Assembly: GCA_016793045.1 (NCBI GenBank)
Contig: JAEUKZ010000056.1
Span: 1-42,769, forward strand
Direction of reading: 5' to 3'
Origin: Alphaproteobacteria bacterium
GTDB taxonomy: Bacteria; Pseudomonadota; Alphaproteobacteria; CACIAM-22H2
DNA length: 42,769 nucleotides
Shown here: positions 1-42,769 of the stretch, in pieces
Position numbering within the stretch: the stretch's first letter is position 1
How the letters are laid out: each line of letters opens with the position of its first letter
Position numbers and translations under genes: made by a program
The notes under the pieces: model-generated
Databases searched by the model: none
Seen by the model: only the letters and a program-made list of their open reading frames with translations
What the model was told of the DNA's origin: nothing

Positions 1-1
1 G

Positions 2-820
2 CTGGTCTACGAGGCGCGCGGCAGCGTCACCGCCGAGGCGCGCGCGCTGTTCGAGCGCGCGCGCGCGGCCGATCCGAACGACTTCCGCGCGCGCTTCTAT
101 CTGGGCCTCGCGCGGCAGCAGGGCGGCGACCCGCGCGCGGCATTGCAGGAATGGGCCGACATGATGGCGCTGGCGCCGTCCGACGCGCCGTGGCTCGCGA
201 TGGTGCGCGCACGCTTCGAGGCGACCGCGATCGACGCCGGCATCGATCCCGCGACCGTCCAGCCCTCCGAGGCCGCGCGGCTGGACGCGGCGACGCGGCG
301 CGACGCCGCACCGCCGGCCGCGGCGGCGCCGTCCGGCGATGGCGCGGCGGCGATCGCGGCGCTGCCGCCGGCGGAGCGCGAGCGCGCGATCCGCGCGATG
401 GTGGAAAGCCTCGCCGCGCGGCTCGAATCCCAGCCTGACGATCTCGAGGGCTGGCGCCGGCTCGGCCGCGCCTGGCTGGTGATCGGCGAGGCCGCACGCG
501 GCCGCGAAGCGTTCGCGCGCGCGGCCGCGCTGGCGCCGCAGCGCGCCGACGTGCTCGCGGACTACGCCCAGACCTGGTCGAACGAACTCGGCGAGGGGCG
601 TCCGCTGCCGCCGGAGTTCGTCGCGGTGATGCGGCGCATCCTCGCGATCGAAGCCGACCACGCCGACGCGTTGTGGTTCGTCGGCCTCGCCGAGGCCGCC
701 GCGGGCAACAACGCGCGCGCGATCGAGCTGTGGGAACGCCTGCTGCAGCGCCTTCCGGCGAATTCCCCGGAAGGCCGCGAAGTGCGCACGCGGCTGGAGC
801 GCCTGCGCGCGCCGCGCTGA
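2..820 (+). CDS. ccmI: CcmI/CycH-type cytochrome c biogenesis protein, C-terminal part (5' truncated)
   Basis: The reading frame is open from base 2, so the gene begins before the window; 272 codons are visible. The product is alanine/arginine-rich with tetratricopeptide-like helical pairs: one ends near the AGGDPRAAL-like stretch, another includes GWRRLGRAWLVIGEAARGREAFARA, and a third includes ALWFVGLAEAAAGNNARAIELWE. Two TPR blocks separated by a proline/alanine linker (about positions 270-350) are typical of the periplasmic C-terminal domain of CcmI, which binds apocytochrome c and hands it to the CcmFH haem-ligation complex. The membrane-anchor N-terminus and the rest of a ccm operon would lie to the left. 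The gene ends 7 bp from a convergent peptidase gene. The family call is from pattern recognition only; another periplasmic TPR protein is possible. Confidence -1.
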   Translation: MVYEARGSVTAEARALFERARAADPNDFRARFYLGLARQQGGDPRAALQEWADMMALAPSDAPWLAMVRARFEATAIDAGIDPATVQPSEAARLDAATRRDAAPPAAAAPSGDGAAAIAALPPAERERAIRAMVESLAARLESQPDDLEGWRRLGRAWLVIGEAARGREAFARAAALAPQRADVLADYAQTWSNELGEGRPLPPEFVAVMRRILAIEADHADALWFVGLAEAAAGNNARAIELWERLLQRLPANSPEGREVRTRLERLRAPR

Positions 821-827
821 CGCGGGC

Positions 828-1925
828 CTATGCCTGCGCCAGGTTGGCGATCGCCTTGCCGGTCAACTCCTCGCAGCGCGCGACGATCTGCGCCTTCCAC
901 TCGTCGGCGTCGACGTAGAAGGCGTCGCGCAGGTCGCGCTTGATGCGTGCCGCCAGCTGCCCGTCGGCGATGCCGCGGCGATGCAGCCAGTGCTCGGCGC
1001 GCAGCGCCGTCCGCACGACCTCGCGCGGATGGGTGCCGAATTCGATGCCGAGCACCGGCCCGGTCACGCCGCGCGCGTGGTAGGGCGCGAACGGCTCGCC
1101 GATATGGCCGCCGAGCGGCTGCGATGCGCCGGTGCCGCGGGAAAGCCAGGTCACGTCGGGGCCGAACCAGCGTTGCGCCTCGGCGAAGCCTTCCTCGGTG
1201 TCGCGGCCGACATAGCTCGGTTCGCCGTAGCCGCTGGGGCCGAGGCCGGTGTGCAGATCGAAGAAGCAGAACCGCTGCGCCGTGCGCAGATGCGCATCGA
1301 TGATGGCGTGGAATGTCCGGTTCGACCATGTCGGCGCGATGCCGCCGTAGAACATGCCGTCGGGATGGGTGTACTGGCCGCTCGACTGCGCGGTGCGCGA
1401 GGCGAGATCGCCGCGCTCGGCGGTGAAGCGCGCCAGCGCGGCGTCGGCGGTCTCGCGCTCGGGGCCTTCCCATGCGGCGGGCAGCAGCCAGTCGTGGATC
1501 TCCGCATAGCCGGGATTGGCGGGATGCGGCTGCGCGTGGTCGACGAAGTTGCGGTTGAGGTCGACGTTCTCCTCGGTCACCCGGCGCAGCCAGGCGAAGC
1601 CGTAGGGATTGATCGCGTGGCTCAGCACCAGCGCCACGCCCGGCGGAAGGCGCCGCTGCCAGCCGGCGGCCATCAGGGCGATCTGGGCGCCCGAGCCGCA
1701 GAAGCCCTCGGCGCCGTGGGTGCCCGAATTGATCAGCAGCACGCCGGCGGCGTCGGCGGGGCCGAAGCGCGCGACGTCGGTCGCCAGCGCCTCGCCGTTC
1801 GGGCCGCGGTTGGGATTGGCGTAGCGGGTCAGCGCCGCGCCGGCGCCTGCGGCCGTGACGCGGAACTTGGCACTCGCCTCGACATAGGACTGCGAAAAGG
1901 AATCGGCAGGGGTGGGTAACGTCAT
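828..1925 (-). CDS. DUF2817 family M14-like zinc peptidase/deacylase
   Basis: The product is 365 aa and probably cytoplasmic, with no signal peptide. It carries the M14-type zinc motif in NSGTHGAEGFCGS (H70 and E73), a later LSHAINPYGFAWLRR segment that supplies the usual third histidine region, LNRNF after it, and FFDLHTGLG. This combination is characteristic of DUF2817, a carboxypeptidase-like family related to aspartoacylase/succinylglutamate desuccinylase, whose substrate is generally not known. The start at 1925 (MTLPTPADSF) is chosen because homologous-looking sequence begins there; the frame is open further upstream but that part reads as low-complexity antisense. It is convergent with ccmI and divergent from the small basic protein at 2091. 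No operon partner is visible. Confidence -1.
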   Translation of the reverse strand: MTLPTPADSFSQSYVEASAKFRVTAAGAGAALTRYANPNRGPNGEALATDVARFGPADAAGVLLINSGTHGAEGFCGSGAQIALMAAGWQRRLPPGVALVLSHAINPYGFAWLRRVTEENVDLNRNFVDHAQPHPANPGYAEIHDWLLPAAWEGPERETADAALARFTAERGDLASRTAQSSGQYTHPDGMFYGGIAPTWSNRTFHAIIDAHLRTAQRFCFFDLHTGLGPSGYGEPSYVGRDTEEGFAEAQRWFGPDVTWLSRGTGASQPLGGHIGEPFAPYHARGVTGPVLGIEFGTHPREVVRTALRAEHWLHRRGIADGQLAARIKRDLRDAFYVDADEWKAQIVARCEELTGKAIANLAQA

Positions 1926-2090
1926 CGCGACATTGTCGATCCGTCCTGGCGTCGCTGTCCATCGGCGGTCGCACTCGTGCAACCAATTCGACGCGCCGGC
2001 GTTGCTTCGTTGCCGGTGGCCGCACGCGTCGGTGCGGTATCGGATCACCATGCGGTGGATCGCAGTCTTGCGGAGGGGGAGGGCCGGACG

Positions 2091-2393
2091 ATGCCACGCG
2101 GCGACAAGTCGAAGTACACCGACAAGCAGAAGCGCCAGGCCGAGCACATCGAGGAAGGCTACGAGGACCGCGGCGTGCCGCCCCGTGCCGCCAAGGCGCG
2201 GGCCTGGGCGACGGTCAACAAGATGACCGGCGGCGGCAAGAAGGGCGGCTCGGGCGTCGGCAAGGCGGTCGACAAGGGGCCGGCCAGGAAGGGTGGACGG
2301 CGAGGCGGCTCCGCAAGCGCAGCCCGCCCGGCGGCCCAGCGCTCGGCGGCGGCCCGCAAGGCGGCCGCGACGCGCCGCCGCCGCGCCGGATGA
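2091..2393 (+). CDS. Small basic protein of the family often labelled 'plasmid stabilisation protein'
   Basis: The product is 100 aa. The N-terminal half (MPRGDKSKYTDKQKRQAEHI, then a Tyr/Glu-rich helix and RAWATVNK) is a conserved small domain frequently given the name plasmid stabilisation protein without functional proof. The C-terminal half is a low-complexity Lys/Gly/Arg/Ala tail that looks like a nucleic-acid-binding histone-H1-like extension. A strong purine-rich ribosome site (GGAGGGGGAGGG, about 2073-2084) precedes the ATG. It stands alone between the divergent DUF2817 gene and the downstream kinase. Nothing nearby suggests a plasmid or toxin partner, so the common name should not be taken literally. 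A DNA- or RNA-binding stress role is an inference from composition only. Confidence -1.
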   Translation: MPRGDKSKYTDKQKRQAEHIEEGYEDRGVPPRAAKARAWATVNKMTGGGKKGGSGVGKAVDKGPARKGGRRGGSASAARPAAQRSAAARKAAATRRRRAG

Positions 2394-2506
2394 CTCCGCC
2401 GCCGGCCGCAGAGGCTGCCCGACGCGCGATCCCGCGCCCGTCTCGCCACGACTTCAACTGAAGCACCGGCGGCCGCGCGGCCGCACGGATCAACGGACCA
2501 AACCCT

Positions 2507-5131
2507 GTGCGCCACGTCGCGCCGCCCATCGCTCTCGCCGGAATCTCCTTCGTCGTCCTGCTCGGTGTCGCCGGCGGGCTGATGGTGCATTTCTCCGATA
2601 CGCTGACCACGAACCGCAACGCGGTCGTGCGCACCCTGGGCGCGATGGACGCCACGCAGCGCGTCCTCGACGACCTGCAGGACGCCGAGACCGGCCAGCG
2701 CGGCTATCTCCTCACCCGGCGCGAATCCTATCTCGAACCGTTTCGCCGCGGCGCCGCGGCATTGTCGGACCATGTCGAGGCGGCGCGCGCGCTGATGGCG
2801 GACAGCCCGATCCAGCAGGCGCGGATCGCCACGCTCGAGGCGCTGGCGCAGCGCAAGTTCCGCGAGATGACCGAATCGATCGAGCTGATGCGGAATGCGG
2901 GCGCGGATGCGGCGCGCGACGCGATCCTGACCGATGTCGGCAAGGCGGTGATGGACGAGATCCGCGAGACCGTGGGCGTCGTGCTCGCGATCGAGCGCGA
3001 GCGTCTCGACGCGCGCCTGCGCGACACCGAAGAGTCCCACCAGCGGCTCTTCGCCGCCGGCGTGGCCGGTGCCGGTGCCGGCTTCCTGATCCTCCTGCTC
3101 GGATTCTATCTGGTCGTCCGCAGCTATTTTCAGCTCAAGCGGGCGGATGCGCAGGTGAAGCAGCAGGCTTCGTTGCTGCGCGTGACGATCGACAACCTGG
3201 CGGACGGGATCGCCGCCTTCGATTCCTCGAAGCGCCTGATCGCCTTCAACCGCCGTTTCTTCGCGCTCTTCGAGCTGCCGGATGAACTGGCGCAGCCGGG
3301 CGTGTCGCTGGCGCAGATCAAGGACTTCGACCGCGGCCGCGACGGTTCGGTGATCGCGCAGCTGCGCGCCTACGCGGACCGGCAGCCCAAGCCCGATCCC
3401 GCCCAGCCGATGCGCATCTCCTTCAGGGGCAGCATGATCGAGATGTACCGCAATCCGATGCCCGATGGCGGGTTCGTGCTGTCCTGCGTCGACATCTCGC
3501 GGCGGGTGGCGGCGGAATCGATCGCCTACCAGGCGCAGAAGATGGAATCGATCGGCCACCTCACCGGCGGCATCGCGCATGATTTCAACAATCTGCTGCA
3601 GATCGTCCACAGCAACCTCGACATGCTCGGCAAGGATATCGACGCCGCCTCGCGCGCCGGTCAGCGCCTGGCCAACGCACGCGCCGGCGCCGAACGCGGC
3701 ACGCGGCTGGTGCGCCAGCTGCTCGCCTTTGCGCGGCGCCAGCCGCTCGAGCCGCGGCCGATCGGGCTCGGAACGCTCGTGAACGACATGGGCGACCTGC
3801 TGCGGCGCACGCTTGGCGAGCGGATCGAGGTCGAGACGATGGTCGCAGGGGGCCTGTGGAACACGCTCGCCGATCCCGCCCAGGTCGAGACCGCGCTGCT
3901 CAACCTCGCGATCAACGCGCGCGACGCGATGCCGGACGGCGGCAAGCTCACCATCGAGCTGTCCAACGCCTTTCTCGACGACGCCTATGCGGCCGAGCAT
4001 GCCGACGTCGTGCCGGGCCAGTACGTCATGCTCGCGGTCACCGATACAGGGCATGGCATGGCCGCGGACGTGCTGGAACGCGTCTTCGAGCCGTTCTTCA
4101 CGACCAAGCCCGAGGGGCGCGGCACCGGGCTCGGCCTCAGCCAGATCTACGGCTTCGTCAAGCAGTCCGGCGGCCACGTCAAGCTCTACAGCGAGCCGGG
4201 CCACGGCACGACCGCCAGGCTCTATCTGCCGCGCACCAGGCGGTCGGAGGAACGGCGCGAGGTGCCCGTGACGGGGCCGGTCGTCGGCGGCGGCGAGACG
4301 ATCCTGGTCGTCGAGGACAACGAGAGCGTGCGCGCCGGCGCGGTCGATGCGCTGAGCGATCTCGGCTATCGCATCGTCGAGGCATCGGATGGCGACGCGG
4401 CGCTGGGCATCCTCGCCGCGGGCGCCGAACACATCGATCTCCTGTTCACCGATGTCGTGCTGCCGGGCCATGTCAAGGTACGCGACCTCGCGCGCCTCGC
4501 GCAGGAGCATCAACCCGGAATCGCAGTGCTCTACACTTCCGGCTACACCGCCAACGCGATCGTCCACAACGGCCGCCTCGACGAGGAGGTCGCGTTCCTG
4601 AGCAAGCCCTATCGCCGCGATGACCTGGCGCGCAAGGTTCGCAGCGTGCTCGATGCCGCGCGGCGCGCGCCGTGCCGCCCGGCCGTTCCCGCCGCGGCGA
4701 CGCGATCGGCGGGAACGATTCTTCTGGTGGAGGACGACGTCCTGCTGCGCATGGGGACGGTGGACATGCTCGTCGAACTCGGCCTCGTCGTTCATGAGGC
4801 GAGCACGGCCGCGGAAGCGCTGGCCAAACTTGCGGCCGAGCGCGACATCGACATCCTGCTGACCGATCTCAGCCTGCCCGGGATGAACGGCGCGGAACTG
4901 ATCGAGCAGGCGCGGCGGCTGCGCGCGGGGCTGCGCGTCATCGTGTCGTCGGGCTACGGTCCCACGCACCCGTTTCGCGCCGCGCTCGCGTCGATGGCGC
5001 CGGTCGTCTTCCTCGACAAGCCCTTCGCGATGGCGGGCTTGCAGGCGGCACTCGCCGCCGCGACCGCAGACGGTCCGCCATCCGAGGCGACCGACCCGGC
5101 GGGCGCCGGTGCGGGGGCCGCCGTCCGCTGA
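2507..5131 (+). CDS. CHASE3-PAS hybrid sensor histidine kinase with two C-terminal receiver domains
   Basis: The product is 874 aa. Order of domains: membrane helix (about 7-27), periplasmic CHASE3 four-helix sensor (about 35-175, with the typical DAETGQRGYLLT motif), second membrane helix (about 183-205), PAS-like domain (about 220-335), HisKA with phospho-acceptor H358 in GGIAHDFNNLLQ, HATPase with NLAINARDAMPDGG, DTGHGM and GRGTGLGLSQIYGF, then receiver 1 (acceptor D649 in FTDVVLPG) and receiver 2 (D787 in LTDLSLPGMNG). Such proteins run an internal phosphorelay; no DNA-binding output domain or partner regulator is adjacent, so the target is unknown. The start is GTG at 2507 with only a weak upstream ribosome site. 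It stands alone, followed by the convergent rhodanese gene. Confidence -1.
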   Translation: MRHVAPPIALAGISFVVLLGVAGGLMVHFSDTLTTNRNAVVRTLGAMDATQRVLDDLQDAETGQRGYLLTRRESYLEPFRRGAAALSDHVEAARALMADSPIQQARIATLEALAQRKFREMTESIELMRNAGADAARDAILTDVGKAVMDEIRETVGVVLAIERERLDARLRDTEESHQRLFAAGVAGAGAGFLILLLGFYLVVRSYFQLKRADAQVKQQASLLRVTIDNLADGIAAFDSSKRLIAFNRRFFALFELPDELAQPGVSLAQIKDFDRGRDGSVIAQLRAYADRQPKPDPAQPMRISFRGSMIEMYRNPMPDGGFVLSCVDISRRVAAESIAYQAQKMESIGHLTGGIAHDFNNLLQIVHSNLDMLGKDIDAASRAGQRLANARAGAERGTRLVRQLLAFARRQPLEPRPIGLGTLVNDMGDLLRRTLGERIEVETMVAGGLWNTLADPAQVETALLNLAINARDAMPDGGKLTIELSNAFLDDAYAAEHADVVPGQYVMLAVTDTGHGMAADVLERVFEPFFTTKPEGRGTGLGLSQIYGFVKQSGGHVKLYSEPGHGTTARLYLPRTRRSEERREVPVTGPVVGGGETILVVEDNESVRAGAVDALSDLGYRIVEASDGDAALGILAAGAEHIDLLFTDVVLPGHVKVRDLARLAQEHQPGIAVLYTSGYTANAIVHNGRLDEEVAFLSKPYRRDDLARKVRSVLDAARRAPCRPAVPAAATRSAGTILLVEDDVLLRMGTVDMLVELGLVVHEASTAAEALAKLAAERDIDILLTDLSLPGMNGAELIEQARRLRAGLRVIVSSGYGPTHPFRAALASMAPVVFLDKPFAMAGLQAALAAATADGPPSEATDPAGAGAGAAVR

Positions 5132-5198
5132 AACAATCCGCACAAGCCCTTGGGCGGCAACGCAGACCGCCGTTTCATCGGGTGTTTCAGCCGGCGTT

Positions 5199-5627
5199 TC
5201 AGCCTTTCTCGGGCGGGGCGTGCGCGGCCTTGGCCGCGACCGGGCCGCCATCCTTCTTCCAGGCGCCGAAGCCGCCCTCGACATGCGCGACCTTCGCGAG
5301 GCCCATGTCCTGTGCGAGCTTGGCGGCGAGCGCCGAGCGCCAGCCCCCGGCGCAGTAGAAGATGAAGGTTCTGTCCGCGGCGAAAATCGGCTTGTGATAG
5401 GGGCTCTCGGGATCGATCCAGAACTCGAGCATGCCGCGCGGGGCGTGGAACGATCCGGGGATCAGCCCCTCGCGTTCGAGCTCGCGCGGGTCGCGCAGGT
5501 CGACGAACACGACCGCGGGGTCGCCGTGGCGCGCCTTGGCTTCGGCGACCGACAGCGTCGTGATCTCGGCGTTGGCTTCGGCGAGCATCGCCTTGTAGCC
5601 CTTCTTGATCCTCGGTCCAGTCGTCAT
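5199..5627 (-). CDS. Rhodanese-like domain protein (single-domain sulfurtransferase)
   Basis: The product is 142 aa: one rhodanese domain with VVFVDLRDPRELEREGLIPG and the active-site loop CAGGWRS, in which the Cys carries the persulfide. The ending EGGFGAWKKDGGPV is also typical. The family moves sulfane sulfur from thiosulfate or a carrier to an acceptor; the acceptor cannot be deduced. ATG at 5627 is preferred over ATG at 5639 because a GGAGG sits at the right distance from 5627 and would lie inside the longer reading. It is divergent from the FAH-family gene, sharing the 5628-5750 promoter region, and convergent with the histidine kinase. No signal peptide is present, so it is cytoplasmic. 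Confidence -1.
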   Translation of the reverse strand: MTTGPRIKKGYKAMLAEANAEITTLSVAEAKARHGDPAVVFVDLRDPRELEREGLIPGSFHAPRGMLEFWIDPESPYHKPIFAADRTFIFYCAGGWRSALAAKLAQDMGLAKVAHVEGGFGAWKKDGGPVAAKAAHAPPEKG

Positions 5628-5750
5628 CGCATCCTCCATGGAGCGGACGATGATAGCGGCGGCGCCCGCCTTGGTCATGCGCCGCACGTCTTGCGCGCTG
5701 TGGCGGACTCGCTCAAAGTGCCCGCACAAGAATTTCCGGGGGAACGACCG

Positions 5751-6931
5751 ATGCGTGAACGCCTGACCGTCCAAGCCTCGCTGCCTGCCGACCGGGCGCG
5801 CGCCCTCCTGGTCGGGCGGGTCTGGAAGCCCGGGCCCGACGGCGGCCCGTGCGTCGTCGCGTTGCGCGGCGATCGCGTCGTCGACCTGACCCAGGCCTTC
5901 GCGACCATGGCCGATCTGCTCGATGCGCCCGACTCGGGCACGGTGCGCTCGCGCGTCGCGTCCGCGCCCGATCTCTGCGGCCTCGCGGACCTGCTCGCCA
6001 ACAGCCCGGAGGACGCGCGCACGCCGGCCTGTCCGTGGCTGCTCGCGCCGTGCGATCTGCAGGCGATCAAGGCCTCGGGCGTGACCTTCGCGACCAGCAT
6101 GCTGGAACGCGTGATCGAGGAGCGCGCGCGCGGCGATGCCGCGCAGGCGCTCGATATCCGCAAGACGGTTACCGCGATCCTCGGCGACGACCTGTCGAAG
6201 CTCAAGCCCGGCTCCGATGCGGCGATGAAGCTCAAGGCCGCGCTGATCGAGCGCGGGATGTGGTCGCAGTATCTCGAAGTCGGCATCGGCCCGGATGCCG
6301 AGATCTTCACCAAGGCGCCGGCGATGGCCGCGGTCGGCCACGGCGCCTCGGTCGGCATCCACCCGAAGTCGAGCTGGAACAATCCCGAGCCGGAGATCGT
6401 GCTCGCGGTCAACAGCCGCGGCGACACGGTCGGCGCGGCGCTCGGCAACGACGTCAACCTGCGCGACGTCGAGGGCCGCAGCGGCCTGCTGCTCGGCAAG
6501 GCGAAGGACAACAACGCCTCGTGCGCGATCGGGCCGTTCATCCGCCTGTTCGACGAGGGTTTCGGCATCGACGACGTGCGCAACGCGACGATCACCCTGA
6601 GCGTCGAGGGGCCCGAGGGCTTCCGCATGGAAGGGTCGAGCTCGATGGCGAAGATCAGCCGCGATCCGCTCGACCTCGTGGCGCAGACGATGGGGCCGAA
6701 CCACCAGTACCCGGACGGCTTCGTGCTGTTCCTCGGCACCATGTTCGCGCCGGTGCAGGACCGCGGCGAGAAGGGCATGGGCTTCACCCACAAGGTCGGC
6801 GACATCGTGACGATCGCCACACCCGTGCTCGGCGCGCTGATCAACCGCGTCACCCACACCGACAAGGCGCCGCGCTGGGTCTTCGGCGCGCGCGCCCTGA
6901 TGCGCAACCTCGCCGCGCGCGGACTGCTGCG

Positions 6932-6935
<4 letters not shown>
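5751..6935 (+). CDS. Fumarylacetoacetate hydrolase (FAH) family protein
   Basis: The product is 394 aa. The C-terminal half has FAH-fold features: metal-binding acidic residues in NNPEPEIVL, then GNDVNLRDVEGRSGLLLGKAKDNN, and a late FLGTMFAP segment. The length and the IKASGVTFATSMLERVIEERARGD region fit the roughly 390-aa subgroup that includes 2-keto-3-deoxy sugar-acid dehydratases, rather than the short FAH decarboxylase/isomerase type. The reaction is therefore either dehydration of a 2-keto-3-deoxy acid or C-C bond hydrolysis of an acylpyruvate. ATG 5751 has the purine-rich GGGGGAACG upstream. Its stop codon (6933-6935) overlaps the stop codon of the convergent livF gene on a shared CTAG. 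Whether it belongs to the catabolic island is uncertain. Confidence -1.
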
Positions 6936-8459
<1,524 letters not shown>

Positions 8460-8463
<4 letters not shown>

Positions 8464-9413
8464 CGCGCCGGCTCCGGCCGCAGCCGCTTCGCGAGACGGT
8501 CCCACAGGCCGATGATGCCGTTGGGCAGGAACATCATGACCACGACCATCAGGATGCCGTAGGCGAGCAGGTGGAAGCGGCCGACGAGGTCGCCGAGATA
8601 TTCCGGCAGCATGAACAGGAAGACACAGCCGACCACGGCGCCGGCATGGCGGCCGGCCCCGCCGATCAGCACCATGAAGAGCAGCACGAACATCGCGTCG
8701 ATGCCGAACACGAAGGGATTCACGAAATTGTCGGCAAAGGCATAGGCCATGCCGGCGACCGCGGCGAGCGACGAGGTGAGGGTGAACACCGCGATGCGCG
8801 TGCGCGCGACGTCGACCCCCATCGCCGCCGCGGCCTCGGGGTCGTCGCGCACGGCGCGGCAGGCGCGCCCGAACCACGACCGGCCGAGCGCCGCGAACAG
8901 CGCGAGATTGGCGAGGAAGAGCGCCGAGACCACGAGCATGAAATTGGCCCCGGCGAGGCGCGCCCCGAAGATCGTCGGCGCGTCGAAGCCGAACAGCCCG
9001 TCCGGGCCGCCGGTGAAATCGCCGCCCTGGACCATCACGACGACGAAGAGCTGCGCGAAGGCGAGCGTGGCGAGCGCGATGTAGAACCCTTCCAGCCGGT
9101 TGGCGGGGATCGCGACCATCAGCGCCAGCAGCGCACTGAGGCCTATGGTCGCCAGCGCCGCGACGGGCAGCGCCAGGCCGAAGCGCGTCGACAGGATGGT
9201 GATCGCATAGGCGCCGATGCCGTAGAACGCGTAGTGGCTGAAGGCGATCTGACCGGCGAAGCCGAACTGGAAATTGTAGCCGACCGCCAAGGTCGCGGTG
9301 AGCAGCAGCTTGCGGAACAGGTCGGCGTGATAGCCGGTGAGCGTCAGGCTCAGCGCCGCGAGGATCGCGGCGCCGGCGAGCCAGCCGATCGCCGCGGCGA
9401 GCTTCGCGTTCAT
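8460..9413 (-). CDS. livM: Branched-chain-type ABC transporter permease LivM
   Basis: The product is 317 aa and hydrophobic throughout, with about nine to ten membrane segments. It contains [21 protein letters not shown], which is the usual LivM signature near the N-terminus, and the cytoplasmic coupling loop [20 protein letters not shown]. It pairs with LivH to form the channel. The start ATG at 9413 overlaps the livH stop (ATGA), and its own stop overlaps the livG start. No anomaly in length or motif order. Confidence -1.
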
Positions 9414-10291
9414 GTGCGGCCCCGCGCGCCGATCAGGCCGGTCGGCCGGACCAGCAGGAACAGGATCATCAGCAGCAGCGGCACGCCGATGGCGAAGCCG
9501 GACGGGATCGGGGCGTAGCGCATGACGAGACGCTCGCACGCGGCGAGCACGAGCCCGCCGAGAATGCAGCCCTCGACGCGGCCGACGCCGCCGATCACCA
9601 GCGCCGAGAAGCCCTTGATCGCCAGCGGCAGGCCCATCAGGTAGTGCGCCGAGGTGAGCGGCGCCTGCAGCACGCCCGCCGTGCCGGCGATCGCCGCGCC
9701 GCCGGCGAAGGAGAAGGCCGCGACCAGGCGCAGGTTGATTCCCATCAGCCCGGCGGCGACGCGGTCGATCGCCACCGCCTGGAAGGCCTTGCCCCAGATC
9801 GTGCGCTCAAAGAACGCCCACGTGCCGGCGAGCATGATTCCCGACACCGCGATCACGACGGCGCTCTGCATCGGGATGGCGATCGGCCCCAGGTCGATGC
9901 GACCGAAGCCGAGCGGCGGCGGCACGCGCAGGTTCTGCGTGCCGAAGCCGAGCGCCGCCGCCTCGCGATAGACGACCACCATGCCAAGCAGGATGAGGAT
10001 CGGCGTCAGGATCGGCGCGCCGCGCTCGATCATCGGGCGCACCGTCGCCTGCTCGGTCAGCGCGCCGATCGCGGCGACGCCCGCGAGCGCCAGCACGGCG
10101 CCCGGGATATAGGGCAGATTCCACCAGCCGAGCGTCGCGACGCTGAAGAACGACGCCAGCGTCGCCCACTCGCCGACGGCGAAATTGATGATTCCCGTCG
10201 GCCGCAGCACCACGAGATAGGCGAGCGCCATCAGGGCGTAGATGCCGCCGGCCTCGAGGATGCTGACGGCGAGTTCGAGGAGATCGGTCAT
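9410..10291 (-). CDS. livH: Branched-chain-type ABC transporter permease LivH
   Basis: The product is 293 aa and an integral membrane protein. It has the LivH-type start (GGIYALMALAYLVVLRPTGIINFAVGEW), the coupling loop FERTIWGKAFQAVAIDRVAAGLMGI and the conserved GGVGRVEGCILGGL near the C-terminus. It is separated from the upstream binding-protein gene by a 162-bp gap that contains a long inverted repeat, so livH-M-G-F may be expressed at a different level from the binding protein. The following livM overlaps its stop codon. Confidence -1.
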   Translation of the reverse strand: MTDLLELAVSILEAGGIYALMALAYLVVLRPTGIINFAVGEWATLASFFSVATLGWWNLPYIPGAVLALAGVAAIGALTEQATVRPMIERGAPILTPILILLGMVVVYREAAALGFGTQNLRVPPPLGFGRIDLGPIAIPMQSAVVIAVSGIMLAGTWAFFERTIWGKAFQAVAIDRVAAGLMGINLRLVAAFSFAGGAAIAGTAGVLQAPLTSAHYLMGLPLAIKGFSALVIGGVGRVEGCILGGLVLAACERLVMRYAPIPSGFAIGVPLLLMILFLLVRPTGLIGARGRT

Positions 10292-10342
10292 GGGAACCGT
10301 CGATTGCTCATCGGCGGGGTGCTCCGGCGACACCCCCGCCGC

Positions 10343-10420
10343 AGCCCACCCCCAGCTCGGGCGGGGAGGGGACGTCCATCGTCCCCCCTCCTTGCTGGAG
10401 GAGGGGGGAGGGGGGTGGTG
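10343..10420. repeat. REP-like imperfect palindrome between livK-like gene and livH
   Basis: Outer arms CCACCCCC (10346-10353) and GGGGGTGG (10411-10418) enclose a second hairpin, CCCCCCTCC / GGAGGAGGGGG with a TTGCT loop (10383-10407). This C-run/G-run architecture resembles the dispersed intergenic palindromes found in many alphaproteobacterial genomes. Sitting inside an operon, after the binding-protein gene and before the permeases, it could slow 3'-to-5' decay of the upstream transcript or attenuate transcription. Only one copy is present in this window, so dispersion is not shown. Confidence -1.
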
Positions 10421-10453
10421 CCGAAGCGAACGCCCTGCCGAACCGTCACCGCG

Positions 10454-11626
10454 TCACGATGCCGCCAGGCCGCGCCACACCGCGTGGCCGTGCTTGTTGT
10501 TGGCGATCGTGCGGACGACGCAGCCGTTCTCCGGGAAGCCGATGCGGCGGTCCGGCGCGAACCCGATCGTCGTGCCGCGCGCGCCGATGACGGCGGTGTA
10601 GTTTCGCGTCGCGTGCATGGCGTCGCGCAGCTTCTCGCGGTCGGGGGCTCCGGCGCGGCGCAGCGCGTCGACGGTCAGCATGATCCCGTCGTAGCCATAG
10701 GCCGGCAGCGAGAACGGGTCCTTGTTGTGGACCGCCTTGTAGCGATTGGCGAAATCGACGACCTCCGGCTTCACGTCGTCGTACACGTCGATGAACTGCA
10801 CGCCTTCGAGCAGCCCGGGAACGAGGTCGAGATAGGTGGGAATCGACAGGTTGAAGGAGCCGAGCACCGGCTGGCGCAGTCCCATCTGATGATAGGTGCG
10901 GAAGAACAGCGCCATCTCGGCGCCGAGAATGCCGGCGTGGAAGATCCCCTCCGGGTTGGCCGCGCGTACGCGCTGCAGCGCGGGCGTCACGTCGGTCACG
11001 CCGCGTTCGAAGGTCTCGTCGGCGACGATCTGGATGTTGCCCTGCTGCAGGCCCTGGCGGAACGAGGTCGCGTTGACGGTGCCCAGCGCCGAATTGTCGG
11101 TGAGCAGCGCCACGCGGCGGAAGCGCGTGCCGGCATAGGCCATCAGGGTGCGGATCTGGAACGAGGCGAGCGGCCCCATCTGGAAGAAGTACGGGTTGTT
11201 GAGGCGCGTCGTCAGCGTATCCGCCGAATGCGACGGCGACATGTGCGGCACCTTGCCTTCGAGCGTCGCGGTCTGCGCCTGCTGCGCGGCAGTCGAGGAG
11301 CTCAGACTGAGGATCATGACGACGCCGTCGCCGATCAGCTTTCGCGCGCGCGTCGCGGACACGTCCGGACGGTCCTGGTCGTCTTCCCAGGCGAGCTCGA
11401 TGCGGCGGCCGAGCACGCCGCCCGCGTCGTTCACCTGCTTGGTCGCGAGCTCGACGCCCTCGCCCATCAAGGTGGCCCACATCGCCGAATTGGCGACGCG
11501 GTCGGTGATGACGCCGATCTTGATCGGCGCGTTCTGGGCAATCGCCGGCGCTTTCAACGTCGCCGCGGTCGCGGCGGCGGCGGTTCCGGCAAGTAGCGCG
11601 CGGCGGGTCAGGCGGGTCTTGGTCAT
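10454..11626 (-). CDS. Liv-type ABC transporter periplasmic substrate-binding protein
   Basis: The product is 390 aa. The N-terminus is a signal peptide with a twin-arginine-like motif (TRLTRRALLAGTAAAATAATLKAPAIA, in which the pair RR precedes a hydrophobic stretch), followed by IKIGVITDRVANSAMWATLMGEG, the usual start of the Leu/Ile/Val-binding-protein fold. The rest keeps the family pattern (GRRIELAWEDDQ, then PHMSPSHSAD). It lies 26 bp after a VOC-fold gene and is the first transporter gene of the liv operon. Binding specificity cannot be read from sequence; the context of catabolic genes favours an aromatic or carboxylic acid over an amino acid. AGGGAAGGACC precedes the ATG. Confidence -1.
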   Translation of the reverse strand: MTKTRLTRRALLAGTAAAATAATLKAPAIAQNAPIKIGVITDRVANSAMWATLMGEGVELATKQVNDAGGVLGRRIELAWEDDQDRPDVSATRARKLIGDGVVMILSLSSSTAAQQAQTATLEGKVPHMSPSHSADTLTTRLNNPYFFQMGPLASFQIRTLMAYAGTRFRRVALLTDNSALGTVNATSFRQGLQQGNIQIVADETFERGVTDVTPALQRVRAANPEGIFHAGILGAEMALFFRTYHQMGLRQPVLGSFNLSIPTYLDLVPGLLEGVQFIDVYDDVKPEVVDFANRYKAVHNKDPFSLPAYGYDGIMLTVDALRRAGAPDREKLRDAMHATRNYTAVIGARGTTIGFAPDRRIGFPENGCVVRTIANNKHGHAVWRGLAAS

Positions 11627-11652
11627 GGCGGTCCTTCCCTGATTGTCTTGAT

Positions 11653-12279
11653 CTATCGAACGGAGTCGGGGATCGCTGAGGTGACGCGGGCGAGCCAGGC
11701 CGGCTCGTCGTGCAGGCTGCGCAGCTCGGCGAGCGCGTCGGCGCGATTCTGCGCACAGGCTGGCACGACGGCCTGCGCGTCGCCCTGGTCCGGCTGGCAA
11801 CATGCTTCGAGGCGCGTGCCGTTGACCGGATCGTAGAAATAGATCGAGAACATGCCCGGCATCACCGGAATCGGTCCGTCGAAGGGAATGCCGTGCGCCG
11901 CGAGCCGGCGCTGGATGGCGGCGAACTTTCTGGCGGTGACCGAAAAGGCGACGTGCTGCATGCCGCCGATCGCGTCGCGGTCCGCTGCGGCCTTGGCGCC
12001 CTTCGGGATTTCGAAATAGGCGAGAGTCGAGTCGCCGCCCATGTCGAAGAAATAGTGGCGGATCTGCTCGAAGGGCGGATTGCCGCGGTTCTTCGGCCCG
12101 GTGCCGAGACCGGGCGGGACCTTCAGCGCATGGATGAGCGGCATCCCGAGTACGCCGGCGACGAAATCGATCGTCGCCTTCATGTCGTCGGTGTTGAGCG
12201 CGAGATGATGAATGCCGCGCGTCAGGCCCGGGCCGCGCGCGGCACTAGCCTCATCCGTCGCTGCCGACGGCGAATCCAT
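11653..12279 (-). CDS. VOC-fold (glyoxalase/extradiol-dioxygenase superfamily) protein
   Basis: The product is 208 aa. A tandem beta-alpha-beta-beta-beta VOC fold carries an apparent metal triad: His in GIHHLALNTDD, His in GMQHVAFSV and Glu in NGTRLEACC. The triad H-H-E is shared by type I extradiol dioxygenases, glyoxalase I and other VOC enzymes, so ring cleavage is possible but unproven. ATG 12279 is preceded by GGGAGGAAC. It is the first gene of the transcription unit that continues into the binding protein and livHMGF, which suggests that it acts on the imported compound. It shares the second half (SIYFYDP then RLE) with the VOC protein at 12439-12969, so the two are paralogues. Confidence -1.
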   Translation of the reverse strand: MDSPSAATDEASAARGPGLTRGIHHLALNTDDMKATIDFVAGVLGMPLIHALKVPPGLGTGPKNRGNPPFEQIRHYFFDMGGDSTLAYFEIPKGAKAAADRDAIGGMQHVAFSVTARKFAAIQRRLAAHGIPFDGPIPVMPGMFSIYFYDPVNGTRLEACCQPDQGDAQAVVPACAQNRADALAELRSLHDEPAWLARVTSAIPDSVR

Positions 12280-12351
12280 CGCGTTCCTCCCGTGCCGGCC
12301 GGCCGCGCCGACCCTTGCCCTACCTGCCGGTAGCTCCCCGGCCTACAGGCG

Positions 12352-12380
12352 ATGAAAGCGCCGTCCGCGCGTCCGGTCAA
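12352..12380 (-). promoter_or_regulatory. Candidate promoter of the VOC-liv operon
   Basis: On the minus strand TTGACC (12375-12380) is followed after 17 bp by TTTCAT (12352-12357), and the start codon lies 73 bp further on. The -35 hexamer is good and the -10 is weak, which is the pattern of an activated promoter. The palindrome at 12387-12404 is just upstream of the -35. Confidence -1.
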
Positions 12381-12386
12381 CGGAAA

Positions 12387-12404
12387 TGCTTCGCAATCGA
12401 AGCA
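12387..12404. promoter_or_regulatory. 18-bp palindrome TGCTTCG-CAAT-CGAAGCA upstream of the VOC-liv operon
   Basis: Perfect 7-bp arms with a 4-bp spacer lie 7 bp upstream of the candidate -35 box, the position expected of an activator site. It could equally serve as a hairpin, but no U-run follows on either strand. It does not match the TTAGA-N2-TCTAA sites found at the other promoters of the island, so a different regulator is implied. Confidence -1.
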
Positions 12405-12438
12405 ACCGGCCCGAATTCCGCGCCGCGGATCGGCGCCC

Positions 12439-12969
12439 CTACTTCGCCAGCGCCGGCTCGCGCGCCGTCCGGCTAGCCGCGCGCTTCTTCGCGTTCCACT
12501 GATCGAGAATTGACCATGCTTCCTGGGCCGACTTCTCCATGTAGCCCGGCGCCTCGCTGCGCACCGACATCTCGAGCCGATGCCCGCTTGGGTCGAAGAA
12601 GTAGATCGACTGGCAGAAATTGTGGTCGACCGGTCCCAGCACCTCGACGCCGGCGTCTTCCAGCCGCTTCTTGGCCGCGAGCATCGTCGGCATGTCGGCG
12701 ACCTCGAGCGCGAGGTGCTGCACCCAGCTCGGCGTGTTCGGGTCGGCCTGGGCAGGCTGCTCGTTCAGAAGATCGAAGAAGGCGATGAAGCTGCCGTCCT
12801 CCATCTCGAAGAAGATGTGCGTGTGCGGATAGTGCGCCTTGATCGACGGGACGTAGTCCTGGACGATCGCCTTGGCGAACTTGAGCCCGAGCAGCTTGGT
12901 GTAGAAATCGACGGTCTGCTGCGCGTCGGCGCAGCGATAGGCGACGTGGTGAAGCTTCTTGAGCAGCAT
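12439..12969 (-). CDS. VOC-fold protein, paralogue of the neighbouring VOC gene
   Basis: The product is 176 aa. It has the same H-H-E arrangement: His in KLHHVAYRCAD, His in WVQHLALEVAD and Glu in DPSGHRLEMS. The start at 12969 is supported by an upstream GGAGG; the frame stays open further upstream but without protein-like character. It is separated from the next VOC gene by 159 bp containing a palindrome and candidate promoter, and is divergent from the MetX-like hydrolase gene. A lyase, isomerase or extradiol dioxygenase role in the catabolic island is possible; the sequence alone cannot distinguish these. Confidence -1.
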   Translation of the reverse strand: MLLKKLHHVAYRCADAQQTVDFYTKLLGLKFAKAIVQDYVPSIKAHYPHTHIFFEMEDGSFIAFFDLLNEQPAQADPNTPSWVQHLALEVADMPTMLAAKKRLEDAGVEVLGPVDHNFCQSIYFFDPSGHRLEMSVRSEAPGYMEKSAQEAWSILDQWNAKKRAASRTAREPALAK

Positions 12970-13085
12970 CGGCGGCCCTCCGTGAATTTCGATCAGGGTA
13001 GCGCCGGCACGCGCGATTGGCCAGATGGCAGCGACGACGCCGATGGAGCATGGGCGCCGGTGCGCTTTCGCGCTACGCTGTGGCG

Positions 13086-14126
13086 ATGAGCATCCGCGAC
13101 CGCTCCGAAGGCATCTTTTCCGCGCGCGACTTTCGCCTGGCCGACGGCACCGTGATGCCGACGGTCGCGATCGCCTATGAAACCTATGGCCGGCTCGCCC
13201 CGGACGGCCGCAATGCGGTGCTGCTGACACACGGCTACACCAGCAGCCACCGCATGGTCGATCTCGATGCGGTGCAGGGCGCCGAGGGGTCGTGGAGCGA
13301 CTTCGCCGGGCCGGGCAAGGCGATCGACACCGAGCGGCTGTTCGTGGTCGCGTCGAACATGCTCGGCTCGTCCTACGGCTCGACCGGGCCGGCGAGCGTC
13401 AATCCAGCGACCGGCCGGCCCTACGGCCCGGACTTTCCCGAGATCGGCCTGGTCGACATCGTCGCTGCGCAAAAGGCGCTGCTCGACCATCTCGGCGTGC
13501 GCCATCTCGTGGCGGTGGCGGGGCATTCCTACGGCGGCTTCCAGGCCTTCCAGTGGGGCGTCAGCTATCCGGAATTCATGACCGGCCTCGTGCCGGTGAT
13601 CAGCAGCCCGAAGGGCGCCGGCGACCAGGCGGGGCTCGATGCGCTGGTCGCCCGGCTCTCTTCCGATCCGAACTGGAATGGCGGCCACTACTACGAACGC
13701 GGCGGCATCGTCGACACGATGACGGCGCTGCGCGTCGACACGCTGAAGCTCTACGGCATCGATGCGCAGCTCGCCGCTGAATTCCCGGACAAGGACGCGC
13801 GCGAAAGCGAAATCCGCCGGCGCGCGCGCGCCTGGGCGGAGATCTACGACGCTCACTCCCTGATCGTCCTGATGCGCGCCGCGATCCGCCACGACGCGAC
13901 GCCCGAGCTCCATCGCATCAAGGCGCGCGTGCTCTACGTACTGTCGCGCACCGACCGCATCTTTCCGCCCGCAATCGCCCCGGGGGTCATGGCCGCGCTG
14001 GAGCGCGGCGGGGTGCGCGCCGAGTACGCCGAGATCGATACCGAGCGCGGCCATGCCTATGCCGGCCCCGACGCGCCCAAATGGGCGCCGCGGCTCGCGG
14101 CGTTCATGGCCGCGCTGACCGGCTGA
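13086..14126 (+). CDS. MetX-like alpha/beta hydrolase (homoserine O-acetyltransferase family)
   Basis: The product is 346 aa and cytoplasmic. An alpha/beta hydrolase core is clear: nucleophile S148 in AGHSYGGFQAFQWG, an Asp in VLSRTDRIFPP and a His in TERGHAYAG complete the usual triad. The N-terminal MPTVAIAYETYGRLAPDGRN and NMLGSSYGSTGPASVNPATG segments are those of the homoserine O-acetyltransferase family. Such proteins outside methionine clusters are often acyl hydrolases. Here it is divergent from a VOC gene and convergent with the Rieske beta gene, so a hydrolytic step after ring cleavage is an attractive inference. The ATG is only 6 bp from a TACGCT -10-like element (13074-13079), so the message may be leaderless. 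Confidence -1.
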   Translation: MSIRDRSEGIFSARDFRLADGTVMPTVAIAYETYGRLAPDGRNAVLLTHGYTSSHRMVDLDAVQGAEGSWSDFAGPGKAIDTERLFVVASNMLGSSYGSTGPASVNPATGRPYGPDFPEIGLVDIVAAQKALLDHLGVRHLVAVAGHSYGGFQAFQWGVSYPEFMTGLVPVISSPKGAGDQAGLDALVARLSSDPNWNGGHYYERGGIVDTMTALRVDTLKLYGIDAQLAAEFPDKDARESEIRRRARAWAEIYDAHSLIVLMRAAIRHDATPELHRIKARVLYVLSRTDRIFPPAIAPGVMAALERGGVRAEYAEIDTERGHAYAGPDAPKWAPRLAAFMAALTG

Positions 14127-14132
14127 GCGCGA

Positions 14133-14630
14133 TCAGATCGGCAGGACGATCGACGTCGGCACCAGGATCGAGTCGAAAACGCAGATCTTCCTGCGGAAGC
14201 GCAGACGGCCCTCGTCGCGCACGATCTCGTCCTCGTAGCGGCCAACGTTGAGGACCCGGGTGAGCTGGTCCGGCTGGGTCTCGAACACCGCGTAGTTGGT
14301 GCGCGTCGTCACCACGCCGTCGACATGCGCGAGCAGGCGCGGCGCGGCGATGACGTGGCGGAACCAGCGCGGCACGTACATCTGCGTCTCGCGGATCGCG
14401 TGGACGCGGTCCTTGAGCATGGCGCGGCTTTCGCAGCGCACGGTGGCGAGCGGCAGGCCGCGTTCATGGTTCTCGCGCGGAATCACCGCATAGAAGCAGC
14501 GTTCGGTGAACAGTTCGGGCCAGCGCTCGTATTCGCCGCAATCGAGCGTGTCGGCGTACTCGGCGTAGAGATCGCCGATCTCCGCGCGCAGCTCGGGCGC
14601 GATCGGCCTGGCGGGGGTGGTGCCGTCCAT
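14133..14630 (-). CDS. Aromatic-ring-hydroxylating dioxygenase beta subunit
   Basis: The product is 165 aa of the SnoaL/NTF2-like fold used by ring-hydroxylating dioxygenase small subunits: YAEYADTLDCGEYERWPELFTERCFYAVIPR near the start and ETQMYVPRWFRHVIAA in the middle, with RFRRKICVFDSILVPTSI at the end. The structural subunit packs with the Rieske alpha subunit. It starts 2 bp after the alpha stop codon, so the two are co-translated. The stop is 6 bp from the convergent MetX-like gene. It is of the salicylate/anthranilate/terephthalate type by general appearance; substrate not determinable. Confidence -1.
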   Translation of the reverse strand: MDGTTPARPIAPELRAEIGDLYAEYADTLDCGEYERWPELFTERCFYAVIPRENHERGLPLATVRCESRAMLKDRVHAIRETQMYVPRWFRHVIAAPRLLAHVDGVVTTRTNYAVFETQPDQLTRVLNVGRYEDEIVRDEGRLRFRRKICVFDSILVPTSIVLPI

Positions 14631-14632
14631 CG

Positions 14633-15889
14633 TCAGATCTCCATCACCTGCCGGTAGTGCGCATAGAAGGCGCGCAGCGCCACTTCGGTGATCGTATGGT
14701 CGGCGTCGACGGTGTCGCGCCCGCCCATCTCGATCACTGCGGTCGCGTCCGGATAGGGATCGAGGCCCTGCTGGCTGATCATCATCACTTCGCTGTCGTC
14801 CATCGAGACGAAGCCCGCCGGTCCCATGAGATTGGCTTGGCGCAGGCGGCGTTCGGTCATCTCCGGCGGATCGTCGGCGTAGCCGAAGAACGTCCACAGC
14901 AGGTCGTGCGCCTCCGGCCCGCGCGGCACCATCTGGCGCATGGCGAGCGTGTTGGACTGCTGCTGCACGATCAGGTTCGGCCACAGCGTCTGCATCACCA
15001 CGGTGGCGTCGCCCGGAAACTCGCGCTGCGGCTGCAGCAATGTCGGGTCGGCGAGCTTCATGTCGGCCTTGAAGGCGCGCATTTCCTGCGTCGCCTCGTT
15101 GGCCGCCTGCTCGCCCTTGCGGTTGACCAGCACGGCATGGCGGCCGGTGTCGTCCATCTGCACCGCGGATTTCTGGTCCATGCGGAACAGGCCGAAGGTC
15201 ACCAGGAAGACGTGGAGCAGGGACGCGTGATACGGGTCCTTGATGTTCTCCATCATCAGCTTCCAGTTCGACGGGATGCGCTGGCGCGAGTAGCCGAGAA
15301 CCTTGAGCGGGCGGCCGTCGAAGACGCGGTCGAAATAGCCGAGCATCTTGGCGCCGAGAAAGTCCTCGAACGACGGCACCGCCCGATCGAAGCTCGCGAA
15401 GATCACGCCGTGGCGCACCGCGACCTCGAGCTTGGGAAGGCCGTTGGCGCCCAGGTCGAAGTCGCCGGGCATGCCGCCGTTGCCCTTGTGGCCGCGCCGG
15501 AAGGGGATGCCGATCAGCTTTCCCTGCAGGTCGTAGGTCCACTGGTGATAGGGGCAGACGAATTCCTTGGCGTTGCCGAGATGCTCCTGGCAGAGCTGCA
15601 CGCCGCGATGCGCGCAGCGGTTGGCCAGCACGTTGATCGCACCGTCGGCCCCGCGGGTGACGATAACCGGCTTGTCGCCGACGAAGCTGCGCTTGAAGTC
15701 GCCCGGGTTCGGGACCTCCGATTCGAGAGCGACGTAGTTCCAGTTCGGCCCGGCGAAGATGCGCGCCTGCTCGCGCGCGTAGATGTCCTGATCGCGGTAG
15801 ATCCAGTACGGAACGTGGCTGAAGTCGCCCGCCTTCCAGGGCGTTCGCGCGGCGGGTGCGGCAGCGGGCGCGGCAGTGTTGCCATCCAT
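14633..15889 (-). CDS. Rieske [2Fe-2S] aromatic-ring-hydroxylating dioxygenase alpha subunit
   Basis: The product is 418 aa. The Rieske centre is formed by C92 and H94 (NRCAHRGVQL) and C112 and H115 (CPYHQW), and the mononuclear iron site by NIKDPYHASLLH (bridging Asp, two His) with an Asp later in FVSMDDSEV. The catalytic-domain sequence resembles salicylate 5-hydroxylase, anthranilate and terephthalate dioxygenase large subunits, which act on benzoic-type acids. GGAGGACGCC precedes ATG 15889. The partner reductase and ferredoxin are not in the window, so electrons must come from elsewhere. The promoter carries the shared TTAGA-N2-TCTAA operator and it is divergent from the MarR gene. Confidence -1.
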   Translation of the reverse strand: MDGNTAAPAAAPAARTPWKAGDFSHVPYWIYRDQDIYAREQARIFAGPNWNYVALESEVPNPGDFKRSFVGDKPVIVTRGADGAINVLANRCAHRGVQLCQEHLGNAKEFVCPYHQWTYDLQGKLIGIPFRRGHKGNGGMPGDFDLGANGLPKLEVAVRHGVIFASFDRAVPSFEDFLGAKMLGYFDRVFDGRPLKVLGYSRQRIPSNWKLMMENIKDPYHASLLHVFLVTFGLFRMDQKSAVQMDDTGRHAVLVNRKGEQAANEATQEMRAFKADMKLADPTLLQPQREFPGDATVVMQTLWPNLIVQQQSNTLAMRQMVPRGPEAHDLLWTFFGYADDPPEMTERRLRQANLMGPAGFVSMDDSEVMMISQQGLDPYPDATAVIEMGGRDTVDADHTITEVALRAFYAHYRQVMEI

Positions 15890-15941
15890 CGGCGTCCTCC
15901 ATCGTCGCCGCGGCGCATGCGACGGCCGGCGGCGAAATTGC

Positions 15942-15974
15942 ATAGAAATCTAACCATTTTCGAAGGCGGCGCAA
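15942..15974 (-). promoter_or_regulatory. Rieske operon promoter with MarR-type operator
   Basis: On the minus strand TTGCGC (15969-15974) and TAGATT (15947-15952) are spaced by 16 bp. The imperfect palindrome ATAGA-AA-TCTAA (15942-15953, plus strand) overlaps the -10 element. The same 12-bp pattern recurs at 16637-16648 and 18727-18738, so binding of one repressor at all three is inferred. Confidence -1.
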
Positions 15975-16031
15975 GCCGCGCCTTGCGTTCGGACATTTGG
16001 TCGCGCCGCCGCCGCTCGTCTTGGGGCGGGC

Positions 16032-16060
16032 TTGGAAAGCGGCGTCCGAGCCGCTATGGT
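16032..16060 (+). promoter_or_regulatory. Candidate promoter of the MarR gene
   Basis: TTGGAA (16032-16037) and TATGGT (16055-16060) are spaced by 17 bp. The ATG at 16070 is only 9 bp after the -10, so the transcript would be leaderless or nearly so. No copy of the shared operator lies in this promoter; the nearest one (15942-15953) is 79 bp upstream of the -35. Confidence -1.
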
Positions 16061-16069
16061 CCGCAACCC

Positions 16070-16576
16070 ATGCGCGCCCGCAAAGCCCCAGCCCAGCCGC
16101 TTCGCGCCCGCACGCCGCGCCGGCTGGCGCTTTCGCTGCCGCTCGAGACGAGCGTGGGCTACCTCGTGCGGATGACCCATCGCGCCTTCACCCGCGTGCT
16201 GCAGGCCCGCATCGAGCCGCACGGCGTCACCGTCGGCATGTGGTACTTCCTGCGCGTGCTGTGGGCGGAGGACGGCATCACCCAGCGCGAGCTCTCGCAG
16301 CGCATCGGCATGATGGAGCCGACGACCGTCACCGCGCTCAACAACATGGAACGCCGCGGCCTGATCCGCCGCAGCCGCAACCCGCACGACCGCCGCAAGA
16401 TCAACATCTACCTGACGGCGAAGGGCCGCGCGCTGCGCACGCGCCTGATGCCGCTGGCGATGGAGGTCAACGCCGTGGCGCTGCAGGATTTCAGCCCGTC
16501 GGAGATCGACACGCTGCGCACGCTCCTCGGCCGCGCGCGCGGCCGCCTGGCCGCCGACGGCAGCGGCGAAGGCTAG
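16070..16576 (+). CDS. MarR family transcriptional regulator
   Basis: The product is 168 aa. A winged helix is seen in ITQRELSQRIGMMEPTTVTALNNMERRGLIRRSRNPHDRRKINIYLTAKG (given in parts: helix-turn-helix GITQRELSQRIGMMEPT, then the wing RNPHDRRKINIYLT), flanked by dimerisation helices. MarR proteins bind palindromes at promoters and are released by small phenolic or aromatic ligands. The gene is divergent from the Rieske alpha gene and precedes the TAXI receptor gene. The three TTAGA-N2-TCTAA sites of the island are the obvious target; inducer likely the imported acid or a metabolite (inference). Confidence -1.
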   Translation: MRARKAPAQPLRARTPRRLALSLPLETSVGYLVRMTHRAFTRVLQARIEPHGVTVGMWYFLRVLWAEDGITQRELSQRIGMMEPTTVTALNNMERRGLIRRSRNPHDRRKINIYLTAKGRALRTRLMPLAMEVNAVALQDFSPSEIDTLRTLLGRARGRLAADGSGEG

Positions 16577-16604
16577 CCGCGCATCCAGGCGGCGTGCTGG
16601 CGGC

Positions 16605-16648
16605 TTGACGCCCGGTCGCCTCGCTGACTACGTTACTTCGAAATCTAA
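16605..16648 (+). promoter_or_regulatory. Promoter and MarR-type operator upstream of the TAXI receptor gene
   Basis: TTGACG (16605-16610) and TACGTT (16629-16634) are spaced by 18 bp, placing the start site near 16641. The operator TTCGA-AA-TCTAA (16637-16648) covers that start site, a typical position for repression. The coding start at 16712 follows a GGAGGGAGG ribosome site. Confidence -1.
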
Positions 16649-16711
16649 TGAATCGGCCGTGGTCCGGCGTCTGCCGGGCGGACAATGCGGCCGTCTGGAG
16701 GGAGGTTCGCC

Positions 16712-17710
16712 ATGCGCAAGCTGTTGGCTTTGTTCGTGTCCGCGTTCGTCGCGGCCGCCTCATCGGCGGCGTCGGCCCAGCCCTACCAGCTCGCCCTGGG
16801 CGGCGCGTCGCCTGGCGGCTTGTGGACGCTGCTCGGCGTCGGCATCGACCGCGCGGTCAAGGCGTCCTTTCCCGGGTCGACCGTGACCTATCAGACCTCG
16901 GGCGGCGGCTTCGCCAACGTGCTGCTGCTCGAGCAGCGCCGGGTGCAGATCGCGCTCGTCCACAATGCCGAGCTGCGACTGGCGATCAACGGCGAGGAGC
17001 CGTTCCGCCAGCGCTTCGAGAACCTCGCCGTCATCGGCACGCTCTACAACTGGGCGCCGATGCAGTTCCTGCTCGCGCGCGACTTCGCGGAGCGCCACAA
17101 CATCCGCAGCTTCGAGGACATCGCGGCGCGCCGCCCGCCGCTGCGCGTCGCGCTCAACCGCCGCGGCAACATCGCGGAGATGGTCGCCGAGCGGATGTTC
17201 CGCGCCATCGGCGTCAGCAGCGAGAACATCCGCCAATGGGGCGGCACGGTCGTGCTCGCGGCGTCGGAGGAGCAGTCCGACCTGATGCGCGACCGCCGCG
17301 TCGACGGGCTGCTCAACAGCCTTTTCGTCGGCCAGCGCTCGCTGATCGAGGTCGGTCAGGCGCTGCCGGTGGTGATGCTGCCGGTCGGCCAGCCGGTGAT
17401 CGAGCGGGTGGCGCAGGAGATGGGCATCGAGGCCTATGAGATTCCCGCCGGCTCGTACCCGTTCCAGACCGAAGCCGTGCGCACGCTGACGCTCGGCGTC
17501 ATGCTGATGGCGAACCGCAATGCGATGAGCGATCAGGACGCCTACAACCTTGCGCGCGCGCTGACCGAGAACGTCGCGGTCGTCCGCGACGTCCATCCCG
17601 CGATGCGCGCGCTGACGCCGGAATTTCTGGCGCAGCAGGGTGCCGGGACCTTCCACCCCGGCGCGCGCCGCTTCTACCAGGAACGCAACCTGATCCGCAC
17701 CGGATCGTGA
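16712..17710 (+). CDS. TAXI-family solute receptor (TRAP-type periplasmic binding protein)
   Basis: The product is 332 aa with a Sec signal peptide (about residues 1-22, ending ASSAASAQ). The mature start, LALGGASPGGLWTLLGVGID, followed by the SGGGFANVLLLEQRRVQIAL stretch, is typical of TAXI proteins, which deliver carboxylates to a fused TRAP permease. No TRAP membrane gene is present in the window, so this is an orphan receptor here. The stop overlaps the GTG start of the next gene (GTGA), so translation is coupled to a 4,5-dihydroxyphthalate-decarboxylase-like protein. Expression is from the operator-controlled promoter at 16605-16648. Confidence -1.
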   Translation: MRKLLALFVSAFVAAASSAASAQPYQLALGGASPGGLWTLLGVGIDRAVKASFPGSTVTYQTSGGGFANVLLLEQRRVQIALVHNAELRLAINGEEPFRQRFENLAVIGTLYNWAPMQFLLARDFAERHNIRSFEDIAARRPPLRVALNRRGNIAEMVAERMFRAIGVSSENIRQWGGTVVLAASEEQSDLMRDRRVDGLLNSLFVGQRSLIEVGQALPVVMLPVGQPVIERVAQEMGIEAYEIPAGSYPFQTEAVRTLTLGVMLMANRNAMSDQDAYNLARALTENVAVVRDVHPAMRALTPEFLAQQGAGTFHPGARRFYQERNLIRTGS

Positions 17711-18699
17711 CGCCGCTCGCGCTCTCGGTCGCCTGCCGCGCGAGCGACCGCACGCGCGCATTGTTCGACGGCAGCGTGGCGATCGAGGGCTGCGCGGCGA
17801 GCGTCGTCGATCTCGACCCGGAGGAGGCGTTTTTCCGCGCCTTCCGCCATGCCGAGTTCGACGTGAGCGAACTCTCGCTCAGCAGCACGATGATGGCCGT
17901 CGATCGCGGCAGCTGCCCCTATGTCGCGATCCCGGCCTTCGTCAGCCGCGCGTTCCGCCATTCGGCGATCTACATCCGCACCGATCGCGGCATCCGTGCG
18001 CCGGCGGACCTGAAGGGGCGGCTCGTCGGCATTCCCGAATATCAGGTCACCGCCGCGGTCTGGGTGCGCGGCATTCTCGAGGACGAGTACGGCGTCAAGC
18101 CATCCGAGCTGCGCTGGAGGTCCGGCGGCATGGAGGAGCCGGGCCGCCACGAGAAGCTTCGCTTCACGCCGCCTGCAGGAGTCGAGATGCTGCCGATCGC
18201 CCCCGGCGCGACGCTCGCGGCGATGCTGAAGGCGGGCGAGATCGACGCGCTGGTGGCGCCGCGCCCGCCGAGCTGCTTCAGAGAGGCCGCACCGCATGTC
18301 GGCCGGCTGTTTCCCGACTTCCGCACGGTCGAGCGTGAATGGTTCGCGCGCACCGGCATCTTCCCGATCATGCATGTGATCGGCGTGCGCAGGACGCTGG
18401 TCGATCGGCACCCCTGGCTGCCCGCGTCGGTCTACAAGGCGTTCCTGCGCGCCAAGCAGGCCTGCATTCCCAAACTGTTCGACCTCAATGCTCTGCACGT
18501 ATCGCTGCCCTGGGTCGTGGCGGAGGCGGAGGCGACGCGGGCCGTCATGGGCGCCGATTTCTGGCCGTACGGCGTCGACACCTCGCGCAAGACACTGGAC
18601 GCGGTGGCGCGCTACTCGCATGCGCAGGGGCTGACCTCGCGCGTGCTGGCAGCGGAGGATCTCTTCGCCGCCACGACGATCGAAACGGTGAAGGTCTGA
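17707..18699 (+). CDS. 4,5-dihydroxyphthalate decarboxylase-like protein (periplasmic-binding-protein fold)
   Basis: The product is 330 aa, starting at GTG. It has no signal peptide, although its fold is that of periplasmic binding proteins: LACRASDRTRALFDG-like start, then DLKGRLVGIPEYQVTAAVWV and MEEPGRHEKLRF. This pattern is that of the Pht5-type 4,5-dihydroxyphthalate decarboxylases, which turn 4,5-dihydroxyphthalate into protocatechuate. Similar proteins are also annotated as ABC substrate-binding proteins. The lack of a signal peptide supports a cytoplasmic enzyme. Coupling by GTGA to the TAXI receptor suggests receptor and decarboxylase handle the same dicarboxylate (inference). Upstream residues deciding activity cannot be judged from sequence alone. 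Confidence -1.
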   Translation: MTPLALSVACRASDRTRALFDGSVAIEGCAASVVDLDPEEAFFRAFRHAEFDVSELSLSSTMMAVDRGSCPYVAIPAFVSRAFRHSAIYIRTDRGIRAPADLKGRLVGIPEYQVTAAVWVRGILEDEYGVKPSELRWRSGGMEEPGRHEKLRFTPPAGVEMLPIAPGATLAAMLKAGEIDALVAPRPPSCFREAAPHVGRLFPDFRTVEREWFARTGIFPIMHVIGVRRTLVDRHPWLPASVYKAFLRAKQACIPKLFDLNALHVSLPWVVAEAEATRAVMGADFWPYGVDTSRKTLDAVARYSHAQGLTSRVLAAEDLFAATTIETVKV

Positions 18700-18712
18700 C
18701 CGGCGGACGCTC

Positions 18713-18741
18713 TGGACAGGATATCCTTAGACATCTAAGTT
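18713..18741 (+). promoter_or_regulatory. Promoter and MarR-type operator of the carboxymuconolactone-to-enolase operon
   Basis: TGGACA (18713-18718) and TAAGTT (18736-18741) are spaced by 17 bp. The perfect palindrome CTTAGA-CA-TCTAAG (18726-18739) lies between and over the -10, so a bound protein would block RNA polymerase. The first gene starts at 18773. Confidence -1.
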
Positions 18742-18772
18742 TCGCCGCGAGGACACGCCCGATCGGACCGTC

Positions 18773-19330
18773 ATGAGCCGCCGCATTCCGCGTCTCGAAT
18801 TCGAACAGCTCGCGCCGCCGCTGCAGGAACAGCTTGCCGCGCGCGTGAAGCGTCTCGGCTATCTCGGGGAGTTCTTCAAGTGCGCCGGGCACCAGCCGGC
18901 GCTGCTCGGCCCCTTCATGACGATGACCGAAGCGTTCAAGAAGGTGCTGCCGGAACGCCTGGTCGAGGTCGGCGCGCTGACCGTCGCCGGCGTGATGAAG
19001 AACGAGTACGAGCGCAACCAGCATGAGCGGCTGTCGTTCCGCCTCGGCTTCGGCAAGGACTGGATCGCCGAAGTGAACCGTCTCGATCCCGACCGCGCGG
19101 CGCAGATGAGCGACGCCGAGAAGGCGGTGCAGCGATTCGCGATCGCGCTGATCGAGCGCAAGGGCGGCGGCGTCGATGCGGAACTCGACGCGATGATCGA
19201 CGCGATCGGCCCCGAGGCGGCGATGGCGGTGATGTTCCTGGTCGGCCGCTACGTGACCCACGCCTTCATCGTCAACGCGCTGGCGCTCGCGCCGCCGGTC
19301 AAGTCGGTCTTCGTGGAGGAGCCGCGATGA
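18773..19330 (+). CDS. Carboxymuconolactone decarboxylase family protein
   Basis: The product is 185 aa and all-helical. It has the conserved helix VEVGALTVAGVMKNEYERNQHERLSFRLGF with E and H at the places used by PcaC-type 4-carboxymuconolactone decarboxylases. No CxxC is present, so it is not an AhpD-type peroxidase. The family removes CO2 from muconolactone derivatives or plays related roles in aromatic breakdown. It is the first gene of the long catabolic operon; its ATG at 18773 lacks a strong ribosome site. Its stop overlaps the next start (ATGA). Confidence -1.
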   Translation: MSRRIPRLEFEQLAPPLQEQLAARVKRLGYLGEFFKCAGHQPALLGPFMTMTEAFKKVLPERLVEVGALTVAGVMKNEYERNQHERLSFRLGFGKDWIAEVNRLDPDRAAQMSDAEKAVQRFAIALIERKGGGVDAELDAMIDAIGPEAAMAVMFLVGRYVTHAFIVNALALAPPVKSVFVEEPR

Positions 19331-20325
19331 CCGCCGAACCGATCTGGATCGACGAGGCCGACGTTGTCCGCCTGATGCATCTGGGCGAGGCGATTCCCGC
19401 GCTCGAGCGCGGCCTCGCCGAGGAAGCCGCGGGCCGCGCCAAGAACCTGGAGAAGACCGCGCAGCATTGGGGCAAGGGCTCCAACATGCACGCGATCGGC
19501 GCGGTCTACGACGGCGCGGGCATCTTCGGCACCAAGACCTGGGGCCATACCGAGCACGGCTCGACGCCGCTGCTCATCCTGTGGGATGCCGGCAACGGCC
19601 GCCTGCTGGCGATCGTCGAGGCCTTCGCACTCGGCCAGATGCGCACCGGCGCGATGTCCGGCGTCGGCACGCGCTGGATGTCGGCCCCGGAAGCCGACGA
19701 ACTCGCGGTCGTCGGCACCGGCAAGCAGGCGACGACGCAGGTCGCCGCGGTCGTTGCGGTGCGGCCGATCCGCCGCATTCGCGTCTGGGGGCCGACGCCC
19801 GAGCATCGCATGGCCTTCGCCGAGAAGGTCCGCGCCAGCCATCCCGGCATCGAGGTCGTGACGGCGGAAAGCTGCGCCGCCGCGGTCAAGGATGCGCCGA
19901 TCGTCACCCTGATCACGCGGGCGCGCCATCCCGTGGTCAATGCTGCGATGCTTGCGCGCGGCGCGCATGTCAACGCCGCCGGCGCGATCACCGCGGAGCG
20001 GCGCGAGTTCGACGAGGACCTGTTCCCGCGCGCCGACCTGGTCGCGGTCGACTCGCTGGAGACCGCGCGCCGCCAGAGCTCGGAGTTCATGGATTGGTAC
20101 GGCGAGGCGCTCGGCGACGAATGGGCCGGGGTGCGCCGGATATGCGATCTCGTCGGCAAGGGCGATGCACGCCCCGCGAACTGCGACCTGACGATCTTCA
20201 AGCCGATGGGGATGGGCATTTCCGACCTCGCCCTCGGCATCGAGATCCTCGCGCGCGCGCGCAAGGCGGGCGCAGGCCGCGCCATGCCGCATCCGCAGCG
20301 CATCCCGCCGCGGCTGCACGAATAG
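19327..20325 (+). CDS. Ornithine cyclodeaminase / mu-crystallin family protein
   Basis: The product is 332 aa. It shows the family pattern: FALGQMRTGAMSGVGTRWM (substrate and RTGA loop), a Rossmann nucleotide site in ELAVVGTGKQATTQV, and FKPMGMGISDLALG near the C-terminus. Members include ornithine cyclodeaminase, alanine dehydrogenase and cyclic imino-acid reductases that use NAD(P). In this catabolic operon an imine, amino-acid or oxo-acid reductase role is possible, and would hint at nitrogen in the substrate (inference). ATG overlaps the preceding stop. Confidence -1.
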   Translation: MTAEPIWIDEADVVRLMHLGEAIPALERGLAEEAAGRAKNLEKTAQHWGKGSNMHAIGAVYDGAGIFGTKTWGHTEHGSTPLLILWDAGNGRLLAIVEAFALGQMRTGAMSGVGTRWMSAPEADELAVVGTGKQATTQVAAVVAVRPIRRIRVWGPTPEHRMAFAEKVRASHPGIEVVTAESCAAAVKDAPIVTLITRARHPVVNAAMLARGAHVNAAGAITAERREFDEDLFPRADLVAVDSLETARRQSSEFMDWYGEALGDEWAGVRRICDLVGKGDARPANCDLTIFKPMGMGISDLALGIEILARARKAGAGRAMPHPQRIPPRLHE

Positions 20326-20356
20326 AAGCGACGCTTTCCCGATCGGAGGAAACGAC

Positions 20357-21454
20357 ATGACGAACGTGAAGATGATCGACGTCACCGGTGCCGCCGCCGC
20401 GCCGCTCGACCTGTGGGAGCCGGTCACGGTCACACGCGAACAGATCGCGGCCGAGGCCGGGCGCCTCGCCGACCTGCCGCGGCCGGCCAATGGGCGGCGC
20501 GAGACGATGTTCGTCCATCCGCGCGCGACCGCGCCGGGCCTCGGCTTCGCGCCCGGCATCCGCGTCACGCTCAGCGTGCTCAAGCCCGGCGAGCGCTCCG
20601 AGCCGATCCGCCACAACTCGACGCAGGTCAATTTCTGCATCCGCGGCGGCGGCCACAGCGTCGTCGCCGGCAAGCGCTTCGATTTCGGCCAGTACGACGT
20701 CTGGAACACGCCGTCGTTCGCACCCTACTGGCACGTCAACGACGGCAAGGACCTGCAGGTCCGCCTCACCTACTCGAACGCGGCACTGCTCGAGAAGATG
20801 AACGTCCATGTCGTCGAGGAGAACCCGAAGCTCGTCGAGGCGGTGGAGGAGGACGTGGCGCACCGCGACGATCCGCGCCGCAAGAGCCCCTACGGCACCT
20901 TCCAGCTGACGGAGGACGGCGCCTGGATGATGCCCTACGAACGGCTGATCAATCCGCCGGCGGTCGAATCGAAGGCGCTGCACTGGCCGTGGCAGCAGGT
21001 GAAGAGCCATCTCGACAAGCTCGAGGCGCTGGGCAAGGACTATATCGGGCGCCGGCTCTACCTGCTCTACAACCCGATGACCGGCCGCACCAACGGCACG
21101 ACGCCGAACTTCTTCGCGACGATGACGATCCGCCCCCCGAAGATCGTCGACCGCCCGCACCGCCACACTTCTGCGGCGATCAACTACTACTTCCACGGTT
21201 CGGGCCGCAGTACGGTGGAAAAGAAGGTCTACGAGTGGCGTGCCGGCGATCTGATGCTGTCGGCGCCCGGTTGGGGCGTCCACAACCACGCTTCGTACGA
21301 CGACCATGTCTATGAGCTCACGGTGCAGGATCAGCCGCTCAACATCGCGATGGAATCGCTGCTGTGGCAGGAAGACCTGAAGCTGCCGGCGGCGGTGCTC
21401 GGCGCCGAGGTCGGCTTCGGCACCAATCGCGGCAAGCTCGGGGCGGCGGAATGA
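20357..21454 (+). CDS. Bicupin dioxygenase-like protein (gentisate-dioxygenase-type)
   Basis: The product is 365 aa with two cupin domains. The first (about 70-145) has only H86 in PIRHNSTQVNF and a WHVND histidine; the second (about 255-330) has the canonical metal motif H268-R-H270 (DRPHRHTSAAINYYFHGSG) and a late histidine pair in GWGVHNHAS. The overall length and layout fit gentisate and salicylate 1,2-dioxygenases, which cleave an aromatic ring with oxygen, but in those the HRH motif is usually in the N-terminal cupin. GGAGGAAAC precedes ATG 20357. The stop overlaps the DHDPS-family start (ATGA). Ring-cleavage is the best guess for function. Confidence -1.
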   Translation: MTNVKMIDVTGAAAAPLDLWEPVTVTREQIAAEAGRLADLPRPANGRRETMFVHPRATAPGLGFAPGIRVTLSVLKPGERSEPIRHNSTQVNFCIRGGGHSVVAGKRFDFGQYDVWNTPSFAPYWHVNDGKDLQVRLTYSNAALLEKMNVHVVEENPKLVEAVEEDVAHRDDPRRKSPYGTFQLTEDGAWMMPYERLINPPAVESKALHWPWQQVKSHLDKLEALGKDYIGRRLYLLYNPMTGRTNGTTPNFFATMTIRPPKIVDRPHRHTSAAINYYFHGSGRSTVEKKVYEWRAGDLMLSAPGWGVHNHASYDDHVYELTVQDQPLNIAMESLLWQEDLKLPAAVLGAEVGFGTNRGKLGAAE

Positions 21455-22371
21455 TCGCGCTGAGGCCGGACGAACTGCGCGGCTCGATCCCGCCGCTGGT
21501 GACGCCGTTCAAGGACGGCGCGGTCGACATTCCGACCTTCGAACGGCTGGTCGAGCGGCAGATCGCCGAGGGCTCGCACGGCGTGCTGATCACCGGCACG
21601 ACCGCGGAGCCGAGCACGCTGACGACCGCCGAGCGCATCAAGCTGTTCGAGGTCGCGGTGAAGGTGGCCAAGGGCCGCGTGCCGGTGGTCGCCGCACCGG
21701 GCGGGCAGAGTCACGCCGACACGGTGGAGATGGTGGCGGGCGCCGAGAAGGCGGGCGTCGACGCGATGCTGGTGGTGACGCCTTACTTTCTGCGGCCGCC
21801 GCAGCGCGGGCTGGTCGAATACTACGTCGACATCGGCAGGCGCACCGCCCTGCCGCTGATGATCTACCACATCCCCGGCCGCGCCGCGGTCAACGTCACC
21901 GTCGACACCGTCGCGGCGATCGCCGAGCGTGCGCCCAATCTCGTCGGCATCAAGCATGCCGTGGTCGATCTCGACTTCGCGACGCAGCTGCTCAAGCGCA
22001 TGGGGATGGAGTTCCGCATTTTCGTCGGCCTCGAGGAACTGAGCTTCCCGATGATGGCGGTCGGCGCGTGCGGGCTGATGAACGCGGTCGGCAATCTGCT
22101 GCCCAGGCGCGTCGCGGAACTCTGCGAGCGCGTGTGGGCGAACGATCTGGCCGGCGCGCGGGCGATCCATTTCGAGCTCGACGAGCTCAACCGCGCGGTG
22201 TTCTTCGACACCAACCCCATCCCGATGAAGTACATGATGCGCCGCCTCGGCATCCTGCCCAACAACGAGCACCGGCTGCCGATGCTGCCGGCGACGGCCG
22301 AGCTTGAAGCGCGGCTCGACGGCGTGCTGGCCCGCGCCGGCCTCATCAAGCTGAAGCAGGCCGCCGAATAG
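21451..22371 (+). CDS. DHDPS / N-acetylneuraminate lyase family aldolase or hydratase
   Basis: The product is 306 aa of the class I aldolase (beta/alpha)8 type. Schiff-base K168 is in LVGIKHAVVD, Y139 in MIYHIPGRAAVN, and the GTT motif in LITGTTAEPSTLT. Members condense or cleave pyruvate with an aldehyde, or dehydrate keto-acids (for example trans-o-hydroxybenzylidenepyruvate hydratase-aldolase). In the operon it could split a ring-cleavage product to pyruvate plus an aldehyde (inference). Start ATG overlaps the bicupin stop. Confidence -1.
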   Translation: MIALRPDELRGSIPPLVTPFKDGAVDIPTFERLVERQIAEGSHGVLITGTTAEPSTLTTAERIKLFEVAVKVAKGRVPVVAAPGGQSHADTVEMVAGAEKAGVDAMLVVTPYFLRPPQRGLVEYYVDIGRRTALPLMIYHIPGRAAVNVTVDTVAAIAERAPNLVGIKHAVVDLDFATQLLKRMGMEFRIFVGLEELSFPMMAVGACGLMNAVGNLLPRRVAELCERVWANDLAGARAIHFELDELNRAVFFDTNPIPMKYMMRRLGILPNNEHRLPMLPATAELEARLDGVLARAGLIKLKQAAE

Positions 22372-22394
22372 CATTCGAGGAGGGGAGACGCGAC

Positions 22395-23558
22395 ATGGCG
22401 CAACAGCAGGACGCTTTCGTCGGCACGGCGATGCCGCAGGATTCGACGCTGCCGACGGTGCTCACCGGCCAGCATTTCGAAGGGCTGGAGAACTTCTTCC
22501 GCACCTTCTGCGTGCGCAACGACGACAAGATGGTGTTCCTGTGCGATCGCAAGCTCGATCCGCAGGTCATCGCGGCGATCTGCGGCGTGGCGCGCGCGCG
22601 CGGCGTCAAGCCGTGGGTGATCATGAGCGACACCACCCAGCACACCGCGATCCCGGACGAGGTGCGGCCGATCCTCGAAAAGGCCACCTTCGTCGTCTCG
22701 ACCTGGTTCTGCTCGATCATCGATCCGTTCTGCATCGCGCTGCGCAAGAAGGGTCAGCGCTGGGTCAAGATCACGTATTTCCGTGACATCAAGCTGCTCG
22801 ACACGCCGCAGGCGCGCTTCCCGATCGACATCGTGGGAGAGATCATCCGCCAGACCGCTTCGCTCTATCCCGAAGGCAGCGCGTTCGACCTGCGCTTCTC
22901 GGATTCGCGCGGCACCGACTTCACCATCCCGTTCACCGCCGACATGCGCCAGACGATGCTCAAGTCGAACCGCTGGCGCGGCAAGATGACCCCGGAGGAG
23001 CCCGGCTCCTACGTCCATTTCCTGCCGACGCACGGGCCCAATCTCTACGACCGCACCAGCGTCAACGACGACGATCAGGTGATGGTGCCGATGCATGGCA
23101 CCGTCTATCCGTACTGGGCGGTGGGCTTCCCGCGCCCGTTCGAGAGCCGCATCGGCGTCGTCTTCGAGAAGGACCAGATCACCCGCGTCGACGGCTCGGG
23201 CGAGGAGGCGGAGATCCTGCGCGACATGCTGGTCGGCGGCAAGCTGATCGAACTCGGCTGCGGCTTCAACCCGAAGGCGCCGCGCCGCACCGTCTATCCC
23301 GCCGGCTCGAACTCGCCGGGGGCGCTCCATTTCGGCATCGATCTCGCCAAGCCTTGCGACTACATCCGCAAGGTGATGCCGGAATGGGAGGAGCCGCCGG
23401 TGCACATGGACCTGATCACCTTCGATTCCACCGTGACGGCGGGCAATGCGACGCTGATCGACAAGGGATTCCTGCGGGCGCTGCGCGCGCCCTCGGTGGT
23501 CGAGTTGGCGAAGCGTTACGGCGATCCGGTGGATCTGCTCGAAAGCTGGCCGAACTGA
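22395..23558 (+). CDS. M29-like / NicX-related metalloenzyme
   Basis: The product is 387 aa. Likely metal ligands are E286 (LIELGCGFNPKAP), H312 (GALHFGID) and H337/D339 (VHMDLITF). The HMD motif and the EAEILRDM region resemble both M29 aminopeptidases and NicX, the 2,5-dihydroxypyridine dioxygenase. Where NicX uses a histidine before the GWG motif, this protein has E286, as in M29 peptidases. It may be an amidohydrolase, peptidase or ring-opening enzyme. A good GGAGGGGAG ribosome site precedes ATG 22395; it is 23 bp after the aldolase. It is the first member of this fold I see in the cluster and its substrate is unknown. Confidence -1.
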   Translation: MAQQQDAFVGTAMPQDSTLPTVLTGQHFEGLENFFRTFCVRNDDKMVFLCDRKLDPQVIAAICGVARARGVKPWVIMSDTTQHTAIPDEVRPILEKATFVVSTWFCSIIDPFCIALRKKGQRWVKITYFRDIKLLDTPQARFPIDIVGEIIRQTASLYPEGSAFDLRFSDSRGTDFTIPFTADMRQTMLKSNRWRGKMTPEEPGSYVHFLPTHGPNLYDRTSVNDDDQVMVPMHGTVYPYWAVGFPRPFESRIGVVFEKDQITRVDGSGEEAEILRDMLVGGKLIELGCGFNPKAPRRTVYPAGSNSPGALHFGIDLAKPCDYIRKVMPEWEEPPVHMDLITFDSTVTAGNATLIDKGFLRALRAPSVVELAKRYGDPVDLLESWPN

Positions 23559-23583
23559 CGAACGAAGACTTGGGAGGAAGACC

Positions 23584-24633
23584 ATGACCCGGATGAACCT
23601 CGATCGTCGCGGATTCCTGGCGGTGGCGGCCGGTGCCGCGCTCGCGGGTGTCGCGCAGCCGGCGCGCGCCGCGGTCACCGACGACACGCTCAACCAGCTC
23701 GCGGCGTCGGCGGCCCGGGCGGGCTCGATCCTGTGGTACGAAAGCTCGCCGCGCGACCAGATCGACCGCGTCATAGCCGCGTTCACGCAGCGCTTTCCCG
23801 CCGTGCGGCTCGAGCATGTGCGCGACACCGGCGGCAACGCGATGGCCGGCCGGGTCATCCAGGAGGTGCAGGGCAATACGCGCACCTGCGACGTCGGCAC
23901 CAACAGCGCCTCGGTGATCTGGCAGCTCGTCGGCCGCAACATGGTCGAGCGCGTCGACTGGGCGGCGCGCGGCGCCGATGCGCGGCTCGCGCCGACGCCG
24001 TTCACTCTGCTCACGACGGCGTCGACCTACGTCATCCTGTCGAACAGCCGCATGGTGTCGGATGCCGATGCGCCGCGGACCTGGGAAGACCTCGCCAATC
24101 CGCGCTGGCGCGAGAAGTTCGGCACCTGGATCCGTTCCGAGGGCCTGACGTCGCTCGCCGCCGTGTGGGGCGAGGATCGCGTCGCGCGCTATATCGAGCA
24201 GCTCAACGCCCAGCGGCCGTTCCTGTTCAAGAGCACCTTCCCGCTCGCCCAGCAGCTCGCGGCGGGCGAGGTCGCGGTGGCGCTCGGCATCTATCATACG
24301 GCCCAGCCGCCGATCCGCCGCGGCGCGCCGATCCGCGTCACCGTGCCCGATCCGGCGGCGATCTCCTCGCTGTTCAGCTTCCTGCCGACGGCGGGGCGCA
24401 ACAAGGACGGCGGCCTGCTGCTGGCGCTGTGGCTGGCGACGCCGGGCGGGGCGCAGGCCTATGAGCAGGCGACCGGGCGCGGCAACTACCTGATCGAGGG
24501 CACCGAGACGGCGCGGCTGCTCGCCGGGCGCACGGTGGCCGAGTTCACGCCGGACCAGACCGAGCGCATGCTGCCCATCCTGACGCGCTTCAACAACATG
24601 CTGCAGAACGGCGGCGGCCGCGAGGTCGATTGA
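23584..24633 (+). CDS. Fbp-type (extracellular solute-binding family 1) periplasmic binding protein
   Basis: The product is 349 aa with a signal peptide of twin-arginine look (MNLDRRGFLAVAAGAALAGVA, then a cleavage after ARA). The mature start, SILWYESSPRDQIDRVIAAFTQRFP, is typical of ferric-iron/2-aminoethylphosphonate/carboxylate family binding proteins. The gene is followed by a matching permease and ATPase, so it is the receptor of a complete importer. The family is often called iron(III) binding but many members bind organic acids; the catabolic context favours the latter. It is paralogous to the minus-strand binding protein at 28567-29607. Confidence -1.
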   Translation: MTRMNLDRRGFLAVAAGAALAGVAQPARAAVTDDTLNQLAASAARAGSILWYESSPRDQIDRVIAAFTQRFPAVRLEHVRDTGGNAMAGRVIQEVQGNTRTCDVGTNSASVIWQLVGRNMVERVDWAARGADARLAPTPFTLLTTASTYVILSNSRMVSDADAPRTWEDLANPRWREKFGTWIRSEGLTSLAAVWGEDRVARYIEQLNAQRPFLFKSTFPLAQQLAAGEVAVALGIYHTAQPPIRRGAPIRVTVPDPAAISSLFSFLPTAGRNKDGGLLLALWLATPGGAQAYEQATGRGNYLIEGTETARLLAGRTVAEFTPDQTERMLPILTRFNNMLQNGGGREVD

Positions 24634-24661
24634 GCGCGGACGCAAGGCGCACGGGCGACCC

Positions 24662-26422
24662 GTGCGGACGATCGAGGCCTTGCCGGCGCAATCGGCGGCG
24701 CCGGGCGAGGTGAAGCGGCCGATCGCGTGGGCACGCTGGCTGCCGGCGATCGGCGCCGGCGCGGTGCTGGCCTATCTCGTGCTGGTGCCGCTGCTGCTGA
24801 TGCTGGTGAGCTCGCTGCGCCCGGGCGGGTTTCCGCTCGACCCGGGCTGGACCTTCGCGAACTACGCGACGGTGTATGGCGCGGCCGGGTTCCCGCGCCT
24901 CGTCGGCACCACGATCGCTTTCGCGATCGGCTCGACCGCGCTGGCGCTTGCGCTCGGCATCGCGCTGGCGTGGCTGATCGAGCGCACCGACCTGCCGCTG
25001 CGCGGCACGATCCGCGCCCTCGTCATCCTGCCGATGGCGACGCCGCCGATCCTGCTCGCGATCGGCTGGGCGATGCTGCTGAGTCCCCGCACCGGCTTCT
25101 TCAACCTGCTGATTCGCGACGTCTTCGGCCTTGCCCAGTCGCCGTTCAACGTCTTCAGCCTCGGCGGCATGATCTTCGTCGAGGGGCTGTCGCTGGTGCC
25201 GACGACGTTCCTGTTCCTGTCGCCGGCCTTCCGCAACATGGACCCGAGCCTGGAGGAGGCGGCGATCACGTCGGGCGCCGGCATCGGCATGCTGCTGCGC
25301 CGCATCCTGCTCCCCATGCTGTGGCCGTCGATCCTGGCGGCGGGCGCCTTCCTGCTGATCGTCTGCCTCGTCGTGTTCGACATCCCCGGCACGCTCGGCA
25401 TGCCGGCGCGCATCTTCGTGCTGTCGACGCAGATCTACTACCTCGCGGTCGACAGCCCGACCGGCGTGCCGCTCTACGGCCAGGTCTCGGCGCTCGCCGC
25501 GTTCTTCCTCTGCATCCTGTTCGTGCTCGGCTGGGCCTATCATCGGCTGACGCGGCAGGCGCAGCGCTATCGCACCATCACCGGCAAGGGGTTCCGGCCG
25601 CGCCTGATGCGGCTCGGAGGGTGGCGCTGGGTCGCGTTCGCCGGCGTGTCGGCCTATTTCCTGCTCGCCGTCGTGGCGCCGCTGGCGATCCTCTTCTGGA
25701 CCAGCCTGATGCCCTATCAGACGCGCGTCACCTGGGCGGCGCTCGATCTCGTCACGCTCGACAACCACATCGACTTCTTCGCCAACCGCCGCGTCCTCGA
25801 GGCGGCCGGCAACTCGCTGACGGTGGCGCTCGTCGCCGCGACAGCGGTGGCGCTGATCTCCGTGGTGCTCGCCTGGCTCGTCGTGCGCGCGAAGATTCCC
25901 GGGGCACGGCTGCTCGACGGCCTCGCCTTCGCGCCGGTCGCGATGCCGGGAGTGATGCTCGGCGTGGCGCTGGTCTACGTCTATCTCACGCTCGACCTCG
26001 GCTTCGCGGTCTACGGCACGATCTGGATCATCGCCATCGCCTATGTCACGCACTACGTTTCCTTCGGCACGCGGCTGGCCAACGGCGTGATGGTGCAGCT
26101 CCATCCCGAGCTGGAGGAAGCCGGAGCCGCATCGGGCGCCTCGACCGTCAGGGTGCTGCGGCGGATCACCCTGCCGCTGATCTGGCCCGCGGTGGTTGCG
26201 ATCTGGATCTGGGTGGTCGCGCATGCGCTGCGCGAGCTGTCGACCGCGCTGATGCTGCAGGGCCGCGGCAACGTCGTCGTGCCGACGCTGTTGTGGGACT
26301 ATTGGTCGGGCGGCGAGCCCAATCGCGCGGCCGCGGTCGGGGTCTGGCTGGTGGTGGCGCTGGTGATCTTCCTGTCGCTTTGGCAGGCGGTCGCGCGCAG
26401 TCGCTTGGAGCGGAGTTCCTGA
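24662..26422 (+). CDS. Fbp-type ABC transporter permease (two MetI-like halves fused)
   Basis: The product is 586 aa with about twelve membrane helices in two homologous halves. Each half contains an ATPase-coupling EAA loop: EEAAITSGAGIGMLLRRILLP near residue 198 and EEAGAASGASTVRVLRRITLP near residue 485. Fused permeases of this length are usual for FbpB-type importers. It starts at GTG 24662 after a 28-bp gap; the stop overlaps the ATPase start (TGATG). It forms the channel for the substrate bound by the 23584-24633 protein. Confidence -1.
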   Translation: MRTIEALPAQSAAPGEVKRPIAWARWLPAIGAGAVLAYLVLVPLLLMLVSSLRPGGFPLDPGWTFANYATVYGAAGFPRLVGTTIAFAIGSTALALALGIALAWLIERTDLPLRGTIRALVILPMATPPILLAIGWAMLLSPRTGFFNLLIRDVFGLAQSPFNVFSLGGMIFVEGLSLVPTTFLFLSPAFRNMDPSLEEAAITSGAGIGMLLRRILLPMLWPSILAAGAFLLIVCLVVFDIPGTLGMPARIFVLSTQIYYLAVDSPTGVPLYGQVSALAAFFLCILFVLGWAYHRLTRQAQRYRTITGKGFRPRLMRLGGWRWVAFAGVSAYFLLAVVAPLAILFWTSLMPYQTRVTWAALDLVTLDNHIDFFANRRVLEAAGNSLTVALVAATAVALISVVLAWLVVRAKIPGARLLDGLAFAPVAMPGVMLGVALVYVYLTLDLGFAVYGTIWIIAIAYVTHYVSFGTRLANGVMVQLHPELEEAGAASGASTVRVLRRITLPLIWPAVVAIWIWVVAHALRELSTALMLQGRGNVVVPTLLWDYWSGGEPNRAAAVGVWLVVALVIFLSLWQAVARSRLERSS

Positions 26423-27516
26423 TGTTGACGGTCAGCGGTCTGGTCAAGCGCTACGACACGCGCCGCGCCGATGCCTTCGCGGTGCGCGCGGTGAGCTTCG
26501 ACGTGGCGCAGGGCGAATTCTTCACCCTGCTGGGGCCGAGCGGCTGCGGCAAGACGACGACTCTGCGCAGCGTCGCCGGGCTGGAGACGCCCGACAGCGG
26601 CGAGATCGCAATCGACGGCGTCAGCGTCTTCTCGTCCGCGAAGGGCACGGTCGTGCCGGTGGCGAAGCGCGACATCGCCATGGTGTTCCAGTCCTACGCG
26701 ATCTGGCCGCACATGACGGTGCGCGAGAACGTCGCCTTTCCGCTCGAGGCGATGGGCGTCAACGGGGCGGAGGCGAAGCGCCGCATCGAATCGGCGCTGT
26801 CGATCGTCGGCCTGACGGCTTTCGCCGACCGGCCGGCGCCCATGCTGTCGGGCGGCCAGCAGCAGCGCGTGGCGCTGGCGCGGGCCATCGTCAAGCAGGC
26901 GAAGGTGCTGCTGCTCGACGAGCCGCTGTCGAATCTCGATGCCAAGCTGCGCGAGCAGATGCGCGTCGAATTGCGCGACCTGCAGCGGCGCATCGGCACG
27001 ACCGCGATCTACGTGACCCACGACCAGGACGAGGCGCTGAGCCTTTCGGACCGCATCGCGGTGATGAAGGACGGCGCGATCGTCGAGCTCGACACGCCGC
27101 AGGCGCTCTACCTGCGCCCGCGCACCACCTTCACCGCGCGCTTCGTCGGCCAGGCCGATCTGCTGCCTTGCACGGTGGTCGAGCGCGGCGCGGACCGGCT
27201 GGCGCTCGACACGCCGCTCGGACCCTTGCACAGCACGGTCTTTCCGCCGGGGCTCGACGGCACGCTCGCGCTGCTCGTCCGCCCCGAGCACATCGAGTTC
27301 CGCGACGGCGAGGCGGCCTTCGGCCGCAACATGCTGGGCGGCGTCGTCCAGCGCGTGCTGTTCTCCGGCAGGCTCGTCGAATACGTCGTGCAGGTCGGCG
27401 CGGCGGCACTGCGCGTCCAGGCGACGTCGCGCAGCCTCAAGGCCGAAGGCGATCGCGTGACCCTGCATCTGCCGCCGGAACGTTGCGTCGTCGTCGCCGG
27501 CGACGCGGATTCGTGA
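26422..27516 (+). CDS. Fbp-type ABC transporter ATP-binding protein
   Basis: The product is 364 aa. Walker A GPSGCGKTTT, Q-loop MVFQSYAIWPHMTV, signature LSGGQQQRVALARAI, Walker B VLLLDEPLSNLD and an H-loop THDQDEAL are all in order, followed by a C-terminal TOBE domain of about 110 residues. It is the energiser of the importer formed with the two preceding genes. The stop codon overlaps the GTG of the enolase-superfamily gene (GTGA). Confidence -1.
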   Translation: MLTVSGLVKRYDTRRADAFAVRAVSFDVAQGEFFTLLGPSGCGKTTTLRSVAGLETPDSGEIAIDGVSVFSSAKGTVVPVAKRDIAMVFQSYAIWPHMTVRENVAFPLEAMGVNGAEAKRRIESALSIVGLTAFADRPAPMLSGGQQQRVALARAIVKQAKVLLLDEPLSNLDAKLREQMRVELRDLQRRIGTTAIYVTHDQDEALSLSDRIAVMKDGAIVELDTPQALYLRPRTTFTARFVGQADLLPCTVVERGADRLALDTPLGPLHSTVFPPGLDGTLALLVRPEHIEFRDGEAAFGRNMLGGVVQRVLFSGRLVEYVVQVGAAALRVQATSRSLKAEGDRVTLHLPPERCVVVAGDADS

Positions 27517-28589
27517 TCGCCCTCCATCCCTATTCGCTGCCGCTGGCGATGCCCTATCGCTGGGCGAAGGGCGAGCAGCACGAGCGCGTCGGGTTCCTCG
27601 CGCGTTGCGAGCGCGACGGCGCGGTCGGCTGGGGCGAATCGGCGCCGCCGATCCACCTGACGCTCGATCCGCACGCGCTCGTGGCGGCGGCGCGGCGCCT
27701 GCTCGAAGGTCTCGACGACGGTGATCCGGGCTTCCTCGCCGCCCTCGACGCGCGCGATCCAGATCCGCGCCTGCGCTGCGCGATCGCGACGGCATGGCTT
27801 GCCGCCCGGGCCGCGGCCGTCGGCATGCCCCTTGGCCGGTTCCTAGCCGGCCCGGACGGGGCAGCCGCGGCGACCGTTCCGGCCAACGGCCTGGTGACGG
27901 ACGCATTGCCCGACGATGCCGCTGCGCGTGCCGCGTCGCTCGTCGCGCAGGGCCATCGCACGCTCAAGATCAAGTGCACCTCCGATCGGGCGGGGGATCG
28001 AGCGCGCGTTGCCGCGGTGCGTGAGGCGGCGCCGGCGGCGCGGCTGCGGCTCGACGCGAACGAATCCTGGGCGCCGGAATGGTCGCTCGCCCATCTCGCC
28101 GATCTCGCGTCCTTCGACATCGAGTATGTCGAACAGCCGCTGCCGAGCGATCACGGCCCGGCCGCGCAGGCTGCCTACCGCGCGCAAAGCCCGGTCAAGG
28201 TGGCGCTCGACGAATCGGCGACCGACCTGCCGGCGATCGCGGCGCTGCTCGATGCCGGCGCCGCCGACGTCATCATCCTCAAGCCGCAGCGCGCCGGCGG
28301 GCCCGACCGGGCCAAGGCGATCATCGATCTGTGCCGCGCGCGCGGCGTGCGCGTGACGGTGACGGTCAGCCTCGAGACTGCGGTCGGCACGACGGCGGCG
28401 CTGCATGTCGCGAGCCTGCTGCCCGCGCCGCTGCCGGATTGCGGCCTCGCGATGGGCCGCTTCCTCGCGCGCGACGTTGCGGCAGCGCCCGTCTTGACCG
28501 ATGGCCGCATGATCGTGCCGACGCTGCCCGGCCTTGGCATCGGCGCGGTCGATCTCGACGGAGCGCTCAGCGCGCGTCCGCGTCGTTGA
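27513..28589 (+). CDS. Enolase superfamily enzyme (muconate lactonising / dipeptide epimerase / OSBS-like subgroup)
   Basis: The product is 358 aa starting at GTG. The subgroup pattern is present: K152-x-K154 in TLKIKCT, D181 in RLDANESWAPEW, Glu in DIEYVEQPLP, Asp in KVALDES and Lys in ILKPQRAGG. The set KxK-D-E-D-K defines the muconate-lactonising-enzyme-like subgroup, whose members cycloisomerise muconates, epimerise dipeptides or make o-succinylbenzoate. The catabolic context favours cycloisomerisation or racemisation of a pathway intermediate. It is the last gene of the operon; its last 23 bp overlap the convergent binding-protein gene. Confidence -1.
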   Translation: MIALHPYSLPLAMPYRWAKGEQHERVGFLARCERDGAVGWGESAPPIHLTLDPHALVAAARRLLEGLDDGDPGFLAALDARDPDPRLRCAIATAWLAARAAAVGMPLGRFLAGPDGAAAATVPANGLVTDALPDDAAARAASLVAQGHRTLKIKCTSDRAGDRARVAAVREAAPAARLRLDANESWAPEWSLAHLADLASFDIEYVEQPLPSDHGPAAQAAYRAQSPVKVALDESATDLPAIAALLDAGAADVIILKPQRAGGPDRAKAIIDLCRARGVRVTVTVSLETAVGTTAALHVASLLPAPLPDCGLAMGRFLARDVAAAPVLTDGRMIVPTLPGLGIGAVDLDGALSARPRR

Positions 28590-29607
28590 CCATCGAGTTG
28601 TAGAGCTCGAACAGCCGCGCGTAGTCGGCCTTGCGGTCCATCGGCCATTCGGCGAGCTGGTGGTGGCGCAGCAGCCGCGCCGCCTGGGTTTCCGCGATCA
28701 TCGGGTTGCCGCGGTCGGTCGCGCGTTCGTAGACGAGCGCGCCTTCGGGCGTCGCCAGCCAGGCGGCGAACAGGGCGGCGGCGTGCGGCCTGCGCGTATC
28801 GGCGACGACCGCGGAATAGATCGCGCTGATCGGCGTCGGGTCGAGGATGACGATGCGGATCGGCGCGCCGCGCCGTTGCGCCGCCAGCGCCGTGTGATGG
28901 ATGCCGAGCCCGAGTGCGCATTCGCCGGCGGCAACCTGCTGGGCGAGCGGCGCGGTGCTGCGGAACAGCATCGGGTTCTGGTCGAGAAAGCGGCGATAGA
29001 AATGCAAGGTGCGCTCGGCTCCCCATACCGAGGCAAGCTCCGCGAAAGCGGCGGCGCGCACCCAGGTGCCGATGCGCCCGCGCCAGCGCGGCTCGAGCAG
29101 CGCATCCCAGCTTCGCGGCGTGTCGGCCTCGCCGATCTGGTCGGTATTGCAGATCAGGCAATAGACCGACGCCGCCGTCATCACCGCATGGCGGCCGACG
29201 ACCATCATCGGGTCGATCGGCAGGCGGCCCCATTCGATGTCGCGCAACAGCCCGCGCGCGGCGAGCTGCGCGACGCCGCCGCCGCCGAGCGTGACGACGT
29301 CGACCATCCGCCCGCCGACCTGATGCTCCTGGCGCACCCGGCCGACGATGCCGACGCCGCCGGCGATCGATTCACCGCGCACGCGCAGGCGCGGAAAAAG
29401 CTGGGCAAAGGCGAGGGCGATGGCGTCGAGCTGGTCGCGGCGGCTGCTCTCGTACCAGACCAGGTCGCCGTCCTCCGCGACGAGGGCGTACGACTCCAAT
29501 GCCGCCCGCCGCTCGTCGCCTTGCTGCGCTGCGGCAGCGCGCGGCGCAAGGGCGAGCAGCGCGGCGGCCAGCGCCTGCCGGCGCGACAAGGTGAGCGAGC
29601 CCCGCAC
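28567..29607 (-). CDS. Second Fbp-type periplasmic binding protein (paralogue)
   Basis: The product is 346 aa with GTG start at 29607 and signal peptide LTLSRRQALAAALLALAPRAAAA. The mature start DLVWYESSRRDQLDAIALAFAQLFP matches the 23584-24633 binding protein, as do GRIGTWVRAAAFAELASVWG and APLAQQVAAGE. The two are therefore paralogues. This copy has no transporter genes of its own and is on the opposite strand, so it may share the importer or have been duplicated for a related ligand. A longer start (TTG at 29643) is possible but has no better ribosome site. The 3' end overlaps the enolase gene by 23 bp. Confidence -1.
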   Translation of the reverse strand: MRGSLTLSRRQALAAALLALAPRAAAAQQGDERRAALESYALVAEDGDLVWYESSRRDQLDAIALAFAQLFPRLRVRGESIAGGVGIVGRVRQEHQVGGRMVDVVTLGGGGVAQLAARGLLRDIEWGRLPIDPMMVVGRHAVMTAASVYCLICNTDQIGEADTPRSWDALLEPRWRGRIGTWVRAAAFAELASVWGAERTLHFYRRFLDQNPMLFRSTAPLAQQVAAGECALGLGIHHTALAAQRRGAPIRIVILDPTPISAIYSAVVADTRRPHAAALFAAWLATPEGALVYERATDRGNPMIAETQAARLLRHHQLAEWPMDRKADYARLFELYNSMVNDADAR

Positions 29608-29750
29608 GAAGGCGATCTTGCGTCGCTTGACAGCGGCCGACAAGTCGCAATCGCCCGGCCCTGATGGGACGCCGGGCCGGCTTGGTGCGAAACCCCAAAG
29701 CGCCTAGAGTTCGCGCCGGGCCACAATGGTCCGTCAGCCTGGGAGGGTCC

Positions 29751-30650
29751 ATGCGCCCGATTTGCCGCCTCATCTGTGCCGCCACGCTCCTGTGGGTCGC
29801 CCTCGTTCCCGCCGTGCCGGCGCGCGCGGACGCGCTGAGCGAACTCAACGACAGCTTTCGCCGCGCCTACGCCGACACGCGAGCGGGCGTTCTTGCGCAG
29901 ACCGCGCCGGTGATCGTCTGCGCCTTCGAATCGCTGGTGCTGATCGACGGCGCCACGCGCCGCGAGGAAGGGTTCACGCCGCGCCTCTATCACGACCTCA
30001 AGGCGGTCGCGCATCTTGTCTTCGCCGTGCAGCTCCTGGTCGATCCGGCGCTCGGGGCGGGCCCGCTGTCGCCGGCCAGCCGCGCCCGCCTCGAAGAGCT
30101 CGCCGTGCGGTCGCGCGCGGTCGCGGCCGGGCTGGACGGCTTCGGCTTCACCCCGGCGCAGGCGGAACGCCAGCGCGCGCTGATCGCCGGCGCGCAGGCG
30201 ATGATCGCGCGCGCGCTGGCGAACGGCCGGCCGTCGCCGGCGGAGCTGCTGGCCTGGCTGCGTCCGCTGGTGCCCGCGGTCATGGCCAATGTGGATGACG
30301 CCGCCGCGGCCCAACTCGACGGGCTGCACGCCGTGATGCAGCGCTGGCGCGCCTCGCTGGGAGCGGAGCAGTGGGCGCGGCTCAACGTCGTCGTGCTCGG
30401 CGTGCGCCAGGCGCGCCGCGGCAACCTGCAATACGCCTACTTCGAGCGCCTGCTGGGCGCCGATGCGGTCGAGCGCCGGCTCATCTACGCCGAAAGTGTC
30501 TTCGCGGTCGATCCGGCATTGGCGCTGCTGGGCACGATCCTCACCGATCGGCCGGCCGGGGCGGCGTTCTTCGACGATCCGCTGCGCATGGAACGCGACC
30601 TGCTCGCCGACGCCGCGCAGCGCCACATCGCGCGCCTCTTCGGCGGCTGA
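29751..30650 (+). CDS. Secreted protein of unknown function
   Basis: The product is 299 aa with a clear Sec signal peptide (MRPICRLICAATLLWVALVPAVPARA). The mature part is alpha-helical and alanine/leucine/arginine-rich, with no cysteine motif, no metal-site pattern and no transmembrane helix. I do not recognise the family. GGGAGGG precedes ATG 29751. It lies between the catabolic island and the stress island and is divergent from the second binding protein; a possible CTAGAGT -10-like element is at 29703-29709. A periplasmic location is the only confident inference. Confidence -1.
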   Translation: MRPICRLICAATLLWVALVPAVPARADALSELNDSFRRAYADTRAGVLAQTAPVIVCAFESLVLIDGATRREEGFTPRLYHDLKAVAHLVFAVQLLVDPALGAGPLSPASRARLEELAVRSRAVAAGLDGFGFTPAQAERQRALIAGAQAMIARALANGRPSPAELLAWLRPLVPAVMANVDDAAAAQLDGLHAVMQRWRASLGAEQWARLNVVVLGVRQARRGNLQYAYFERLLGADAVERRLIYAESVFAVDPALALLGTILTDRPAGAAFFDDPLRMERDLLADAAQRHIARLFGG

Positions 30651-30666
30651 GCGCCGTGGTCACGGG

Positions 30667-30680
30667 TTGATTCACATCAA
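30667..30680. promoter_or_regulatory. FNR/FixK box TTGATTCACATCAA upstream of the CBS-BON gene
   Basis: The perfect TTGAT-N4-ATCAA palindrome matches the FNR/FixK/Dnr consensus. Its centre is about 70 bp upstream of ATG 30743. If it acts at -41.5, transcription starts near 30715 and leaves a leader of about 28 nt. Two more boxes of the same type lie at 34872 and 36840. Confidence -1.
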
Positions 30681-30742
30681 AGCAAGGGACGGGAGGGGTG
30701 GGGACATTGAACCTGCGGCCACGGTGGCCGGGAGAGTCCGAA

Positions 30743-31441
30743 ATGCGCGCCAAAGACATCATGACCACCGACGTGGTCACCTTCACGCCAGACATGACGG
30801 TGGTCGCGGCTGCGGGTCAGCTTACCGCGCGACGGATCTCCGGCGCGCCGGTGCTGGGGGCCGACGGCACGCTGCTCGGCATCGTGAGCGAGGGCGATCT
30901 GCTGCGCCGCACCGACATCGGCACCGAGCGCCGCCGCTCGTGGTTCCGCTCGCTGTTCGGCGATGATCGCGCGCTGGCGCAGGAGTATGTGAAGTCCCAC
31001 GGCGCGCTGGTCGGCGACGTGATGACGCGCGCGGTGATGGCGGTCAGCGAGGATACCGAAGTCGCGCGCATCGCCGATCTGTTCGAGCGGCGCGGCATCA
31101 AGCGCGTGCCGGTGACGCGTGCCGGCCGCCTCGTCGGCATCGTCAGCCGGGCCGACATCGTGCGGCTGCTCGCGGCATCGAGCACCCCGCCGGCTGCGGC
31201 CGGGCAGCCCGCCGACCTCGAGATCCAGCACATGATCGTCGAACGCCTGCGCGCGGAGCCGTGGGCCGATACGGTGTTCATGAACGTGACCGTCCATGAC
31301 GGCACGGTCGAGCTGTGGGGCCGTATCGACAGCGAGGACCAGCGCCGCGCGCTCAACGTCCTCGTACGCGCCGTCCCTGGCGTGCGCAGCGTCAACGACA
31401 ATCTCACCCGCACCCCGTCGGTCCAGTCGATCGGAACCTGA
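30743..31441 (+). CDS. CBS-domain pair plus BON domain protein
   Basis: The product is 232 aa. Two CBS motifs (AKDIMTTDVVTFTPDMTV to IVSEGDLLRR, and VGDVMTRAVMAVSEDTEV to IVSRADIVRLL) are followed by a BON domain (about 165-225, VFMNVTVHDGTVELWGRIDS, ending VRSVNDNL). CBS pairs bind adenosine nucleotides and sense energy state; BON binds membranes or phospholipid. CBS-BON proteins are typical stress/hypoxia genes in alphaproteobacteria and resemble Hrp1 of the mycobacterial dormancy regulon. The start at 30743 has GGGAGAG upstream; the FNR box at 30667 sits in its promoter. Precise role unknown. Confidence -1.
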   Translation: MRAKDIMTTDVVTFTPDMTVVAAAGQLTARRISGAPVLGADGTLLGIVSEGDLLRRTDIGTERRRSWFRSLFGDDRALAQEYVKSHGALVGDVMTRAVMAVSEDTEVARIADLFERRGIKRVPVTRAGRLVGIVSRADIVRLLAASSTPPAAAGQPADLEIQHMIVERLRAEPWADTVFMNVTVHDGTVELWGRIDSEDQRRALNVLVRAVPGVRSVNDNLTRTPSVQSIGT

Positions 31442-31510
31442 ACGCGGTGCGCGGGCGAACGCGGGCTGCAACCGGTCGGTAACGCCGCTAGAGTAGCTTT
31501 TGCCGCCCCA

Positions 31511-31532
31511 CGCCGGCGCTTGCGCGCCGGCG
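31511..31532. repeat. Perfect GC hairpin 29 bp before the acyl-CoA synthetase start
   Basis: Arms CGCCGGCGC and GCGCCGGCG (9 bp) with a TTGC loop. No T-run follows, so it is not a classical terminator of the CBS-BON gene; it may block read-through or influence translation of the downstream gene. Confidence -1.
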
Positions 31533-31560
31533 GCGGCCGGATCTCGGCGGAGCCAGCACG

Positions 31561-34245
31561 ATGTCGATTCGCAATCTCGAATTCCTCTTCAAGCCCCGGT
31601 CGATCGCCCTGGTGGGCGCGTCGAACAAGCCGCATTCGGTCGGCGCGGTGCTTGCCCGCAACCTGCTGCGCGGCGGCTTCGCCGGACCGATCATGCCGGT
31701 CAACCCGCGGGAGACGGCGATCGAAGGCGTGCTCGCCTATCGCGACGTCGCAAGCCTGCCGATGGTGCCGGATCTCGCGGTCGTCGCGACGCCGCCCGAC
31801 ACCGTCGCAGCCGTGATCGCCGAGCTTGGCCGTGCCGGTACGCGGGCCGCGGTGGTGGTGACGGCCGGCTTCGGCGAAGGCGGCAGTGCGACAGGGCATG
31901 CGCGGCGCCAGGCGATGCTCGACGCCGCGAAGCCCTATCTGCTGCGCATCGTCGGGCCGAACTGCCTCGGCGTCGCGATGCCCGGCGCGGGCGTCAACGC
32001 GACCTTCGGCAATGTCGAGCCGAAGCACGGGCGCATCGCCTTCGTGACCCAGTCGGGCGCAATGGCGGTCGCGGTGCTCGATTGGGCGGCGCCGCGCGGC
32101 ATCGGCTTTTCGACCATGATCTCGATCGGCGACATGGCCGACGTCGACTTCGGCGACCTGCTCGACGTGCTCGCGACCGATCCGACGACGCAGGCGATCC
32201 TCCTCTATGTCGAGGCCGTAACGAACGCGCGCAAGTTCATGTCGGCGGCGCGAGCGGCGGCGCGGCTCAAGCCGGTTCTCGTCGTCAAGGCCGGCCGCCA
32301 CGCCGAGGGCGCGAAGGCCGCGACCTCGCATACCGGCGCGCTTGCCGGGTCCGATGCGGTCTATGACGCCGCCTTCCGCCGCGCGGGCATGCTGCGCGTG
32401 GGCGACATGGAGGAGCTGTTCGACGCGTGCGCGACGCTATCGGCAATGCGCCAGCAGCGCGGCGACCGGCTCGCCATCCTCACCAATGGCGGCGGTCCGG
32501 GCGTGATGGCGACCGACGCGCTGATCGCCGAAGGCGGGCATCTGGCGGAGCTTGCACCGGCGACAATCGAGCGTCTCGATGCCGTTCTTCCCGCGACGTG
32601 GAGTCACGGCAACCCGGTCGACATCATCGGCGACGCCGACGGAACGCGCTATGCGCGGGCGCTGGAAGCGATGTTGAGCGACCCCAACTCCGATGCGGTG
32701 CTGATCGCCAACTGCCCGACCGCGATCACCTCGCCGTCCGAGGCGGCGGACTCGGTCATCGCCGTCGCCAAGGGACCGCTGGGCGGCAAGCTCAACATCC
32801 TCACGTCATGGCTCGGCGATGCGGCGGCGCGCCCGGCGCGCGACAAGCTCGCGGCGGCGCAGCTTGCCCACTACGAGACGCCGGAGCGCGCGGTACGCGC
32901 CTTCATGCACATGGTGCGCTATCGCCGCAATCAGGAACTCCTGATGGAGACGCCGCCGTCGGCACTGCAGGACTTCGCGCCCGACGTCGCCCGGGCGAAC
33001 GAAGCCATCGCCGCATCGCTCGCAGACGGGCGCGAATGGCTGGCGCCGGAGGAAGTCAACGCCGTGCTCTCGGCCTACGGCATCGCGGCGCCGCAGACGC
33101 GCATCGCGCGCAATTCCGCCGAGGCCGGCCGCTTCGCGGCGGAAATCGCCGCGCCCGTGGCGCTCAAGATCCGCTCCCCCGATATCACGCACAAGTCCGA
33201 TGTCGGCGGCGTGGCGCTCAACCTGCGCAATTCCGAGCGCGTCGTGCAGACCGCGGAGGACATGATCGAGCGCGTGCGCGCGACCCATCCGAAGGCCCGG
33301 CTCGACGGCTTCCTGGTGCAGGAGATGGTGGCGTGGCCGGGCGCGATCGAGCTGATCGTCGGGCTGGTCGACGATGTGATCTTCGGGCCGGTGGTGCTGT
33401 TCGGCCAGGGCGGCATCGCGGTCGAACTGCTCGCCGACAAGTCGCTCGAGCTGCCGCCGCTCAACCTCGCGCTCGCCGGCGCGATGATGGAGCGCACGCG
33501 CGTCTGGCGCCTGCTGCAGGGCTACCGCAACCAGCCGCCCGCGGCGGTCGAGGACGTGGCGCAGATCCTTGTCCGCGTCTCGCAGCTTGCCGCCGACCAC
33601 CCGGAGGTCAAGGAGCTCGACATCAACCCGCTGCTCGCGCACCCTCGGGGCGCGATCGCGCTCGATGCGCGCATCCGGGTGAAGGCGGCGCCGCAGCGCG
33701 GCGCCGAGCGCTTCGCGATCCGTCCCTATCCGCGCGAATACGAGGACACGGCGACGCTGCCGGCGGGTGAGACGGTGAAGCTGCGTCCGATCCGGCCCGA
33801 GGATGCGCCGAAGCTGCAGACCCTGGTCAGCCGCACCGATCCCGAGGATGTCCGCATGCGCTTCTTCGCGCCGCTCAAGGGCCTGCCGCAGAGCATGGCG
33901 GCGCGGCTTTCGCAGATCGACTACGAGCGTGAAATGGCGCTCGTGGCGGAACAGGGGAACGGCGACGGGCTGCTGCTCGGCGTCGCGCGGATCGCGGCCG
34001 ATCCGGACCGCCGCAGCGCCGAGTACGCCATCCTCGTCCGCTCCGACTGGAAGGGGCGCGGCCTCGGCTATCTGCTGCTCTCGCGCATCGTGGCGCTGGC
34101 ACAGGAACGCGGGATCGGCGCGGTCTACGGGGACGTGCTCAAGGAAAACGACGCAATGCTGCGGATGTGCCGCGAACTCGGGTTCAGGGTCGACCCGCAC
34201 CCGGACGAACTGACCCTGGTGCGGGTCACCAAGACCCTGTCGTGA
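31561..34245 (+). CDS. NDP-forming acyl-CoA synthetase fused to GNAT acetyltransferase (Pat-like)
   Basis: The product is 894 aa. CoA-binding domain (about 1-130, starts SIRNLEFLFKPRSIALVGASN), CoA-ligase domains with the phospho-histidine H257 in TSHTGALAGSDAVYDAAF, an ATP-grasp domain (about 480-700, APVALKIRSPDITHKSDVGG and MVAWPGAIELIVG), and a GNAT domain (about 735-890, AEYAILVRSDWKGRGLGYLLL, with E821). The layout is that of Pat, the protein lysine acetyltransferase that silences acetyl-CoA synthetase. In enteric Pat, as I recall it, the catalytic His of the ligase part is missing; here it is intact, so the ligase may be active. Lies in the hypoxia island after CBS-BON, 119 bp downstream, likely its own promoter. 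Confidence -1.
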   Translation: MSIRNLEFLFKPRSIALVGASNKPHSVGAVLARNLLRGGFAGPIMPVNPRETAIEGVLAYRDVASLPMVPDLAVVATPPDTVAAVIAELGRAGTRAAVVVTAGFGEGGSATGHARRQAMLDAAKPYLLRIVGPNCLGVAMPGAGVNATFGNVEPKHGRIAFVTQSGAMAVAVLDWAAPRGIGFSTMISIGDMADVDFGDLLDVLATDPTTQAILLYVEAVTNARKFMSAARAAARLKPVLVVKAGRHAEGAKAATSHTGALAGSDAVYDAAFRRAGMLRVGDMEELFDACATLSAMRQQRGDRLAILTNGGGPGVMATDALIAEGGHLAELAPATIERLDAVLPATWSHGNPVDIIGDADGTRYARALEAMLSDPNSDAVLIANCPTAITSPSEAADSVIAVAKGPLGGKLNILTSWLGDAAARPARDKLAAAQLAHYETPERAVRAFMHMVRYRRNQELLMETPPSALQDFAPDVARANEAIAASLADGREWLAPEEVNAVLSAYGIAAPQTRIARNSAEAGRFAAEIAAPVALKIRSPDITHKSDVGGVALNLRNSERVVQTAEDMIERVRATHPKARLDGFLVQEMVAWPGAIELIVGLVDDVIFGPVVLFGQGGIAVELLADKSLELPPLNLALAGAMMERTRVWRLLQGYRNQPPAAVEDVAQILVRVSQLAADHPEVKELDINPLLAHPRGAIALDARIRVKAAPQRGAERFAIRPYPREYEDTATLPAGETVKLRPIRPEDAPKLQTLVSRTDPEDVRMRFFAPLKGLPQSMAARLSQIDYEREMALVAEQGNGDGLLLGVARIAADPDRRSAEYAILVRSDWKGRGLGYLLLSRIVALAQERGIGAVYGDVLKENDAMLRMCRELGFRVDPHPDELTLVRVTKTLS

Positions 34246-34272
34246 CCGCGACCGCGACCGCGGCGCTACGCG

Positions 34273-34788
34273 CTACGCGCCGGGCGCGTTGACGATGCGG
34301 CGCGGCGCATTGGTCGGCGGGAAGGCGACTTCGCGGGCGAGCAGCGCGGGCAGCTCGTTGGTCGGCGTCTTGGTCAGGTCCTTCGCGAGCTCGCAGGTGA
34401 TCTTGTCCTGCACCGCGCGCGTGAAATCGCGGCGGATCTCGCCGAGCACGTGGCCGGGCGCCACCAGGATCAGCGCGTCGAACTCCTTGCTCCGGCACGC
34501 CGCTTCGATCTTGTGAGCGACCTCGCGCGCGAAGTCGATCTTCGCGCGGTTCTGCGGCGACGACTGCGGATCCTTGGCATGGCGCGCATGCGCCGCGGCG
34601 GCGTGGCCATGGCCGACATGCTCGGGGTGGACGTCGGCGGGCGATGCGTGGGCGCCGGGGGCGAGCCATTCGTTGTGCGGCCGCAGCACCGTGTCGTGTG
34701 CGCTGTAGGTCAGGACGCGGGCCCGCTGTCCGTCCGCCACCACGACCCAGGTCAGCTGCCGTTCCGCCATCGTGCCTTGCGCTGTCAT
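34273..34788 (-). CDS. Host-attachment family protein (Host_attach)
   Basis: The product is 171 aa. It shows the family pattern: TWVVVADGQRARVLTYS, then FAREVAHKIEAACRSKEFDALILVAPGHVLGEIR, and KDLTKTPTNELPALL at the C-terminus. The name comes from Agrobacterium work; in most alphaproteobacteria the family sits among stress genes and function is uncertain (an RNA/release-factor-like fold has been suggested). ATG 34788 is chosen because GGAGG sits 6 bp upstream; a TTG at 34794 would leave none. It is divergent from the alcohol dehydrogenase, sharing the FNR box at 34872. Confidence -1.
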   Translation of the reverse strand: MTAQGTMAERQLTWVVVADGQRARVLTYSAHDTVLRPHNEWLAPGAHASPADVHPEHVGHGHAAAAHARHAKDPQSSPQNRAKIDFAREVAHKIEAACRSKEFDALILVAPGHVLGEIRRDFTRAVQDKITCELAKDLTKTPTNELPALLAREVAFPPTNAPRRIVNAPGA

Positions 34789-34871
34789 GCTCAACCTCCG
34801 TTGGGGCGGCGGCCATGCGCGCGCCCGTTCTGCTCAGGGGTGTACCATTGTCGGCCGGGGCCGCGCCGGCG

Positions 34872-34885
34872 TTGATCCAGGTCAA
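34872..34885. promoter_or_regulatory. FNR/FixK box TTGATCCAGGTCAA between host-attachment and alcohol dehydrogenase genes
   Basis: Matches TTGAT-N4-[AG]TCAA. The centre is about 66 bp upstream of ATG 34944, the same spacing as at the other boxes, and about 90 bp upstream of the divergent host-attachment start. It could serve both genes but best fits the alcohol dehydrogenase. Confidence -1.
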
Positions 34886-34943
34886 CCCGACGCTGCATGG
34901 CTCGGTCGATCTGAAGGCAACACGGACTCGCGATGGGGCGAAC

Positions 34944-35945
34944 ATGCGCGCGATGGTCTTCGACGGGGCGGGTGCGGCACTGCGCCCGGCCAGCCTGCCC
35001 GATCCAACCCCCGGCCCGGGGACGGTGCTGATCCGGGTCCTTGCCTGCGGCGTCTGCCGGACCGACCTCCACGTCGTCGACGGCGACCTGGCGGCGCCGA
35101 AGCCGGCGCTGATCCCCGGCCACGAGATCGTCGGCCGCGTCGTCGCTTGCGGGGCGGGCGTCGAGCGCTTCGCGCCGGGCGAGCGCGTCGGGGTGCCATG
35201 GCTCGGCTGGACCTGCGGCACATGCCGCTACTGCCGGGCCGGCGCCGAGAATCTCTGCGAACGCGCCCGCTTCACCGGCTACACGCTCGACGGCGGCTAC
35301 GCCGAGTATGCGGTGGCGGACGCGCGCTATTGCTTCGCGATGCCGCCCGGCCTCGGCGACGCGGCTTCGGCGCCGTTGCTGTGCGCCGGACTGATCGGCT
35401 ATCGCGCGCTGCGCTTCGCCGGCGACGCACGGCGCCTCGGACTCTACGGCTTCGGCGCGGCGGCGCATATCGTCGCCCAGGTGGCTCGCCACCAGGGGCG
35501 TACGGTCTTCGCCTTCACCCGGCCGGGGGACGCGGCGAGTCAGAACTTCGCGCGCTCGCTGGGCGCCGCCTGGACCGGCGATTCGACGCTGCTGCCGCCG
35601 GAACCGCTCGACGCGGCCCTGATCTTCGCGCCGGTGGGGACGCTCGTGCCCGCGGCGCTCGCCGCGGTGCGCAAGGGCGGCACGGTGGTCTGCGCCGGCA
35701 TCCACATGAGCGCGATTCCCAGCTTCCCCTACGAGTTGCTGTGGGGGGAGCGCCGGCTGTGCTCGGTCGCCAATCTGACCCGCGCCGACGGGGAGGAATT
35801 CCTCGAGCTCGCGCCGCGTATCCCGATCCGCACGACGACGACCGAATATGCGCTCGATCGTGCCAACGACGCGCTCGCGGCTCTGCGCGCGGGCCGGATC
35901 GACGGCGCGGCGGTGCTGGTTCCGGGCGCCCCCGCCGCCGGCTAG
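34944..35945 (+). CDS. Zinc-dependent alcohol dehydrogenase
   Basis: The product is 333 aa, medium-chain dehydrogenase/reductase fold. Catalytic-zinc ligands are in ACGVCRTDLHVV and PGHEIVG, and the structural-zinc cysteines in TCGTCRYCRAGAENLC. The nucleotide site is LGLYGFGAAAHIVAQV, lacking the fully canonical GxGxxG. Such zinc alcohol dehydrogenases reduce aldehydes or oxidise alcohols with NAD(P)H and commonly sit in low-oxygen stress islands with USP genes. Start ATG 34944 agrees with the FNR box spacing. The stop shares CTAG with the stop of the convergent universal stress gene. Confidence -1.
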   Translation: MRAMVFDGAGAALRPASLPDPTPGPGTVLIRVLACGVCRTDLHVVDGDLAAPKPALIPGHEIVGRVVACGAGVERFAPGERVGVPWLGWTCGTCRYCRAGAENLCERARFTGYTLDGGYAEYAVADARYCFAMPPGLGDAASAPLLCAGLIGYRALRFAGDARRLGLYGFGAAAHIVAQVARHQGRTVFAFTRPGDAASQNFARSLGAAWTGDSTLLPPEPLDAALIFAPVGTLVPAALAAVRKGGTVVCAGIHMSAIPSFPYELLWGERRLCSVANLTRADGEEFLELAPRIPIRTTTTEYALDRANDALAALRAGRIDGAAVLVPGAPAAG

Positions 35946-36778
35946 TGCGACATCAGGACCGGCACGGTCATGCGGCGCAGCAGGTCGCGTGTGACGCCGC
36001 CGAGGATGAGCTCGCGCGTGCGCGAGCGGCCGTAGCCGCCGGTGACCAGCAGATCGGCGCCGAGATCGGTGATGCGGTTGAGCAGCACGTCCGCGGGGTC
36101 GAGATCCTTGGTATGCGTCTTTTCGACCGTCACGCTCACGCCGTGGCGTGCGAGATGCGCGGCGATGTCGGCGCCCGGCACGTCGCCGTGCTGCGTCGCC
36201 GCGGTCACCGGATTGACCGACAGCACAGTCACGGTCTTCGCCTTCGTGAGCAGCGGCAGCGCGTCGTTGACCGCGCGAGCCGCCTCGCGGCTGGCATTCC
36301 AGGCGACGATCACGCGCTCGCCCGCCGTCGCGAAGCGCCCGGAATGGGGCACGACCAGCACGGGTCGCCCCGCGTTCATGATCGTGTCCTCGGGCGTGAT
36401 CTCCGGCACGAACTGGCTGTGATCGTCGGGGTCGATCTGGCCGATGATCGCGATGTCGGCATAGCGCGCCTGCATGACCCCGTCCTGGATCTGCGCGACG
36501 CGCGCGATCCGCCATTCGGCCGAGATGCCTTCGCGGGCGGCCACGCCGTCGAAGATCTTCTGCGCTGCGGCGGCACGCTCGTTCGCGGACTCCTCGAGCG
36601 CCTGGAACAGCTTGGCGTGCGTGGCGCCGTGCATGTAGCCGGGCAGCTCGGGGCGCGACATGACGTGGACACCGGTGAGCCGCGCGTCATGAACGCGCGC
36701 GAGCTGGGCAGCAAGTTCGGCGCGGCGTTCGCTGGCCGGCTTGGCGTCGATGAATACAACGAGATCCTTCAGCGGCAT
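35942..36778 (-). CDS. Universal stress protein with tandem UspA domains
   Basis: The product is 278 aa: two UspA-type domains. The first (1-145) begins MPLKDLVVFIDAKPASERR; the second begins RVIVAWNASREAARAVNDAL and ends with the ATP-loop-like GGYGRSRTRELILGGVTRDLL then MTVPVLMSH. Universal stress proteins bind ATP or AMP and accumulate on energy starvation and hypoxia. GGAG precedes ATG 36778. Divergent from a second tandem USP at 36960; the FNR box at 36840 lies between the two and is spaced correctly for this gene (about 68 bp). Confidence -1.
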   Translation of the reverse strand: MPLKDLVVFIDAKPASERRAELAAQLARVHDARLTGVHVMSRPELPGYMHGATHAKLFQALEESANERAAAAQKIFDGVAAREGISAEWRIARVAQIQDGVMQARYADIAIIGQIDPDDHSQFVPEITPEDTIMNAGRPVLVVPHSGRFATAGERVIVAWNASREAARAVNDALPLLTKAKTVTVLSVNPVTAATQHGDVPGADIAAHLARHGVSVTVEKTHTKDLDPADVLLNRITDLGADLLVTGGYGRSRTRELILGGVTRDLLRRMTVPVLMSH

Positions 36779-36839
36779 GGTCAACTCCGTCGCGCAGCGA
36801 ACTTTTCTGCTAAGTTGGCGTTCCGCGATGGGCCACGGC

Positions 36840-36853
36840 TTGACCCAGATCAA
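36840..36853. promoter_or_regulatory. FNR/FixK box TTGACCCAGATCAA between two universal stress genes
   Basis: Matches TTGA[TC]-N4-ATCAA. The centre is about 68 bp upstream of ATG 36778 and about 114 bp upstream of ATG 36960. On the plus strand GAAAAT (36878-36883) lies 24 bp downstream of the box and could be the -10 for the 36960 gene. A bidirectional site is likely. Confidence -1.
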
Positions 36854-36959
36854 CGGGCCGGCGAACGCCGGATGCGAGAAAATAGCACAGCCGGCATGCA
36901 AGACCAGCCGGTGTCGTGATGGCGTGGGGTACGGCAGGATTCCGGGAGAGGTGAGGAAC

Positions 36960-37823
36960 ATGACCATCAGCGTGATTTTGACCCCGATCGTCGGCGAGGC
37001 CGGAGACGAACACGCCCTTGCGGCGGCGCTCGCCGTCGGGCGGCAGATGGGTGCGCATCTGCGCGTGCTGCACGTGCGCGTGCCGCCGTCGGCGGCAGTC
37101 TTTGCCGGCGCGCCGGAAGGCGCGATGGTCACCGCGGAGCTGCTGACGCTGTGGGAGAACGACGTCAAGGAGCGCGCCGTGCGCGCACGCGCGCGCTACG
37201 ATTCCTGGCGCGGCGGCAGCGGCCTCGCCGAAGTGGCGGCACCGCCGGCGCGTGCGGAAACCAGCACCTCGTGGGTGGAACTCGAAGGCCAGTTCGATCC
37301 CAGCGTGGCGCGCCAGGGCCGTGTCAGCGATCTCATCGTGCTCGGGGCGCAGAACGGCACCGGCGACTCGACGCCGTTCTATGCCTGCGAAGGCGCGCTG
37401 TTCGAAAGCGGCCGGCCGGTGCTGCTGGTTCCGGCACGCGCGCCCGAAGGCCTGCTCGGCACCGTGCTCGTCGCATGGAACGGCAGCGCTGAGGCTGCGG
37501 CCGCGGTCGGCGGCGCCTTGCCGCTGCTGTCGCGGGCCAAGCGCGTCCACATCTTCGCCGCCGGCGAGCGCGGCGATTCCGGGCGTGAACCGTCGGAGCT
37601 GGTCGACTACCTCGCCTGGCACGGCATCAAGACGACGACGCGCGTGATCAATTCGACATCGCACGATGTCGGCGCGGCTCTGCTCAAGGAAGTGGCGGAG
37701 GTCGGCGCGGGCATGCTCGTCATGGGCGCCTATACGCACAGCCGCACGCGGCAGCTCATCTTCGGCGGCGCAACCAGCCATGTGCTGCGCCATGCCGGCG
37801 TTCCCGTGCTGATGGCGCATTGA
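36960..37823 (+). CDS. Second universal stress protein with tandem UspA domains
   Basis: The product is 287 aa. It begins MTISVILTPIVGEAGDEHAL; the second domain starts TVLVAWNGSAEAAAAVGGAL and closes with GAYTHSRTRQLIFGGATSHVL then GVPVLMAH. The C-terminal half aligns with the USP at 35942-36778, so the two are related copies. GAGAGGTGAGG precedes ATG 36960. It precedes a small conserved unknown gene by 44 bp, perhaps one operon. Regulation through the shared FNR box is probable. Confidence -1.
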   Translation: MTISVILTPIVGEAGDEHALAAALAVGRQMGAHLRVLHVRVPPSAAVFAGAPEGAMVTAELLTLWENDVKERAVRARARYDSWRGGSGLAEVAAPPARAETSTSWVELEGQFDPSVARQGRVSDLIVLGAQNGTGDSTPFYACEGALFESGRPVLLVPARAPEGLLGTVLVAWNGSAEAAAAVGGALPLLSRAKRVHIFAAGERGDSGREPSELVDYLAWHGIKTTTRVINSTSHDVGAALLKEVAEVGAGMLVMGAYTHSRTRQLIFGGATSHVLRHAGVPVLMAH

Positions 37824-37867
37824 TCGCGGCCCGGCGGAACGGACACGTATTGGAGAGGAAGCAGGTC

Positions 37868-38242
37868 ATGTTGAGCCGAGTTCGCCTGGAACTGGCCCGC
37901 ACGCGGGAATTCCCCGAAGGCAATGCGAATTGCGGTTACGAGTTCGTCGTACCGCTCGATGCCGACGGCCACTTCGACGCCGAAGCCTGGCAGAAGGACA
38001 GGGCGCGCTGCACGGTGCGCCGCTTCTGGGCCGGCGCCGACGACGAGCAGGGGCTGCTCATCCACACCAAGGGCAGGCGCTGGGCGTTTTCCTACGCGCC
38101 GGGCGACGACGACGACGAACCGATCTTCAAGTTCGATCGCCATGCGGTGAAGCCCGGGGAGTACATCTCGATCACCGAGCATGACGGCGTGACGCGGCCC
38201 TTCCGGGTCGCCGCGGTGACGGCGCTCAAGGCGGCACGCTGA
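37868..38242 (+). CDS. Conserved hypothetical small protein
   Basis: The product is 124 aa, starting MLSRVRLELARTREFPEGN, with YEFVVPLDADGHFD, then RRFWAGADDEQGLLIHTKGRRWAF and DDDDEPIFKFDRH, and ending GEYISITEHDGVTRPFRVAAV. No signal peptide or membrane helix. I have a weak memory of similar proteins near hypoxia genes of alphaproteobacteria but no named domain. GAGAGGAAG precedes ATG 37868. It follows the universal stress gene by 44 bp and probably shares its transcript. Confidence -1.
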   Translation: MLSRVRLELARTREFPEGNANCGYEFVVPLDADGHFDAEAWQKDRARCTVRRFWAGADDEQGLLIHTKGRRWAFSYAPGDDDDEPIFKFDRHAVKPGEYISITEHDGVTRPFRVAAVTALKAAR

Positions 38243-38266
38243 CGGCTCCGCCGGTCCCGCGCCGAC

Positions 38267-38893
38267 TCATTCGTCGAGTCGGCGCAGTTCGATCGGGACT
38301 TCGGCCAGACGCTGGAGCACGTGCGCGGTCTGTGCGGTCGGCCACCAGTCGTAGAGGAAGATCTGCAGCGGTCCCCACATCGCGACCCAGCCGAGGATCA
38401 CCAAGCCCTCGGCGAGGGCGCGCGAGAATGCTTCCGTGGGCAGCGTGAGCACGAGCTCGCGCAGCGTCATGCACACGATCAGGAACACGAGCCCGATGGC
38501 GAGGCTGATGCGGCCGCGCCGGAACGACAGGCGCAGGTCGCGCTGCACGCTGCGCCGGCGATAGTCGAAGTAGTTGTGGATCGCCTCGCCCACGCGCGAC
38601 TTGTCCGCCCAGGTCAGTTCATCGGCAGGCAGATGGATCACCAGCTTGATCGGCGCCTTGTGGCCGAGTTCGCGCGCCGCGCCGACGAGATAGGCGTCGG
38701 CATCGGGGTCGAGGTCCTTCTCGTGGAACGGTGACGGGTCGAGCGAATTGAAGAGCTGCGGAAGCCGGCGCAGGCTGAGCTCGATCAGATAGGTGCCGTC
38801 TTCGATCCGGTAGGGCGGACGGGGCGGGATGCGGGCGGACGGCGGCGGCCGGTCGGGTGCGAGCGGTCTCGGCGCGTCGTCCGGCCCGCTCAC
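38267..38893 (-). CDS. Membrane protein of unknown function, coupled to cytochrome c lipoprotein
   Basis: The product is 208 aa from GTG 38893. The N-terminal part is cytoplasmic (RIEDGTYLIELSLRRLPQLF and LDPDADAYLVGAARELGHKAP), followed by two membrane helices (about ISLAIGLVFLIVCMTLRELV and LAEGLVILGWVAMWGPLQIF) and a short C-terminal tail. I do not recognise a named family. The GTG start overlaps the stop of the cytochrome c gene (GTGA), so it is translated with it in the hsp20-cytochrome-membrane protein unit. Convergent with the small conserved gene at 37868. Confidence -1.
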   Translation of the reverse strand: MSGPDDAPRPLAPDRPPPSARIPPRPPYRIEDGTYLIELSLRRLPQLFNSLDPSPFHEKDLDPDADAYLVGAARELGHKAPIKLVIHLPADELTWADKSRVGEAIHNYFDYRRRSVQRDLRLSFRRGRISLAIGLVFLIVCMTLRELVLTLPTEAFSRALAEGLVILGWVAMWGPLQIFLYDWWPTAQTAHVLQRLAEVPIELRRLDE

Positions 38894-39321
38894 GGACGCG
38901 GCGCCCGGTCGAGCGAGGCGATGTAGGCGACGACGTCGTCGCGCTCCTGCGGCCACAGCCGGAACGTCGGCATCGGCAAATGGAGATCGTCCATGAAATG
39001 CCGCAGTGCGTCGGGGCGGTCGCCCCAGCGCTGGGCGATGTCCTGGAAGCTCGGCGCACCTTCGGCCGGCCGGGCGACGCGCCGCTGGCGCGGCTCGATC
39101 CTGTGACAGCTGGCGCACCAGGCCTGCGCGATCCCCTGCCCGCGCTCAGCCGAGCCGGTGACGACGACCGAGGCCGCCGGGGCGGGTGGTGCGGCGGGCC
39201 CGCATCCGGCGACCGCGACGGCGAGAATCGCCGCGAGCGCGCGCAATCCGGCAAAGGCCCCCGCCGCGTCGTGCGCGACGGGGGTCGCTGCGCGCCGGCG
39301 CCGCCCGGACGGGCGGATCAC
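38890..39321 (-). CDS. Cytochrome c family lipoprotein
   Basis: The product is 143 aa from GTG 39321. A signal ends in a lipobox ALAAILAVAVAGC with C40 as the lipidated residue. The mature part has one haem motif C69-ASCH73 in AWCASCHRI and a likely axial Met in LPMPTFRLW, followed by DVVAYIASL typical of class I cytochromes c. It would be attached to the membrane facing the periplasm and carry electrons to an oxidase or reductase not in this window. Its start overlaps the hsp20 stop (GTGA), giving a coupled operon. Unusual long basic N-terminus before the hydrophobic part. Confidence -1.
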   Translation of the reverse strand: MIRPSGRRRRAATPVAHDAAGAFAGLRALAAILAVAVAGCGPAAPPAPAASVVVTGSAERGQGIAQAWCASCHRIEPRQRRVARPAEGAPSFQDIAQRWGDRPDALRHFMDDLHLPMPTFRLWPQERDDVVAYIASLDRAPRP

Positions 39322-39827
39322 GCCGCGCGTCCGGCGCTGCCGGCCTGGCCGATCGGTATCTTGCGTTCGGCGGTCTTGACCTCCGCCGGCTTGGGCAGGC
39401 GGATGGTCAGAACGCCCTTGTCGAATGTCGCCTGCACCGCGGCGGCGTCGGCGGCAAAGGGCAGGGCGATCGCGCGTTGGAAGCTGCCGTAGGACCGCTC
39501 CATCACCTGCCAGTTCTCGCCCTTCTCGGATCTCTCCGCCTTGCGTTCGCCCTTGATCGTCAGCAGGTCGTCGGTGAGCGTGACCTCGACGTCCTTCTGG
39601 TCGAGCCCGGGCAGATCGGCGCTGACGACGATCTCGTTGGCGCTCTCCTTGACGTCGATGCTCGGCGACCAGCGCGCGATTCCTGCCGGCTCGATCGCGG
39701 CGGCGCGCGGGACGCCGCGCAGCATGTCGTCGAACAGCCGGTTCATCTCACGCTGCAGCGAGCTGAAGGGATCGTCGCGGTCGGCCTGAGGCACCCGCGA
39801 TCCGAACGGCATCAGCGATCTGAACAT
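39318..39827 (-). CDS. Hsp20 / alpha-crystallin small heat-shock protein
   Basis: The product is 169 aa. The alpha-crystallin domain begins PSIDVKESANEIVVSADLPGL and ends FDKGVLTIRLPKP; the C-terminal PIGQ tail is also typical. It is a cytoplasmic ATP-independent chaperone. ATG 39827 is chosen because GGAGGT lies 6 bp upstream; upstream in-frame ATGs at 39839 and 39845 would put this ribosome site inside the coding region. It begins the three-gene unit with cytochrome c and the membrane protein. A half-match to an FNR box (TTGACGTGGGTTAT, 39913-39926) lies upstream but is not convincing. Confidence -1.
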   Translation of the reverse strand: MFRSLMPFGSRVPQADRDDPFSSLQREMNRLFDDMLRGVPRAAAIEPAGIARWSPSIDVKESANEIVVSADLPGLDQKDVEVTLTDDLLTIKGERKAERSEKGENWQVMERSYGSFQRAIALPFAADAAAVQATFDKGVLTIRLPKPAEVKTAERKIPIGQAGSAGRAA

Positions 39828-39957
39828 GATGACCTCCATCGTCATGTGGGCGGCTGCGGCAACAGCCGCTGCCGCAATGATAGCAGGATGCGCAGCGGGC
39901 CGGCGCGGGTGCTTGACGTGGGTTATTGGCCGTCGATGCGCCGCGGCGCCGGCATCA

Positions 39958-40000
39958 GAAAAAGAAAGTCGGCGGTCCGGCGCAAGGCTGGACCGCCGAC
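39958..40000 (-). terminator. Rho-independent terminator of the Crp/Fnr gene
   Basis: On the minus strand an 11-bp perfect stem (GTCGGCGGTCC paired with GGACCGCCGAC, 39968-39978 and 39990-40000) is followed by TTTCTTTTT. It lies 36 bp after the Crp/Fnr stop and before the hsp20 promoter, separating the two. Confidence -1.
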
Positions 40001-40035
40001 CAATCCGGGACCCGGGAGGGGGGAGGTCCCGAAAC

Positions 40036-40902
40036 TCAGCCTGCCAGCGTCGCCCTGGTGGCGTAGAGCGGGGTTTCGGCGCGCGGCGCCACGAAAGGCC
40101 GCAGGAAGGTGCCGCCAGCACCGGGGCTGCTCGCATCGTCCGACCACGGCATCGGATCGTCTTCGGCGAAGCCCGCCTCGGCGGTGAGCTGGCGGATGTC
40201 CTGGATCTGCAGTCGTCCGGCGCGCAGCAGGACGATGCCGTCCTTGCGCAGCTCGGCGAGCGTACGGCAGACGTGGACCGAGGTGAGGCCGATCGCATCG
40301 GCGATGTGGGTCTGGGTCAGCGGCAGGGTGAACCCCTTGTCGGTGACCTTGAGGCCGGACTGGCGCGCGCGCGCCACCAGCTCGACCAGCAGATGCGCGA
40401 TGCGCTCGCGCGCCGACTGGCGGCCGATCGTCATCAGGCGCTCGAGCGCGATCGCCTCGTTCTGGGCGAGCGTCTGGATCAGCCGGATGGCGAGCGACGG
40501 CACCTGAAGCAGCAGCGCGTCGAAGCGCGCGCGCGGGATGACGCAGAGGTCGCATACCGTGCGCGCCTCGACGCCGTGCGACATGATCCGGCCGGGTCCG
40601 AAGCCGAGCAGCGCGCCCGGCAGGGTAAAGTCGACGATCTGGCGGCGGCCGTCGCCAAGCGTGCGATAGCGGAAGGCCCAACCGTCGATCAGGAGATAGA
40701 CGAACTCACTCGCGTCGCCCTGTTCGTAGAGCACCTGGCCGACCTGGAGCCGGCGGACCGCCGGGCGAAGCGCCTCGAACGCGGCGCGCTCCTCGGTCGA
40801 GAGGGAGGCGGCAAAGGCCGGCGGCAGGGCCGAGCGTGCAGCGGTCTTGACGGGGGTCGCGGTGGAGCCGGTTTCGCGAGCGGCGGCGAGTGAGGAATGC
40901 AT
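40036..40902 (-). CDS. Crp/Fnr family regulator (FixK-like position, atypical recognition helix)
   Basis: The product is 288 aa. N-terminal cyclic-nucleotide-type beta-barrel (about 40-140, QVGQVLYEQGDASEFVYLLIDG), dimer helix, then the helix-turn-helix LTQTHIADAIGLTSVHVCRTLAELRKDG. No N-terminal iron-sulfur cysteine cluster, so it does not sense oxygen directly like FNR. The recognition helix reads SVHVCR where FNR and FixK have ETxSR, so only Arg is conserved. It lies in the FixK position next to FixL-FixJ-type genes. Its own promoter has the 21-bp element shared with the receiver gene. C-terminal extension of about 45 residues beyond the wing. Confidence -1.
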   Translation of the reverse strand: MHSSLAAARETGSTATPVKTAARSALPPAFAASLSTEERAAFEALRPAVRRLQVGQVLYEQGDASEFVYLLIDGWAFRYRTLGDGRRQIVDFTLPGALLGFGPGRIMSHGVEARTVCDLCVIPRARFDALLLQVPSLAIRLIQTLAQNEAIALERLMTIGRQSARERIAHLLVELVARARQSGLKVTDKGFTLPLTQTHIADAIGLTSVHVCRTLAELRKDGIVLLRAGRLQIQDIRQLTAEAGFAEDDPMPWSDDASSPGAGGTFLRPFVAPRAETPLYATRATLAG

Positions 40903-40998
40903 GAAGCGTCTCTTTCCTGACTGCAGCGGCAGATTCAGCGCCGCGAACGGGAAGGAGTAGAACGCTTTGCCGGACCGGGTCCCAGCCGTGGCTTGTAC

Positions 40999-41019
40999 GT
41001 ACGCGAAAACCCCTACATG
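40999..41019. promoter_or_regulatory. 21-bp element (copy 1) upstream of the Crp/Fnr gene
   Basis: The plus strand reads GTACGCGAAAAC then CCCTACATG. Copy 2 at 41497-41517, read on the minus strand, agrees at 18 of 21 positions (shared GTACGCGAAAA, then CCTAC, then TG). It overlaps the last codons of the receiver-only gene and lies about 97-117 bp upstream of the Crp/Fnr ATG at 40902. Candidate FixJ-type regulator target. Confidence -1.
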
Positions 41020-41423
41020 CCCGGGCAGGGGTCGCCGATGACCTCGCTGATCGTCGCACGCAGCACGTCGAAGGCGACCGGCTTGTCGAGAAAGGCGATG
41101 GCGCCGAGTTCGCGGGCGCGCCGCTTGGCGGACGCCTCGGCGCGACCGGACACCATCACGACCGGCAGCGTCGATCCGTCGGCCTTGAGCCGCGCGAGCA
41201 CGTCCAGGCCGCTTTCGCCGGGCAAATTTACGTCCAATATCAGACACTTGCCGGCGCCGGGATCGGCGCGATCGAAGAACTCCTGGCCCGAGGCGAAATC
41301 CTCGACCGGAAACCCGAACGCCGTCAGCAGTGTACGCAACGAATCCCGCACGGCTTCGTCGTCGTCGACTACATAGATCATCGGGGCCCAGACATCGGCG
41401 AAATCGTCGACCTGCAAAAGCAT
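41013..41423 (-). CDS. Receiver-only response regulator
   Basis: The product is 136 aa: one receiver domain with VVDDDEAVRDSL, acceptor D64 in LILDVNLPGESG and the switch KPVAF. No output domain follows. The N-terminus before MIYVVDDD is short and non-homologous, so ATG 41381 is an alternative start (122 aa). It lies between the FixJ-type regulator and the Crp/Fnr regulator, an order I recall from Bradyrhizobium fixLJ-fixK2. It may be a phosphate sink or an allosteric partner of the FixL-type kinase. Its upstream region carries the 21-bp element. Confidence -1.
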   Translation of the reverse strand: MLLQVDDFADVWAPMIYVVDDDEAVRDSLRTLLTAFGFPVEDFASGQEFFDRADPGAGKCLILDVNLPGESGLDVLARLKADGSTLPVVMVSGRAEASAKRRARELGAIAFLDKPVAFDVLRATISEVIGDPCPGM

Positions 41424-41496
41424 TTCTGCATGTTCCCCCCACCGCGCCCCCGCGTCGATGACCTACATTAAAGGAACGTCACAGACGCGGCGCCGT

Positions 41497-41517
41497 CACG
41501 TAGGTATTTTCGCGTAC
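41497..41517. promoter_or_regulatory. 21-bp element (copy 2) upstream of the receiver-only gene
   Basis: The plus strand reads CACGTAGGTATTTTCGCGTAC; the complement is 18/21 identical with copy 1 at 40999-41019. It lies 74-94 bp upstream of ATG 41423, just after the FixJ-type gene end. Orientation relative to the transcribed gene is opposite to that of copy 1. Confidence -1.
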
Positions 41518-41523
41518 ATGTCG

Positions 41524-42168
41524 TCAGGTGGCGGACGGGGAGGCGATGTCGCCGGCGGCGAGGGTGACGCGCACGAGTTCGGACAGGCTCTTCACCTCGA
41601 TCTTGTCCATCACACGGGCGCGGTGGATTTCGACCGTGCGCGGGCTGATCGCGAGCTCGTGGGCGATAATCTTGTTTGGCTTGCCGGCGACGAGCAGGCG
41701 CAGCACGTCGCGCTCGCGCGGGGTCAGTCGCGCGACGCGCTCACGCGCCTGCGCGGTCTCGGCGGCGTGGCGCTGGCTGGTGGCGCTGCGCGCGAGCGCC
41801 CGGCCGATGCAGTCCTTGAGCATGTCGAAGGAGAACGGCTTCTCGACGAAGTCGACCGCGCCCGCCTTCATCGCCTGGACGGCGAGGGCGACCTCCCCGA
41901 AGCCGGTCATGAAGATGACCGGAAGGCCGATGTTACGGGCATTCAACTGTTGCTGAAGCTCCAGCCCGTCCATGCCGGGCATGCGCACGTCAATCAGCAC
42001 GCAGCCGGTACGGCCGGCGGCGCAGGCGGCAAGGAATGCCGGCCCCGATTCGTAGCCCTCGCTGCGGTAGCCGTTCGCCGCGAGGCTCGTGCACAACGAA
42101 TCGCGCACCGCGTCGTCGTCATCGACGACAAAGATAGTCGGGGAATCAGGCGTCGGAACGTTCGCCAT
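41524..42168 (-). CDS. fixJ: FixJ-type response regulator (receiver plus LuxR-type helix-turn-helix)
   Basis: The product is 214 aa. Receiver domain with VVDDDDAVRDSL and D60 in VLIDVRMPGMDGLEL, K in FVEKPFSF; C-terminal LuxR-type HTH LTPRERDVLRLLVAGKPNKIIAHELAISPRTVEIHRARV (in two parts: LTPRERDVLRLLVAGKPNK and ELAISPRTVEIHR). This is the FixJ arrangement. The start ATG 42168 overlaps the upstream kinase gene by 23 bp, so the two are coupled. Likely binds the 21-bp elements at 41497 and 40999, controlling the receiver and Crp/Fnr genes (inference). FixJ activates fixK under low oxygen in rhizobia. Confidence -1.
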   Translation of the reverse strand: MANVPTPDSPTIFVVDDDDAVRDSLCTSLAANGYRSEGYESGPAFLAACAAGRTGCVLIDVRMPGMDGLELQQQLNARNIGLPVIFMTGFGEVALAVQAMKAGAVDFVEKPFSFDMLKDCIGRALARSATSQRHAAETAQARERVARLTPRERDVLRLLVAGKPNKIIAHELAISPRTVEIHRARVMDKIEVKSLSELVRVTLAAGDIASPSAT

Positions 42169-42769
42169 TGCCGTCGGTAGGGGACTCGGTTGGTGCTTTG
42201 GCGACAGGCACGGTGAAACGGAACACGGCGCCGCCGGTTGCGCCCGCTTCATACCATAGCCGGCCGCCATGCGCTTCGATGATCGAGCGGCAGATCGACA
42301 GCCCGACGCCCATCCCATCCACCTTGGTCGTAACGAAAGGCTGGAACAGTTTGGCCTCGACGTCGGGCGCGAGCCCGGGTCCGGTGTCGGCGACCGCAAC
42401 CTCGATCATCCCGTCTTCGACCGTCTTCGACGAGATGTGCACTTCCCGCAGCGGCGAATCGGTCATCGCCTCGCGCGCATTGCGGACGAGGTTGAACACG
42501 ACCTGCTGGACATGGACGCGGTCGATCGAAGCGGACGGCAGGTCGGCGGAGAGCGCGAGCCGAACCCGCGTATCGCGCCCGCGCGAGCCGACGAGCGCCA
42601 GCGCCAGCGCCTCCTCGATCACCTTGTTGAGGTCCTCGGCGCGGTACTCGATCGGGTGCTTTTCGATGAACCCACGCAGCCGACGGATGATCTGCGCCGC
42701 GCGGTCGGCCTGCTGCTCCACTTTCGCGAGGATGCCGTCGAGCGGCTTGCCCTGCGCGCTCGCCGCCGC
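42146..42769 (-). CDS. fixL: FixL-type sensor histidine kinase, C-terminal part (5' truncated by window end)
   Basis: 208 codons are visible, to the last base of the window; the gene begins further right. The visible part has the second DHp helix (EQQADRAAQIIRRLRGFIEK) and the ATPase domain: N-box VFNLVRNAREAM, DTGPGL, and GVGLSICRSIIEAHGG. The phospho-His, PAS and any haem domain are outside. RIIRRLR followed by HATPase in this style and FixJ-type partner downstream with 23-bp overlap support the FixL call. Without the PAS domain oxygen sensing cannot be claimed. Confidence -1.
   Translation of the reverse strand, partial: AAASAQGKPLDGILAKVEQQADRAAQIIRRLRGFIEKHPIEYRAEDLNKVIEEALALALVGSRGRDTRVRLALSADLPSASIDRVHVQQVVFNLVRNAREAMTDSPLREVHISSKTVEDGMIEVAVADTGPGLAPDVEAKLFQPFVTTKVDGMGVGLSICRSIIEAHGGRLWYEAGATGGAVFRFTVPVAKAPTESPTDGNGERSDA

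Follow-up and report, generated by a model that had tools for sequence, protein, structure and literature searches.

Gene content of the island

The window, i.e., the whole stretch of 42,769 nucleotides of alphaproteobacterial DNA analysed here, contains a gene for a MarR-family regulator of 168 amino acids (16070-16576, plus strand). The product matches Pfam MarR_2 with an E-value of 5.5e-12, as expected from the original prediction of a MarR gene at this position, and its scores lie above the curated cut-offs of both MarR_2 (46.1 bits; cut-off 27) and MarR (45.4 bits; cut-off 24.6). Its relatives in the PDB include SlyA, CouR and PcaV. None of the NCBIfam equivalog models reaches its cut-off for this protein, among them those of SlyA (NF002926; 44.6 bits, cut-off 120) and HpaR (TIGR02337; 51.3 bits, cut-off 121.2). 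By the NCBI cut-off, it does not qualify as an orthologue of SlyA. Its recognition-helix region is MMEPTTVTALNNMERR, and by this helix it belongs to the MMEPTTV class.

On the minus strand, divergent from the MarR gene, are the genes for the alpha and beta subunits of a Rieske oxygenase. The closest solved relative of the alpha subunit (14633-15889) is the large subunit of salicylate 5-hydroxylase (7c8z, E 1.3e-141); its AndAc-like NCBIfam match is below the cut-off. The beta subunit (14133-14630) is assigned to Pfam SnoaL_4 / Ring_hydroxyl_B.

On the plus strand, the MarR gene is followed by a gene for a TAXI-family TRAP solute-binding protein (16712-17710; TIGR02122, above cut-off). Relatives of this gene adjoin a gene for a DctM permease. 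No DctM gene was found among the neighbouring genes examined here; elsewhere in the genome there are about 26 DctM matches. The TAXI protein is possibly an orphan binding protein. The next gene (17707-18699, plus strand) encodes a homologue of 4,5-dihydroxyphthalate decarboxylase, which matches the solved enzyme over its full length (9jp7, E 3.6e-103, residues 2-329). This assignment is by homology. Because of the full-length match, we regard the product as an enzyme despite a Pfam hint of a binding protein, and its reading as an 'NMT1' or transport binding protein was discarded.

A further plus-strand operon opens with a carboxymuconolactone-decarboxylase-like (CMD) protein (18773-19330), whose match to CMD is weak (E 0.007); the homologue in the related locus L126 scores above the cut-off. 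It continues with a protein of the ornithine cyclodeaminase (OCD) / mu-crystallin family (19327-20325; Pfam E 3.6e-44), a two-cupin enzyme (20357-21454; 3bu7, E 5e-18) and an aldolase or lyase of the DHDPS family (21451-22371; Pfam E 1.7e-68). The cupin enzyme, with relatives 66-76% identical in other families, scores 51.8 bits against the gentisate 1,2-dioxygenase model TIGR02272 (cut-off 442.1), and is therefore taken as a distant relative and referred to as gentisate-1,2-dioxygenase-like. Next on the same strand is a conserved protein of 387 residues (22395-23558) with no Pfam, NCBIfam or PDB match; copies 69-72% identical are found beside MarR genes in loci L056 and L094. The original prediction had spoken of an undescribed pathway. 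This description needs qualifying, in that several of the enzymes resemble known steps of salicylate/gentisate and phthalate degradation, and the island is also present in other Alphaproteobacteria. In four loci of one family (f105; L127, L128, L129 and L130), a MarR relative lies directly beside cupin and DHDPS genes with no Rieske genes nearby, a minimal form of the island.

Three palindromes around the MarR gene

The three 12-bp palindromes of the form TTAGA-N2-TCTAA that had been predicted in the promoters of the island are all present, without assigned strand. Predicted operator 1, ATAGAAATCTAA (15942-15953), is in the gap between the divergent Rieske and MarR genes and has one mismatch. 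Predicted operator 2, TTCGAAATCTAA (16637-16648), also with one mismatch, is between the MarR and TAXI genes, and predicted operator 3, TTAGACATCTAA (18727-18738), is free of mismatches and lies ahead of the CMD-OCD-cupin-aldolase operon, in a gap of 73 bp. That is, all three are intergenic, in the gaps that flank the MarR gene or open the next operon. Operator 1 precedes the MarR start by 117 bp; because the ATG at 15889 is preceded by a ribosome-binding site and is thus the likeliest Rieske start, it would be 53-64 bp upstream of that gene as well.

When all 462 contigs of the genome (5.34 Mb) were searched for TTAGA-N2-TCTAA with up to one mismatch, exactly three matches were returned, all of them the intergenic sites in the window, while the same pattern read backwards gave 21. 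The many random copies in coding regions that had been named beforehand as evidence against the prediction did not occur. Site 3 is also the sole exact match in the genome to the looser pattern TTAG-N4-CTAA.

To correct for multiple looking, we compared the three gaps (15890-16069, 16577-16711 and 18700-18772) for all 13,312 palindromic pentamer patterns, i.e., 1,024 half-sites with 13 spacers (0-12), with up to one mismatch allowed. A single pattern, TTAGA-N2-TCTAA, was common to all three. Chance likeness might still be argued from the mismatch in two of the three sites, and from the fact that some common palindrome pattern arose in 8.8% of the dinucleotide-shuffled trios of gaps; a pattern with at least four A/T letters, however, arose in 0 of 1000 shuffles, and chance would not lead one to expect all three genome-wide matches in one window.

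Probable operators across MarR relatives

The comparison was extended to about 90 related genomes, from which 80 loci encoding MarR homologues were fetched. In an unbiased enumeration of palindromes in these loci, covering every 4-base half-site with spacers of 0-8, the most over-represented was TTAG-N4-CTAA, with 72 observed against 0.23 expected; CTTAG-N4-CTAAG headed the 5-base list, with 22 against 0.02. As the loci are related, these counts are not independent events, and in the tree the carriers of the palindrome span many families. For a symmetrical matrix, 66 sites of other genomes served as the training set, with the window left out. In the window, its three highest scores are those of site 3 (24.8), site 2 (23.7) and site 1 (21.5), followed by 15.8 for a place at 12390 and 5.7 for the next. 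The confinement of the sites within the genome, the enumeration in homologue loci and the matrix ranks together effectively refute chance, to which we assign next to no probability.

The frequency of the exact site differs between helix classes. Of 32 loci of the GTMEPTT class, which span many families, 30 have it nearby, against 2 of 42 loci of the MMEPTTV class, to which the window belongs. Other loci of the latter class have forms with one mismatch, e.g., TTGGAATTCTAA and TTCGCAAGCTAA, and most Azospirillum relatives have no exact site. The rarity of the exact site in this class, along with the one-base departures in sites 1 and 2, counts against the operator model. In other genomes, the exact palindrome is again concentrated at the MarR locus: in G413 it occurs once in 6 Mb, at that locus; in G414 it occurs once genome-wide, and the MarR locus also has one; and in G406 four of six copies are at the MarR locus. 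Several loci have operators in pairs, either about 61-62 bp and 113-124 bp apart (L049, L061, L093, L098 and other Hyphomicrobiales loci) or 31 bp apart (L023, L030, L031, L037). These spacings are in most cases near whole helical turns, which suggests cooperative or looped binding. Inspection of the window by eye revealed no partner sites in tandem, 31 or 62 bp away.

The positions of the sites relative to particular genes are conserved as well. In the 5.4-Mb genome G023, the 12-mer TTCGAAATCTAA recurs identically between the MarR and TAXI genes (L131:9279), and this copy and the only two exact sites of the genome are all within the MarR-TAXI-decarboxylase locus, which the two exact sites flank. 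In G237, a gentisate-dioxygenase-like gene has the sole exact site of the genome about 130-140 bp upstream of its matched region, and a Rieske gene with 62% identity to that of the window is preceded by TTTGATATCTAA, which has one mismatch. In the tree, the MarR protein of L087 groups with the window protein (97/87 at the fork with L022), and in this locus TTTGCTTGCTAA is located between divergent cupin and Rieske genes. In G023 and in GTMEPTT-class relatives, TTAG-N4-CTAA flanks a set of genes for a LigXa_C-type Rieske oxygenase, a ferredoxin reductase, a GFO/IDH/MocA dehydrogenase, a decarboxylase and a TAXI-DctM transporter. From the family membership of these genes and the general make-up of the Pht enzyme set, we take them to encode a phthalate 4,5-dioxygenase pathway.

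Islands with a different helix and a different putative operator

Loci L094 and L126 retain nearly the whole island, i.e., the Rieske pair and the TAXI, CMD, OCD, cupin and DHDPS genes, and their MarR proteins have a different recognition helix (IMTPRTVTALNDLE in L094). TTAG-N4-CTAA is absent from both loci. All four equivalent gaps contain instead, with up to one mismatch, the palindrome ATTCG-N8-CGAAT (L094:9805 and 13686; L126:10557 and 14432); any pattern common to four gaps arose in 0.7% of shuffles. Judged by these sequences, regulator and operator seem to have changed together, at positions that were kept.

This apparent joint change speaks for MarR itself as the protein that reads the sites. 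A regulator encoded elsewhere could in principle bind the palindromes with the adjoining MarR as a bystander, given that at least 15 MarR-like stretches are present in the genome. Such a regulator would, however, have to account for sites confined genome-wide to the MarR locus, for the linkage of operator and MarR gene across many families, and for an operator that differs along with the recognition helix in L094 and L126; we consider it very improbable.

A broader reading, to which we give somewhat less than even chances, is that a widespread alphaproteobacterial MarR subfamily runs phthalate-type and salicylate/gentisate-type pathways, and that in part of it the operator (TTAG-N4-CTAA or ATTCG-N8-CGAAT) has been exchanged with the helix while promoters and pathway were kept. 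Under this tentative reading, the pathway in the window would combine an oxygenase similar to salicylate 5-hydroxylase with a decarboxylase of the phthalate type and a dioxygenase distantly related to the gentisate type.

Promoter context and a candidate fourth operator

The original prediction had each palindrome overlapping or abutting a promoter. A scan for terminators found none. A consensus scan found no consensus sigma-70 promoters either, so that the overlap with -35 and -10 elements rests on inspection by eye. By eye, TTGACG-N18-TACGTT is just upstream of site 2 and TGGACA-N17-TAAGTT spans site 3. Sites 1-3 appear to be placed on or inside promoter elements, whose exact overlap with the sites we infer. 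The promoter at site 3 could be an internal one and not that of a separate operon.

The fourth-ranked place in the matrix scan is TTCGCAATCGAA (12390-12401, without assigned strand), the core of an 18-bp palindrome, TGCTTCGCAATCGAAGCA (12387-12404), with a TTCG half-site. It lies 111 bp upstream of a minus-strand gene for a VOC-family protein (11653-12279; Pfam Glyoxalase), which opens an ABC-transporter operon with Peripla_BP_6 and BPD_transp_2 (Pfam) genes downstream, and just upstream of the -35-like element in TTGACC-N17-TTTCAT. Because CTTCGNNNNCGAAG is found 46 times in the genome, this site is only a lead; perhaps it puts a fourth transcription unit under MarR, as a weak candidate.

The place of this candidate upstream of a -35-like element is one expected of an activator, and the operator is of the type used by SlyA, which both represses and counter-silences. 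MarR might therefore act through the palindromes mainly as an activator or counter-silencer, in the manner of SlyA and RovA. We judge this unlikely, since sites 1-3 appear on or inside promoter elements in compact, locus-specific regulons, whereas the described cases of counter-silencing concern genes that Enterobacteriaceae acquired horizontally. From the positions of the sites on plausible core promoters, and by analogy, we infer repression rather than activation.

Proposed mechanism of regulation

The original prediction of one MarR regulator that serves three transcription units through a shared palindrome is strongly supported by the genome-wide uniqueness of the sites, the operator recovered without bias from the subfamily and the matrix ranking, and also by the conserved sites at MarR/TAXI, Rieske and gentisate-dioxygenase-like promoters and the operator change linked to the helix. 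The model we favour, with high confidence as a whole, is that of a local MarR repressor that acts on SlyA-type palindromes and is released by a ligand. A dimer of the MarR protein (16070-16576) would bind the TTAG-N4-CTAA palindromes at 15942, 16637 and 18727, with the third half-site position relaxed. Bound MarR would most likely block RNA polymerase at three promoters, namely those of the Rieske oxygenase operon, the TAXI/decarboxylase operon and the CMD-OCD-gentisate-dioxygenase-like-DHDPS operon; through site 1 it would perhaps also act on its own divergent promoter, i.e., autoregulation is possible. An aromatic carboxylic acid or a pathway intermediate would most likely free MarR, and the release would turn on uptake, ring hydroxylation, decarboxylation and ring cleavage together. 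That the ligand is most likely an aromatic carboxylate is suggested by the enzyme likenesses in the window and the phthalate-type sets in relatives.

For an alphaproteobacterium that is uncultured or little studied, the analysis would define a regulon, and the family-wide operator model can be used across many genomes to flag catabolic genes of the phthalate and gentisate types. The apparent natural co-change of regulator and operator would be useful for work on MarR specificity and on biosensors for aromatic acids.

Comparison with known systems

In the open-access literature, the coverage of which is incomplete, we found no account of a MarR protein that has TTAG-N4-CTAA as its operator and regulates phthalate or salicylate/gentisate operons. 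The system is nonetheless well supported as a familiar kind of switch, a MarR regulon with a SlyA-type operator, that is new in its members. The operator consensus of SlyA is TTAGCAAGCTAA, also given as TTAN6TAA (PMC5797941). SlyA is an autorepressor that binds in the region of its own promoter, and salicylate inhibits it (PMC6401476). The window sites conform to this operator type (TTA-N6-TAA / TTAG-N4-CTAA), site 3 exactly and sites 1 and 2 with one mismatch. The window system thus shares half-site, spacing, the 12-bp palindrome and the MarR fold with SlyA of Salmonella and E. coli. SlyA, however, is a global regulator and counter-silencer, whereas the window MarR is bound to its locus beside catabolic genes, and SlyA structures are only distant matches to it (3q5f, E 1.5e-7).

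A second likeness is to CouR, PcaV and HpaR, repressors of aromatic catabolism. Common to them and the window are a MarR protein beside catabolic operons and its presumed release by a pathway compound; the structures of CouR and PcaV match the window protein, as does the HpaR model below its cut-off. The differences are that the window protein reaches no equivalog cut-off and that the enzymes are others. A third likeness is to MarR genes of Hyphomicrobiales that adjoin phthalate 4,5-dioxygenase clusters (e.g., L098 from Zhengella mangrovi, and G023/L131), with which the window shares the operator family, the TAXI gene and a gene of the 4,5-dihydroxyphthalate decarboxylase type. Those loci carry an oxygenase, a reductase and a dehydrogenase of the Pht type, while the window, unlike them, combines a salicylate-5-hydroxylase-like Rieske pair with a gentisate-type cupin and a MarR of the MMEPTTV helix class.

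Follow-up and report, generated by a model that had tools for sequence, protein, structure and literature searches.

Introduction

The FixJ site of the S. meliloti fixK promoter reads TAAGTAATTTCCCTTA, SELEX gave GTAGTTTCCC and GTAMGTAG as motifs, and across Rhizobiales and Caulobacterales fixK is preceded by an imperfect palindrome of 18 bp (PMC4999443). In Rhodopseudomonas, the fixK promoter contains GTACGTAG, which is bound by FixJ (PMC13327599). The Bradyrhizobium diazoefficiens locus is arranged as fixLJ-bll2758-fixK2 (PMC9104804), and bll2758, a response regulator, was listed among the proteins changed under micro-oxia (PMC6515984). In Caulobacter, FixT, a single receiver, inhibits FixL and carries a 4-Cys Fe-S motif that was called unique to it (PMC7078487).

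We analyzed a window of 42,769 bases, that is, the whole stretch of alphaproteobacterial DNA under study, in which a sequence-only reading had noticed a 21-bp element occurring twice next to a gene for a FixJ relative.

Results

A FixL-FixJ-type locus at the right end of the window

At the right end of the window, the minus strand encodes, in this order, a kinase, a FixJ-type regulator, a single receiver, and a Crp/Fnr regulator (Table 1). The best match of the truncated kinase was FixL. The final 141 bases of the window (42629-42769) are exactly the first 141 of contig C341, the contig break lying inside fixL, and C341 carries the N-terminal part of the kinase with a haem PAS domain (match to solved FixL haem-PAS domains, E 3e-44). 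Both HDSYI, with its His, and IIGIGR, with its Arg, are kept in the alignment; we take this His and this Arg to be the residues holding haem and oxygen. Because the truncated kinase continues on the other contig with a FixL haem-PAS domain, the full order of the locus is, as read from homology, fixL-fixJ-receiver-Crp/Fnr. The window kinase aligns to the kinase of a relative (G006), which has a MASE1 domain, from residue 26 on.

The regulator P0001 combines a receiver with a GerE helix-turn-helix and is closest to FixJ, its best solved match being B. japonicum FixJ (5xso, E 3e-51). Alignment puts the phosphoryl acceptor of P0001 at Asp60. The NCBIfam FixJ model was the best in the library, but at 248.7 bits it stayed just under the equivalog cut-off of 255; we therefore call P0001 FixJ-type, and not FixJ in the NCBIfam sense. 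At E ≤ 1e-25, it was the only FixJ-like protein in the genome. Its FixJ recognition helix, ISPRTVEIHRA, is identical in the homologues of two relatives' loci (L144 and L145), both of which carry sites of the kind described below.

Table 1. Genes and predicted operators of the locus (window coordinates)
Feature	Coordinates	Strand	Remarks
FixL-type histidine kinase, C-terminal 207 aa	42146..42769	-	truncated by contig end
FixJ-type response regulator P0001, receiver + GerE/LuxR HTH, 214 aa	41524..42168	-	
FixJ-type operator 2 (predicted), 16-bp dyad core, + strand TAGGTATTTTCGCGTA	41501..41516	-	21-bp element at 41497-41517
Single-domain receiver P0002, 136 aa	41013..41423	-	occupies the place of Bradyrhizobium bll2758; candidate for FixT-like feedback
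FixJ-type operator 1 (predicted), 16-bp dyad core, - strand TAGGGGTTTTCGCGTA	41000..41015	-	21-bp element at 40999-41019
Crp/Fnr-family regulator P0003, 288 aa	40036..40902	-	occupies the place of fixK2; recognition helix GLTSVHVCR, divergent

P0003 has the Crp/Fnr fold and domains, and its best solved match was FixK2 (E 9.5e-16). Its recognition helix, however, reads GLTSVHVCR as against GLTLETVSR in FixK2. Since it lacks E..SR, we regard P0003 as FixK-like by position and do not file it as FixK. Relatives' loci yielded 26 crp hits, with one locus entering twice. The helix was GLTxETVSR or GMTCETVSR in 17 of them, GLTxETVCR in 3, and GLTKVHVSR in 1 (the neighbor of L190); in the other 5, no helix could be read.

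On contig C341 of the same genome, fixL is directly preceded by a second Crp/Fnr gene (L211, 1566-2252), with the helix GITPESLSR. On that contig (4500 of 5503 bases covered), neither an exact FixJ site nor an FNR box was found upstream of fixL or of this second crp. Downstream of the Crp/Fnr gene of the window are genes for a cytochrome c and an Hsp20 protein (38890-39321 and 39318-39851).

The two elements are imperfect dyads placed before the receiver and Crp/Fnr genes

The two copies had been reported as identical at 18 of 21 positions and inverted, and sequence reading and a pattern search showed coordinates, identity, and orientation to be exact. The label "inverted" nevertheless carries little meaning, because each copy is an imperfect dyad by itself. 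On the minus strand, both read CATGTA-N12-TACGT, and each contains a 16-bp core in which the half-sites TAnG and CnTA stand 8 bp apart. The core of operator 2 lies just past the fixJ stop codon, in the fixJ-receiver gap, with 85 bp between its centre and the receiver start downstream. The core of operator 1 contains the receiver stop codon (TAG, 41013-41015, the coding sequence ending at 41013), and is centred 105 bp before the start codon of the Crp/Fnr gene.

As noted earlier, the 21-bp copy 1 overlaps the coding end of the receiver gene, covering its stop codon and last codon. This overlap had been put forward as strong evidence of function, but by itself it is weak, since the core shares only the stop codon with the gene. 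The same overlap with the receiver stop was found in two relatives' loci (L172 and L187). A scan for promoters and terminators gave nothing; in particular, it detected no sigma-70-like promoter close to the sites.

We then asked how unusual the repeat is. At 18/21 or better, the window contains some 292 pairs of 21-mers in inverted and 286 in direct orientation, an abundance we put down to its GC-rich base composition. With so many inverted pairs of equal quality, the repeat alone proves nothing and was rejected as evidence in its own right; what distinguishes the two copies is structure and place. With up to 3 mismatches, GTACGCGAAAANNCCTAC matched the window at the two copies and nowhere else (mean of shuffles 0.09; none of 100 had two matches). 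Likewise, the stricter dyad TAVG-N8-CBTA occurs in the window only as the two copies (expected 0.22; 1 of 100 shuffles had two).

Genome-wide, GTACGCGAAAANNCCTAC had no third place at 0 or 1 mismatch, the next best having 2. The looser dyad with flanks had four exact places, two of them the window copies and the others on contigs C234 and C383, and the relatives' consensus site was found nowhere at 0 or 1 mismatch and twice at 2 mismatches. As close matches elsewhere in the genome are missing, we claim no additional FixJ targets, and a genome-wide regulon was rejected, the strict element being confined to this locus.

The dyads resemble published FixJ sites

The S. meliloti fixK site, as given in PMC4999443, and the window copies have the 16-bp TAnG-N8-CnTA layout in common. 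Identity to that site was 12/16 for copy 2 and 10/16 for copy 1, the half-sites being TAGG/TACG in the window as against TAAG in S. meliloti. Like the S. meliloti site, copy 1 lies upstream of a fixK-type crp/fnr gene adjoining fixJ. Unlike the S. meliloti fixK promoter site as described there, the window locus has a second copy, before the receiver gene. A literature search for the phrase "FixJ box" gave no match.

The dyad recurs at the same positions in relatives

Of 72 scanned loci with a FixJ homologue, two were dropped: L182, which duplicates the record of L009, and L143, which is the window. The layout that we required, with a receiver or crp hit, was present in 32 of the remaining 70 loci, and these made up the footprint sample; L049-L142 and the pattern-hit loci, which are weaker or other matches, were excluded save for those extended to longer versions. 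The 32 are not all independent, since some share a genome or are related (L144 and L146 both come from G022; L013, L017, and L023 look alike).

The dyad TAnG-N8-CnTA was present, after fixJ or at the receiver end, in 18 of the 32 loci with this gene order, and 14 had no exact dyad in these zones. It occurred in 8/29 fixJ-receiver gaps (shuffled mean 0.42), 8/14 receiver-crp gaps (0.27), all 3 direct fixJ-crp gaps (0.10), and 2/15 stretches that follow a receiver but contain no crp hit (0.21). The sharpest control is to change the spacing: over the 32 loci, a half-site spacing of 8 gave 22 matches, while spacings of 2-7 and 9-14 gave 0-5. Because the pattern was set after TACGTA had already caught the eye in some loci, we counted separately the loci uninspected beforehand (L171-L192, n = 14). 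There, the site was found in 11/14, with 13 matches at spacing 8 and 0-4 at the others. Outside the zones (579,184 bases), spacing 8 gave 47 matches vs 8-24 at other spacings, which would be consistent with additional sites at promoters elsewhere.

In relatives, the position of the dyads is kept and their sequence varies, only half-sites and spacing being conserved; the commonest sequence is about TACGTAGnnTCCCTTA, to which the window copies are not close. Both positions are occupied, as in the window, in L144 (G022) and L145 (G006), from two genomes of one family. The site centre lies 75-112 bp from a candidate downstream start codon in most loci, exceptions being L023 (56 bp), site 1 of L145 (57 bp), and L190 (173 bp or more). 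In L173, L176, and L184, a dyad precedes the receiver gene where there is no crp hit. Comparison with related species had been proposed by the sequence-only reading, and it came out in favor of a conserved element, with the dyad at the same two places and at the same half-site spacing.

Two sphingomonad loci without an exact dyad (L016 and L020) showed, by eye, a TACGTA half-site only. Past the fixJ stop of L016, L020, and L037 (sphingomonad and Caulobacter-type), we saw CTACGTA(A/G)CGAC or TTACGTAACGAC, in which the half-site leads into a conserved stretch of another kind.

FNR/FixK-type boxes elsewhere in the window

The window has three exact matches to TTGAY-N4-RTCAA (30667-30680, 34872-34885, and 36840-36853), a motif we take to be the FNR/FixK-type box. 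The genes near them are a CBS+BON gene, one for a zinc alcohol dehydrogenase, and two divergently oriented universal stress genes. Allowing up to 1 mismatch, there are five in the window (expected 1.11; none of 100 shuffles reached five). The box-bearing region is a candidate low-oxygen island.

Discussion

In all likelihood, the two elements are FixJ operators that switch on the receiver and Crp/Fnr genes within a low-oxygen FixL-FixJ circuit. That they bind the adjoining FixJ relative, as first proposed, is supported at the sequence level by conservation in relatives, the architecture of published sites, the common recognition helix, and the single FixJ of the genome. In such a circuit, falling oxygen would cause the haem-bearing FixL-type kinase to phosphorylate the FixJ-type regulator. 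Dimers of FixJ would then bind the 16-bp dyads, whose centres lie some 85 and 105 bp before the two start codons, and would activate rather than repress two short transcription units, one for the single-domain receiver and one for the Crp/Fnr regulator. The latter would pass the signal to other genes.

A different possibility is that the sites are real operators of another regulator, for instance the downstream Crp/Fnr protein acting on its own gene or a second NarL/FixJ-family protein. The divergent recognition helix of P0003 leaves room for such a reading, but the published architecture makes the dyad FixJ-type, relatives with the standard Crp helix GLTIETVSR have the dyad too, and it stands upstream of the receiver in the three loci where no crp was hit. 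As for a second FixJ, the genome has none at E ≤ 1e-25. We consider another regulator unlikely. Chance likeness in a GC-rich window could draw on the hundreds of inverted pairs of similar quality; against it, TAVG-N8-CBTA is confined to two places in the 42,769 bases, both upstream of the expected genes, and the dyad recurs at those places in relatives, which makes mere coincidence very improbable. Least credible, and largely refuted, is that the receiver gene sits on a small mobile or mobilisable element with the copies as its terminal inverted repeats: the copies do flank that gene in inverted orientation, but they lack a target-site duplication, relatives keep dyads of differing sequence at the same two places with only half-sites and spacing conserved, the receiver is syntenic in many loci, and none of ten proteins scanned around it is a transposase.

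The FixJ-operator reading can be extended to a circuit with two locus-encoded FixJ-driven outputs, in which the relay, its helix changed from E..SR to V..CR, would recognize a different box from FixK, the standard FNR/FixK-type boxes of the island would be read by another protein, and the paired operator would be old across many alphaproteobacterial families. We put this forward tentatively and regard it as rather doubtful as a whole.

The locus most likely encodes an oxygen-sensing circuit of an already known type and holds no surprise for a specialist. It adds two modest extensions: the Crp/Fnr relay has an altered helix, and FixJ is predicted to target the receiver gene across families. The receiver is probably a feedback element, a role made plausible by Caulobacter FixT, a single receiver that inhibits FixL. 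FixT, as described in PMC7078487, and P0002 are both single receiver domains in a FixLJ locus, and P0002 is likely FixJ-controlled; P0002 lacks the 4-Cys Fe-S motif of FixT, having two Cys. With the B. diazoefficiens locus, as outlined in PMC9104804, the window shares the succession of fixJ, a response-regulator gene, and a crp/fnr gene, and it differs from that locus by the second Crp/Fnr gene before fixL and by the divergent recognition helix of its Crp.
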